From: Actinomycetota bacterium
GTDB lineage: Bacteria; Actinomycetota; Actinomycetes; JACCUZ01
DNA length: 37,512 nucleotides
Reading direction: 5' to 3'
Assembly (NCBI GenBank): GCA_030841035.1
Contig: JAVEDI010000104.1
Coordinates: 73,445 to 110,956, forward strand
In this document: piece by piece, positions 1-37,512 of the stretch
Position numbering within the stretch: the stretch's first letter is position 1
Layout of the letters: every line of letters begins with the position of its first letter
Program-made: the position numbers and the translations under genes
Notes under the pieces: model-generated
The model's input: the letters and a program-made list of their open reading frames with translations, nothing else
Database searches by the model: none
What the model was told of the DNA's origin: nothing

Positions 1-480
1 CAGGTCTTCTCTATCGGGGGGAACGCGGAGGCGGCCCGGTACTCAGGGGTCCGCACGGAGCGGATCCGGTTCGTACTGTTCGTGATCTCGGGTTGCGTCG
101 CCGCGCTGGCCGGCCTGATGCTCACGGCCCGGCTCAACACGGCGAGCCCGGACAACGGCACGACGCTGGTCCTCACCGTGCTTGCCGCGGTGCTGCTCGG
201 TGGGGTCAGCGTCTTCGGCGGCAAGGGAACGCTGGCGGGCGTCGTGCTGGCCATCGTGCTGCTCGCCGCGGTGCAGAACTCGCTGAGCCTCCGTGACGTC
301 AACAGCAACACCCAGCAGATCGCGATCGGCGGTCTGCTGATCTTCTCGGTCCTCGCGACCGATGGCTTCTCCCGGCTGCGCGCTTGGCTGCAGGACCGGG
401 CCGAAACGGGGCGGCGCACCGGCGCCAGCGCCGGTATGCCGGGCACGCGTGAACCGGTCACCACCGAGACCGCGGGTTAG
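1..480 (+). CDS. Sugar ABC transporter permease, C-terminal part
   Basis: This reading frame is open from the first base of the window, so the gene starts upstream and only its last 159 residues are seen. The beginning (SIGGNAEAARYSGVRTERIR) matches the conserved cytoplasmic loop of BPD_transp_2 permeases (RbsC, RhaP/Q, LsrC/D), which form the membrane channel of ribose/rhamnose-type sugar importers. Several hydrophobic segments follow, and a glycine-rich GGVSVFGGKGTLAGVVLA stretch is typical of the family. A polar Arg/Thr-rich tail of about 30 residues closes the protein. The gene for a binding lipoprotein follows 64 bases later on the same strand, so the two very likely belong to one transporter operon. 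The substrate cannot be told from this fragment. Confidence 0.88.
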   Translation, partial: QVFSIGGNAEAARYSGVRTERIRFVLFVISGCVAALAGLMLTARLNTASPDNGTTLVLTVLAAVLLGGVSVFGGKGTLAGVVLAIVLLAAVQNSLSLRDVNSNTQQIAIGGLLIFSVLATDGFSRLRAWLQDRAETGRRTGASAGMPGTREPVTTETAG

Positions 481-544
481 GGGGCGCTATCAGTGCCCTG
501 GTGTTTCCACATGGTTCGTCCCCTACAAGACTCATAGGAGCATC

Positions 545-1582
545 GTGAGAAAGTCTGTTCTCGCCGGCGCCGCCGTCCTGATGGCGCTCACCGCCTGCGC
601 ACCGAGCGACAGCGACACGGCCGCAGGGTCGCCGACCGACAAGGCGACCAACAACGCCTGCGGGTCGAACGCAAAGATCGTCTCGATGCCCAAGGCGGCG
701 TCGTTCCCCTACTACGACGCAGCCAACGTCGGTGCCGAGAAAGCCGCCAAGGAACTCGGCGGCAGCTTCTCCGAGGTAGCACCGGCGACCATCGACGCGG
801 CGGCCCAGGCCGCGCTGATCGACACCCAGGCGCGCAAGCCCGACGTATGTGCCCTGATGATCTCGGCGAATGACCGCGACGCTCTCAACCCCGCTGTGAA
901 GCGGGCCCGCGCGGCCGGCAAGACGGTCATCACCTGGGACTCCGACATCAGCGAGGGAACCCAGCTCTACATCTCGCAGGCGAGCAACGAGGCCATCGGC
1001 ACGGAGCTGGTGCAGAGCCTGGCCGAGCAGATCGGTCACAAGGGAAAGATCGCCTTCCTCGTCGGCTCCCCGACGCAGGCCAACCAGAACATCTGGCTGG
1101 ACGTCATGAAGAAGGAGCTCGCCAAGCCCGAGAACAAGGACATCACCGTCGTCAAGACGGTGTACGGAGAGGGCCAGGACCAGAAGGCCACCCAGGAGAT
1201 CCAGAGCCTGCTGCAGCAGTACCCGGACATCGCCGGCATGATCGCACCGGACGCGGCGAACATGCCCGTGGCGGCGCGCATCCTCAAGGCCAAGAAGCTG
1301 GGCGGCAAGGTCGCTCTGACCGGGCTGGCGCTGCCCAGCCAGATGAAGAACTACGTCAAGGACGGCACGCTCAAGTCCTTCGCGCTGTGGGACGTGGAGA
1401 AGCTCGGGTACCTGTCCTACTACGCGGCGCACGGCCTGGCCACCGGCAAGATCAAGGGTGAGCCCGGCGAGAAGTTCACGGCGGGCGAGGCAGGCGAGTT
1501 CACGATCACCGACGACCACCAGGTCGAGCTGGGCCCGCTGCTGTTCTTCACCAAGGACAACGTGGACAACTACAGCTACTGA
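545..1582 (+). CDS. Sugar-binding lipoprotein of ABC transporter (RbsB/RhaS-like)
   Basis: A 345-residue type 1 periplasmic-binding-fold protein that would capture a sugar outside the membrane and deliver it to the permease encoded just upstream. The GTG start at 545 is preceded by AGGAG at 536-540. A longer open frame upstream has no signal peptide and is rejected. The N-terminus has a lipoprotein signal (MRKSVLAGAAVLMALTAC) with Cys18 as the predicted lipid-modified residue. The body has the family pattern: an early beta strand (KIVSMPKAASFPYYDAANVG), a middle ITWDSDI strand, and a late MIAPDAANMPVAARIL stretch. Overall it is closest in character to the rhamnose/autoinducer-2 branch. The exact ligand (rhamnose, ribose or another sugar) is not decided by the sequence. 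Confidence 0.87.
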   Translation: MRKSVLAGAAVLMALTACAPSDSDTAAGSPTDKATNNACGSNAKIVSMPKAASFPYYDAANVGAEKAAKELGGSFSEVAPATIDAAAQAALIDTQARKPDVCALMISANDRDALNPAVKRARAAGKTVITWDSDISEGTQLYISQASNEAIGTELVQSLAEQIGHKGKIAFLVGSPTQANQNIWLDVMKKELAKPENKDITVVKTVYGEGQDQKATQEIQSLLQQYPDIAGMIAPDAANMPVAARILKAKKLGGKVALTGLALPSQMKNYVKDGTLKSFALWDVEKLGYLSYYAAHGLATGKIKGEPGEKFTAGEAGEFTITDDHQVELGPLLFFTKDNVDNYSY

Positions 1583-1591
1583 GCATCGCAG

Positions 1592-1637
1592 GTACGTCGG
1601 CCCGGGTTCCGCCAGCGAGCGGCCCGGGCCGACGTAC
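1592..1637 (+). terminator. Perfect 15-bp inverted repeat, intrinsic-type terminator
   Basis: The arms gtacgtcggcccggg (1592-1606) and cccgggccgacgtac (1623-1637) are exactly complementary around a 16-base loop, starting 10 bases after the binding-protein stop codon. There is no T-tract, which is usual for high-GC actinobacterial terminators. Confidence 0.7.
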
Positions 1638-1777
1638 GTGCCGGGCCGAGGTGACGACGCCACAGCGCCGCCCTGGCCGTGATCATGGTCGTACGACCAA
1701 GGTCCTATGGTGGCCAGACGCCGAGGTGCCGCACTGTTCGTACGATCCGTGCAATCCTGCGCGGGCCTACCTACCCG

Positions 1778-4276
1778 ATGGAGCCGGACGTGCTGCGACT
1801 GTGGCCAGTGAGCGTGACCAAGCGTCAGGTACAGCAGCGGCTCACCTGGCGCGCAGCCCGCGTCGGTGTCCCCGTCGCCATAGTCCTCAGCCTGGCCGTC
1901 GCAGATCCCGCTCTGGGTGCCGTCTCGGTCTCCGTGGCCAGCGTCAACGGCTCGAACCTGCGCCTGGAAGGCACGGCGACGGCCAGCCGCGACATCACGG
2001 TCGACGGGGTGGTCCGCGGGCGCAGCGACACCGGCGGCAAGTTCAAGATCGCGGTCGCCTCCTATACGCCACCGGCCGACTGCACCGTCGACGTCAACGA
2101 CGGCTCGGCCACGGCCCGGGTCGCCACGCTGTCCGGATGCACCGTGCGCACCACCCCTCCGCCGCCGTCCGGCCCGGCGGCGCCGGCACCGTCGGGACCG
2201 GCCAACGGAGCCAGCGTGACCTCCCCCGTGACCCTGTCGTGGTCGCAGGTGCTCGACCCGTCCTCGCTGAACGGTGGCTACAACTGGGAGATCAGCGCCT
2301 CCTCGACCTTCAGCCCGCTGGTGACCCGTAGCTCCACGGCCCCCTCCGTGACGCAGCAGCAGGTCGGTGGGCTGGCCCCCGGCACGTACTTCTGGCGGGT
2401 ACAGGCGGTGAACGCGGCGATGGAGATCAGCGCCTGGTCACCGGTGCGCAGCTTCGTCGTCACGGGGGCGGGCGCGGGTGCCATCGGTGCTCCGGTGCTC
2501 GACGTGCTGCCGTTCGGCACGGCCTACCACCCGTGGGAGAGCTTCCCGTTCACGTGGAGCGCGGTGCCGGGCGCCGCGAGCTACGTTGTCGAGGCCGACA
2601 AGGACGCGCGGTTCCCCGCTCCGGTGGCCATCCGCTTCGACAACATCCGCGACACCCGCTACGGGCTGACCCTGCACCAGGACCTGATCGGCTCCTGGAA
2701 CCTGCGCGTCTACGCCGTCGACGCGAACGGTGTCGCGGGCCCGGTCTCCAACGTTCGGCCCTTCACCATCTCCTACACCGCGCCGGTCGGCCCGGCTCCC
2801 ACCCTCGTCTCCCCCGCCAACGGAGCGAGCCAGGCGTTGCCGATCATGCTCGACTGGAACGACGTGGCCAACCCGCAGCCCTCGGGGTACGACGCCCAGG
2901 TGTCCTCCGACCCTTCGTTCACCAACATCGAGACGCAGATCACCGGGCAGACCGGCTCCCAGTACGAGCTGCTCTCCCTGCCCCCGGGGACGCACTACTG
3001 GCGGGTTCTGCACAACCAGGGCCTGGCCTCGGCGACGACCAACGCCACGACGGCGTGGTCGGAGGTGCGCTCGTTCACCATCCCGTCCACGCCCGCGGCG
3101 ATGTCCTCGCTGTGGCTGGGCGGCCCGCCGTGCTCGAACCCGTGTCCGGGTACCGAGTCGCTGTTCAGCGGCCAGGAGATCGTCGTCTCGGTCCAGCTGA
3201 CCGCACCGGCACCCGCGGGCGGTGCCGAGGTGATCATCACGACGAGCGACAAGGCCGCGAGCGGCACGCACCCGGCCTCGGTCACCGTCCCTGCGGGAGT
3301 CGCCTTCGCACAGTTCAGGTTGATCGCCGGCCAGGTGAGCGAGCGCACCCCGGTCACCCTCACGGGGACGCTCGGGTCGTCCTCGGCCAGCGCGGTCTTC
3401 GCGGTGGATCCGCCGTCCCTGAAGTCCCTGTCGCTGCCTTCGAAGACCGTCACGGGCGGCAGCCCGGCAGATGCACTCCTCTCGCTGAACGGTCTCGCGC
3501 CGCCAGCCGGCGCCACGGTGACGATGAGCAGCAGCAGCCCGCTGGCCGTCGTACCGGCGACCGCTACCGTGCCGGCCGGCCTGCCCACCCACTTCGTGAC
3601 GATCGACACCAGCCCGGTCGATGCGCCCACGCCCGTCACGATCACCGCCACCTGGAAGGGCGTGACGTTCAGCGCGCAGCTGACCCTGACCCCGGGGGTG
3701 CCGCCGGAGACGTTCACGCTCGACCCGGTCACCGTGACCGGCGGGCAGAGCTCCTCGGGACGCGTGTCCATCGCGGCGCTGCAGGACGTGGACACCAGGT
3801 TCAACCTGACCAGCAGCAACCCCGCTGTGGCCCGCGTGCCGGCGACGGTGACCATCCCCGCCGGATCTCCACACGCCGCGATCCTGGTCCAGACGGGATT
3901 CCCGTCGACAGCCACGACCGTCACGCTGACCGTCTCGGGAGGAGGTGTCACGAAAACCACGACCCTGACGGTGCAGCCGTTCCCGACGGCTCCACTGCCG
4001 GCACCGACGCTGCTGACGCCTGCGAACGGCACCCGGTTCACCCCGACACAGTCGGTGGCGTTCGACTGGAACGACGTCGGGAGCGCCGCCACCTACACGC
4101 TTCAGGTCAGCTCCTCCAGCACCTTCTCCTCCCTCGTCCTGGAACGCACCGTGAGCGCCTCGCAGGTCGCGGCCACGTTCCCTGCCACGGGTGACCGGTT
4201 CTGGCGCGTGCGGGCCAACGATGCGGGCGCGAACCCGGGCGCCTGGTCAGCGGTGCGCTCCTTCCGGGTGAAGTGA
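1778..4276 (+). CDS. Large secreted protein with FN3-like and Ig-like repeats
   Basis: An 832-residue exported protein with no visible catalytic domain. I chose ATG 1778. GTG 1808 and GTG 1814 are also possible, and none has a strong ribosome site. A signal peptide follows (VGVPVAIVLSLAVADPALGA). Next come a roughly 70-residue beta domain, a Pro-rich linker, and three FN3-like modules marked by PANGAS...LSW/LDW...WRV...WSxVRSF. Three tandem Ig-like repeats follow, each with VTGG...SSSP...VPA-type strands (for example SSNPAVARVPATVTIPAG), and a last FN3-like module ends exactly at the C-terminus. There is no LPXTG motif or late membrane segment, so it is probably released or held non-covalently. 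The likely role is adhesion or binding to a surface or polysaccharide; this is inference. Its last 30 bases overlap the convergent ArsC-like gene. Confidence 0.8.
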   Translation: MEPDVLRLWPVSVTKRQVQQRLTWRAARVGVPVAIVLSLAVADPALGAVSVSVASVNGSNLRLEGTATASRDITVDGVVRGRSDTGGKFKIAVASYTPPADCTVDVNDGSATARVATLSGCTVRTTPPPPSGPAAPAPSGPANGASVTSPVTLSWSQVLDPSSLNGGYNWEISASSTFSPLVTRSSTAPSVTQQQVGGLAPGTYFWRVQAVNAAMEISAWSPVRSFVVTGAGAGAIGAPVLDVLPFGTAYHPWESFPFTWSAVPGAASYVVEADKDARFPAPVAIRFDNIRDTRYGLTLHQDLIGSWNLRVYAVDANGVAGPVSNVRPFTISYTAPVGPAPTLVSPANGASQALPIMLDWNDVANPQPSGYDAQVSSDPSFTNIETQITGQTGSQYELLSLPPGTHYWRVLHNQGLASATTNATTAWSEVRSFTIPSTPAAMSSLWLGGPPCSNPCPGTESLFSGQEIVVSVQLTAPAPAGGAEVIITTSDKAASGTHPASVTVPAGVAFAQFRLIAGQVSERTPVTLTGTLGSSSASAVFAVDPPSLKSLSLPSKTVTGGSPADALLSLNGLAPPAGATVTMSSSSPLAVVPATATVPAGLPTHFVTIDTSPVDAPTPVTITATWKGVTFSAQLTLTPGVPPETFTLDPVTVTGGQSSSGRVSIAALQDVDTRFNLTSSNPAVARVPATVTIPAGSPHAAILVQTGFPSTATTVTLTVSGGGVTKTTTLTVQPFPTAPLPAPTLLTPANGTRFTPTQSVAFDWNDVGSAATYTLQVSSSSTFSSLVLERTVSASQVAATFPATGDRFWRVRANDAGANPGAWSAVRSFRVK

Positions 4277-4654
4277 GCCCGGCTGCAGCAGGGACAGCAG
4301 CAGCTCGGGGGGGCGCGCCACGACGGCCCGGTCGGCGTGGATCACGATGGGGCGCTCGATGAGCTCGGGATAGGCCGCCATCGCGTCGACAAGCTCGTCC
4401 GCGCAGGCGTCGGCCAGGCCCAGTTGCTCGTAGCGGGCCTCACCGGTCCGCATCATGTCTCGGGGATCGCTCGTCCCGAGCAGTGCCAGCACGCGCAGGA
4501 TCTCCGCCCGGGGCGGCGGGTCTTCGAGGTAGAAGACCCGCCGCGCCGGCACGCCGTACGCCGCGAGCAGCCTGTCGGCACCTTGGCACTTGGAGCATCG
4601 CGGGTTGTACCAGACGACTACTGCCCGGTCATCCACGGAATCTGGTGAGTCCAC
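4247..4654 (-). CDS. ArsC-family (glutaredoxin-type arsenate reductase) protein
   Basis: A 135-residue thioredoxin-fold protein. Near the N-terminus it has VVWYNPRCSKCQGADRLL, matching the ArsC/Spx/YffB family active site with its NP-x-C start. The second cysteine makes a CxxC pair (CSKC), as in many actinobacterial members. Later family landmarks are LEDPPPRAEILRVLALLG and PELIERPIVIHADRAVVARP, the conserved loop around the second active-site region. The GTG start at 4654 has no clear ribosome site. Arsenate reduction is the name given to the family, but there are no ars genes nearby (no arsB/acr3 or arsR), so a general redox role is equally possible. The gene converges on the large secreted protein and overlaps it by 30 bases. 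Confidence 0.8.
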   Translation of the reverse strand: MDSPDSVDDRAVVVWYNPRCSKCQGADRLLAAYGVPARRVFYLEDPPPRAEILRVLALLGTSDPRDMMRTGEARYEQLGLADACADELVDAMAAYPELIERPIVIHADRAVVARPPELLLSLLQPGSLHPEGAHR

Positions 4655-4689
4655 GGCGACACCGTACTGGGCACTGTGTCGGGGTCGGA

Positions 4690-6645
4690 TCAGCGCTTGA
4701 AGTGACTTTGGTGCTGCGGGGACTGCCGCCCGGACGGCACGTTGCGCGCCACCGTGAAGATGTCCTCGTCATGCCCGACGGCATTGACGGGGTCCGGGTT
4801 GGCGTTGCGGGTGTCCGACCAGATCGGGTGAGCGGTGTCGCCGACCACCACGAGGCCGCTGTAGTCGCCATTGAAGCCGGTCTGGATGCCGTCCGGCGCA
4901 ACGAACGGCGCTGCCACCGGGACGAACCGGAAGGGTGCGGTCAGGCCCCGACCACCGGCCAGGACGTAGTCGGAGAGGCTGTCCTGCACCCCGTTGCCGG
5001 CTACCGGCGCGAATCCGCCGGCGGGCGTGCTGTTCTCGCCCGGCACGCGCTCACTGCGGAAGTAGCTGACCGCGACCTTGTCGTCCCGAGCGGGGTCCAC
5101 CGCCGAGAAGTAGTGATCCAGCCCGGTGTCCGGATTCACCTGGACGGCGGGAGACCAGGTCAGGCCGCCGTCGGTGGTCCGCGCCAGCTGGATGTCGAAC
5201 TCGCCGTTGCGGTAGTCCTGCCAGGTGATGTACGCCGTCGACCCGTCGGCGGCGGTCGTCTGCGCCCTCGGGAAGTCGTTGGTACGGATGAACGGCCCGG
5301 GGATGCACTCCTCGGGACCGCGTCCGAAGTCGCACAACGGCTCGCCGGTCACGATGTCGTCCCCGGCCTTGGTCGGCGGCGCGCAGTTGAGGTGCGCCGT
5401 GCCGGCCGCGGAGTCACCGGTCGGGGAGCAGCGAACCGCGAGCTGCTGGGCGTTGGGGTTGCCGGCAGGTGTGTTGCCGTTGTTGAACGGGACGAGCAGG
5501 TCGCCGTTGGCCAGCGTCACGGGGTCCGAACCCTGGTCGAAGTTGCACGCGTCGACCGGAGCGCTGGGGTCCAGCGCGTTGCCGAACGAGCACAACGGCG
5601 AACGCCCGCTGATCTGCTCAGGCGTGGAGAAGTGGAAGCCCCCGTCGGTCGACATCGCACCGAAGATCGGGCTCTGGCAGAAGCCGGGGACATCCGCCGT
5701 CCCCCCGGCGCAGGTCGGGTCGAAGCGGAAGACCGTCCAGGTGACATACACGTTGTCGCGGTTCGGGCTGCGCCGGTTGGTGTCTGCGGTGATGAAGTTC
5801 TTGTCGTGGAACACCAACGGGCTGTTGTCCTCGACGACCATGAAGCGCCGGTCAGCAGGGCTGATGTTGTAGAAGTAGGCGCCCTGGGCGCCGGCTGGCG
5901 ACGCCGTCACGAACAGAGCGCTCGCGTTGCTGGCGACGTCGAAGAGGACACAGCTGAAGTAGCCGCGTCCACGGCTGTCGAAGGCGACTGCCGGGTCGCT
6001 GGCCGCGTCGTAGGTGTGGTCGGTGCCCTCACCGCCCATGATGGAGTGGCTGTTGGGGTCGCCGGGGACCGGTCCGAACTCGGAGGCAGGGTCGTTCTGC
6101 TTCTGCCGGAACGGCGGCAGCAGGTCGCCCCAGTGGCGCCCGCTGTCGGTGGAGAAGTCGATCCCGCACTGGTTGTACCCGACCCGGCTGTCGTTCTGTC
6201 CCGCCAGCAGGTTGCGCTGGTCGGCGGGGTTGGCGGTGATCTCCTCTTCGGCCTGCCGCCGGAACGTGCAGTCCTGGTTGACGCGTACCGCGCCGTCGGT
6301 GTTCCGCTGGCGACACCCCAGCGTGCCTGCATCGATGCGCACGTTCTGCTGCGGGCTCGCGACGTTCTCGCCGTCCGCCTCCTCCAGTCGATCGTCGGCC
6401 GCGCTGACGCCCGCCGCGTCCGCCTCGGCAGCCGCTTTCAGCAGGCCGCTGGAGACGAACGGGAGCCGCTTGTGGCCCACCACCTGACCGTTTCGAACCA
6501 CCGGCAGCGTGGGCGGCTTGATGCGCCCGGCCACGATGCTGTGCAACGTGCGCGGTTGAGTCCCGCTCGCCGTTCCCCACAGTCCGAGGACGCTGAACAG
6601 CATCACGAGGGACACGGCGGTCCCCGCGGCAAAGATTCTTCTCAC
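4690..6645 (-). CDS. Secreted Asp-box (sialidase-like beta-propeller) protein
   Basis: A 651-residue exported protein with a signal peptide at residues 1-28 (GTAVSLVMLFSVLGLWGTAS). The GTG start at 6645 has a good GGAGGG site four bases upstream. At least three Asp-box motifs are visible: STDSGRHW near residue 165, STDGGFHFS near 330 and TTDGGLTWS near 490. These mark blades of a sialidase/BNR-type beta-propeller. Repeated cysteines and an extracellular Asn-rich composition agree with secretion. Asp-boxes are structural, and no complete sialidase arginine triad could be assigned by eye, so glycoside hydrolase activity is only a possibility. It sits alone on the minus strand, upstream of the ArsC-like gene with a 35-base gap. 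Confidence 0.78.
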   Translation of the reverse strand: MRRIFAAGTAVSLVMLFSVLGLWGTASGTQPRTLHSIVAGRIKPPTLPVVRNGQVVGHKRLPFVSSGLLKAAAEADAAGVSAADDRLEEADGENVASPQQNVRIDAGTLGCRQRNTDGAVRVNQDCTFRRQAEEEITANPADQRNLLAGQNDSRVGYNQCGIDFSTDSGRHWGDLLPPFRQKQNDPASEFGPVPGDPNSHSIMGGEGTDHTYDAASDPAVAFDSRGRGYFSCVLFDVASNASALFVTASPAGAQGAYFYNISPADRRFMVVEDNSPLVFHDKNFITADTNRRSPNRDNVYVTWTVFRFDPTCAGGTADVPGFCQSPIFGAMSTDGGFHFSTPEQISGRSPLCSFGNALDPSAPVDACNFDQGSDPVTLANGDLLVPFNNGNTPAGNPNAQQLAVRCSPTGDSAAGTAHLNCAPPTKAGDDIVTGEPLCDFGRGPEECIPGPFIRTNDFPRAQTTAADGSTAYITWQDYRNGEFDIQLARTTDGGLTWSPAVQVNPDTGLDHYFSAVDPARDDKVAVSYFRSERVPGENSTPAGGFAPVAGNGVQDSLSDYVLAGGRGLTAPFRFVPVAAPFVAPDGIQTGFNGDYSGLVVVGDTAHPIWSDTRNANPDPVNAVGHDEDIFTVARNVPSGRQSPQHQSHFKR

Positions 6646-6940
6646 GATCCCTCCAGGGTGGACGCGTCTGACGGTGGCTACGGGCGACGGTTCGAGGCCG
6701 GGTCAGGCGCGGGAGGGGGGCGTGGGCGGCAGCAGCCTGGGCGCTGGGGCCAGCACCGGACCATCATGCCTCCGTGTGGGGAACCGGCACGGACCGGCGG
6801 CTGCCCCACGAATTGTCTAGTCCTGTTGCCGGCCCTGGGGAAGGGTCAACGTGGCGTCAATCGGCCGCTGGATCCGACAAAGCAGTCAAATCACCAGCAC
6901 CGACCACGGACGTGGACGAGCCCCAGCCGCAGGTCAGGCG
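6646..6940. other. Non-coding gap with one weak hairpin
   Basis: About 295 bases between the Asp-box gene and the Excalibur gene. It should hold the promoter of the former. A six-base-pair arm pair (gtgggg at 6776-6781, ccccac at 6804-6809) could form the terminator of the latter. No convincing gene was seen. Confidence 0.4.
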
Positions 6941-7234
6941 CTACTGCTCGCAGGCCACGCCGTCCTTGTCGCGGTCGCTGAAGGCGTTCAGCCGATAGGT
7001 CCTGGTCGACACGTAGGGCGCGTAACGCGCGACCCCGCTCCTACGGCGGTCGTGCGCGCCGACCATGCGTACGCCGCCCCGGTAGGCGTACACGGCGTGC
7101 ATCGCGGTGCAGTTGGCGAACGTCCTGACCGGTGCGTACGTCGCCTGAGCTGGTCCCGCGGCGACGACGATGGCGCCGGCGAGAAGCGCCGGAGCGACGA
7201 GTGCTGCACTGGTCCGAGCGCGGTTGGTGTCCAT
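6941..7234 (-). CDS. Small secreted Excalibur-domain protein
   Basis: A 97-residue exported protein. ATG 7234 is preceded by a strong GGAGG site. The signal peptide covers roughly residues 1-32 and ends in PAQA. The mature part contains FANCTAMHAVY (the first half of the Excalibur domain) and closes with AFSDRDKDGVACEQ, the DxDxDGxxCE calcium-binding signature, ending two residues after the motif Cys. The two cysteines of the domain are both present. Excalibur domains occur on extracellular proteins of Gram-positive bacteria, often with nucleases, but here the domain stands alone. Function unknown; cell-surface location and calcium binding are inferred from the family. Confidence 0.88.
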   Translation of the reverse strand: MDTNRARTSAALVAPALLAGAIVVAAGPAQATYAPVRTFANCTAMHAVYAYRGGVRMVGAHDRRRSGVARYAPYVSTRTYRLNAFSDRDKDGVACEQ

Positions 7235-7325
7235 GGGTCCCCCTCCGGTGGGAGACCACCGTGGCCCCCGCCGCGCACAGGTCTACCGGACGGACTGCCT
7301 TGATCACCGCAGAACGTGACAAGAC

Positions 7326-7339
7326 GGGCCGTTAGGCCC
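7326..7339 (-). terminator. Possible terminator of the catabolic operon
   Basis: A short hairpin, gggcc (7326-7330) and ggccc (7335-7339) around gtta, lies 25 bases beyond the stop codon of the last operon gene. With only five base pairs it is a weak candidate. Confidence 0.35.
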
Positions 7340-7363
7340 ACGGGGTGGCGCGCGGCGGGTCGG

Positions 7364-7654
7364 TCAGTCGCCGGCCTCGTGACCGATCGTCCGGCTGGCT
7401 CGGACGATCTCGCCGCTCCACGAGCAGCCGGCGCACCAGGTGGCGAACACGCGAGCGGCACCGACCCAGTACTCCACCACGAGCGCGTTCGCCTCGGTGA
7501 AGGGCACCCCGCACTCGGGGCAGTACTTCGGCCGGTCGAGGTAGTGAGCCTCGGCGTCGCGGGCGAACGTCGCGGTGGGTGGTGGCAGCAACGGTTGCAG
7601 GACAGGCAGGTCACCGGCCGTCGCGGCCGTGCGGCCCACCTCGTGCTCAGGCAC
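7364..7654 (-). CDS. Small CxxC (zinc-ribbon-like) protein of the catabolic operon
   Basis: A 96-residue protein, last gene of the leftward operon. The GTG start at 7654 overlaps the end of the Rieske oxygenase gene by eight bases, and a GGGAGGAG site lies about ten bases upstream. The frame continues further upstream, but that part is only a shadow of the Rieske gene. After a Pro-rich N-terminus the protein has CPECGVPFTEANALVV...WCAGCSWSGEI, two CxxC pairs about 25 residues apart, as in a zinc ribbon. An iron-sulfur or rubredoxin-like site is an alternative, but the typical rubredoxin spacing and glycine pattern are not clear. The tight coupling to the oxygenase suggests an accessory or regulatory subunit. 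I do not recognise a named family. Confidence 0.68.
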   Translation of the reverse strand: MPEHEVGRTAATAGDLPVLQPLLPPPTATFARDAEAHYLDRPKYCPECGVPFTEANALVVEYWVGAARVFATWCAGCSWSGEIVRASRTIGHEAGD

Positions 7655-8903
7655 CGGCGGGCGTCTCCTCCCGAGCCGCCGCAGCGGCGATGTGCAGCTT
7701 GAGCAGATCGTCCTTCTGCGGGCTGTAGCGCGAGAAGCCGCTCTCGATCCACTGGATGGGGAACACGGCACCGGCGCCGAACTTGTTCTTCTCGCACGGC
7801 AGGTCGATGCGCTCGTGCGGCTCGCGTACGACGCCGAGCGGGTCGCGTCCTGCGCTGACCAGCTCGAGGTTCTCCTTGAACATGCGACGCATCATGGCGA
7901 CGCCGACGTCACTCTTGCCGAGGTGCTCCAGCGACCGGTCGGTGACCGGTCCCTGGGTCACCCAGGCCATGATGTCCTGACCCTCGACGTAGTCGACGAT
8001 GTGCCGGCCGCGCTCGTTCCGCCACGGGATCTCGTAGTCGGGGATCGATGTCTGCGGCCCCCACTGCCCGCCCTCGGGTGCGTGCACGGTGTACAGCACG
8101 AACCACGTCGTGGTGTCGTCGACAGGCACCCTGATCTGCATCTGGTCGATGCCGCCGCCCCCCACGCGCATGTTGTAGGGGAAGACGAGCGGATGACCGA
8201 CGGCCCAGTCGTCGTCCTCCTCACTGTGACCTTCCAGCAGCCGCCGCTTGATGATGCCGTGGTCGAACTCGTCGAAGGCGACCTTGACGTGCTTGCGCTG
8301 GAAGGAGGACGGAGCGTCGAAGCCCATCGTCTTGCCGAGGAACTCGAAGTAGCGTCCGTGCAACCACTCCACGTGGTGGGGGTCGACCGCGTTCTCCATG
8401 ATCTGCAGCCAGCTGCACGGCAACGTGGCGTGACCGATGTCGCGCACACCGTCCATCACGTACACGTCGAACCGAGGCAGCTCGGGGGCCGGGTCCGGGC
8501 CGACGTAGGCCCACACCATCCCCCCGAGCTCGCTCGCCCTGCCCACCTTGGCCCGCACCCGGTCCCTGAAGTGGGTGTTGTCCGTCTCGGCCGGCTGCTC
8601 GAGGCAGGTGCCGTCGAGCCCGAAGTACCAGCCGTGGTAGCCGCAGCGCAGGCCGTCTGCCTCGACGACGCCGTACGAGAGCGAGGCACGCCGGTGCGGG
8701 CACTGCTCCTCGATGATCCCGAGCCGGCCGGACGGCGTGCGATAGACCGCCCAGTCCTCACCGAGGAGCCGCACCGCCTTGACCGGGAACTCTGCCAGCT
8801 CGCGGCTGAAGCAGACGGGGTACCAGTAGTGGCGAAGCATCGCTCCCATGGCCGTGCCGGGGCCGACGCTGGTCAGTTCCTGGTTCTGCTCGACGCTGAG
8901 CAT
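7647..8903 (-). CDS. Rieske non-heme iron oxygenase, phthalate-dioxygenase type
   Basis: A 418-residue oxygenase component that would use O2 and electrons to hydroxylate an aromatic ring or demethylate a substituent. The Rieske [2Fe-2S] ligands are Cys68/His70 (EEQCPHRRAS) and Cys87/His90 (LRCGYHGWYFG). The mononuclear iron site is E170-N-A-V-D174-P-H-H177-V-E-W-L-H182, with His177 and His182 as ligands. A further acidic ligand is likely in VEGQDIMAW. The motif TQGPVTDRSLEHLGKSDVG places it with phthalate 4,5-dioxygenase/vanillate demethylase-type enzymes. Start ATG 8903 has AGGAAGG upstream. No reductase gene is in the window; a Rieske ferredoxin domain is encoded at 16606-17631. The neighbours suggest its substrate may carry a phosphate group; this is inference. 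Confidence 0.9.
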   Translation of the reverse strand: MLSVEQNQELTSVGPGTAMGAMLRHYWYPVCFSRELAEFPVKAVRLLGEDWAVYRTPSGRLGIIEEQCPHRRASLSYGVVEADGLRCGYHGWYFGLDGTCLEQPAETDNTHFRDRVRAKVGRASELGGMVWAYVGPDPAPELPRFDVYVMDGVRDIGHATLPCSWLQIMENAVDPHHVEWLHGRYFEFLGKTMGFDAPSSFQRKHVKVAFDEFDHGIIKRRLLEGHSEEDDDWAVGHPLVFPYNMRVGGGGIDQMQIRVPVDDTTTWFVLYTVHAPEGGQWGPQTSIPDYEIPWRNERGRHIVDYVEGQDIMAWVTQGPVTDRSLEHLGKSDVGVAMMRRMFKENLELVSAGRDPLGVVREPHERIDLPCEKNKFGAGAVFPIQWIESGFSRYSPQKDDLLKLHIAAAAAREETPAGA

Positions 8904-8946
8904 GGTGTCCTTCCTCGTTTCTCTGGTCGGTCGTCCTGCGGTGACG

Positions 8947-10767
8947 TCAGTCGTCCAGCACGGTCACGGTGCCGTTAGAGCCGTCCACACGCAACCGCTG
9001 GCCGGTCTTGATGCGCTTGGTCCCGAACGCGGTTCCCGTGACCGCGGGCAGGCCGTACTCGCGACAGACGATGGCGGCATGCGACATCATGCCCCCGACG
9101 TCGGTGACGGTCGCCCGGATCTTCCTGAAGATGGGAGCCCAGCTGGGTGCCGTCAGCGGAGCCACCAGGATCTCGCCGTCCTGCACCTCGCCGATCTCGG
9201 CGGGGGAGAAGATCACGCGGGCCAGCCCCTCCACCACCCCCGGGGAGGCGGCCATTCCCTTGAGGTCGCCGGACTCGTCATCAGCGCCGCCCAGCCAACC
9301 GGCCACGCTCTCGCTCGTGATGCCCCACAGCATGATGGTGAACGGCTCGGTGACGACCTCGGGAGGGGCGCCCAGCGCCGGTGGAGGCGACCACTTCTCC
9401 AGTGCCGACACGATCTGCTTCCTGCGCTCTATCTCCGGGGGCCAGTACGCCGGCCCGCGCGAGGGGGCGCCGACCGCCCACGAGGAGTACATGTCCCAGA
9501 GGGCGTCGGGCACCTCGTTGCGCTTGAGGAAGAAGATGTCGTCCTCCTCGGCCAGGAACCCCTCCTTCACCAGTACGCCGCCGAGGGCGCGCATCTTGCG
9601 CCACAGCACCGAGTGCGACCAGTGCTCGACGTAGAAGTTGTGGTTCTCCACGTAGGGGAAGACGGTTCGCGCCAGCCCGAGCTTCTGCTCGAAGGTCGAC
9701 CGGTCGTCGTCGCTGGGCAGCAGCTCGGCGTACTCCAGCACGATGCGGTCGCGCTCGGCCCGGATCTCATCGAGCGGGCGGGCCAGGTCGGTGCCTTCGC
9801 GCAGCATCTGCGTGTAGTTGCCGATGAAGCCGTAGGGGATCTCGCGGTGCTCGATCCAGATGTGGTCGGAGTGGTAGAAGCCCGACCCGCTGGAGAAGTT
9901 GAACCATGGCTCCGCCGACTCGGCCCACGCTGCCAGCCACTGGCGTCCCTCGTCGCTGCCCTGCAGGGCCTCGTCGACGACGTCCGGCCGGCCGGCCGAG
10001 GTGAAGTGCTGGTCGAGGCCGAGCCCCACAGCCAGGCGGGCCAGCTTCTTCAGCTCGTCGTCGGGGCGGAACAGGTCGACGTCGACTCCGGCGACCATCT
10101 TGGCGATGGCGAGGTCGGGGATGTTGGGCCAGGCCTGCTTGCAGAACCCGAAGAAGTCCAGGTAGGCGGCGTAGCCGAGGTTGAGGAACTCGAAGTGGTA
10201 CTGCCAGAGCTTGAGCCCGAGGTCCAGGATGCGGTGGTAGGACTCCATCAGCGCGAGCCCGCTGCCGGTGCCCCGTCCCTCGGTCACGACCTCGAGGGGC
10301 TCGCGGTCGGGCAGCGGCTCCACCTGGACCAGTTCCATGTCGTGGATCAGAGCGCGGATCTTCTCCAGCCAGTTGGCGTAGAGGTCGTTCCAGTTGGCGA
10401 AGTAGTGTCCCGCCCGCTCCATGAACTCGGGGACCCGAGACCCGATCTCCGCCGGGTCCGCGACGCCCACCGGTGAGAGGTAGGCGTAGCCGTAGAGGAT
10501 CCGGTAGTCGATGCCCATCGCCGGCGGGATGATGTAGTGCCGGGTGTTGTACTGCGACAGCGACGCGATGGCGTACTCGTAGAACGTCGCGTCCCACGGT
10601 GTCATCGCCATCGGCCAGTGGACGCCGTCCTGGAACCAGAAGGCCTGGTCCTCTTGCTCGCGCCGGTCCTCGCTGAAGACCGACGAATAGGAGTAAAGGT
10701 CTGTCCAGCCCTCGGCGCCGTCGGGCACCGGGATGTCGAACGGGCTCGGGAAACGCCGCTCGCTCAT
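8947..10767 (-). CDS. PEP-utilizing mobile (phosphohistidine) domain protein, substrate-binding half of a split phosphotransferase
   Basis: A 606-residue protein. The C-terminal 90 residues are a PEP-utilizer mobile domain with GGMMSHAAIVCREYGLPAV; the central His (about residue 563) is the phosphate-carrying residue in this family. The preceding roughly 500 residues lack an ATP-grasp and resemble the middle domain of rifampin phosphotransferase/phenylphosphate-synthase-like proteins (EEDDIFFLKRNEVPDALW). That domain would bind the acceptor. ATG 10767 was chosen because GGAGG lies five bases upstream; an in-frame GTG at 10773 overlaps that site. The ATP-binding partner is the next gene upstream. 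Together they would use ATP, via phosphohistidine, to phosphorylate an alcohol or phenol, as PpsA/PpsB and CreHI do. True PEP synthase activity is less likely because the enzyme is split and sits among aromatic genes. Confidence 0.82.
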   Translation of the reverse strand: MSERRFPSPFDIPVPDGAEGWTDLYSYSSVFSEDRREQEDQAFWFQDGVHWPMAMTPWDATFYEYAIASLSQYNTRHYIIPPAMGIDYRILYGYAYLSPVGVADPAEIGSRVPEFMERAGHYFANWNDLYANWLEKIRALIHDMELVQVEPLPDREPLEVVTEGRGTGSGLALMESYHRILDLGLKLWQYHFEFLNLGYAAYLDFFGFCKQAWPNIPDLAIAKMVAGVDVDLFRPDDELKKLARLAVGLGLDQHFTSAGRPDVVDEALQGSDEGRQWLAAWAESAEPWFNFSSGSGFYHSDHIWIEHREIPYGFIGNYTQMLREGTDLARPLDEIRAERDRIVLEYAELLPSDDDRSTFEQKLGLARTVFPYVENHNFYVEHWSHSVLWRKMRALGGVLVKEGFLAEEDDIFFLKRNEVPDALWDMYSSWAVGAPSRGPAYWPPEIERRKQIVSALEKWSPPPALGAPPEVVTEPFTIMLWGITSESVAGWLGGADDESGDLKGMAASPGVVEGLARVIFSPAEIGEVQDGEILVAPLTAPSWAPIFRKIRATVTDVGGMMSHAAIVCREYGLPAVTGTAFGTKRIKTGQRLRVDGSNGTVTVLDD

Positions 10768-10860
10768 ACCCACCTCCAGGGGGTGCCGGTGGGCGAGGTG
10801 CCCGCCGGTGAGGGTCGACGACGGGGCGTCGCCGACCGTGGTGCCGCGGTGACCGTGCGG

Positions 10861-11934
10861 TCAGCCGGTCTTGCCGTGCGCGTGCAGTGGTGAGGTCAGG
10901 GTCGCGACGATGCTGGACAGATAGTCACCGTGGGTCGCCGCCACCCTCGCGGGTCGGCGGCTCCACACGGTCTCGGGCCGGCTCTGCAGGAGCAGCACGT
11001 TCGAGTCGTCGGGCAGGTCCAGGTCGATCGCCCACTCGACGTCCTGCGGACAGCCGTAGTGCTTCTCCGCCCGCCGGGCCAGCCGCACGACCGCACGGAT
11101 CTCCTCGTCGGTGAGGCTCGGCTGGTCACGGCGTCCGTCGGTGATGGCGACCCGCTCGACCCCGGTCCCGCCCAGACGGTACTCGTACTCCTTGCTCGAG
11201 ACTTGCCGCCGGGTGATCTCGTAGAGCACCTTGTCGACGAGGAAGTTGTCGGGGGTCACCTCGCCGGCGACCACCGCCTCGCCGAAGCCCCACGACGAGT
11301 CGATGGCGACCTGGGACCGGTCACCGTCGGACGGGTTGAGCGTGAAGGCGACCCCCGCGGCCTTGGGCCGCACCATCTTCTGCACGGCCACGCACATCTG
11401 GACCGCGTCGTGCGGGTAGCGCATCTCGGCCCGGTAGGCGATGGCGCGCTCGGTGAACAGGCTCGACCAGCAGCGACGCACCATCGAGAGCACGGCCTCG
11501 GCGCCCTGCACCCACAGGTAGGTCTCGTGCTCACCGGCGAAGCTGGCATCGGGCAGGTCCTCGCTGGTGGCCGACGACCGGACGGCCACCGCCGGCCGCG
11601 GGTCCGCGCACATCTCGCCCAGCGCCGCATAGCCGGCCCGCACCGAGTCCTCCACCTCGGCGGGCACCGGCACGGCCTCGACGAGCTGGCGCAGCTCCAG
11701 GCTCACGGCGGCAAGCTTGCCGAGGTCGGCGGGGTCGAAGGACCCCAGCAGGCTGTGGATGGCGTCGGCGACCTCCGGGTTGGCGTGCACGAAGCGGTAC
11801 GCGTCGGTGGTGACCGCGAAGCCGGGTGGGACGGGCATCCCCGCCACCGTCATGGTGCCGAGGCTGGCGCACTTGCCGCCCAGCAGGCCCGTGTGCTCGG
11901 GGCGGAAGTCGGAGAACCAGATGGTGTAGCTCAT
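10861..11934 (-). CDS. PPDK_N/PEP-synthase ATP-binding subunit
   Basis: A 357-residue protein consisting only of the ATP-grasp part of PEP synthase. Landmarks are GLLGGKCASLGTMTVAGMPV near the start, AVRSSATSEDLPDASFAGEH (ATP binding), AGVAFTLNPSDGDRSQV, SSWGFGEAVVAGEVTPDNF, and QDVEWAIDL...LLLQSRPETVWS, where the family normally continues into the phosphohistidine domain. It ends shortly after that point, so its phosphate acceptor must be the separate downstream protein (8947-10767). ATG 11934 overlaps the stop of the phosphatase gene (ATGA) and has a GGAGG site. The frame stays open upstream as a shadow, which is rejected because the family N-terminus begins at this ATG. Role: hydrolyse ATP and load the partner histidine, as PpsB does in phenylphosphate synthase. 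Confidence 0.88.
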   Translation of the reverse strand: MSYTIWFSDFRPEHTGLLGGKCASLGTMTVAGMPVPPGFAVTTDAYRFVHANPEVADAIHSLLGSFDPADLGKLAAVSLELRQLVEAVPVPAEVEDSVRAGYAALGEMCADPRPAVAVRSSATSEDLPDASFAGEHETYLWVQGAEAVLSMVRRCWSSLFTERAIAYRAEMRYPHDAVQMCVAVQKMVRPKAAGVAFTLNPSDGDRSQVAIDSSWGFGEAVVAGEVTPDNFLVDKVLYEITRRQVSSKEYEYRLGGTGVERVAITDGRRDQPSLTDEEIRAVVRLARRAEKHYGCPQDVEWAIDLDLPDDSNVLLLQSRPETVWSRRPARVAATHGDYLSSIVATLTSPLHAHGKTG

Positions 11935-13037
11935 GCGGGAACCTCCGTGGCCGCAGCCGAGGACGACGTGGACGCCGTCGAGGCGTACCAGTCGGGAAGC
12001 AGAGCGGGGTCGGGCACCAGGATCTCCTGCACCCGGTTGCGGTAGGCCACCGTGGCCTCGGTGCCACCCCGGTGCAGGCGGACCAGCACCTCTTCGGTGT
12101 TGTAGGGCTCGCCGGGGTCGTAGCCGACCGCCCAGGTGGCGAAGGCCCGGATGGGACCGGAGTGGGTGGCCACGATCACCTTCGCGCCCGGTGACTCGGC
12201 CAGGACCCGTCGGATGCCCAGCCAGAAGCGGCGTACGCACGAGGCCGGCGGCTCGAAGTGCAGCATCGGGACGGTCAGCCACAGGTGGATCGGGTCCGCG
12301 CCGCCCTGCTGGGTGGTCCAGAACCGGTCGACCTCGACCATCCAGAGCGGGCGGTCGCCGTGCGCCATCCGCTCGTGGCGCTCCAGGATCTCGACGTACT
12401 CCCGGAAGGCCGCGGTGACGTCGCGCAGGCCGCCGGGCGTCGAGACCTGGAAGTTCAGGAACTCGGGCATCGGTGTGATGTCGGAGACGGCGGCGTCCAC
12501 CCGCCACTGGGCCAGCCCGTCGAGCAGGCCGCGCTGCATGTGCTCGGCGGTCTGCCGCGCCCGGTTGGTGTCGGCGCACACGATGCGCACCTGCTCGCCC
12601 TCGTGCACCGACTTGGACAGGTCGAAGCCGCGGCGGTGGGACTGCCACGAGCCGAGCGGCGTCAGCCCGGACTCGGTGGAGTACCCCTGGGTCTCGCCGT
12701 GCCGCACGAGATGGACCTGCGCGCTGGCCCCTGAGGCCAACAGGTGTCCGTTGGCCGGCAGCTCCTTCGTGCGGGTGATCTCGGCCCAGGCGCGGGTCGT
12801 GGGCAACGGCTGGCCCTCCCACACCACCGGCCCGGTCAGCTCGGGGTCGGTGCCGCGGGCCCGGAACCGGCGCAGGTACAGCGGGGTGTCGGCGTCGGCC
12901 TCGGTCGGCTGAGCCAGCCCGTTGCCCGCGGCCTCGCTCGCGTTGCGACGTTGCCGCTCCTGGTAGCGCCCGAGGTACATCGGCGCATCGGTGCGCTCGG
13001 TCCTGCGCGCCCGTGGCGTGCCGTTCAGCTCACTCAT
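11931..13037 (-). CDS. Histidine phosphatase (phosphoglycerate mutase-like) with N-terminal repeat
   Basis: A 368-residue protein of the histidine phosphatase superfamily. The RHG motif is VHLVRHGETQGYS with His113 as phosphate acceptor; the second catalytic His292 is in IVATHSGPIRAF. The first 100 residues are extra and carry a duplicated short motif, DAPMYLGRYQERQR (17-30) and DTPLYLRRFRARG (50-62), of unknown role. The middle insert contains EVDRFWTTQQGGADP and several tryptophans. Both ends overlap neighbours by four bases (ATGA), so it is translated with the dioxygenase upstream and the ATP-grasp gene downstream. In this context it is a good candidate for removing the phosphate put on by the split phosphotransferase, comparable in role to CreD of p-cresol catabolism. 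The substrate is inferred, not shown. Confidence 0.86.
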   Translation of the reverse strand: MSELNGTPRARRTERTDAPMYLGRYQERQRRNASEAAGNGLAQPTEADADTPLYLRRFRARGTDPELTGPVVWEGQPLPTTRAWAEITRTKELPANGHLLASGASAQVHLVRHGETQGYSTESGLTPLGSWQSHRRGFDLSKSVHEGEQVRIVCADTNRARQTAEHMQRGLLDGLAQWRVDAAVSDITPMPEFLNFQVSTPGGLRDVTAAFREYVEILERHERMAHGDRPLWMVEVDRFWTTQQGGADPIHLWLTVPMLHFEPPASCVRRFWLGIRRVLAESPGAKVIVATHSGPIRAFATWAVGYDPGEPYNTEEVLVRLHRGGTEATVAYRNRVQEILVPDPALLPDWYASTASTSSSAAATEVPA

Positions 13038-13945
13038 GTGTGCACCGTGAAGAAGCGCTGGTTCACGACCCCGTCGTAGTAGAAGATCGCCCGACCCATC
13101 TCGCCCTCGGTCCAGGTGATCGGCTCGGCGTCGGGGTCGACCCAGTAGCCGCCGCTGAAGATCTCGTTCCGGTTGCCTGCCGGGTCGAAGAAGTACGTCG
13201 TGAAGCCTCGCGTGGCGCCGTGCCGTGTCGGGTTCACCTCGATCGGCACACCGTGGTAGCTGAGCAGGTCGGCCGCGTCGCGGACCGCGCCCCAGTCATC
13301 GACGTAGAACGCGAAGTGGTGCAGGCCGCCCTGGGGGCCGGTGATCATCGCCAGGTCGTGCGGGGTGTGGGTGCGTTCCATGAAGACCGCGATGCGTTGC
13401 CCGTCGTCACCGAGGATCTGCTCGGTGAGCCGGAACTCGAGCACGTCGCGGAAGAAGCGCAGGCCCTCGTCCACGTCCTCCGCGGTGAGGAACAGGTGGT
13501 CCAGCCGCGGCGGGGCGATGCCCACCAGACCCAGCGGGCGCACCGGCGGGTTGGTCAGCGGCAGCATGTTGCCCACGTTTGCCATGCCGTGGACCAGCTC
13601 GGTCAGGTGCCCGGTGGGTGACAGGAAGCGCACGGCCTCTCCGTGGCCCGGCGCCAGGCTTCCCGCGCCGTGGCGGGTCACCTCGCAGCCGTACTGCTCG
13701 ACCGCCTTCTCCAGCCGCTCCAGGTCGTCGAGGTGCTCGACCTTGAAACCGACGTGCTCCAGGCCGTGGGTCGCCGCCGCCTTGAGGATCACGGAGTGAT
13801 GCTGGTGCTCGTCCCACCCCTTGAGGAAGACCCGGTCGCCCTCCCGCGCGGTCTCGATGAGCCCGAGCACCTCGCAGTAGTAGGCCGTCGCCAGCTCGAG
13901 GTCCGGGCAGCGGACCTCGACGTGCGACAGGCGCAGGATGCCCAT
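13034..13945 (-). CDS. Catechol 2,3-dioxygenase-type extradiol dioxygenase (copy 1)
   Basis: A 303-residue two-domain vicinal-oxygen-chelate protein close in layout to XylE. It would open a catechol ring next to the hydroxyls with Fe(II) and O2 to give a 2-hydroxymuconic semialdehyde-type product. Iron ligands fit His150 (PRLDHLFLT), a His of the pair at 209-210 (GLHHFAFY) and Glu261 (FFDPAGNRNEIFSGG). The motif NPTRHGATRG matches the GPTRHG region of XylE, and the C-terminus GRAIFYYDGVVNQRFFTVHT also matches. ATG 13945 has GAGGAGA five bases upstream. The stop overlaps the phosphatase start (ATGA). It is a clear paralog of the next gene upstream. The ring substituents it accepts are unknown. 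Confidence 0.9.
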   Translation of the reverse strand: MGILRLSHVEVRCPDLELATAYYCEVLGLIETAREGDRVFLKGWDEHQHHSVILKAAATHGLEHVGFKVEHLDDLERLEKAVEQYGCEVTRHGAGSLAPGHGEAVRFLSPTGHLTELVHGMANVGNMLPLTNPPVRPLGLVGIAPPRLDHLFLTAEDVDEGLRFFRDVLEFRLTEQILGDDGQRIAVFMERTHTPHDLAMITGPQGGLHHFAFYVDDWGAVRDAADLLSYHGVPIEVNPTRHGATRGFTTYFFDPAGNRNEIFSGGYWVDPDAEPITWTEGEMGRAIFYYDGVVNQRFFTVHT

Positions 13946-13985
13946 GGATCTCTCCTCGATCGGTCAGGCAGGACGTCGTGCGCGG

Positions 13986-14894
13986 CTAGGTGTGGACCTT
14001 CATGAAGCGTTCGTTGAGATCCCCTTCGTAGTAGAAGATCGCCTTGCCGATGTGGTCCTCGGTCCAGGTGATCGTCGGGAAGTCCGGATCGGGTCGGTAG
14101 CCGCCGGTGAAGACCTCGTTGCGGGTGCCGAGCGGGTCGAAGAAGTAGATGGTGTTGCCCCGTGTGATGCCGTGCCGGGTGGGCCCCACGTCGATCTGCA
14201 CGCCGTTGTAGGCCAGCACGTCCGCAGCCTTGCGGACGTGGTCCCAGTCGTCGAGCCAGAACGCGAAGTGGTGCAGCCCACCGTTGGGCCCGGAGACGAC
14301 CGCGAGGTCGTGCGGCGAGTGGGAGCGCTCCATCCAGGTGCCGATCTGGTGGCCGTTGCCGTCCAGCAGCTGCTCGGTGAGGCGGAACCCGAGCACGTCG
14401 ATGTAGAACCGGCTCGCGTCGCCCACCTCCTCCGCGGTCACGAGGAGATGGTCCATGCGCGGTGGCGCGATGCCGCGCAGGCCGTCGACGTACGCCGGTG
14501 GGTCGATCTTGGGGAGCAGCCCTCCCACCCGGTCGACCTCGTGGACCAGCGTCATGACATGACCGCTGGGGGTCTCGAAGCGGACTCCCTCGCCCTGCGC
14601 GACCTCTTCCCGGCGTGCCACGCGCCGGACCGGCATGCCGTAGCGCTCGACAGCGATCTCGAGGTCCTCGAGGTCGTCCGCGTGCTCCACCTTGAAGGTG
14701 AAGCCGTCCATCCCGACGCGTGGGGAGTAGCGCAGCCGCAGCGAGTGGTGGTCTTCTTCGTCCCAGCACTTGAGGTAGGCGGACCCGTCGGTCCGCTCGA
14801 CCTCGATCAGGCCCATCACGTCGGTGTAGTAGGCCGAGGCAAGCTCCATGTCCGGGACGGTGATGTCCACGTGCGAGAGGCGCAGGATGCCCAT
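13986..14894 (-). CDS. Catechol 2,3-dioxygenase-type extradiol dioxygenase (copy 2)
   Basis: A 302-residue paralog of the previous protein and the first gene of the leftward operon. Predicted iron ligands are His149 (PRMDHLLVT), one of His208/His209 (GLHHFAFW) and Glu260 (GTRNEVFTGG). The stretch DVGPTRHGITRGNTIYFFDP and the C-terminus GKAIFYYEGDLNERFMKVHT are very close to XylE of Pseudomonas. ATG 14894 gives the same N-terminus as the paralog (MGILRLSHV); a longer open frame upstream is a shadow. A GGGGAGA sequence lies rather far (about 12 bases) from the start. Two copies may serve different catechols or the substrate before and after side-chain change. No downstream meta-pathway hydrolase, dehydrogenase or hydratase is encoded in the window. 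Confidence 0.9.
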   Translation of the reverse strand: MGILRLSHVDITVPDMELASAYYTDVMGLIEVERTDGSAYLKCWDEEDHHSLRLRYSPRVGMDGFTFKVEHADDLEDLEIAVERYGMPVRRVARREEVAQGEGVRFETPSGHVMTLVHEVDRVGGLLPKIDPPAYVDGLRGIAPPRMDHLLVTAEEVGDASRFYIDVLGFRLTEQLLDGNGHQIGTWMERSHSPHDLAVVSGPNGGLHHFAFWLDDWDHVRKAADVLAYNGVQIDVGPTRHGITRGNTIYFFDPLGTRNEVFTGGYRPDPDFPTITWTEDHIGKAIFYYEGDLNERFMKVHT

Positions 14895-15056
14895 GCGAGG
14901 CAAGTCTCCCCATCTTGTGCGGGTGGTCCGCGCCCGCTGTGACCGTGCAACGGCTGCCGGGAGCATCCGCCCTGCGCGTTCCGTCTTCAAGACCGCTGTT
15001 CCTGCATGCGGGACGATGTCCGTACCGAGCGGTCCGGCCGGGGCCAGGATGGCCAC
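14895..15056. promoter_or_regulatory. Divergent control region of the catabolic island
   Basis: These 162 bases separate the seven-gene leftward operon from the rightward unknown-IclR-Rieske/HAD genes, so they must hold both promoters. An imperfect palindrome, gttcctgcatgcgggac at 14998-15014, has GTTCC/GGGAC arms around GCATGC. It resembles operators bound by IclR-family regulators and is the best candidate site for the IclR protein encoded 700 bases away. Confidence 0.5.
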
Positions 15057-15752
15057 ATGACGCCGACGGCCAGGCCGGAGGACATGCGGGCCGCGATGGC
15101 CGACTTCGTGGCCGCGGCCCACGACGCCTACCTCGCCCAGGCGCGGCTGCTGCCGCCCGCCGAGCGTGCACGCATGCCTCTGGTCGCGGCTGGGTCCTTC
15201 ACCGTGGTCGCGGCCGGCGCGCGCAACCTGCACGTGCTGGCCACGACCGAGGCGCTGCCCGCTCCCGTGGGTCAGGAGGTGCAGTTCACCGGCGCAGCGG
15301 AGGACCTCGCCTGGCAGCTGCGGTTCTTCGACCCTGTCGTGCTTCCGGGGCTGGGCATGATCGACGAGGGAGTGACCGCCGCGCCCGAAGAGGTGCGCCG
15401 GACCCTCGGCGTGCACACCGTGCTCTATCACCTCGTGGTCCAGCCGGGAGCCGAGCTGACCGGCCACCATGCGCTGCACATGGGCGCGGGGCTGGCCAAC
15501 AGCCACGCCTCGCGGTCGCGCGACCTGGAGGCGGTCCGTGCCCACCGGCCCGGCGCGGCGCCGCTGGTCGAGGAGCTCGCCGGCGCCCTGCAGGCCGGTC
15601 TGCCGCGCGCGGCCGCGCTGCTCGCCGCGGCGATCGCGCCGTACGACGAGGCCGTGGGCCGCCTCGCCCGGCAAGCCGGCCCCGACCCGCAGGCCGTGCT
15701 GTCGGTCCTCGTTGCCGCTGTCCGCGAGGAGCCCAGCAGTGCCCTCCGCTGA
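15057..15752 (+). CDS. Unknown protein coupled to the IclR regulator
   Basis: A 231-residue, probably soluble, alpha-rich protein. I do not recognise the family. ATG 15057 was chosen because AGGA lies about eight bases upstream; an earlier in-frame ATG at 15006 has no such site and would run into the control region. Features are an N-terminal helix (MADFVAAAHDAYLAQARLL), a middle mixed alpha/beta part with LRFFDPVVLPGLGMIDEGV and HTVLYHLVVQPGAELTGHHA, and an Ala/Leu-rich C-terminal helical part. His pairs in TGHHALHMGAG could bind a metal or ligand, but this is only a guess. It overlaps the iclR-like gene by 14 bases and is divergent from the degradation operon, so it probably belongs to the pathway (a substrate-handling or sensing protein). 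Confidence 0.75.
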   Translation: MTPTARPEDMRAAMADFVAAAHDAYLAQARLLPPAERARMPLVAAGSFTVVAAGARNLHVLATTEALPAPVGQEVQFTGAAEDLAWQLRFFDPVVLPGLGMIDEGVTAAPEEVRRTLGVHTVLYHLVVQPGAELTGHHALHMGAGLANSHASRSRDLEAVRAHRPGAAPLVEELAGALQAGLPRAAALLAAAIAPYDEAVGRLARQAGPDPQAVLSVLVAAVREEPSSALR

Positions 15753-16569
15753 CCCGCCGACCGGTCGGCCCGCTGCCGCGCCGCACGCCAAGACCGGGTT
15801 GTCGTCGGTGAGCAGCGCCGCCCGCCTGCTCAAGGAGTTCCGCCACGGCGAGCGGGACCTCGGAGTGACCGAGCTGTCCCGACGCCTCGGACTCGGCAAG
15901 AGCACGGTGCACCGGATCCTCACCACGCTGACCGCCGAGGGTCTTCTCGAACGGGAGCCCACGAGCGGTCTCTACCGGCTCGGTCTGGCGATGTACGACC
16001 TTGGCTCGAACGTGCCCATCCACCGCGACATCCACCAGCTGGCCCTGCCGGTGATGGAGGCGCTGCGCCAGCAGACCCAGGAGTCGCTGCACGTGGCGGT
16101 GCGCGACGGGCGCGAGGTGGTCTACGTCGAGCGGCTGGAGAGCCAGCAGACCGTGCGCACCTTCATGCGCATCGGTCACCGCAACTGGGCGCACTGCACG
16201 TCGACCGGCAAGGTGCTCCTGGCTTTCCTGCCGGGAGACCAGCTCGAGAGCCTGCTCGACGGCTGGGACCTGGTCCGCAAGACCGACCGCACCATCAGCG
16301 GCCTCGACGAGCTGCGTGCCGAGCTGGTGCGGGTGCGCAGCCGTGGCTACGGCACCAACGTCAACGAGTCGGAGCCCGGCGTGGCATCGGTCGCGGCACC
16401 GATCCGCGACTCACGCGGCGAGGTGCTCGCCGCGCTGTCGCTCGTCGGTCCCACCATGCGGCTCTCGCAGCGTTCGCTGCGACAGTTCGCCACGCTCGTC
16501 GTCGACGGCGCGCAGACCGTGTCGCAGCGGCTGGGCCACCGGCGTACGTCCTCCGACTGCGGCGCCTGA
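15739..16569 (+). CDS. IclR-family transcriptional regulator
   Basis: A 276-residue regulator. The N-terminal winged helix-turn-helix is SAARLLKEF...LGVTELSRRLGLGKSTVHRI with recognition helix KSTVHRILTTL (about residues 35-70). The C-terminal effector domain has the family landmarks VREVVYVERLES-like strand, HCTSTGKVLLAFL (conserved CT-x-GK-x-LLA) and the GVASVAAPIRDSRGEVLAALSL strand. GTG 15739 lies inside the end of the upstream gene, seven bases after GAGGAG. IclR proteins of aromatic pathways (PcaR, PobR, MhpR types) bind ring compounds and act as activators or repressors. Here it most likely controls the divergent operon through the palindrome at 14998-15014. Confidence 0.92.
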   Translation: MPSADPPTGRPAAAPHAKTGLSSVSSAARLLKEFRHGERDLGVTELSRRLGLGKSTVHRILTTLTAEGLLEREPTSGLYRLGLAMYDLGSNVPIHRDIHQLALPVMEALRQQTQESLHVAVRDGREVVYVERLESQQTVRTFMRIGHRNWAHCTSTGKVLLAFLPGDQLESLLDGWDLVRKTDRTISGLDELRAELVRVRSRGYGTNVNESEPGVASVAAPIRDSRGEVLAALSLVGPTMRLSQRSLRQFATLVVDGAQTVSQRLGHRRTSSDCGA

Positions 16570-16605
16570 CGGCCGTGACCCACCCCGTGTCCTGAGGCGG
16601 CGTCC

Positions 16606-17631
16606 GTGGTCGAACTCGTCGAAGTCGCCGTCTGCTCCGTCGCGGATCTCCCGCCCGGCACCATGCGCCGGCTCGAGGCCGCCGGCCGACCGGTCTGCGT
16701 CGGCAACAACAACGGCGCCTTGTTCGCTGTGGCGGACAGCTGTCTGCACAAGGGCCTGTCGTTGTCGCAGGGACTGCTGCGCGACGGGCACGTCACCTGC
16801 CCCGGCCACTGGTGGCGCTACGACGTGCACACCGGCGCTCTGGCCGGCCACGAAGGGGTCGCCGCGGCGACCTATCCGGTCTACGCCGTTGGAGGAGATG
16901 TCGTGGTCGCCGTTCCGCCGGCCGAGCCGAGGCTGAGCTGGCGTGAGGTCCTGCTGCAGCACGCCCGAGCCGGTGCGGCGAAGCCGGCTGTGCCCGAGCG
17001 CCCCGTGCCGCCGGGTGCCGTGGGCGGCGTCATCTGGGACATGGGTGGCATCCTCTACCCGACGCCCTTCGAGGTGTTCGAGGCCCTGGAGCAGGAGCGC
17101 GGCCTGCCGGCGGGCGCCCTGCCGCGCGGGCCCTTCGCACCCGAGGGCGACCCGTTGTACGACGCCGTCGATGCGGGCGAGCTGCCGGAGCCCGAGTACT
17201 GGGCCACCCGGCAGGCGGAGTGGCAGGCACGCGGGGTCGACGTCGACGTACACAGGGACATCGACTGGACGGGTCGAGAACGCCCGCAGGTGATGGCGCT
17301 GCTCGAGCGGCTGGGAACCCGCCTGCCCCAGCTCGTGCTGACCAACGACGCGAGCGCCTTCCTCGGTGCCGGCTGGCGCCAGACCTGGCCGTTGCGCGGC
17401 CACTTCGCCGGCCTGGTCGACTCGGTGGACCTCGGTGTCCGCAAGCCCCATCCCGACGCCTACGTTGCCGCGTCCGACGCTCTCGGACTGGCGGTCGGGG
17501 ACTGCGTGTTCATCGACGACCTGTCGGTCAACGTCCTCGCCTCGCGGCAGGCCGGCATGCCGGCCGTGCGGTTCGACGTGACCGACGTGCCGGGCAGCAT
17601 CGCGCGGATCGAGGCGGCGGCGGGCCTGTGA
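16606..17631 (+). CDS. Rieske ferredoxin - HAD phosphatase fusion protein
   Basis: A 341-residue two-domain protein. Residues 1-105 are a Rieske [2Fe-2S] ferredoxin with Cys46/His48 (DSCLHKGLSL) and Cys65/His68 (VTCPGHWWRYD). Residues 138-341 are a HAD-IA hydrolase: motif I VIWDMGGILYP with nucleophile Asp145, motif II VLTND (Thr246), motif III Lys280 (RKPHPDAY) and motif IV VFIDDLSVNV (Asp304/Asp305). The second Asp of motif I is Gly147, as in YihX-type phosphatases. A Pro/Ala-rich linker of about 30 residues joins them and the frame has no break. GTG 16606 has GAGGCGG upstream. The ferredoxin could feed electrons to the Rieske oxygenase at 7647-8903 while the HAD domain removes phosphate from its product. 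The pairing is the key evidence for a phosphate-tagged pathway. Confidence 0.88.
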   Translation: MVELVEVAVCSVADLPPGTMRRLEAAGRPVCVGNNNGALFAVADSCLHKGLSLSQGLLRDGHVTCPGHWWRYDVHTGALAGHEGVAAATYPVYAVGGDVVVAVPPAEPRLSWREVLLQHARAGAAKPAVPERPVPPGAVGGVIWDMGGILYPTPFEVFEALEQERGLPAGALPRGPFAPEGDPLYDAVDAGELPEPEYWATRQAEWQARGVDVDVHRDIDWTGRERPQVMALLERLGTRLPQLVLTNDASAFLGAGWRQTWPLRGHFAGLVDSVDLGVRKPHPDAYVAASDALGLAVGDCVFIDDLSVNVLASRQAGMPAVRFDVTDVPGSIARIEAAAGL

Positions 17632-17701
17632 CGGTGGCACGCTGACGGTGCCGTCACCCCGCTCATGAGCAGCGGTGTCCAACCGACAGAGGAGCGACCG
17701 C

Positions 17702-18100
17702 ATGGCCGACCGTCGTACCGAGCAACCCCGGCACCCGATAGTCGCCGCCCATCTCGCCCGACGCGCAGAGAGCCTGCAGGTGCGCGTGGCCGATGCCATC
17801 ACCGCCTTCGCGGGTTCCATGCCGTTCGTCTATCTGCACGCGACCGCATTCGTGGTGTGGATGCTCGCCGTCGAGGCGAAGCCGTGGCCGACCCTGACGC
17901 TCGTGGTGTCGCTCGAGGCCATCTTCCTGTCGACGTTCGTGCTGATCGGCCAGAACCGGCAGGCGGAGTTCCAGCAGGCCAAGGCCGACCACGACTTCAC
18001 CGAACAGGAGCTCGAGCTCAAGACGAACACCGAGATCACCAGGGCCATCCACGCGCTGACCACGGAGCTGCACCGACGGGTGGTCCTGGATAGCCGCTGA
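17702..18100 (+). CDS. DUF1003 membrane protein
   Basis: A 132-residue protein. ATG 17702 has AGAGGAG seven bases upstream; an in-frame earlier ATG at 17675 lacks this. The DUF1003 pattern is clear: VADAITAFAGSMPFVYLHATAF starts the first membrane segment, and TLTLVVSLEAIFLSTFVLIGQNRQ forms the second segment with the hallmark SLEAIFLS...QNRQ. A charged cytoplasmic helix (residues 95-132) follows. The function of the family is unknown. It ends two bases before the convergent glycosyltransferase gene, so a shared terminator is not visible. Confidence 0.9.
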   Translation: MADRRTEQPRHPIVAAHLARRAESLQVRVADAITAFAGSMPFVYLHATAFVVWMLAVEAKPWPTLTLVVSLEAIFLSTFVLIGQNRQAEFQQAKADHDFTEQELELKTNTEITRAIHALTTELHRRVVLDSR

Positions 18101-18102
18101 GG

Positions 18103-19596
18103 TCACTGCGACAGGAGGTAGACGGTGTAACGGCGGTGCCGGTCGGCGCTGCCCTGTCGTGCGACCGACCGAAGGGTCGCGAGGCTGAGGCCGTCGGGGT
18201 CGCCGCGCTGCAGGATGACGGCCTCGCTGCGGGCGAAGTAGCGAGTCAGCCGATGCTGCCACTCCACGTCGGCACGCCGCGCGACGACGGTGTTGCCGGC
18301 GGCGAGGTCACCATGGTCCTGGTCGTAGGTCAGGCCGGTGGGGTCGACCAGCACCGCACAGCCGTGCCGCAGGTCGTGGGCCAGCAGATCGGACACCTCG
18401 AGGATCGCCGGTGTGTCCGCGGCGACGCACCGCACGGACGCGGCGTCCGTCCGCACCTCCCGGTCCGGCCGCGTCCGACCCTCGGGGTGCAGCTGCGTGA
18501 CCAGGGCCAGCGTGAGGGCCGCGAGCACACCGGTCGCGACGGCGACCGGCTGGAGCACGCGGGCGCGCGACCGGAGGGCGCGCCGGGCCAGGTCAGCGGC
18601 CGCGCCGACGACCAGGGCCAGCGCGGGCGCGACGTACGTCGCGTAGTGCGAGAAGTAGGACGGGCCGCTCAGCAGCAACGCCGTCTGGGCGGCGAGCAGC
18701 GCGCACCAGGGACGCGCGGGCGGGCAGCGCCACGTGACCAGCGCGGCGGCGAGCACACCCAGCACCGAGAGCGCTGCGGTCAGCAGGGGCAGCTGCGCCC
18801 CGACCACGTGCGCCACGACGCCAGCCTCGGTCATGCCGGCCAGCCGGTCCCACGTCGAGATCCCGTTGTTCGTCCGCCCCAGCTGGTCGAGCACCACCAG
18901 CCGCATCATCCGAGCAGGTGCGAGCACGAAGAAGGGCAGGCAGACCGCTGCCGCGGCCGCGGCTGCGCCCACCGCGTACGGCAGCGCGGCGGACCTGCGA
19001 CGGCGGAGCAGGAGCCACCCCAACAGCACGCCGAGGGGGACGACCGCCCACAGCTTCACGGCGGTCGCCAGCCCGAGGGCGGCACCCGCCGCGACCGCCT
19101 GGCGGCGCGAGGTGCTGCGCCCGTCGCCGAGCAGCAGCAGGCTGGCCAGCACACCGAGGTTGACCAGCGGCTCCAGCAACGTGGTGCGTTCCGCGTACAC
19201 CGCGGGCTGCCAGAGGGCGTAGAACAGTCCGGCGGTCACGGCGGCGACGGGGCCGAGCCGTCTGCCGACGCGGTAGGCGAGGGTCGCGTTGAGCGCCCCC
19301 ACCGCCATGAAGGCGAGCCGGGCCACGGCGAGACCGGTGGAGTCGGTGGTCCAGCGGGCCAGCAGCCCGAAGGGCGAGAGCGCCAGCAGGATGCCGGGTG
19401 GGTGCAGCAGCAGGAAGTCGCGGTAGGGCAGCCGGCCGAAGACCAAGGCCTCCGCACCGCCGAAGTAGACGCCGTCGTCGTACGCCAGCACCCCCATGAG
19501 GCCGCCGCCACGCAGCACCGGCAGCAGGCGTGCGAGGAAGGCCACGGCGGCGATGCCGACCACCAGCGGCGAGGCGGCTCTCGCGGCACGACGCAT
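18103..19596 (-). CDS. Multi-pass membrane glycosyltransferase-like protein (GT39/PMT-like)
   Basis: A 497-residue integral membrane protein with about ten hydrophobic segments. The first external loop contains AYDDGVYFGGAEALVFGRLPYRDFLLLHPP; the acidic DD and the later YRDF...HPPG pattern are typical of GT-C polyprenyl-phosphate-sugar-dependent mannosyl/arabinosyl transferases of actinobacteria. The C-terminal 120 residues are an extracytoplasmic soluble domain with VDPTGLTYDQDHGDLA and EAVILQRGD. ATG 19596 has a GGGAGG site; a longer upstream frame is shadow. Likely job: adding sugar to a lipid, protein or cell-wall glycan on the outer face of the membrane. Donor and acceptor are unknown. 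Confidence 0.82.
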   Translation of the reverse strand: MRRAARAASPLVVGIAAVAFLARLLPVLRGGGLMGVLAYDDGVYFGGAEALVFGRLPYRDFLLLHPPGILLALSPFGLLARWTTDSTGLAVARLAFMAVGALNATLAYRVGRRLGPVAAVTAGLFYALWQPAVYAERTTLLEPLVNLGVLASLLLLGDGRSTSRRQAVAAGAALGLATAVKLWAVVPLGVLLGWLLLRRRRSAALPYAVGAAAAAAAVCLPFFVLAPARMMRLVVLDQLGRTNNGISTWDRLAGMTEAGVVAHVVGAQLPLLTAALSVLGVLAAALVTWRCPPARPWCALLAAQTALLLSGPSYFSHYATYVAPALALVVGAAADLARRALRSRARVLQPVAVATGVLAALTLALVTQLHPEGRTRPDREVRTDAASVRCVAADTPAILEVSDLLAHDLRHGCAVLVDPTGLTYDQDHGDLAAGNTVVARRADVEWQHRLTRYFARSEAVILQRGDPDGLSLATLRSVARQGSADRHRRYTVYLLSQ

Positions 19597-19690
19597 GGTC
19601 CTCCCTGGTGTCGGGCGGCACTCCGCCGGCTCAACGTCTCGACACGGCGGGGGGTGCCCGCCGCACGGGACCGGGCCGGTCAGGTGCGGA

Positions 19691-19996
19691 TCAGAAACCG
19701 GTAGCACGTCGTCGGGCGACCTCGGCCAGTACGTCGACGTCGTCCGCCCCCGACGTACGGCACCGCCGCTGGACGCCGCAGACCGTGCAGCAGTGCACCA
19801 CGAGCCACCGCCCGCGCTCCAGCTGGGCATCTACCGGCGCCATCAGTCCGCCACACGTGTCGGCGCGATCGCCCGGGTCGACGTCCACGTGGCGTGACCA
19901 CAGGCACTGCGCACAATGGTTGGTGTAACCGTCGCCGTGGTTGGGTGCGCCGCAGTGGCCGCAGGCGAAGTCCTCCACCGTCCGACGGAACGCCAC
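19691..19996 (-). CDS. RNHCP domain protein
   Basis: A 101-residue zinc-binding protein. Landmarks are EDFACGHCGAPNHGDGYTNHCAQCLWSRHVD (here TNHCAQCLWS replaces the name-giving RNHCPxCLWS), PGDRADTCGGLMAPV, and VHCCTVCGVQRRCRTSGADD. Four CxxC-like cysteine sets suggest one or two zinc sites. GTG 19996 has AGGAGG nine bases upstream; longer frames are shadows. The family is common in actinobacteria and has no proven function; nucleic-acid binding is often supposed. Confidence 0.87.
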   Translation of the reverse strand: MAFRRTVEDFACGHCGAPNHGDGYTNHCAQCLWSRHVDVDPGDRADTCGGLMAPVDAQLERGRWLVVHCCTVCGVQRRCRTSGADDVDVLAEVARRRATGF

Positions 19997-20158
19997 TGCT
20001 CGCACCTCCTCGACCTCTGGTCCGGTCCTCCATGGTGCCCCGCCAAGGACACGGTCACCAAGATCGTCCAATCTCTCGACGGGGAGGTGAGGACGCTGCC
20101 GCATAACCCGCGCACAGGACGGTCGTTGGTCAGGCAGATCGCCGCACCGGAGGAGCCG

Positions 20159-20329
20159 ATGAGTCAGGACCGCCACGAGCGACTACGCCGTGCCCTGGAG
20201 GAGTCAGCGCACGAGGACGCGGACGAGCCCACCAAGCAGCGCAATGCCGGGGTCGCCATCGCCGTGCTCGCCCTCCTGGTCGTCGGGCTGCTCGTCGCGA
20301 TCGTGAGCGGCGGCATTCCGCGGCCGTGA
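20159..20329 (+). CDS. Small single-span membrane protein (56 aa)
   Basis: A 56-residue protein starting at ATG 20159, four bases after GGAGGAG. It has a charged cytoplasmic N-terminus (about 28 residues rich in Asp, Glu, Arg), one membrane helix (AGVAIAVLALLVVGLLVAIV) and a short external tail. The gene is divergent from the RNHCP gene, with a 162-base promoter region between them. No family recognised. Confidence 0.7.
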   Translation: MSQDRHERLRRALEESAHEDADEPTKQRNAGVAIAVLALLVVGLLVAIVSGGIPRP

Positions 20330-20365
20330 CCGGCGGTCACCACCAGCGACGTACGCCGACGGGGG

Positions 20366-20899
20366 TCAGGGCGCGGCGCGCCACTGCTGCTGCACCGGCG
20401 CCTTGGGGCCGAAGAGCAGCTCGCAGATCTCCAGGTAGAGCTCGTCGGGCGCCGGCAGGTGCCGGATGCGGTGCAGCGCCTGTTCCTGACCGGCCGACTC
20501 GAGGACGATCTCGCCGTAGCCCAGCAGCCGCCCGATCGGTGGGCGCGCGTAGCTCATGTCGGTCACCTTCATCAGCGGCATCATCGCGACGCGCCGGGTC
20601 ACCAGCCCCGAGCGCATCAGCAGCCGCCGGTCGGTGACGACGAACCAGTCCTCGCGCCACTCGAGCAGCTTCCAGACCAGTCGCCCGGCCAGCACCACCC
20701 AGCCGGCGAGCAGCACGGTGCGTACGGTCGACATCGACAGCGGCAGCACGTGGTCGAGCCAGAACAGCAGGACCAGGGCGGCGCAGGTGGTGAGCACCGG
20801 TTCGATCAGCTGAGCCCAGTGCCGGCGAACGGCGATGACCTGCCGCTCCGTGGGGAGCAGGTAGCGCTCGATGCCGCGGAAGCCGGCCGGTGCAGTCAT
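20366..20899 (-). CDS. Bacterial PH-domain (bPH2, YdbS-like) membrane protein
   Basis: A 177-residue protein. Two hydrophobic segments (TTCAALVLLFWLDHVL and VRTVLLAGWVVLAGRLVWKL) are followed by a bPH2 domain beginning WFVVTDRRLLMRSGLVTRRV, with the typical PLMKVTDMSYARPPIGRLLGYG and IRHLPAPDELYLEICELL. ATG 20899 lies six bases after the stop of the small gene at 20906-21073 and has no ribosome site of its own, so it is probably translated by coupling. Function of the family is unknown; a membrane-organising role is possible. Confidence 0.85.
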   Translation of the reverse strand: MTAPAGFRGIERYLLPTERQVIAVRRHWAQLIEPVLTTCAALVLLFWLDHVLPLSMSTVRTVLLAGWVVLAGRLVWKLLEWREDWFVVTDRRLLMRSGLVTRRVAMMPLMKVTDMSYARPPIGRLLGYGEIVLESAGQEQALHRIRHLPAPDELYLEICELLFGPKAPVQQQWRAAP

Positions 20900-20905
20900 G
20901 TCAGC

Positions 20906-21073
20906 TCAGGAGGACACCAGCGCGCCGAAGAAGTCGAGCAGCGACTGGCCGGCATTGGAGAGACCGTCCGCCGACTGCCGCACGGCGTCCGCGGCCGTCG
21001 TGGGCGCCACGATGATCGTGTAGACCACGAACGCGACGGCGAGCCACAGCAGCACTCGCTTCAGGCTCGGCAT
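20906..21073 (-). CDS. Small membrane protein (55 aa) upstream of bPH2 gene
   Basis: A 55-residue protein, ATG 21073, with GAGGAG four bases upstream. One N-terminal membrane helix (LLWLAVAFVVYTIIVAP) is followed by an amphipathic helix DAVRQSADGLSNAGQSLLDF and a short hydrophobic end (FGALVSS). It is read just before the PH-domain gene and probably made with it. No family named; the ribosome site, codon use and six-base spacing to the next gene support it being real. Confidence 0.7.
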   Translation of the reverse strand: MPSLKRVLLWLAVAFVVYTIIVAPTTAADAVRQSADGLSNAGQSLLDFFGALVSS

Positions 21074-21126
21074 GACGCTCCTCGGGGGAAGGACAACAGC
21101 ACTCAGACTGCCCCACCCCCGCCGTG

Positions 21127-21141
21127 GCGCCTCGGAGGCGC
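21127..21141 (-). terminator. Short hairpin downstream of upp
   Basis: gcgcct (21127-21132) and aggcgc (21136-21141) around cgg, about 50 bases past the upp stop codon and before the small membrane gene. It is a six-base-pair stem only. Confidence 0.3.
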
Positions 21142-21190
21142 GCCGTCGGGCCGTTCCGGCGCAGCCTAGCCATCACGGCGCCCGCCGCGG

Positions 21191-21829
21191 CTAGACCACG
21201 CCGTAGAGACGGTCTCCTGCGTCACCGAGACCGGGCACGATGTAGCCCAGCTCGTTCAGGCGCTCGTCGAGCCCCGCGGTGACCACCGTGACCGGCACGT
21301 CGGAGGAGCCGAACGCCGCCTGCATGGCCGCGAGCCCCTCCGGGGCGGCCAGGAGGCAGATCGCCGTGATGTCGTCGGCGCCGCGCTCGAGCAGGTAGTT
21401 GATCGCCGCCACGAGCGTGCCGCCGGTGGCCAGCATCGGGTCGAGCACGTAGCACTGGCGCCCGGACAGGTCATCGGGCAGCCGGGTGGCGTAGGTCGAG
21501 GCCAGCAGGGTCGCCTCGTCCCGGATCATGCCGAGAAAGCCGACCTCGGCCGTCGGCAGCAACCGGACCATGCCGTCGAGCATGCCGAGACCGGCCCGCA
21601 GGATCGGCACCACGAGCGGCTTGGGCGAGGCCAGCCGGACACCGGTCGTGGCAGCGACAGGTGTCCTGATCTGGTTCGGCTCGGTGCGGACGTCGCGGGT
21701 CGCCTCGTAGGCCAGCAGCGTCACGAGCTCGTCAGCCAGCCGCCGGAAGGTGGGCGAGTCCGTGCGTTCGTCGCGCAGCGCGGTGAGCTTGTGGGCGATG
21801 AGGGGATGGTCGGCGACGTGGGTCCGCAT
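21191..21829 (-). CDS. upp: Uracil phosphoribosyltransferase
   Basis: A 212-residue enzyme that joins uracil and PRPP to give UMP and pyrophosphate in pyrimidine salvage. The N-terminus [26 protein letters not shown] is the typical start of the family, [12 protein letters not shown] and [14 protein letters not shown] follow, and the PRPP loop is [18 protein letters not shown]. The C-terminal uracil-binding end is [17 protein letters not shown] 21829 was chosen for this N-terminus; a longer frame upstream is shadow and no strong ribosome site is visible. It is divergent from the tadA-associated genes. Confidence 0.97.
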
Positions 21830-21941
21830 GGACGGACAACCTAGCGTCACGGCGTCACCGCCCCCTGCCGCTCGTGGCCAATCTCTGCCACGATGCGAAG
21901 ACGGGAATTGGTGCGGTCGGGCAGAGAGGTTGGTCGCAGCG

Positions 21942-22427
21942 GTGGAGGACACCCTCGTCGACTTCGCCCTGGTCGCCTTCCGTGAGGACGATCAGTGGCA
22001 GGTCGGCGAGCTGCCGGCGCGGGCGGCGGAGGACCTCTACGCGCTGCTCGCCGCCGTCCGGCAGCAGCCGAGCGAGGGAGCCCGCCTGGCGCTGTGCTCC
22101 TACGGCGACGACTTCTTCCTGGCGGCCCGCCCGGAGGGAGAGGACGTGCGCCTGTTGATCTCCGACGTCACGGCCGTGGGGGAGTGGCCGGTCGCCCAGC
22201 AGGTGATCGAGCTGATGGACGAGGCCGGCGTCGGGCCGGAGGACCGCGACACGGTGCAGCCGGCCGGCGACCTCGAGATCTTCGCCGACCTGGGGCTGAG
22301 CTCCTTGGAGCTGTCGCTGATCTGCTCGGACCTCGAGTCCTACCCCGATGAGATGCTCACCCAGATCACGTCACGCATCGGCTTCGGGCCCCAGTTCGAG
22401 CAGGCGGTCGACGCCGACCTGCCGTGA
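21942..22427 (+). CDS. tRNA adenosine deaminase-associated protein (copy 1)
   Basis: A 161-residue acidic protein of the actinobacterial family found beside tadA. It contains [42 protein letters not shown], and [23 protein letters not shown] 21942 was chosen; TTG 21930 is an alternative because GAGAGG lies nearer to it. It is clearly related to the next protein (shared ISDV / VSDV and DLG...LxxxC segments). The exact function is unknown; the constant link to tadA suggests help in wobble-inosine tRNA editing or its control. Confidence 0.85.
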
Positions 22428-22458
22428 TCCGACGGCCGCACTGAACCGAGGAGGAGAG

Positions 22459-22911
22459 GTGTCCTACTTCACCGCCGTACTCGCGCGCGACGGGCAGAAG
22501 TGGTCCCCGCACATCGTCGACGTCGAGGCCCTCGAGGACCTCGCCGAACTCTCCGTCGCACTGCGCGCGGTCGCGGACGACGAGGAGTCGGTGCTGCTGT
22601 TCGTCGAGCGCGAGGACGCCTGGTGGGCGGTGGTGCGGGTCGACGCCGACGACGACCCCCGGGTGTTCGTGTCCGACGTCCTGGCCGCCGCCGCAAGCCC
22701 CTACGCCCAGGTGCTCGACGTGGCGGAGTCCGACGAGGCCGAGGGCATCGAGGCGGGCACGCCGTACGGCGACAGCGACGTCCTCGCCGACCTGGGCACC
22801 CCGCCGGAGGCCTTGACGCAGATGTGCGAGGAGGAGCTCGTCCCGATGGACGCGCTCGCGGCGATCGCCGAAGCGGGCGGCTTCGCCGAGGTCCTGGACT
22901 CCCTACGCTGA
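22459..22911 (+). CDS. tRNA adenosine deaminase-associated protein (copy 2)
   Basis: A 150-residue acidic protein (many Asp/Glu), GTG 22459, with GAGGAGGAGAG just upstream. Landmarks are YFTAVLARDGQKWSPHIVDV, LLFVEREDAWWAVVRVD, RVFVSDVLAAAASPYAQVL and VLADLGTPPEALTQMCEEEL. It is a paralog of the protein just before it and ends four bases before the tadA start, so it is probably translated with it. Confidence 0.85.
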   Translation: MSYFTAVLARDGQKWSPHIVDVEALEDLAELSVALRAVADDEESVLLFVEREDAWWAVVRVDADDDPRVFVSDVLAAAASPYAQVLDVAESDEAEGIEAGTPYGDSDVLADLGTPPEALTQMCEEELVPMDALAAIAEAGGFAEVLDSLR

Positions 22912-22915
22912 GCTC

Positions 22916-23383
22916 GTGACCGGGGAGTACGACGGCTGGATGCGCGCCGCCCTGGACGAGGCGCGCCTCGCCCGGGGCCCCGGCGACGTACCGGTCGGGG
23001 CGCTCGTCCTCGACCCGACCGGCGTGGTGATCGGACGCGGCCACAACGCGCGCGAGGCCACCGGCGACCCCACCGCGCACGCGGAGCTGGTCGCCCTGCG
23101 GCAGGCTGCCGCAGCGTCGGGATCATGGCGGCTCGACGGTGCCACTCTGGTGGTCACGCTGGAGCCCTGCACCATGTGCGCTGGGGCGCTGGTGCTCGCG
23201 CGCGTGCGTCGCGTCGTGTTCGGTGCGGACGACCCGAAGGCGGGCGCCGTGGGCTCGCTGTGGGACGTCGTTCGGGACCGCCGGCTCAACCACCGGCCCG
23301 AGGTGGTGGCCGGCGTCCTCGCGGCCGAGTGCGGCGAGCTGCTGCGCGACTTCTTCCGCGCTCAGCGGGCGCTCGAGCGGTAG
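22916..23383 (+). CDS. tadA: tRNA-specific adenosine deaminase TadA
   Basis: A 155-residue zinc deaminase that converts the wobble adenosine of tRNA-Arg(ACG) to inosine. The zinc/catalytic motifs are complete: HAE in PTAHAELVALRQ and PCxxC in LEPCTMCAGALVLARVRRVVFG. The N-terminus MRAALDEARLARGPGDVPVGALV matches the family. GTG 22916 follows the upstream stop by four bases. It is followed by tRNA-Ser, a common actinobacterial order. Confidence 0.95.
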   Translation: MTGEYDGWMRAALDEARLARGPGDVPVGALVLDPTGVVIGRGHNAREATGDPTAHAELVALRQAAAASGSWRLDGATLVVTLEPCTMCAGALVLARVRRVVFGADDPKAGAVGSLWDVVRDRRLNHRPEVVAGVLAAECGELLRDFFRAQRALER

Positions 23384-23433
23384 AGCTCCCCTGACTCCCA
23401 GGTCGACTCTGGACGTCCGGTAATCTCAGCGAC

Positions 23434-23520
23434 GGTGGCGTGTCCGAGCGGCCGAAGGAGCACGCCTCGAAAGCGTGTGAGGGTTCACGCCCTCCGTGGG
23501 TTCAAATCCCACCGCCACCG
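23434..23520 (+). tRNA. tRNA-Ser (anticodon CGA)
   Basis: An 87-base cloverleaf. The acceptor stem ggtggcg (23434-23440) pairs with cgccacc (23513-23519), with discriminator G at 23520. The anticodon arm is cacgc-ctcgaaa-gcgtg, giving CGA. A long variable arm (gagggttcacgccctc) marks class II serine tRNA, and the T-arm ggttcaaatcc is intact. The bases after it (23521-23523) read CCA, so the 3' CCA may be encoded. Confidence 0.96.
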
Positions 23521-23533
23521 CCAGCCAGCCGTC

Positions 23534-23573
23534 GGCGACATTCCCGCAGGTCAGAGGCCTGTGGGATGTCGCC
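23534..23573 (+). terminator. Hairpin terminator after tRNA-Ser
   Basis: ggcgacattcccgcagg (23534-23550) pairs with cctgtgggatgtcgcc (23558-23573), with one bulge and one mismatch around a seven-base loop. It starts 14 bases after the tRNA. Confidence 0.65.
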
Positions 23574-23964
23574 GAAGTGCTGTTTCGCTGAAGGCGCGCG
23601 ACGCGCCCTCTTGTTCGGCGAAGCCGTCGACCCCGACGCGCCTACAGCACCCACGCTGCTGATGCTGGGTGAACATTGGACGGTGGAGTCGACGCTCGAG
23701 TTCGGGCTCCTCCGGCCACCACGGCGCTCGATCCCACCGCCGCCCCAACTGCCCCCGTTCGTCCGGTGGGATCTGCGGGCCCCCTGCGTCCACGCGCGTA
23801 CGCGCCCGGGTCTCCTGTCGGACCAGCCGCAATCAGCCCGATCGGACCAATCTCCGGACCGGGCCCAGTTGCCGGGAACTTTCCCAGCCGCCCACGGGAC
23901 ACCTGCTTCGACAACGGTGATCATCCAGCGGCCTCGGCACACCCACCTACCCGGGAGCACACTC
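23574..23964 (+). other. Non-coding leader of the secreted-protein gene
   Basis: About 390 bases between the tRNA terminator and the next ATG. A small stem (ggcgcg-cga-cgcgcc near 23597) is seen. The frame is open but codes only a Pro/Arg-rich, unrecognisable string with no signal peptide. A promoter for the gene at 23965 must lie here; no clear -35/-10 could be fixed. Confidence 0.4.
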
Positions 23965-25371
23965 ATGAACGTCCATCTGCGGCGCAGCGCGAAGTACGGC
24001 CTTCCCGTCGTTCTGGCCGTCTTTCTCATCCCGGCCGCGGCCATCGCGCACCCGACGGTGTACTCGACCAGCGGTCACCTCAACGGCGGCATGACCAACG
24101 AGGTCTGGACCCTGACGGCACCCACGACCGGCACCTACCAGCCGTCGGCCAACGCCGCGGTTATCCCGTTCGATGCCCCGAGCCAAGTGGTGGAGTGGGC
24201 CCTCGGCAAGGACGCGGCCATCGGGGTCAACGCCGCCACCCGCCTGCCCAACGTCCTTGTGACCGGCGCGGCTCCGAGCTTCACTCTGCAGTTCCAGGGC
24301 GCCCGGGGAAAGGTCGACGTGGCTGATGCCGTCGTCTCGCCGACCGCCGGCTCGGCCGCGAAGGTGCGCGACGGAGGGATCGCGGTCAGCTACCCGACCA
24401 GCATCCCCGCCGACCAGAGCTACGCCCGGTACGTCGTGGGCAGCGACGGTTACGCGGCGGTTCTCACCGAGGCCAACGGCCTGGCGCAGAACGGTTGGCT
24501 GGACCTGGCGCAGAACCCCGGGACCTATCGCAACAGCGAGACGCCGGCCCAGTGGCTGACGCTCGGAGTCACCGGGGCACAGACGCATGCGACGTGCTGG
24601 CCGGTCGACCCCGCAACGGCCGGCGGCGCCAAGCTGAGCACCCTCGACACGACAGATGACAACATCCTCGCCGTCCAGAACTGGAAGAAGGAGCACCCGG
24701 CCGACCCGGTCCAGCCGTTCTGGAACTACGTTCCCTGGCAGTCGTCCGGTGCCGGCTTCGGTGACACGCCCGATCAGTGGATCGCCACGGTCAAGGCCGT
24801 GACGGGCGTGGACCTGACCGGGATGTCGGTGGCCACGGCTGCTGCGGCGTGCGAGGCCGTCGGAGGAGCCTACGTACCGGCGGACACCGCCGGCTCGCAC
24901 ATCGAGCAGGCGTTCACAGCTGACCAGGTGACCGCGGCGGTGGCTCCGCTGACCGCTCGGATCGACGGGTTGACCGCGGCGAACCAGGGCCTGACCGCGC
25001 AGGTGGCGGCCCTGACGCAGAGTCTGGCGGACGCATCGGCAGCGAACAGCCGTCGCCCGCTCACGGTGGCGATCGGCGGGCGGCGGATGCCGTGGACGAG
25101 TCCGGCGGTCATGGTCACCGGTGCGCCCGGCGCCCGCGTGTCGGTCCGGACCGTCGTGTCGAAGGCGCTCGCCAAGCGGCTGCGACTGAAGTCCCGTGTC
25201 GTCGGTAGCGTCTCCAAGCCCCTGACCGCTCAGGGCGCCGTGCTCGTCACCGTCAAGCCGACGAAGGCCGCATCGAAGGCGCTGCGCGCCTTCCACGGCA
25301 AGATCCGGGTGACCTATATCGTCCGGTCCGGCTCGGCCTCCGCGTCCGCTACAGGCACGCTCGTCCACTGA
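23965..25371 (+). CDS. Secreted protein with predicted mature N-terminal His and coiled coil
   Basis: A 468-residue exported protein. ATG 23965 has GGGAG nine bases upstream. The signal peptide is MNVHLRRS...VFLIPAAAIA with cleavage expected before His29, giving a mature start HPTVYSTSGHLNGG. A roughly 280-residue globular part follows with two Cys (ATCWPVDP, AAACEAVGG), many Trp and NWKKEHPADPVQPFWNYVPWQ. Next is a short heptad coiled coil (TARIDGLTAANQGLTAQVAA, near residues 330-365), then a C-terminal beta domain rich in Val, Arg and Lys. I do not recognise a named family. The mature N-terminal His and the CopC/YcnI neighbours make copper binding possible. Confidence 0.78.
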   Translation: MNVHLRRSAKYGLPVVLAVFLIPAAAIAHPTVYSTSGHLNGGMTNEVWTLTAPTTGTYQPSANAAVIPFDAPSQVVEWALGKDAAIGVNAATRLPNVLVTGAAPSFTLQFQGARGKVDVADAVVSPTAGSAAKVRDGGIAVSYPTSIPADQSYARYVVGSDGYAAVLTEANGLAQNGWLDLAQNPGTYRNSETPAQWLTLGVTGAQTHATCWPVDPATAGGAKLSTLDTTDDNILAVQNWKKEHPADPVQPFWNYVPWQSSGAGFGDTPDQWIATVKAVTGVDLTGMSVATAAAACEAVGGAYVPADTAGSHIEQAFTADQVTAAVAPLTARIDGLTAANQGLTAQVAALTQSLADASAANSRRPLTVAIGGRRMPWTSPAVMVTGAPGARVSVRTVVSKALAKRLRLKSRVVGSVSKPLTAQGAVLVTVKPTKAASKALRAFHGKIRVTYIVRSGSASASATGTLVH

Positions 25372-25377
25372 CGCACC

Positions 25378-25419
25378 CGCGGGTGTGGGCGACGGCACCG
25401 GCCGTCGCTCACACCCGCG
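25378..25419 (+). terminator. Strong hairpin between secreted-protein and CopC genes
   Basis: Arms of 18 bases (25378-25395 and 25402-25419) pair completely except for one G-T wobble, around a six-base loop. It starts six bases after the stop codon and ends 28 bases before the copC-like ATG, so it can act as a terminator or an attenuator for the copper genes. Confidence 0.8.
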
Positions 25420-25446
25420 CGTGTCCACTCTGCAAGGAGATCCGCC

Positions 25447-25824
25447 ATGCCCACCACCCTGCGACTGGCCTCGCGTGCTGCGACCGTCGTGCTTCTGTTG
25501 TTCGGCCTTGGCATCACACCGGCGTCCGCGCATGTCAGCGTGAAGTCCACCAGCCCCACCGCAGGTACTGTCCGCAGCTCACCGCCGAGGAGCGTGTCTG
25601 TCACGTTCAGCGGGCCGATCCGGGGCGGCACTCTGAGGGTCGTCGGCCCGCACGGAACGACGGCGTCCCGCGGCTCGGGCGGGCGTGACCCCCGCAACGT
25701 CACACGGCTGGGCGTCGACCTCAGGTCACGGCTGGGGGCCGGACGGTACACCGCGCGCTGGAGCGTCGTCGCCGCCGACGGACACGCGGAAGCTGGTCTG
25801 TTCCGGTTCCGGGTGCGGAGGTAG
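25447..25824 (+). CDS. CopC-family copper-binding protein
   Basis: A 125-residue exported protein. ATG 25447 has AAGGAG upstream. The signal peptide ends at ITPASA and the mature protein starts with His29 (HVSVKSTSPTAGTV). The CopC copper ligands are all present: the N-terminal His, Asp111 and His113 (VVAADGHAEAGLFRF). It would bind Cu(II) outside the membrane. The usual CopD/YcnJ membrane partner is not encoded here. It is followed by a YcnI-type gene six bases later, so the two are probably one operon. Confidence 0.92.
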   Translation: MPTTLRLASRAATVVLLLFGLGITPASAHVSVKSTSPTAGTVRSSPPRSVSVTFSGPIRGGTLRVVGPHGTTASRGSGGRDPRNVTRLGVDLRSRLGAGRYTARWSVVAADGHAEAGLFRFRVRR

Positions 25825-25830
25825 CGCGGC

Positions 25831-26541
25831 ATGCCACACGGCACACGAGGCCGCGGGGCACGACCCGCTGCCGTTGTTGTCGCGGTCGTCTCGCTCGGGG
25901 TGATAGCTGCCTCGCCGGCAGAGGCACACATCCAGGTCACGCCCACGGTGGCCGCGCCGGGCGACGCGGTGCGGTTCACCTTCCTGGTGCCGAACGAACG
26001 TGACACCTCGACTTCCAAGATCCAGGTTGCCGTCCCCAAGGGCGTGCTGGCGTTCTCGTTCGCGGACGTCGCGGGTTGGAAACGATCCGTCACGCCGGCC
26101 CCCGACGGCTCCACCGGCACCATCACGTGGACCGGCCACCTGGCATCCGACGGCTTCGTCGAGTTCAGCATGCTGGCCTCCACGCCGACGGCTCCGCAGG
26201 ACCTGACGTGGAAGGCGTTGCAGTTCTACCAGGGGGACCCGAAGCCGGTCCGGTGGATCGGCACCCCGGACTCGCAGTTCCCCGCGGCAGTGACACATCT
26301 GCGTCCCGACGCTGCCCAGCAGAACGCGGGCGGGGGAGGCGTCCAGGGCGCCGCAGCGCCGTCCGCTGCCGCTAGCGGCACGCCGCCACAGACCTCGCCA
26401 CAGACCTCGCCGCGGGCGAGCAGCGGCATCGACTCCTCAGCGAGCGACCCGGTCGCGCGCACGCTGGGCGGGGTCGCGGCCGCGGCTGCTCTCGGCGCCC
26501 TGGGGCTTTCACTGGCATCTCGTAGGAGGCGACGGCCATGA
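25831..26541 (+). CDS. YcnI-like (DUF1775) copper-binding membrane-anchored protein
   Basis: A 236-residue protein. The signal peptide ends at SPAEA and the mature protein begins at His33 (HIQVTPTVAAPGDAVRFTF). The DUF1775 domain (residues 33-165) has FLVPNERDTSTS with Glu56, VAGWKRSVTP with Trp83, TITWTGHLASDGFVEFSML and WKALQFYQGD. Bacillus subtilis YcnI binds Cu(II) with its N-terminal His and a Glu, so the same is likely here. A Ser/Pro/Gln-rich linker with PPQTSPQTSP repeats leads to a C-terminal membrane helix and an RRRRR tail. Its stop overlaps the next start (ATGA). Confidence 0.92.
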   Translation: MPHGTRGRGARPAAVVVAVVSLGVIAASPAEAHIQVTPTVAAPGDAVRFTFLVPNERDTSTSKIQVAVPKGVLAFSFADVAGWKRSVTPAPDGSTGTITWTGHLASDGFVEFSMLASTPTAPQDLTWKALQFYQGDPKPVRWIGTPDSQFPAAVTHLRPDAAQQNAGGGGVQGAAAPSAAASGTPPQTSPQTSPRASSGIDSSASDPVARTLGGVAAAAALGALGLSLASRRRRRP

Positions 26542-27701
26542 CAACCGACGTACGAAGGAAAGTGTCCGCGTGGCTGGCCGTCGCCTCGGTGCTGGTGGCC
26601 GGATTTCTCGCCGCGACCGACGCCGCGGCGGCAGTGGCCGCGCCCGCGCCGTGTGGTGGCGTGCCCCAGATCACCGATGTCTCCGGCGACGGACACCACA
26701 GCTCCTCGGACGTTTTGGCTGCGTGGCTGTCCGAGCCGGCGGTGGGTGCGCTGCAAGCGACGATCCAGGTCAAGTCCGGATCCTGGTTGCCGGAGCATGA
26801 CGACGCGGTCATCAACGGCTCGGGTTTCGCGTTCCTGTTCACTGCGGGCGCCGAGACGCACTACGTGCGGGCGACCGCACCCCCCGCGAACGGCGGGGTC
26901 CTGCTCTACGACTATGGGACCTGGACGCTGGCGGGCGGCTTCCAGCGCGCGGGTGACACGACCGGAAGCATCGTGCCCGGCCCATCCGGGACGGTGACGA
27001 TAGATGTGCCGGCCGCGACCGGGACAGCGATCGGGACCAGGCTGACCAACCTCTTCGTCCTGACCTATGACGGCATAGGCGTGGACGGCCCCACCTGGGT
27101 CGACCGCGCCCCTGGCGGCACAGTCCCCACCGAGGACTCCACCTTCGGCGCCGACTTCCTGGTGGGAGCGTGCTCGTCCCCACCGCCCGCCGGCGCGGCC
27201 TCGGTCCAGCTGAGCGCAGGCACGGTTCCCGTCGGTGGAGGAGCGGTGGCCGTGTCCGGGCGGGTCCTCCCGCCCCGCGCAGGGGTGGCAGTGTCCCTCG
27301 CCCGCGTCGCACGGCGCAGTCTCGTCTCCCGCTTCACGACCGTGGCCGATGGCACGTTCTCTGGGTTCATCCCGGTGAGGGAGGCGACAGTGCTGCGGGC
27401 CGTCGTCGAGGGCGTGCAGTCGCAATCCCTGTCGCTACGGGTGCGATCCAGGATCTCGGTGCGCGCGCATCGAGTGCGCGGCACCTGGGCCTTCACCGGC
27501 GACGTTGCGCCCGCGCTGCCCGGCCGGCTCCTGCTCCTGCGCGTCGGCGGCTTCACACCGGTCAAGCGCGGGCGCATCGTGACCGGTCACCGCTACACGA
27601 TGCGCGTCCGGGACCTCGCCAGGGGCCGCTACCAGATGGTCTGGCTGCCGACCGGCGGCCGCGCCGACAGGGCGGTCTCCCGAACGATCCGGGTGCGGTG
27701 A
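26538..27701 (+). CDS. Secreted protein with C-terminal Ig-like domain, coupled to ycnI-like gene
   Basis: A 387-residue exported protein, ATG 26538, overlapping the ycnI-like stop by four bases. The signal peptide is about 36 residues (WLAVASVLVAGFLAATDAAA). An N-terminal beta-rich domain (residues 40-215) has two Cys at its ends (APCGGVPQ, VGACSSPP), an ITDVSGDGHHSSSDVLAAWL segment that could bind a metal ion, and LTNLFVLTYDGIGVDGPTW. The second half is Val/Arg-rich with two Ig-like beta domains. No named family. The overlap with a copper gene suggests a part in the same outer-membrane-face process. Confidence 0.75.
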   Translation: MTTDVRRKVSAWLAVASVLVAGFLAATDAAAAVAAPAPCGGVPQITDVSGDGHHSSSDVLAAWLSEPAVGALQATIQVKSGSWLPEHDDAVINGSGFAFLFTAGAETHYVRATAPPANGGVLLYDYGTWTLAGGFQRAGDTTGSIVPGPSGTVTIDVPAATGTAIGTRLTNLFVLTYDGIGVDGPTWVDRAPGGTVPTEDSTFGADFLVGACSSPPPAGAASVQLSAGTVPVGGGAVAVSGRVLPPRAGVAVSLARVARRSLVSRFTTVADGTFSGFIPVREATVLRAVVEGVQSQSLSLRVRSRISVRAHRVRGTWAFTGDVAPALPGRLLLLRVGGFTPVKRGRIVTGHRYTMRVRDLARGRYQMVWLPTGGRADRAVSRTIRVR

Positions 27702-27731
27702 AGTAACGCCCGAACGATCGACACCCACCGC

Positions 27732-27760
27732 CAGCTGCCCCAGTGGGGTCCGGGGCACTG
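27732..27760. terminator. Convergent terminator hairpin
   Basis: cagctgcccc (27732-27741) pairs with ggggcactg (27752-27760) apart from one bulge, between the convergent secreted-protein and GGDEF genes. It can serve both directions. Confidence 0.5.
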
Positions 27761-27772
27761 CCGCGTCCGACC

Positions 27773-27831
27773 CGTTCGATAGGCGCGTGGTCGCGCGGAA
27801 CCGCCCGCGGCAGCCACCGGCCTATCGAACG
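27773..27831. terminator. 12-bp perfect inverted repeat at the GGDEF gene end
   Basis: cgttcgataggc (27773-27784) and gcctatcgaacg (27820-27831) are exact complements. The right arm covers the last codons and the stop of the minus-strand GGDEF gene. The 35-base GC-rich loop has further pairing. Confidence 0.5.
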
Positions 27832-28781
27832 TCGGGAAGGAGGGGGAGGACGGTCGTCTGGGAGCCGGCGGGCGGGGCGGTTGCCAGGATCCGGTTCCGT
27901 CCTCCCGCCTTCGCTGCGTACAGCAGGGTGTCGGCGGCGCGCACGAGGTCGTCGGCCGAGCTCACCGGTCCGACGGCACAGCCACCGCTGACCGTGATGG
28001 CGACGTGCTGCCCTTCCGCGGTGATCGATGCACCGGCGGTGCTGAGACGGATCCGCTCGGCGACCTGCATCGCGCCGTCGCGACCGGTGCGAGGCAGTAC
28101 GACGAGGAACTCCTCGCCGCCCCAGCGCCCGGGGATGTCTCCGACCCGCAGCCCGTCACGGAGCAGCTGCGCGAACTCCGCGAGTACGACGTCGCCGGCC
28201 GGGTGCCCGTAGGTGTCGTTGACGCGCTTGAAGTGGTCGATGTCGAGCAGCAGCAGACACAGCTGGTCGTGGTGCCGGCGGGCCTCGTCGTGATGGCGCA
28301 CAAGCTCCTCTTCGAGGTGCCGTCGGTTGCGAAGACCGGTGAGGACGTCGGTCCGGCTCAGCCGGTCCAGGTCGGCGTTTCGTTCCCGGAGCTGGTCTTG
28401 CAGCTTCTTGACGTTCAGGGCCGCCGTGACGCGGGCCACCAGCTCTGCCGGCTCGAACGGCTTCTTGAGGTAGTCGTGTGCGCCGCCCCGCAACCCCGCG
28501 AGGACGTCGTCCATGCTGGTCCGGTCGGTGAGGAACACGACGGGCACGTCTCTGAGCTCGACGTCGCTCTTGAGCTCGGCGAGCACCTCGTAGCCGTCGA
28601 GCCCGGGCATCTCGATGTCCAGCAGGATGACGTCCGGCGGTGACTCGTGGCACTGCGCGATGGCGTCCTCGCCGTCCTCGGCCTCGACGACCCGGTGTCC
28701 CGCGGTCTCCAGATGGGCGCGCACGACGGCGCGCACGACCAGCGAGTCGTCGGTGATGAGCACGGTGGCTGCGTCCGTCAT
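27822..28781 (-). CDS. REC-GGDEF diguanylate cyclase (WspR-like)
   Basis: A 319-residue response regulator that would make cyclic di-GMP from two GTP. The receiver domain (1-120) has DD11-12, phospho-acceptor Asp55 (ILLDIEMPGLDG), and Lys106/107 (DYLKKPFEP). A short coiled linker (NVKKLQDQLRERNADLDRL) leads to the GGDEF domain with DVLTGLRNRRHLE, the active-site GGEEF at 221-225 and an inhibitory site RVGD at 212-215, exactly five residues before. ATG 28781 overlaps the stop of the cheR-like gene (ATGA). It is the last gene of the chemosensory operon and its likely output. Confidence 0.95.
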   Translation of the reverse strand: MTDAATVLITDDSLVVRAVVRAHLETAGHRVVEAEDGEDAIAQCHESPPDVILLDIEMPGLDGYEVLAELKSDVELRDVPVVFLTDRTSMDDVLAGLRGGAHDYLKKPFEPAELVARVTAALNVKKLQDQLRERNADLDRLSRTDVLTGLRNRRHLEEELVRHHDEARRHHDQLCLLLLDIDHFKRVNDTYGHPAGDVVLAEFAQLLRDGLRVGDIPGRWGGEEFLVVLPRTGRDGAMQVAERIRLSTAGASITAEGQHVAITVSGGCAVGPVSSADDLVRAADTLLYAAKAGGRNRILATAPPAGSQTTVLPLLPDVR

Positions 28782-30004
28782 GGCGTCAGCTTGGCGTCGA
28801 CGAGTCGAAGGAGCTCCTCCGCGGCGTAACCGCCGATGGCCTCTTCGACCGGAGCGTGGTCGGTCTCCTGCAGCGCCCGACGTGCGGCGCCGAAGGCTCG
28901 CTGCGCCGAAGGCAGGTCGCCGGCCGCCTCCAGGGCCAGTCCGAGGTGCAGATGGGCGAGCGCGTCGTCGTGCGCGAAGAAGGCCCACTTGCGGAAGTGC
29001 ACGACGGCGCTCTGATGGTCACCTGCCGCGAGGGCTCGCTGTCCTGCCTCGCCCAGGGCGGCGACGGCCGCGGCGTCGGCGTCCGGGACGAGCCGCGTGC
29101 CCGCCGCGGCCGGCGTGGCGCGCCGGGCCGGCTCGGGGTGTGGGGTGACGGGCTGGACGGCCTGGGCACGGCTCCCGCCGTCCTCACTGGTCCGCTGCAC
29201 CCGCCGTACGGCGGTCCTGGCGCGCCGCGGCCGGTAGGCATAGGCCTCGCCCATCCGGACGGTCTCGTAGCGGTCGCTCACCGGCCAGATCGCCTCGGCC
29301 GAACCGAGGAACAGCCAGGCGTCGGGGAGGCCGTCGGCCAGGCGATCCAGGACTGCACGGGTGTGCTCGGGCGAGAAGTAGATGAGGACGTTGCGGCAGA
29401 AGACCACCTGGCAGGAGCGGACCTCGTCGGGCAACCCGTCCACCAGGTTGTGGCGCGCCGTGGTGACCCGGTCTCGCAGCGACTGGTTGATCTGCCAGCC
29501 CTTGCTGGTGGCCGTCATGTGACGCGTGACCCGGTCCGGGGACAAGCCGTTGATCTCGCGCGACAGGTACTGAGCGGTCGCCGTCCGCTGCAGCGCCGAC
29601 GTCGACAGGTCCGTCGCGACCACCGTGCCGGCGACGCGGTTCTCGTCGAGCAGCATCGCGAGGCTGAACGCTTCTTGGCCGTTTGCGCAGCCGGCGCTCC
29701 AGATCCGCACCGGGCGGGAGAGCCGCGGCAGGATGGCGCTCGCGAGGATCTCGAAGTGTTCCGGATGACGGAAGAAGCCTGTCTCCTGCACAGTGATCCG
29801 ATTGAGCAGGTTCTGCAGATTGCGCCCCGTGACGGACAGGCTCTGGAGGTAGCTTTCCAGGTCTCCCTCGTGCAGAACCGCCTCGTCGCGGATGCAGCGG
29901 CGCAGTCGGCTGCGCAGCGACGCCTCGGGTCGCAGGCCGATCCGCGAGCGCAGCAGATCGGCGACCCTGTCCACGACCTCCTCCGAGGGCAGCCCCCGGC
30001 TCAC
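28778..30004 (-). CDS. CheR-type MCP methyltransferase with C-terminal TPR (WspC-like)
   Basis: A 408-residue enzyme that methylates glutamates on the chemoreceptor using S-adenosylmethionine. The N-terminal helical part ends in TVQETGFFRHPEHFE. The SAM-binding motif is RIWSAGCANGQEAFSLAM (about 100-117), slightly changed from the usual GCATGEEPYS, and VVFCRNVLIYFSPE (about 200-214) is typical. A Pro/Arg-rich linker leads to a TPR-like region (residues 320-408: AGQRALAAGDHQSAVVHFRK...ALAHLHLGLALEAAGDLPSA). GTG 30004 overlaps the cheB stop (GTGA) and has GGAGG upstream. The TPR tail is what WspC-type CheR proteins have. Confidence 0.93.
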   Translation of the reverse strand: MSRGLPSEEVVDRVADLLRSRIGLRPEASLRSRLRRCIRDEAVLHEGDLESYLQSLSVTGRNLQNLLNRITVQETGFFRHPEHFEILASAILPRLSRPVRIWSAGCANGQEAFSLAMLLDENRVAGTVVATDLSTSALQRTATAQYLSREINGLSPDRVTRHMTATSKGWQINQSLRDRVTTARHNLVDGLPDEVRSCQVVFCRNVLIYFSPEHTRAVLDRLADGLPDAWLFLGSAEAIWPVSDRYETVRMGEAYAYRPRRARTAVRRVQRTSEDGGSRAQAVQPVTPHPEPARRATPAAAGTRLVPDADAAAVAALGEAGQRALAAGDHQSAVVHFRKWAFFAHDDALAHLHLGLALEAAGDLPSAQRAFGAARRALQETDHAPVEEAIGGYAAEELLRLVDAKLTP

Positions 30005-31044
30005 GTGCGCACCTCCGCCACCGCCTTGCAGATCGCCGCGGCCAGCTGCTCCGGGGCGAGCAACCGGGTGACGGCGCCGAGGCGCTGGGCCGCCCGCGGC
30101 ATACCGAACACCGCGCACGAGGCCTGGTCCTGCGCGAAGGTCTGGCCACCCTGCTGGTACAGCTCCAGCAGTCCTTGCGCCCCGTCCTCGCCCATCCCGG
30201 TCAGGACGACGCCGACGCCGGCGGACCGGGCTTGCGTGGCGACCGATCGCAGCAGCTCGTCGGCTGAGGGGCGATGCAGCGTGTCGGGGGCAGCGCCCAG
30301 CTCGAGACGACCGCCTGTCCCCAGGCGCAGATGGCAACCGGCCGGTGCGAGATAGACCCGCCCGGGTCGAGCGACCTGGTCGTGCCCGGCGATCTCCACC
30401 GGCAGCGCCGAGACTCGGTTCATCCAGTCCAGCAGGCCGCTGATGAAGTCGGCATGGATGTGCTGCACGACCAGGACCGGGGCCCGCAGGCCGCCGAGGC
30501 CGGACAGGATGGTCGCGAGCACGCTCGGACCGCCGGTGGAGGCGGCGAGCGCGACCACCGACTGCCTACCCCTCGGGGAAGCCGGTCGGCAGAGCGCGGT
30601 CCTCGGCAGCACGCCACGTGGGTGACGGATCGTGCTCACCTGGCGGATCCGGCGAACGCTGCGACGTAGCTCGATCTCCAGCTCTTTGGTCCAGCGGGCG
30701 GGCGTGGGCAGGGCGTCGAGCGCGCCCGCCACCACAGCCTTGACCGCGGTAGGGGAGTTGCGATCGGCGATCCGCGATGAGAGCACCAAGATCGGTGTCG
30801 GCGTGCGCGCCATGATCTGCTCGATGACGTGCTGTCCGCTGCCGTCGCTCAGCTGCAGGTCGAGGATCACCACGTCCGGACGGTCCTTGGCGACGAGCGC
30901 GATGGCGGCGGCACCGGTGGACGGCTGGCCCGTGACGCGGATGTCGCCGTCGCGTTGCAGGATGCGGGCCAGGTCACTGGTCGGGTCGGACGGGTCCTCG
31001 ACGAGCACTGCTCTGATCGGGCTGGCGGGCATCGCTGCGGTCAC
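30001..31044 (-). CDS. CheB-type methylesterase (WspF-like)
   Basis: A 347-residue receiver-esterase that removes methyl groups from the receptor. The receiver has Glu16/Asp17 and phospho-acceptor Asp62 (VVILDLQLSDGSG), but the conserved Lys is replaced: the place of KP reads ALPTP with Thr114. The methylesterase triad is complete: Ser169 (ALAASTGGP), His195 (VVQHIHADF) and Asp287 (GMGEDGAQG). The linker 120-160 is Arg-rich. GTG 31044 overlaps the cheA stop (GTGA). It may be controlled in an unusual way because of the missing Lys. Confidence 0.94.
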   Translation of the reverse strand: MTAAMPASPIRAVLVEDPSDPTSDLARILQRDGDIRVTGQPSTGAAAIALVAKDRPDVVILDLQLSDGSGQHVIEQIMARTPTPILVLSSRIADRNSPTAVKAVVAGALDALPTPARWTKELEIELRRSVRRIRQVSTIRHPRGVLPRTALCRPASPRGRQSVVALAASTGGPSVLATILSGLGGLRAPVLVVQHIHADFISGLLDWMNRVSALPVEIAGHDQVARPGRVYLAPAGCHLRLGTGGRLELGAAPDTLHRPSADELLRSVATQARSAGVGVVLTGMGEDGAQGLLELYQQGGQTFAQDQASCAVFGMPRAAQRLGAVTRLLAPEQLAAAICKAVAEVRT

Positions 31045-33083
31045 GTCCTGCCGCCGATGAGGCGACGTACCGCCGTGAGCAGGCTGCCCTCGTCGAAGCC
31101 GCTCTTGATGATGTAGCCGTCCGCTCCGGCGTCGAGTCCCCTCCGTCGATCGGCCTCGCTCGACCGAGAGCTGAGGATCAGCACCGGGATGTTCGCCAAC
31201 GACGGATGGGCCCGAACGGCCTCAGTCAGCGCGAAGCCGTCCATGTTCGGCATCTCGATGTCGGTCAGGATCAGGTCGCTCGGTTCCTCGGCCAGCTTCG
31301 AGAGGGCGTCCGCGCCATCGGTGGCAACGCGTACCCCGAAGCCGGCCCGCTCAAGGATGTTGCGCTGCAGCTCGCGGACGGTCAGAGCGTCATCGACCAC
31401 CAGGATGCTCCGCTGCGGCGTGCCACCTGAGGGCGCTGCAACGGCCAGCGGGTCACCGCGCTGGGCCTGGCGGGCCCGCTGGATGAGACCAGGTGGGTCG
31501 AGCACCACGAGGATGGAGCCGTCCGGCTCGACGCTGGCGCCCGCGACGGCGGGCAGAGGGGGCAGCAGTCGGTTCAGTGCCTTGAGCACGACGTCTCGCT
31601 GGCCTACCAGCTGGTCCACCTGGAACGCGTGTCGACGTACGGCGTCGGTCAGCACCACGATCGGCCCACGACTCGGTTGCGTGGAGCCCAGGCCGACCGC
31701 GTCGGCCATCGACGACACCGGCACCGCCTGGTCGTCGACCCAGACCATCGCACGCCCCTCGGCGCGGGTCTGGCTCGACTGGTCGAAGCCCTGAGAGAGC
31801 ACCACGCGGTGGAACGGCAACGCGAAACGCTGACCGGCCGACTCGACCAGCAGGCAGCGCAGCACCGCGAGGGTGATGGGCACGATGATCCGGAACTCGG
31901 TTCCCGCGCCCGGCCGAGAGCGCACCTCGACGCGGCCGCGTGCGGCCTCGACATTGGTCCGCACGACGTCGAGCCCCACGCCCCGACCGGACACGTCGGT
32001 GACGAACGTCGACGTCGAGAGGCCGGAGTGGAACACCAGCTGAAGTGCGTCCTCGTCACTCATGTCCTGGGTGCCGACGCCCTGACGCGCTGCTTGTTCA
32101 CGCACGCGTGCGAGGTCGATCCCGTCACCGTCGTCGGTGATCGCGATGATGACTTCCGACCCGAGCTGCATGGCATGCAGCCGCACGTTGCCCTCCGCCG
32201 GCTTGCCGGCTGCCGTCCGCTCCGCAGCAGGCTTGATGCCGTGGTCCACAGCGTTGCGGACGAGGTGCAGCAACGAGTCCGACAGCTGCGTGAGAACGCC
32301 GCGGTCCAGCTCGGTGTCCCCGCCGCGTACCTCCCAACGGACCTGCTTGCCCTGAGCACGCGACAGGTCGCGCACCGCGCGCTGGAGCTTGTCCGTGACC
32401 GTGGCAAGCGGCACCATCCGGGCGCGCATCGCCCGGTCCTGCAGGCCGTTCAGGGACCTGGAGAGCTCGTTGAACTCGGCGTTGGATGCCGCGTCGAGGC
32501 CGAAGCTGTCCTTCAGCATCCGGCCGACCCGCAGATGAGCGGACGCGGACTCACCGATCAGGCGGACCATCTCGTCCAGCCGTTCCATCGGCACCATCAC
32601 GACACCGTGCGCGTCGCTGGACGACGGGTCTGGCGCGCGTGCCGTCAAGCCGTTGTGGGCCGGTACGACGTCGCGTGGTGCGGCCACCACGCCGACGGCC
32701 ACCGGAGCCTCAGCCGCCGTCGCGCTGTCGGTGTCGAGGACGTCCGCCGTCACGTCGTCGCCGAGCGCGGAGGCGATGACCGTGCCGAGCCGGTCGGCGC
32801 CGGCGAGCAGCGTGTCGATGACCTCGGGGGTCACGGTCTGACGTCCGGCCCTCAGGTCTTCGACGATCTCCTCGAGCTCGTGCGCCAGCCGGCTCACATC
32901 GGTCAGACCAGCAACGGCCGAGGAGCCCTTCAGGGTGTGCAGCTCGCGGAAGACAGAACGGACCAGCGTCTCCTCGTCGCCGGTCTGCTCGAGCTCGAGC
33001 AGTAGCTGATCGAGGTGCGTGAGGCGAACCTCGGCCTCCTGCGCGAAGAGCGCACGGATCTCGTGCACGCCCAGGGCGGCCAT
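31041..33083 (-). CDS. CheA-REC hybrid histidine kinase (WspE-like)
   Basis: A 680-residue kinase. The HPt domain holds His49 (FRELHTLKGSSAVAG). A short variable linker (110-160) lacks a CheY-binding P2. The dimerisation and ATPase domains follow with RMVPLATVTDKLQR, HLVRNAVDHGIKPA (N-box), ITDDGDGIDL (G1) and SGRGVGLDVVRTNVE (G2). A CheW-like regulatory domain is next, then a C-terminal receiver with Asp608 (LILTDIEMPNMDG) and Lys660. The fused receiver is a mark of Wsp- and Frz-type systems. It would phosphorylate the CheB and GGDEF regulators. ATG 33083 shares one base with the cheW stop (TGATG). Confidence 0.96.
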   Translation of the reverse strand: MAALGVHEIRALFAQEAEVRLTHLDQLLLELEQTGDEETLVRSVFRELHTLKGSSAVAGLTDVSRLAHELEEIVEDLRAGRQTVTPEVIDTLLAGADRLGTVIASALGDDVTADVLDTDSATAAEAPVAVGVVAAPRDVVPAHNGLTARAPDPSSSDAHGVVMVPMERLDEMVRLIGESASAHLRVGRMLKDSFGLDAASNAEFNELSRSLNGLQDRAMRARMVPLATVTDKLQRAVRDLSRAQGKQVRWEVRGGDTELDRGVLTQLSDSLLHLVRNAVDHGIKPAAERTAAGKPAEGNVRLHAMQLGSEVIIAITDDGDGIDLARVREQAARQGVGTQDMSDEDALQLVFHSGLSTSTFVTDVSGRGVGLDVVRTNVEAARGRVEVRSRPGAGTEFRIIVPITLAVLRCLLVESAGQRFALPFHRVVLSQGFDQSSQTRAEGRAMVWVDDQAVPVSSMADAVGLGSTQPSRGPIVVLTDAVRRHAFQVDQLVGQRDVVLKALNRLLPPLPAVAGASVEPDGSILVVLDPPGLIQRARQAQRGDPLAVAAPSGGTPQRSILVVDDALTVRELQRNILERAGFGVRVATDGADALSKLAEEPSDLILTDIEMPNMDGFALTEAVRAHPSLANIPVLILSSRSSEADRRRGLDAGADGYIIKSGFDEGSLLTAVRRLIGGRT

Positions 33084-33529
33084 CAGGCCACCCCGCTCGG
33101 CGTGGTGTCCTCACGGCTGCTCGCCGCGCCGAGCCGCTCGGACGCCAGGAGCGCGTCAGGGTCCAGCAACACCACGATCTGTCGCTGCACCCGGTAGGTC
33201 CCCGCCGTGCCGGGCAGCTCCGATGGCCCGGTGGAGACGCCCAGGGTGGCCCGTTGCGGGAATGCGGTGGCGGCCAGCCCGACCAGTCCGCGCGGCGACT
33301 GCAAGACCACCGCGAACGCGACCGGGTCGCTGCCGTTGAGCCCCAGCAGGTGCGCCGTGTCGAGCAGCGGCACGATCTGGCCCCTCAGGTTGAACAGGCC
33401 GAGCACCAGCGGCGGGGCGGTCACCAGCGGGGTGAGGGGCGGCGCCGCCACCACTTCTCGCACCCAGCCGACCGGCACGGCGTACATGTCAGCACCCACC
33501 GGGAGCAGTACCGCCTGCTCGCCGGTCAT
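33083..33529 (-). CDS. CheW-type coupling protein
   Basis: A 148-residue adaptor linking receptor and CheA. The CheW fold is visible: [41 protein letters not shown] (the typical G-x-x-NLRG-x-I-x-P-x-x-D) and [18 protein letters not shown] 33529 overlaps the receptor gene stop (ATGA). Only one CheW gene is present; the Pseudomonas Wsp system has two. Confidence 0.93.
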
Positions 33530-35517
33530 CGGTGCTCGTTGCCCGAGCCTGCTGAGGCGGCTGCGGTCTCCAGGTTGCCGGCGAGGTCGGCCAGGTCGCC
33601 GGCCGCGGAGGCGATCTGCTGCGCCGTGGCCGAGACCTGGCGGCTCGCGTCGGTGAGCTGCTCCATCGTCTCCACGACCTGGGCGGTGGCGCTGCGCTGC
33701 TGCTGCGTGGTGAGGCGAACCTGGCCGTTGGCGTCGGTGACGGCCTCGAGCAGCAGCAGGCCCTGCTGCATCTGCTTGGCGCCCTTCTCCATGGCCATGA
33801 CCGTGGCGTTGGACTCGCCCTGAACGGCGGCCACGATCGCCGCGATGTCGCCTGCCGAGGCCTTGGAGCGCTCGGCCAGCCGGCGTACCTCGTCTGCCAC
33901 GACCGCGAATCCCCAGCCGTTCTCGCCGGCACGGGCCGCCTCGATCGCCGCGTTGAGGGCCAGCAGGTTGGTCTGGTCGGCGATGTCGTTGATCAGCACG
34001 AGCAGGGCGTCGATGTCATTGACGCGACCGGCGAGGGCCAGCGTCCGCTCGCTGGACAGGATGATGTCTGCCTCGGCCTGTTCCAGGTTCTGCCTGGTCT
34101 CCGCGGTCTGCCGGGCGACGTCGTCGACGGTGTCGGCGATCGCCATCGACGCCCGCGCAAGCTCTTCGGTGGTCGCGGTCGCCTGGGTGATCGCCGCGCT
34201 CTGCTGGGTGGTGGTGGCGGCCAGTTCGTCGGAGGACGCCGACAGCTCCGCCGCCGCCGAGTTCACGTCCACGCCTGCCGTCGTGACCTGTTCGAGCAGC
34301 TGCTGGCAGGTGGCCAGCATGGCGTTGAACGACTCGGCGAGCACGGCCAGCTCGACGGGTCCCGACGGCTGCGCGCGGACCGAGAGGTCACCGTGGGCGA
34401 CCCGTCGCGCCACGTCGGTCAACCCGCGGACCGGACGCGTCGTGCCCCAGGCCAGGGCGGCCGAGCAGCACACCGCCAGAAGGCCGCCGAGCACCACGAG
34501 GAGCGCCGCTCTGTGGCGTTGGCTGGTCACGGGAGCGAGCACCCGGGAGGCATCGTCCTGCGCGATCAGGACCCAGTGCAGGGCATCGACGACGTCGTAG
34601 CCGCCGATGACATCGTGTCCCTCGAGGTCGGTGAACCGGACCGTGCCCGGTTGACGGGTCGCGGTGGCGCGGCGGATCGCGGCGTTGTCCACCTTGGTGG
34701 TGAGCGCACCCGCGGCGAGCAGCGCGGCGTCGCCGTGCAAGCCGTGCATGTCGTCGGTGTCGTAGATGACCCGGCGCTGCGAGTCGACCACGACGACCTC
34801 ACTGCCCTGACCCAGCTCGGGGTCGAGCAGGACTCCAAGCGCGGCGAGGTCGAGGTGGCCGACCACGACGGCCTGCACCCGTCCGCCGGCGTCCAGCACC
34901 GGTTGGGCGATGATCCACTGGAGGTGGTCGCCCTTGCGGACCAGGGACGTGAGGACCGGCGTGCCGGACGCGGCGGTGCGGAACCAGTCCTGCGCGGCCG
35001 CGCTTGCGGGAGAACCGGTGCCGCTGGAGGCCACCGGCTTGCCGCTGAGGTCGACGATGTCGATGCCCAGGTAGCCGGGGTTGATCCGGTCGATCCGGGT
35101 GATCAGCGCCTCGCTGGCGGGGCTGTCCGGCCGGCCCGAGACCGTGCCGGCGATGGCGCGCATGTCGAAGCGGCGCTCCGAGAGCCAGTCCTCCAGCCGC
35201 AGCGTCAAGGCGCGCGACACCGTGACGCCCTTGAACTCGGCCGCCGCGGTGAGGCTCGACGACGACTCCGCGGTCAAGACCAGGGCGAGCGCGATCATCA
35301 AGGGGAGCGACACCAGCAACATCGCGGCCACCAGCCGGATGCCCAACCGGTGCGGCAACGATCGCCAGCGGCCTCCTGTGCTCGTGCGCCTGTCGGCCCC
35401 TACCGCAGGACGGTGAGGGGGCGCGACAGGGGCAGCCAGCGGCGACCGCGACCCCCGGGACGCCTCGTACCGGGCAGGCGGGGCCTCTGGCGGGGCAGGC
35501 CGTGTGTCGGTGCTCAT
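33526..35517 (-). CDS. Methyl-accepting chemoreceptor (WspA-like position)
   Basis: A 663-residue receptor. ATG 35517 has GAGGA five bases upstream; a GTG at 35547 has no site. It has a Pro/Arg-rich cytoplasmic N-terminus of about 58 residues, TM1 near 61-82, a large external sensor of the Cache type ([57 protein letters not shown]), TM2 near 325-348, HAMP, and the signalling domain. The conserved hairpin tip [20 protein letters not shown] and [15 protein letters not shown] are clear. There is no C-terminal CheR-binding pentapeptide. The signal sensed is unknown. It is the first gene of the operon. Confidence 0.95.
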
Positions 35518-35568
35518 CTGGTCCTCGCGCGCGATTGCAGGGCTCACGACAAACCGTCGTTACCCGCC

Positions 35569-35594
35569 CATCGACACGGATGGCCTATTCCTGA
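35569..35594 (-). promoter_or_regulatory. Possible sigma-28-like promoter of the chemosensory operon
   Basis: On the minus strand TCAGGAA (35594-35588) and GTCGATG (near 35575-35569) are about 13-15 bases apart. They resemble TCAAG/TAAAG and GCCGATA boxes of FliA/WhiG-type promoters, about 50 bases upstream of the receptor start. The match is loose. Confidence 0.25.
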
Positions 35595-35598
35595 ACTA

Positions 35599-35633
35599 AC
35601 CCGGACGTCCCGGGTGCAGGCGAGCGGCTCGCC
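35599..35633 (-). terminator. Two adjacent hairpins after the coiled-coil gene
   Basis: ggcgag/ctcgcc (35619-35624, 35628-35633) and acccgg/ccgggt (35599-35604, 35610-35615) form two six-base-pair stems, 13 bases past the stop of the minus-strand gene at 35647. They likely separate it from the chemosensory operon. Confidence 0.5.
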
Positions 35634-35646
35634 CGGCAACGGCAGG

Positions 35647-36324
35647 TCAGCGGCGACGGCGGCTGTCCGCGTGCACGCTGCCGTCGATCTCCGGCGGCTC
35701 GTCCTCGCCGCGGCGACGCAGCAGGCCGACACCGGGCAACCCCGTGACGACCCGGCGCAGGTCCTCCACCACCTCGAGCAGCTCGTGGACGTCCGGACCG
35801 ACCCGGTCGAGCTGGCGCAGCATCGGCAGCACGTCGCCCTCGAGGTGGTCGAGCACGACCGGCATGCGGTCCACGAGGGAGATGGCCGCGTCCACCTCGG
35901 CGGTCGAGAGCGAGGCGGCGAACCGTTCGGCGGCCGGCGCGAGGTGGCGCAGCGGCTTCTCCCAGGTGGTCAGCAGCACATCCAGGCGGGTGATCAGGCC
36001 GGACGCGCCGTCGACCGCACGGCCGGCGTCCCGTGCCGTGATGGCGGTGACCTCCAGCGTGCCGGCGACGCGCGACACCGCGTCGGTCGCGTCCGTGCTG
36101 ATCTGCTCGGCGTGCGTGACCGTGAGGTCGGCGCGGGCGAGGATGGTGTCGGTCTGGTCCAGTGCGGCCTCGGCGCGGTCCAGCAGCGCCTCGAGGCGGG
36201 TCATCGCCGCAGCCGCCCGCGGGACCAGCTCGACCGCGGCGAGGACTCCGTCGCGCACCGCGGCGGCGGCGCCGAGGACCTGGAAGGGGCTAGGGACCTG
36301 CAGAGGGACCAGAGGTAGCCGCAC
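35647..36324 (-). CDS. Coiled-coil protein of unknown function
   Basis: A 225-residue, mostly helical protein. The middle (residues 35-190) has long heptad-like stretches with many Ala, Leu, Asp and Glu (for example LEALLDRAEAALDQTDTILA and LRQLDRVGPDVHELLEVVED). No membrane segment or signal peptide is evident. The Arg-rich C-terminus (RRRGEDEPPEI...SRRRR) could bind nucleic acid or membranes. GTG 36324 has GAGG eight bases upstream. It lies 45 bases after the LytR_C gene, so the two may be one unit. A family name could not be given. Confidence 0.75.
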   Translation of the reverse strand: MRLPLVPLQVPSPFQVLGAAAAVRDGVLAAVELVPRAAAAMTRLEALLDRAEAALDQTDTILARADLTVTHAEQISTDATDAVSRVAGTLEVTAITARDAGRAVDGASGLITRLDVLLTTWEKPLRHLAPAAERFAASLSTAEVDAAISLVDRMPVVLDHLEGDVLPMLRQLDRVGPDVHELLEVVEDLRRVVTGLPGVGLLRRRGEDEPPEIDGSVHADSRRRR

Positions 36325-36369
36325 GGGGGTACCTCTTCCCCGCGGTGCCGCGGCTCAGTCCACCGTAGG

Positions 36370-36936
36370 TCAGCAGCCCGCAGGACGGGTCGCGGGACTC
36401 GGGGCCAGCGCGGCTCGCGCGGCCGCCGGAGGGCGCAGCGCGGTGAACGACGACCCGAGGACGAGGTCCACCGTCGCGTCGCGACGCTGGTCGCGCACAG
36501 CGACGTACCGCCCGATCTGGGCGGCCACCGTGCGCGCGGCCGCGGCTCCCGCCACGCTGGAGCGCACCTCCGCGACACCGGCCACGGGCCGCTTCGCGGG
36601 GTCGTTGGCGATCTGGCCGACCCGGAAGCCCCGTCGGCGCAGCTGCGACGCGACGGCGGCGGCCAGGCCCCGGCGTTCGGTGGCGTTGAAGACGTTCACG
36701 CGGACCGTCGTTGCTGCCGGCGCGGCAGGTGCCGTGGTCACAGCCGGGCAGCTCGCAGTCGCTGCGGCGCGGGAGCTGCCCGCGGGTGGCGAGCTGGCGC
36801 GCTCGGTCCACCACCACCAACCACCGGCGGCGACCGCGGCGAGAACGGTGGCCACCAGCAGCGAGCCGAACGTACGCCGCGCGCTGGGCCGCCGTACCGC
36901 GCGCGCCCCCACGCCCGGAGGCGTCAGCATGCTCAC
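36370..36936 (-). CDS. LytR_C domain membrane-anchored protein
   Basis: A 188-residue protein with a short basic cytoplasmic N-terminus, one membrane helix (FGSLLVATVLAAVAAGGWWWW) and an Ala/Pro/Thr-rich spacer. The LytR_C domain is TTVRVNVFNATERRGLAAAVASQLRRRGFRVGQI...VAEVRSS...VAAQIGRYVAVRDQR...VDLVLGSSF. This domain occurs at the end of LCP cell-wall ligases or alone, as here, outside the membrane. GTG 36936 and ATG 36930 are both possible starts; neither has a clear ribosome site. A tandem repeat lies just upstream. Confidence 0.88.
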   Translation of the reverse strand: MSMLTPPGVGARAVRRPSARRTFGSLLVATVLAAVAAGGWWWWTERASSPPAGSSRAAATASCPAVTTAPAAPAATTVRVNVFNATERRGLAAAVASQLRRRGFRVGQIANDPAKRPVAGVAEVRSSVAGAAAARTVAAQIGRYVAVRDQRRDATVDLVLGSSFTALRPPAAARAALAPSPATRPAGC

Positions 36937-36940
36937 CGAC

Positions 36941-36985
36941 CACGCCGCCCACGCTGCCCACGCTGCCCACGCTGCCCACGCTGCC
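36941..36985. repeat. Five 9-bp tandem repeats
   Basis: The unit cacgctgcc occurs five times in a row; the first copy differs by one base (cacgccgcc). The repeats lie four bases upstream of the minus-strand LytR_C start, in its leader. Confidence 0.9.
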
Positions 36986-37035
36986 CCGAGGAGCCGGGAC
37001 GCGGGTCACTCATGAAGCCGAGGGTAGTGAGCGAC

Positions 37036-37344
37036 TCAGCCGGGCAGCTGCAGGATGCGCGCGTGCAGCACGTGTCGCTGCTGGAGCGCGGCGCGCAACG
37101 CGCGGTGCAGGCCGTCCTCGAGGTAGAGCTCGCCCTGCCACTGCACGACGTGGGCGAACAGGTCACCGAAGTACGTCGAGTCCTCGGCGAGCAGGTGGTC
37201 GAGGTCGAGCTCCCGCTTGGTCGTGACGAGCTGGTCGAGGCGTACCTGCGTGGGTGCGACTGCACCCCACTGGCGCTGCGTGTAGCCATGGTCGGGGTAC
37301 GGCTTCGTGTCACCGACGGCCTTGAAGATCACCCGCACCAGCAT
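37036..37344 (-). CDS. Conserved actinobacterial protein (about 100 aa)
   Basis: A 102-residue protein, ATG 37344. Conserved-looking segments are PDHGYTQRQWGAVAPTQVRLDQLVTT, LDHLLAEDSTYFGDLFAHVVQWQGELYLEDGLHRAL and QQRHVLHARIL. I recall this family as commonly placed beside LytR_C genes in actinobacteria and sometimes labelled as a VapB-type antitoxin. No toxin gene is adjacent, so I do not take the name as a function. The ELYLEDGLHRALRAAL part resembles ParB-like nuclease-domain wording (knowing an address by ...DGxHR). Confidence 0.8.
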   Translation of the reverse strand: MLVRVIFKAVGDTKPYPDHGYTQRQWGAVAPTQVRLDQLVTTKRELDLDHLLAEDSTYFGDLFAHVVQWQGELYLEDGLHRALRAALQQRHVLHARILQLPG

Positions 37345-37404
37345 AAGGCGACGTCGTCGGGGGAGCAGCCTGGGCGGGGGCGGCGGCTCGGCGTGGGTAC
37401 GCAG

Positions 37405-37489
37405 CGGAGGACGCGGGATTCGAACCCGCGAGGGGTTGCCCCCAACACGCTTTCCAAGCGTGCGCCCTAGGCCACTAGGCGAGTCCTCC
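37405..37489 (-). tRNA. tRNA-Ser (anticodon GGA)
   Basis: An 85-base cloverleaf on the minus strand. The acceptor stem GGAGGAC starts at 37489 and pairs with GTCCTCC ending at 37406, with discriminator G at 37405. The anticodon arm is cacgc-ttggaaa-gcgtg, giving GGA. A long variable arm (ttgggggcaacccct) marks the serine type, and the T-arm ggttcgaatcc is intact. The 3' CCA is not encoded. Confidence 0.96.
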
Positions 37490-37512
37490 GCGGGCGAGGA
37501 TACCGGAGCCCC

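Follow-up and report, generated by a model that had tools for sequence, protein, structure and literature searches.

A single gene in the window (the whole 37,512-nucleotide stretch of DNA analyzed here) raises the question of why a Rieske ferredoxin and a HAD phosphatase should share one polypeptide. Fusion of two domains hints strongly at a common function, and this one suggests that oxidation and phosphate removal belong to one pathway. We consider it likely that the gene encodes both the ferredoxin of a neighboring Rieske oxygenase and a pathway phosphatase, both serving a single aerobic pathway of aromatic degradation. The gene and its parts are:

16606..17631 (+): fused gene, Rieske [2Fe-2S] ferredoxin plus HAD-IA phosphatase, 341 aa, GTG start
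16606..16917 (+): ferredoxin domain, residues 1-104, with ligands C46, H48, C65 and H68 (PF00355, ligands, Foldseek)
16918..16977 (+): conserved ferredoxin tail, residues 105-124, S-x-R-E-x-x-L-x-H-A (alignment, predicted helix)
16978..17022 (+): linker, residues 125-139, disordered and unconstrained (pLDDT, pN/pS)
17023..17631 (+): HAD-IA phosphatase domain, residues 140-341, with D145-M-G147, T246, K280, D304 and D305 (PF00702, Foldseek, alignment)

Architecture of the fused protein

As a preliminary description of this DNA had reported, one frame joins a complete Rieske domain to a HAD domain. It is open for 341 residues without interruption, and Pfam places the Rieske family (PF00355) at residues 7-86 (E 1.3e-15) and the hydrolase/HAD family (PF00702) at residues 142-317 (E 1.1e-9), both over their curated cut-offs; a match to HAD_2 (PF13419) fell under its cut-off. 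Among NCBIfam models, the N-terminal half matched dioxygenase ferredoxins (HcaC-like, AndAb) and the C-terminal half TIGR02247/TIGR01509, HAD-IA models of the epoxide-hydrolase-N-terminal type. The AlphaFold model, built on a shallow alignment of seven sequences, contains two folded domains, with pLDDT below 50 at residues 122-132. Foldseek matched the ferredoxin domain to BphA3, CarAc and the toluene and naphthalene dioxygenase ferredoxins (TM up to 0.88 on the target), and the HAD domain to the phosphatase domain of human soluble epoxide hydrolase (sEH) and to Escherichia coli YihX.

The Rieske ligands named in the preliminary description (C46-x-H48 and C65-x2-H68) are all present and are invariant in the 31 ferredoxins aligned. 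In sequence and fold, the N-terminal domain resembles the HcaC, AndAb, CarAc and BphA3-type ferredoxins of three-component Rieske dioxygenases; those are single-domain proteins, whereas the fused protein adds a conserved tail and a HAD domain. The tail, in which a helix is predicted at residues 112-122, is conserved across the same alignment (R113 and A120 in 30 of 31 sequences, L117 in 29, H119 in 28) and is also found on unfused ferredoxins of these clusters. It is a possible docking element.

The claim that the HAD domain has all four motifs holds only in part. The nucleophile D145, T246, K280 and the acidic pair D304/D305 are all there, and these catalytic residues are kept in 49 relatives (T246 is replaced by serine in eight), but motif I reads D-M-G rather than DxD and so has no second aspartate as general acid/base. 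G147 is invariant in all 49 HAD sequences compared, both fused ones included. YihX, a working phosphatase, also has a DxG motif I, and membership in the wider HAD-IA group can therefore stand without DxD. The domain shares with YihX and the sEH N-terminal domain its fold, TIGR02247-type sequence and T/K/DD motifs; it differs in pathway context and in that DxG is kept throughout the group studied here. An acid phosphatase deprived of its general acid kept its activity on 4-nitrophenyl phosphate while that on glucose 1-phosphate fell 10^3-10^4-fold (PMC8938923). By analogy with that enzyme, which has another fold, a HAD lacking Asp+2 would be compatible with phenolic leaving groups, plain phenol being a poorer leaving group than 4-nitrophenol.

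Occurrence of the fusion

The same fusion occurs in a second genome of this uncultured actinobacterial genus (G051, MAG BP_174, contig JAVEDJ010000225.1), from a different assembly, at 75% identity and in the same gene context; both sampled genomes of the genus thus carry it. Between the two fused genes, pN/pS was low in the Rieske (0.38) and HAD (0.29) domains, whereas in the linker (residues 125-139) it reached 1.1. The pattern is that of two apparently working domains on a free linker. Neighboring cluster genes in the same genome pair gave 0.05-0.24. The fused gene is thus changing more rapidly than its cluster neighbors, a point that tells against our main reading. A frameshift or assembly artifact joining two genes, which the preliminary description had set beside homologs existing only as separate proteins as grounds for abandoning the fusion, is ruled out by the second genome, the constrained domains and the free linker. 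It had also allowed for fusions in genomes that have no Rieske oxygenase; both fused genomes have the oxygenase in the same cluster. In G051, the stop codon of iclR and the start codon of the fused gene share bases (ATGA), so that the fused gene is probably part of the iclR operon. In-frame GTG codons at residues 129, 134 and 139 are candidate internal starts for the HAD domain, and no Shine-Dalgarno sequence was evident before them.

A contig scan across genomes, run with two peptide patterns taken from the N-terminal end of the HAD, a design that unrelated Rieske-HAD fusions would escape, gave 16 loci. At all but the G051 record, a ferredoxin gene is directly followed by a HAD gene, often overlapping it, and there was no further fusion among them; at L056 the HAD frame is broken. 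The hosts of these unfused loci are Nanopelagicales, Acidimicrobiia and other MAGs. No further fusion was found in the class sample (394 genomes), the phylum sample (396 genomes) or viral contigs, no plasmid match covered 80% of the query, and six genomes from other genera of the same family gave no match. Wherever both genes are readable outside the genus, they are separate and adjacent or overlapping; in L036 the ferredoxin stop and the HAD start share the sequence ATGA.

Most relatives manage with two separate genes, so the fusion is not required. The link to the nearby oxygenase and phosphotransferase that the preliminary description proposed is supported by gene context: where ferredoxin and HAD are unfused, their genes are usually neighbors within the same cluster. 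In quick trees, whose deeper branching is weakly supported, the shortest path from the fused ferredoxin leads to ferredoxins of a different family (f60), and the fused HAD falls within a clade, HAD1, that adjoins the ferredoxin in family f38 and Acidimicrobiia. The pairing is not strict, since some clusters in f34 and f60 have another HAD paralogue, or none, next to the ferredoxin, and in G400 HAD1 adjoins the oxygenase.

The fusion might instead be fortuitous, an intergenic boundary deleted with no functional link beyond a shared operon. It is confined to one genus, and neighbors overlap in relatives, so that a small deletion would suffice. We nevertheless give this account almost no credence, given that two species, whose versions are 75% identical, have both retained the fusion and that each of its domains is constrained; moreover, this account denies only a special advantage and leaves a shared pathway untouched.

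The conserved gene cluster

The genes surrounding the fused gene are:

7647..8903 (-): Rieske oxygenase, phthalate 4,5-dioxygenase type (PF00355 and LigXa_C; PDB 7fhr, 7fjl)
8947..10767 (-): dikinase swivel/acceptor subunit, CreH/HpeH/PpsA-like (PF00391; PRK08296.1-2, 876 bits)
10861..11925 (-): dikinase ATP-grasp subunit, CreI/HpeI/PpsB-like (PF01326, 8e-107; NCBIfam PEP synthase N-terminal part)
11931..13037 (-): histidine phosphatase, RHG at 112, ATHSG at 290 (PF00300)
13034..13945 (-): catechol 2,3-dioxygenase, copy 1 (TIGR03211, 358 bits, cut-off 320)
13986..14894 (-): catechol 2,3-dioxygenase, copy 2 (TIGR03211, 366 bits, cut-off 320)
15057..15752 (+): conserved cluster protein, 231 aa
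15739..16569 (+): IclR-family regulator, directly upstream of the fused gene

Several families of the class and phylum show the same arrangement of genes. The conserved cluster comprises the dikinase, Rieske oxygenase, histidine phosphatase, IclR regulator and both catechol 2,3-dioxygenases; in most cases it includes the lower pathway of meta cleavage as well. Between iclR and the ferredoxin, relatives have genes for 2-oxopent-4-enoate hydratase, acylating acetaldehyde dehydrogenase, 4-hydroxy-2-oxovalerate aldolase and a second hydratase/decarboxylase, and many add a hydroxymuconic-semialdehyde-type dehydrogenase. The meta-pathway genes are absent from the window cluster and have homologues on another contig (C26) of the same genome. 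The 231-aa protein, which had no significant Pfam or NCBIfam match, precedes iclR in clusters covering that place.

The locus has the separate ATP-grasp and swivel subunits and the catalytic histidine of a two-component aryl dikinase, the swivel subunit carrying the motif GGMMSHAAIVCRE at 558 (SHAAIVCRE) with His 563 as the presumed catalytic residue. Elsewhere, two swivel subunits lie near one detected ATP-grasp subunit on a single stretch (L099 and L100, in G495 and G685). The tandem catechol 2,3-dioxygenases (13034-14894) are about 57% identical, both have the iron ligands, and both paralogues are kept in clusters covering that place. Catechol is the likely product, since both pass the equivalog cut-off of TIGR03211, and the downstream dioxygenases in turn suggest that the dikinase acts on a phenolic substrate.

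An aniline-like substrate would give a different chemistry, in which the dikinase forms a phosphoamidate, the oxygenase yields catechol and the HAD clears leftover phosphoamidate. A related two-subunit enzyme phosphorylates aniline, as well as phenol (PMC7500099), and glutamylation is reported to tag the amine in 1-naphthylamine degradation (PMC11335346). Phenols are the substrates of most characterized dikinases of this kind, however, and we noticed no amine-specific gene in the conserved cluster; we regard an amine substrate as improbable.

From its gene context, the oxygenase is the presumed electron acceptor of the fused ferredoxin. Among solved structures, phthalate dioxygenases (PDB 7fhr, 7fjl) match its sequence best. 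Phthalate dioxygenase binds phthalate through two arginines. These have no counterpart in the window oxygenase when the two are aligned, so its substrate probably differs from phthalate. Its C-terminus weakly resembles LigXa_C and VanA_C (Pfam, 1.5e-12 and 3.9e-5), domains of lignin O-demethylases, which raises the idea of an O-demethylase acting on a guaiacol-like substrate, with phosphate removed afterwards and catechol again the product. The weakness of these matches, the phthalate dioxygenases at the head of the PDB matches and the lack of any formaldehyde-detoxifying gene noticed in the conserved cluster make O-demethylation very unlikely in our estimation.

Within the cluster we identified no gene for a reductase. 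Contig C26 has a pyridine-nucleotide-dependent flavoprotein beside the meta-pathway homologues, and this could be the ferredoxin reductase. The meta-pathway set of C26 lies in a second aromatic cluster (L069, G000:C26, 2456-12957) along with a second Rieske oxygenase, 57% identical to that of the window.

A putative phosphorylation-dependent route to catechol

The association of the ferredoxin and HAD with the oxygenase and dikinase is supported by gene context. From this arrangement we infer the order of steps, the substrate, the phosphatase activity and any advantage of tethering. The two-component dikinase (8947-11925) would phosphorylate the hydroxyl group of a phenol-type compound, and the oxygenase (7647-8903) would hydroxylate the resulting aryl phosphate next to the phosphate tag, receiving electrons from a ferredoxin reductase by way of the fused ferredoxin. 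The HAD domain, the histidine phosphatase or both would then dephosphorylate the hydroxylated aryl phosphate to catechol, whose ring the two catechol 2,3-dioxygenases would open. Meta-pathway enzymes, whose genes belong to the same cluster in relatives but here lie on the other contig, would finish this putative route from phenol-type compound through aryl phosphate, hydroxylated aryl phosphate and catechol to meta cleavage.

The preliminary description held that the fusion makes sense only if both domains act on the same substrate. That condition is too strict: the ferredoxin would pass electrons to the oxygenase without touching the substrate, and the domains would serve successive steps. 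Fusion might hold the two activities at a set stoichiometry, let the phosphatase dock at the oxygenase via the ferredoxin, or bring no more than co-expression. Phthalate dioxygenases take doubly charged substrates, and an argument from charge makes an aryl phosphate conceivable in place of phthalate as the substrate of the window oxygenase.

The tie between ferredoxin and phosphatase points toward a Rieske enzyme whose oxygenation of aromatics depends on phosphorylation; we found neither this combination nor a description of an aerobic phenylphosphate-Rieske route in the open-access literature searched. A bolder reading, whose chances seem to us a little short of even, is that several mostly uncultured lineages of Actinomycetota share an undescribed aerobic pathway in which phosphate is a removable handle for a Rieske oxygenase and a phenol-type compound passes through aryl phosphate and catechol phosphate to catechol, and that in one genus the electron carrier and phosphatase are joined in a single protein, which might dock at the oxygenase and free the product there.

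Role of the HAD phosphatase

The histidine phosphatase (11931..13037), which had no PDB match, is a candidate for a second phosphatase of the pathway. It is found with its catalytic motifs (RHG and a second histidine) in every cluster covering that place, and the HAD therefore need not be the main phosphatase. This conservation also favors a reading in which the HAD is a repair or housekeeping enzyme, removing dead-end aryl phosphates for example, while the histidine phosphatase performs the main dephosphorylation and the fusion only fixes co-expression. Several clusters have two HAD paralogues plus the histidine phosphatase, and the HAD domain is less constrained than other cluster genes.

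Evidence against this reading comes from a search that did not depend on the HAD, in which the phylum sample was queried with the dikinase swivel subunit and clusters of at least 62% identity that were long enough to judge were retained. A HAD1 or HAD2 gene or remnant is kept in nine of the ten informative orthologous dikinase clusters, a count that includes a HAD remnant in G743 and, in G629, a HAD2 gene beside the oxygenase on another contig; in G446 a recognizable HAD1/HAD2 gene was absent from the cluster in the stretch read. Furthermore, a second dikinase pair in G051 (L070, G051:C407, 6949-10486) is directly followed by a HAD2 phosphatase, and no histidine phosphatase homologue was detected in that stretch. 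This locus probably represents another aryl-phosphate pathway. We accordingly consider a housekeeping role unlikely, and prefer a HAD that takes part in the pathway.

HAD paralogues also adjoin less similar dikinase pairs in G051, G419, G619 and G682, and most such pairs have no adjoining HAD paralogue. A general link between the HAD family and PEP-synthase genes would be an overstatement: on rhizobial plasmids, more distant relatives of the HAD do not adjoin a dikinase, which rules out dikinase linkage of the whole HAD family and makes the link a property of this clade.

Comparison with known dikinase pathways

The window cluster shares a two-component dikinase with the CreHI/CreD 4-cresol pathway of Corynebacterium glutamicum, in which a phenol is phosphorylated and the phosphorylated compound is then oxidized, by a P450 acting on the methyl group, and dephosphorylated. 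The window differs from Cre in its Rieske oxygenase, two catechol 2,3-dioxygenases and fused ferredoxin-HAD. In the PpsAB route of Thauera aromatica, a PEP-synthase-like enzyme likewise phosphorylates phenol; that route is anaerobic and proceeds by carboxylation. Neither a P450 gene (as in Cre) nor a biotin carboxylase gene (as in Hpe) was recognized in the window cluster.

Among two-component dikinases on phenolics, HpeHI phosphorylates acetovanillone (PMC12167813), and CreHI acts on 4-cresol and PpsAB on phenol, as cited in the same paper. The Hpe pathway of Rhodococcus rhodochrous GD02 (HpeHI, HpeCBA, HpeD) is similar to our proposed route in having the same kind of kinase and a HAD-type phosphatase after the middle step: the middle enzyme takes only the phosphorylated compound, and HpeD acts after it (PMC9618137). 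The Hpe middle step is a carboxylation, whereas that of the window would be an oxygenation, and the Hpe phosphatase is NagD-like, in contrast to the HAD-IA domain found here. Rieske proteins go unmentioned in PMC9618137 and PMC12167813.

We regard the pathway as of greater interest than the fusion itself. If it operates as proposed, Rieske oxygenation would be a third middle step of dikinase-initiated aromatic pathways, besides P450 oxidation and carboxylation, and gene clusters in Acidimicrobiia and Nanopelagicales MAGs would gain a function. Apart from the aromatic cluster, the window contains chemotaxis genes (CheB, CheA-like and an MCP with dCache) at 30001-35547.

Follow-up and report, generated by a model that had tools for sequence, protein, structure and literature searches.

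A family of secreted proteins with a predicted mature N-terminal histidine whose genes recur beside CopC and YcnI genes in two classes of one bacterial phylum

Secreted proteins that bind a metal with the histidine at their mature N terminus are a kind already known, and CopC, YcnI, DUF4198, DUF6702 and the anglerases are described as examples (PMC12537917). CopC (PF04234), which also occurs as a domain of CopC-CopD/YcnJ, is a small Cu(II) protein. In YcnI (DUF1775; PF07987) the mature N-terminal histidine is joined by a ligand glutamate, and for the protein of B. subtilis a mono-histidine brace with His and Glu as ligands and a cushioning Trp is reported (PMC8424229). Exchange of Cu(II) between YcnI and a CopC domain is reported as shown in B. 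subtilis, and the same source calls the acquisition of extracellular copper by bacteria poorly known (PMC12362106). DUF4198, DUF6702, Ang-1 and Ang-2 are secreted proteins that, as described, were found by their conserved mature N-terminal histidine and bind Cu or Ni, the anglerases Ang-1 and Ang-2 being fused to HupE/UreJ permeases (PMC12537917). Secreted proteins with an N-terminal histidine have proved to act as carriers of metals or as copper oxygenases, and here we describe two further families that are tied to this group by gene order.

The genes lie on the + strand of a stretch of 37,512 nucleotides from an actinomycetotal genome (the whole stretch is called the window). P1 (23965..25371; 468 amino acids) is followed by a short CopC (25447..25824), YcnI (25831..26541) and P4 (26538..27701), which overlaps YcnI by four bases; the first three reading frames were found where the original prediction had placed them. 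Since the gaps are only 75, 6 and -4 bases, the arrangement suggests one operon. A gene for tRNA-Ser (CGA; 23434..23523, found by ARAGORN) lies on the same strand, and the block starts downstream of it. An alternative, longer reading of P1 from 23440 runs over this tRNA gene, and therefore 23965 is the likely start.

By their sequences the CopC and YcnI of the block are ordinary members of their families. CopC matches PF04234 with an E value of 1.1e-18 (68.4 bits, curated cut-off 23.3) and reaches 50.4 against the NCBIfam equivalog copper_CopC, which is under the cut-off of 95. Its His29, Asp111 and His113, that is the N-terminal histidine and the Asp-x-His pair, are kept and align with the solved CopC 6nfq; we take these three residues to be the ligands. 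YcnI matches PF07987 with an E value of 1.5e-16 (61.6 bits, curated cut-off 25); His33, Glu56 and Trp142 are kept and align with 7me6, and a C-terminal membrane anchor is seen by eye. These alignments agree with the claim that the histidine of both proteins is part of a Cu(II) site.

Signal cleavage had been proposed to leave histidine as the first residue of all three proteins. Indeed, P1, CopC and YcnI each carry an A-x-A motif followed by His and preceded by a basic n-region and a hydrophobic stretch, and the predicted sites (marked by a slash) are ...AAAIA/HPTVY in P1 (His29), ...TPASA/HVSVK in CopC (His29) and ...SPAEA/HIQVT in YcnI (His33). The sites were placed by the sequence pattern and by relatives: YcnI chains of known structure start at the equivalent histidine, two solved CopC-type chains start at the equivalent residue, and members of the P1 family align at the residue that follows the cleavage motif, despite unequal lengths of their signal peptides. 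The predicted signal peptide of P1 comprises 28 residues (23965..24048; A-I-A/H), which would make His29 (24049..24051) residue 1 of the mature protein (His1). For CopC and YcnI the N-terminal histidine is a trait of the family, and P1 is the informative case. A mature N-terminal histidine is rare, with a background of about 2-3%. In the training set of SignalP 6.0, 2.6% of the proteins with a signal peptide are given as having it (PMC12537917). A rough home-made predictor found it in 2 of 72 proteins in stretches of the window's own genome, some of which were chosen for holding CopC, and both cases were CopC. A second rough predictor gave 3/160 for the same genome, including one apparent false call and one NicO-type transporter. 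The latter (L057:9473-11068), with a predicted mature start HPLGN, is perhaps Ang-2-like, which is a guess.

P1 had been said to lie outside known families. This holds for Pfam (no match up to E 1) and NCBIfam (no match) with the window protein, and members of the family that were searched are in neither collection; 12 of them gave no match to PF04234 or PF07987 up to E 0.1. It does not hold in the sense of an orphan, because relatives are present in another class. Within its own order (8 genomes), class (393 genomes; 345 in the profile search) and phylum (396 genomes), no believable relative of P1 was found outside its own genome. The empty phylum search with the single sequence has little weight, since it missed a true member (G484). 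Initial searches of genome contigs, viral contigs, phages and plasmids gave no relatives either, those of the contigs being limited to close relatives. Of 299 genomes in a search centred on the class of genome G641, which may be Thermoleophilia, 10 matched at E <= 1e-3, the best with an E value of 1.6e-22, and nine of these hold real relatives; the tenth, G792 (E 6.4e-4; L099), was dropped as its locus has no P1-like reading frame. With a profile, 24 of 399 genomes of that class matched, 16 of them (18 genes) over the N-domain, and the other 8 only from model position 232 upwards, which were not counted as members. The samples of 299 and 399 genomes overlap, so that their counts are not additive, and the identical proteins of G1094 and G946 were counted once. 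Some weak matches in the own class and phylum (L004, L008, L017, L018) were rejected as frames over or beside other genes or as failing in tblastn, and the remaining ones among L002-L008, judged by match range alone, were short and fell on the linker or C-terminal part. A match to rotavirus VP4 was taken as an artefact of the coiled coil. Profile searches gave no clear relative of P1 among solved structures. Literature searches brought up no P1- or P4-like protein, a weak negative since families without names cannot be searched by name. By sequence, P1 is a member of a real, undescribed bacterial family.

The alignment has 18 rows, 17 relatives and the window protein. Full-length members consist of a signal peptide, an H-[PG]-x-[VI] start (with A or V for H in some), an N-domain, a linker or coiled coil and a C-terminal beta domain. 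The coiled coil that the original prediction had noted recurs across the family as a coiled-coil-like linker between the two domains, variable in the alignment; in the window protein it is a predicted helix of residues 319-361 (24919..25047), modelled at low confidence. The C-terminal beta domain (25048..25368) is common to the aligned rows and reaches a pLDDT of up to ~84. The AlphaFold model of P1, made from the single sequence, has a mean pLDDT of 42 and is otherwise too poor to interpret. An extra stretch of ~95 residues (24073..24357, edges approximate), shortly behind the mature N terminus, is found in the window copy only. Tyr156, Gly162, Glu169, Asn171, His208, Cys211, Trp240, Tyr255, Gln259, Trp272 and Cys296 of the N-domain (window numbering) are invariant in all 18 rows.

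A lack of conserved residues near the N terminus of the first protein had been named as a ground for rejecting the prediction; here the H-[PG]-x-[VI] start is kept in 14 of the 17 rows that can be scored (L133, truncated by the end of its contig, has no score), and none of the three exceptions belongs to a copper cluster. Position 1, as placed by the predicted cleavage, is His in these 14 rows, Ala in L093 and L095 and Val in L135. It is the histidine alone that was replaced, since all three keep the following Pro-Ser-Val. The tree has two changes of His1, each at loci without the cassette; a test would need more than two independent pairs. Position 161 of the window protein is Asp (24445..24447); among the 14 rows with His1 it is His in 11 and Asp in three, whereas the three rows without His1 have Asn, Gly and Asp. 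This position, within an N-[H/D]-G motif, is a candidate second ligand, although the pairing with His1 is not clean owing to the Asp of L135. Glu169 and His208 are invariant in the rows without His1 as well and may for this reason have a structural role.

Compared with the described systems, P1 resembles CopC in being secreted with a predicted mature N-terminal His, but there is no sequence relation between the two; P1 has no Asp-x-His pair in the place where CopC has it, and it has in addition a linker or coiled coil and a C-terminal domain. With YcnI it shares a predicted mature N-terminal His and an invariant Glu, but it neither matches PF07987 nor shows a C-terminal membrane anchor by eye. 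Its conserved N-terminal His is the trait by which DUF4198, DUF6702 and the anglerases were found, but P1 is a free secreted protein and is in this set apart from the permease-fused anglerases as they are described (PMC12537917); Pfam searches found neither a HupE/UreJ permease domain nor domains of the DUF4198 or DUF6702 type in P1 and the aligned members. An ATCUN copper motif was ruled out, as mature residue 3 is Thr and not His.

The gene neighbourhoods connect P1 to copper proteins. The 14 rows with His1 all have P4 in the vicinity of P1, and 11 of them have a short CopC there; of the three rows without His1, none has P4 or CopC nearby (Fisher p 0.0015 for P4 and 0.029 for CopC, with gene presence entered by hand and kinship ignored). 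In 12 of the 18 rows a CopC gene lies directly next to P1. The order varies: P1-CopC-YcnI-P4 in the window, P4-P1-CopC in L088, L089, L090, L130 and L131, P4-P1-CopC-YcnI in L134 and in G974 (the latter joined from the contigs L096 and L137 solely on the basis of reading order), P1-P4-CopC in L091 and L092, and CopC-YcnI-P4-P1 in L094; the contig of L133 stops at P1-CopC. Several loci also encode, close by, a long protein that bears CopC, an additional CopC or YcnI, and a further secreted protein that starts with His. Three loci (L097, L098 and L132) have His1 and P4-P1 but neither CopC nor YcnI in the 15-18 kb read. The loci of L093 and L095, two of the rows without His1, hold a PBP_like_2 or BPD_transp_1 transport gene, which we read as phosphate uptake. 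A coincidental conservation of His1 is unlikely, because His1 goes together with the recurring copper cassette.

Other neighbours were recorded as well. Genes for nitric oxide synthase oxygenase are found just upstream of two P4-P1 pairs without CopC (L097:4029-5300, L098:4764-5993), and in L089 and L090 a P450 gene comes after the cassette. A SCO1-type protein (L137) and small c-type cytochromes are, by eye, encoded next to the cassette (L137:5112-5756, L137:6842-7267, L090:1724-2110, L130:2608-3003), a hint of a link to respiration.

P4 is a second secreted family without a name. Cys39, His53, His54, His87 and Cys212 are invariant in 12 aligned rows, and the HH...H residues may form a metal site of their own, which would make P4 a second new metal protein. 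Its N-domain matches no Pfam family, the window protein found no match in NCBIfam, and no clear relative was found among solved structures; the C-terminal part resembles common beta-sandwich domains. A search of 98 related genomes with P4 gave no match outside its own genome, but it matches 13 of the loci of P1 relatives (duplicates left out). AlphaFold on a part of P4 with the single sequence gave a mean pLDDT of 33, too poor to be read. As judged by these searches, the P1 and the P4 families are both undescribed. Yet another secreted family without a name adjoins CopC/YcnI (L020:10476-11234, L021:3141-3929, L090:4955-5629, L094:14637-15380; also L089, L130 and L137). Its predicted mature start is H-[KEQD]-...; all 7 copies that could be read have His after the cleavage motif, and one more, in L088, is unreadable. 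The L090 copy has an FHDHRIHW stretch, and no Pfam family was found for these proteins.

The likeliest origin of the window's cassette is a transfer to a position next to a tRNA gene. The gene order up to tRNA-Ser(CGA) is common to the window, G001, G006 and G007; behind it G006 and G007 have different genes, and the contig of G001 ends ~600 bases on. G001, a 93% complete genome of the same genus, gave no match to P1. In the CopC tree the window protein groups with cassette CopCs, in a set of 14 rows whose other 13 members come from the other class (SH-aLRT 97) and which lies apart from the remaining CopCs of its own genome, and the window YcnI likewise groups with the other class (SH-aLRT 93). 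No integrase was noticed. From tRNA-Ser(CGA) to tRNA-Ser(GGA) the window spans ~13.9 kb (23523-37404) with the cassette and chemotaxis-like genes, and the corresponding distance is ~2.5 kb in G007; G006 has a heavy-metal P-type ATPase ~2.3 kb after the first tRNA.

From these data we propose, with slightly more belief than doubt, that P1 represents a family, so far undescribed, whose secreted members bind Cu(II) via His1 and work with CopC, YcnI and P4 in a relay to importers. Once the signal peptide is removed, His1 would chelate Cu(II) with its free amino group and its imidazole, and the likeliest further ligand would be the His/Asp at position 161, perhaps together with the invariant Glu169. 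Together, P1, the short CopC, YcnI and P4 would make up an extracytoplasmic cassette whose role is to capture or retain Cu(II) on the outer side of the membrane and to exchange this copper with CopC and YcnI; these two would feed CopD-type importers. Such importer genes are found beside the cassette in several relatives. The block in the window has none, but an importer is at hand, because CopC-CopD fusions are present elsewhere in the genome. That CopC and YcnI of the cassette keep their Cu(II) ligands supports this proposal; the three loci with His1 but neither CopC nor YcnI count against it.

The main rival is that P1 is itself a copper enzyme, LPMO-like or otherwise oxidative, which is loaded with copper by CopC and YcnI and has P4 as a substrate- or surface-binding partner. 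The N-terminal His-Pro/Gly, the aromatic residues that are invariant and a Cys-bearing domain with a conserved HATC motif would suit such an enzyme, and the P450 and nitric oxide synthase genes hint at oxidative chemistry nearby. But profile searches of solved chains found no sequence relation to a solved LPMO or oxygenase up to E 1, the other invariant residues of P1 remain where His1 is gone, and other non-LPMO families with an N-terminal His are described as carriers (PMC12537917); we consider an enzyme unlikely. That His1 binds Ni(II) or Zn(II) instead, with copper genes as incidental neighbours, would fit the preference for Ni(II) described for the N-terminal His of DUF4198 (PMC12537917) and some weak profile hits, at the level of chance, to proteins that bind nickel (4ofl, E 0.22). 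It is decidedly unlikely, as CopC and YcnI recur near P1 in different gene orders and in two classes, and no nickel gene was recognised by eye among the neighbours. A coiled coil and a C-terminal beta domain would also suit a surface or structural protein whose conserved His has no role in metal binding, and the three members without His keep the other invariant residues; but this is quite unlikely, as the His is present in 14 of 17 rows, compared with a background of ~2-3%, and is missing only outside the cassette. It is tempting to go further than the copper relay and to speculate that P1 and P4 are a new two-protein extracellular copper device, with P1 as a histidine-brace protein assembled by its coiled coil, an HH...H site of its own in P4 and a cassette that moved between classes, possibly of oxidative function; we regard this as rather improbable.

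Taken at the level of the genes, gene order links two families without names, P1 and P4, with CopC and YcnI, and it does so in two classes of one phylum. The relatives that have no His1 and live outside the cassette are natural controls, and this makes the role of His1 directly testable.
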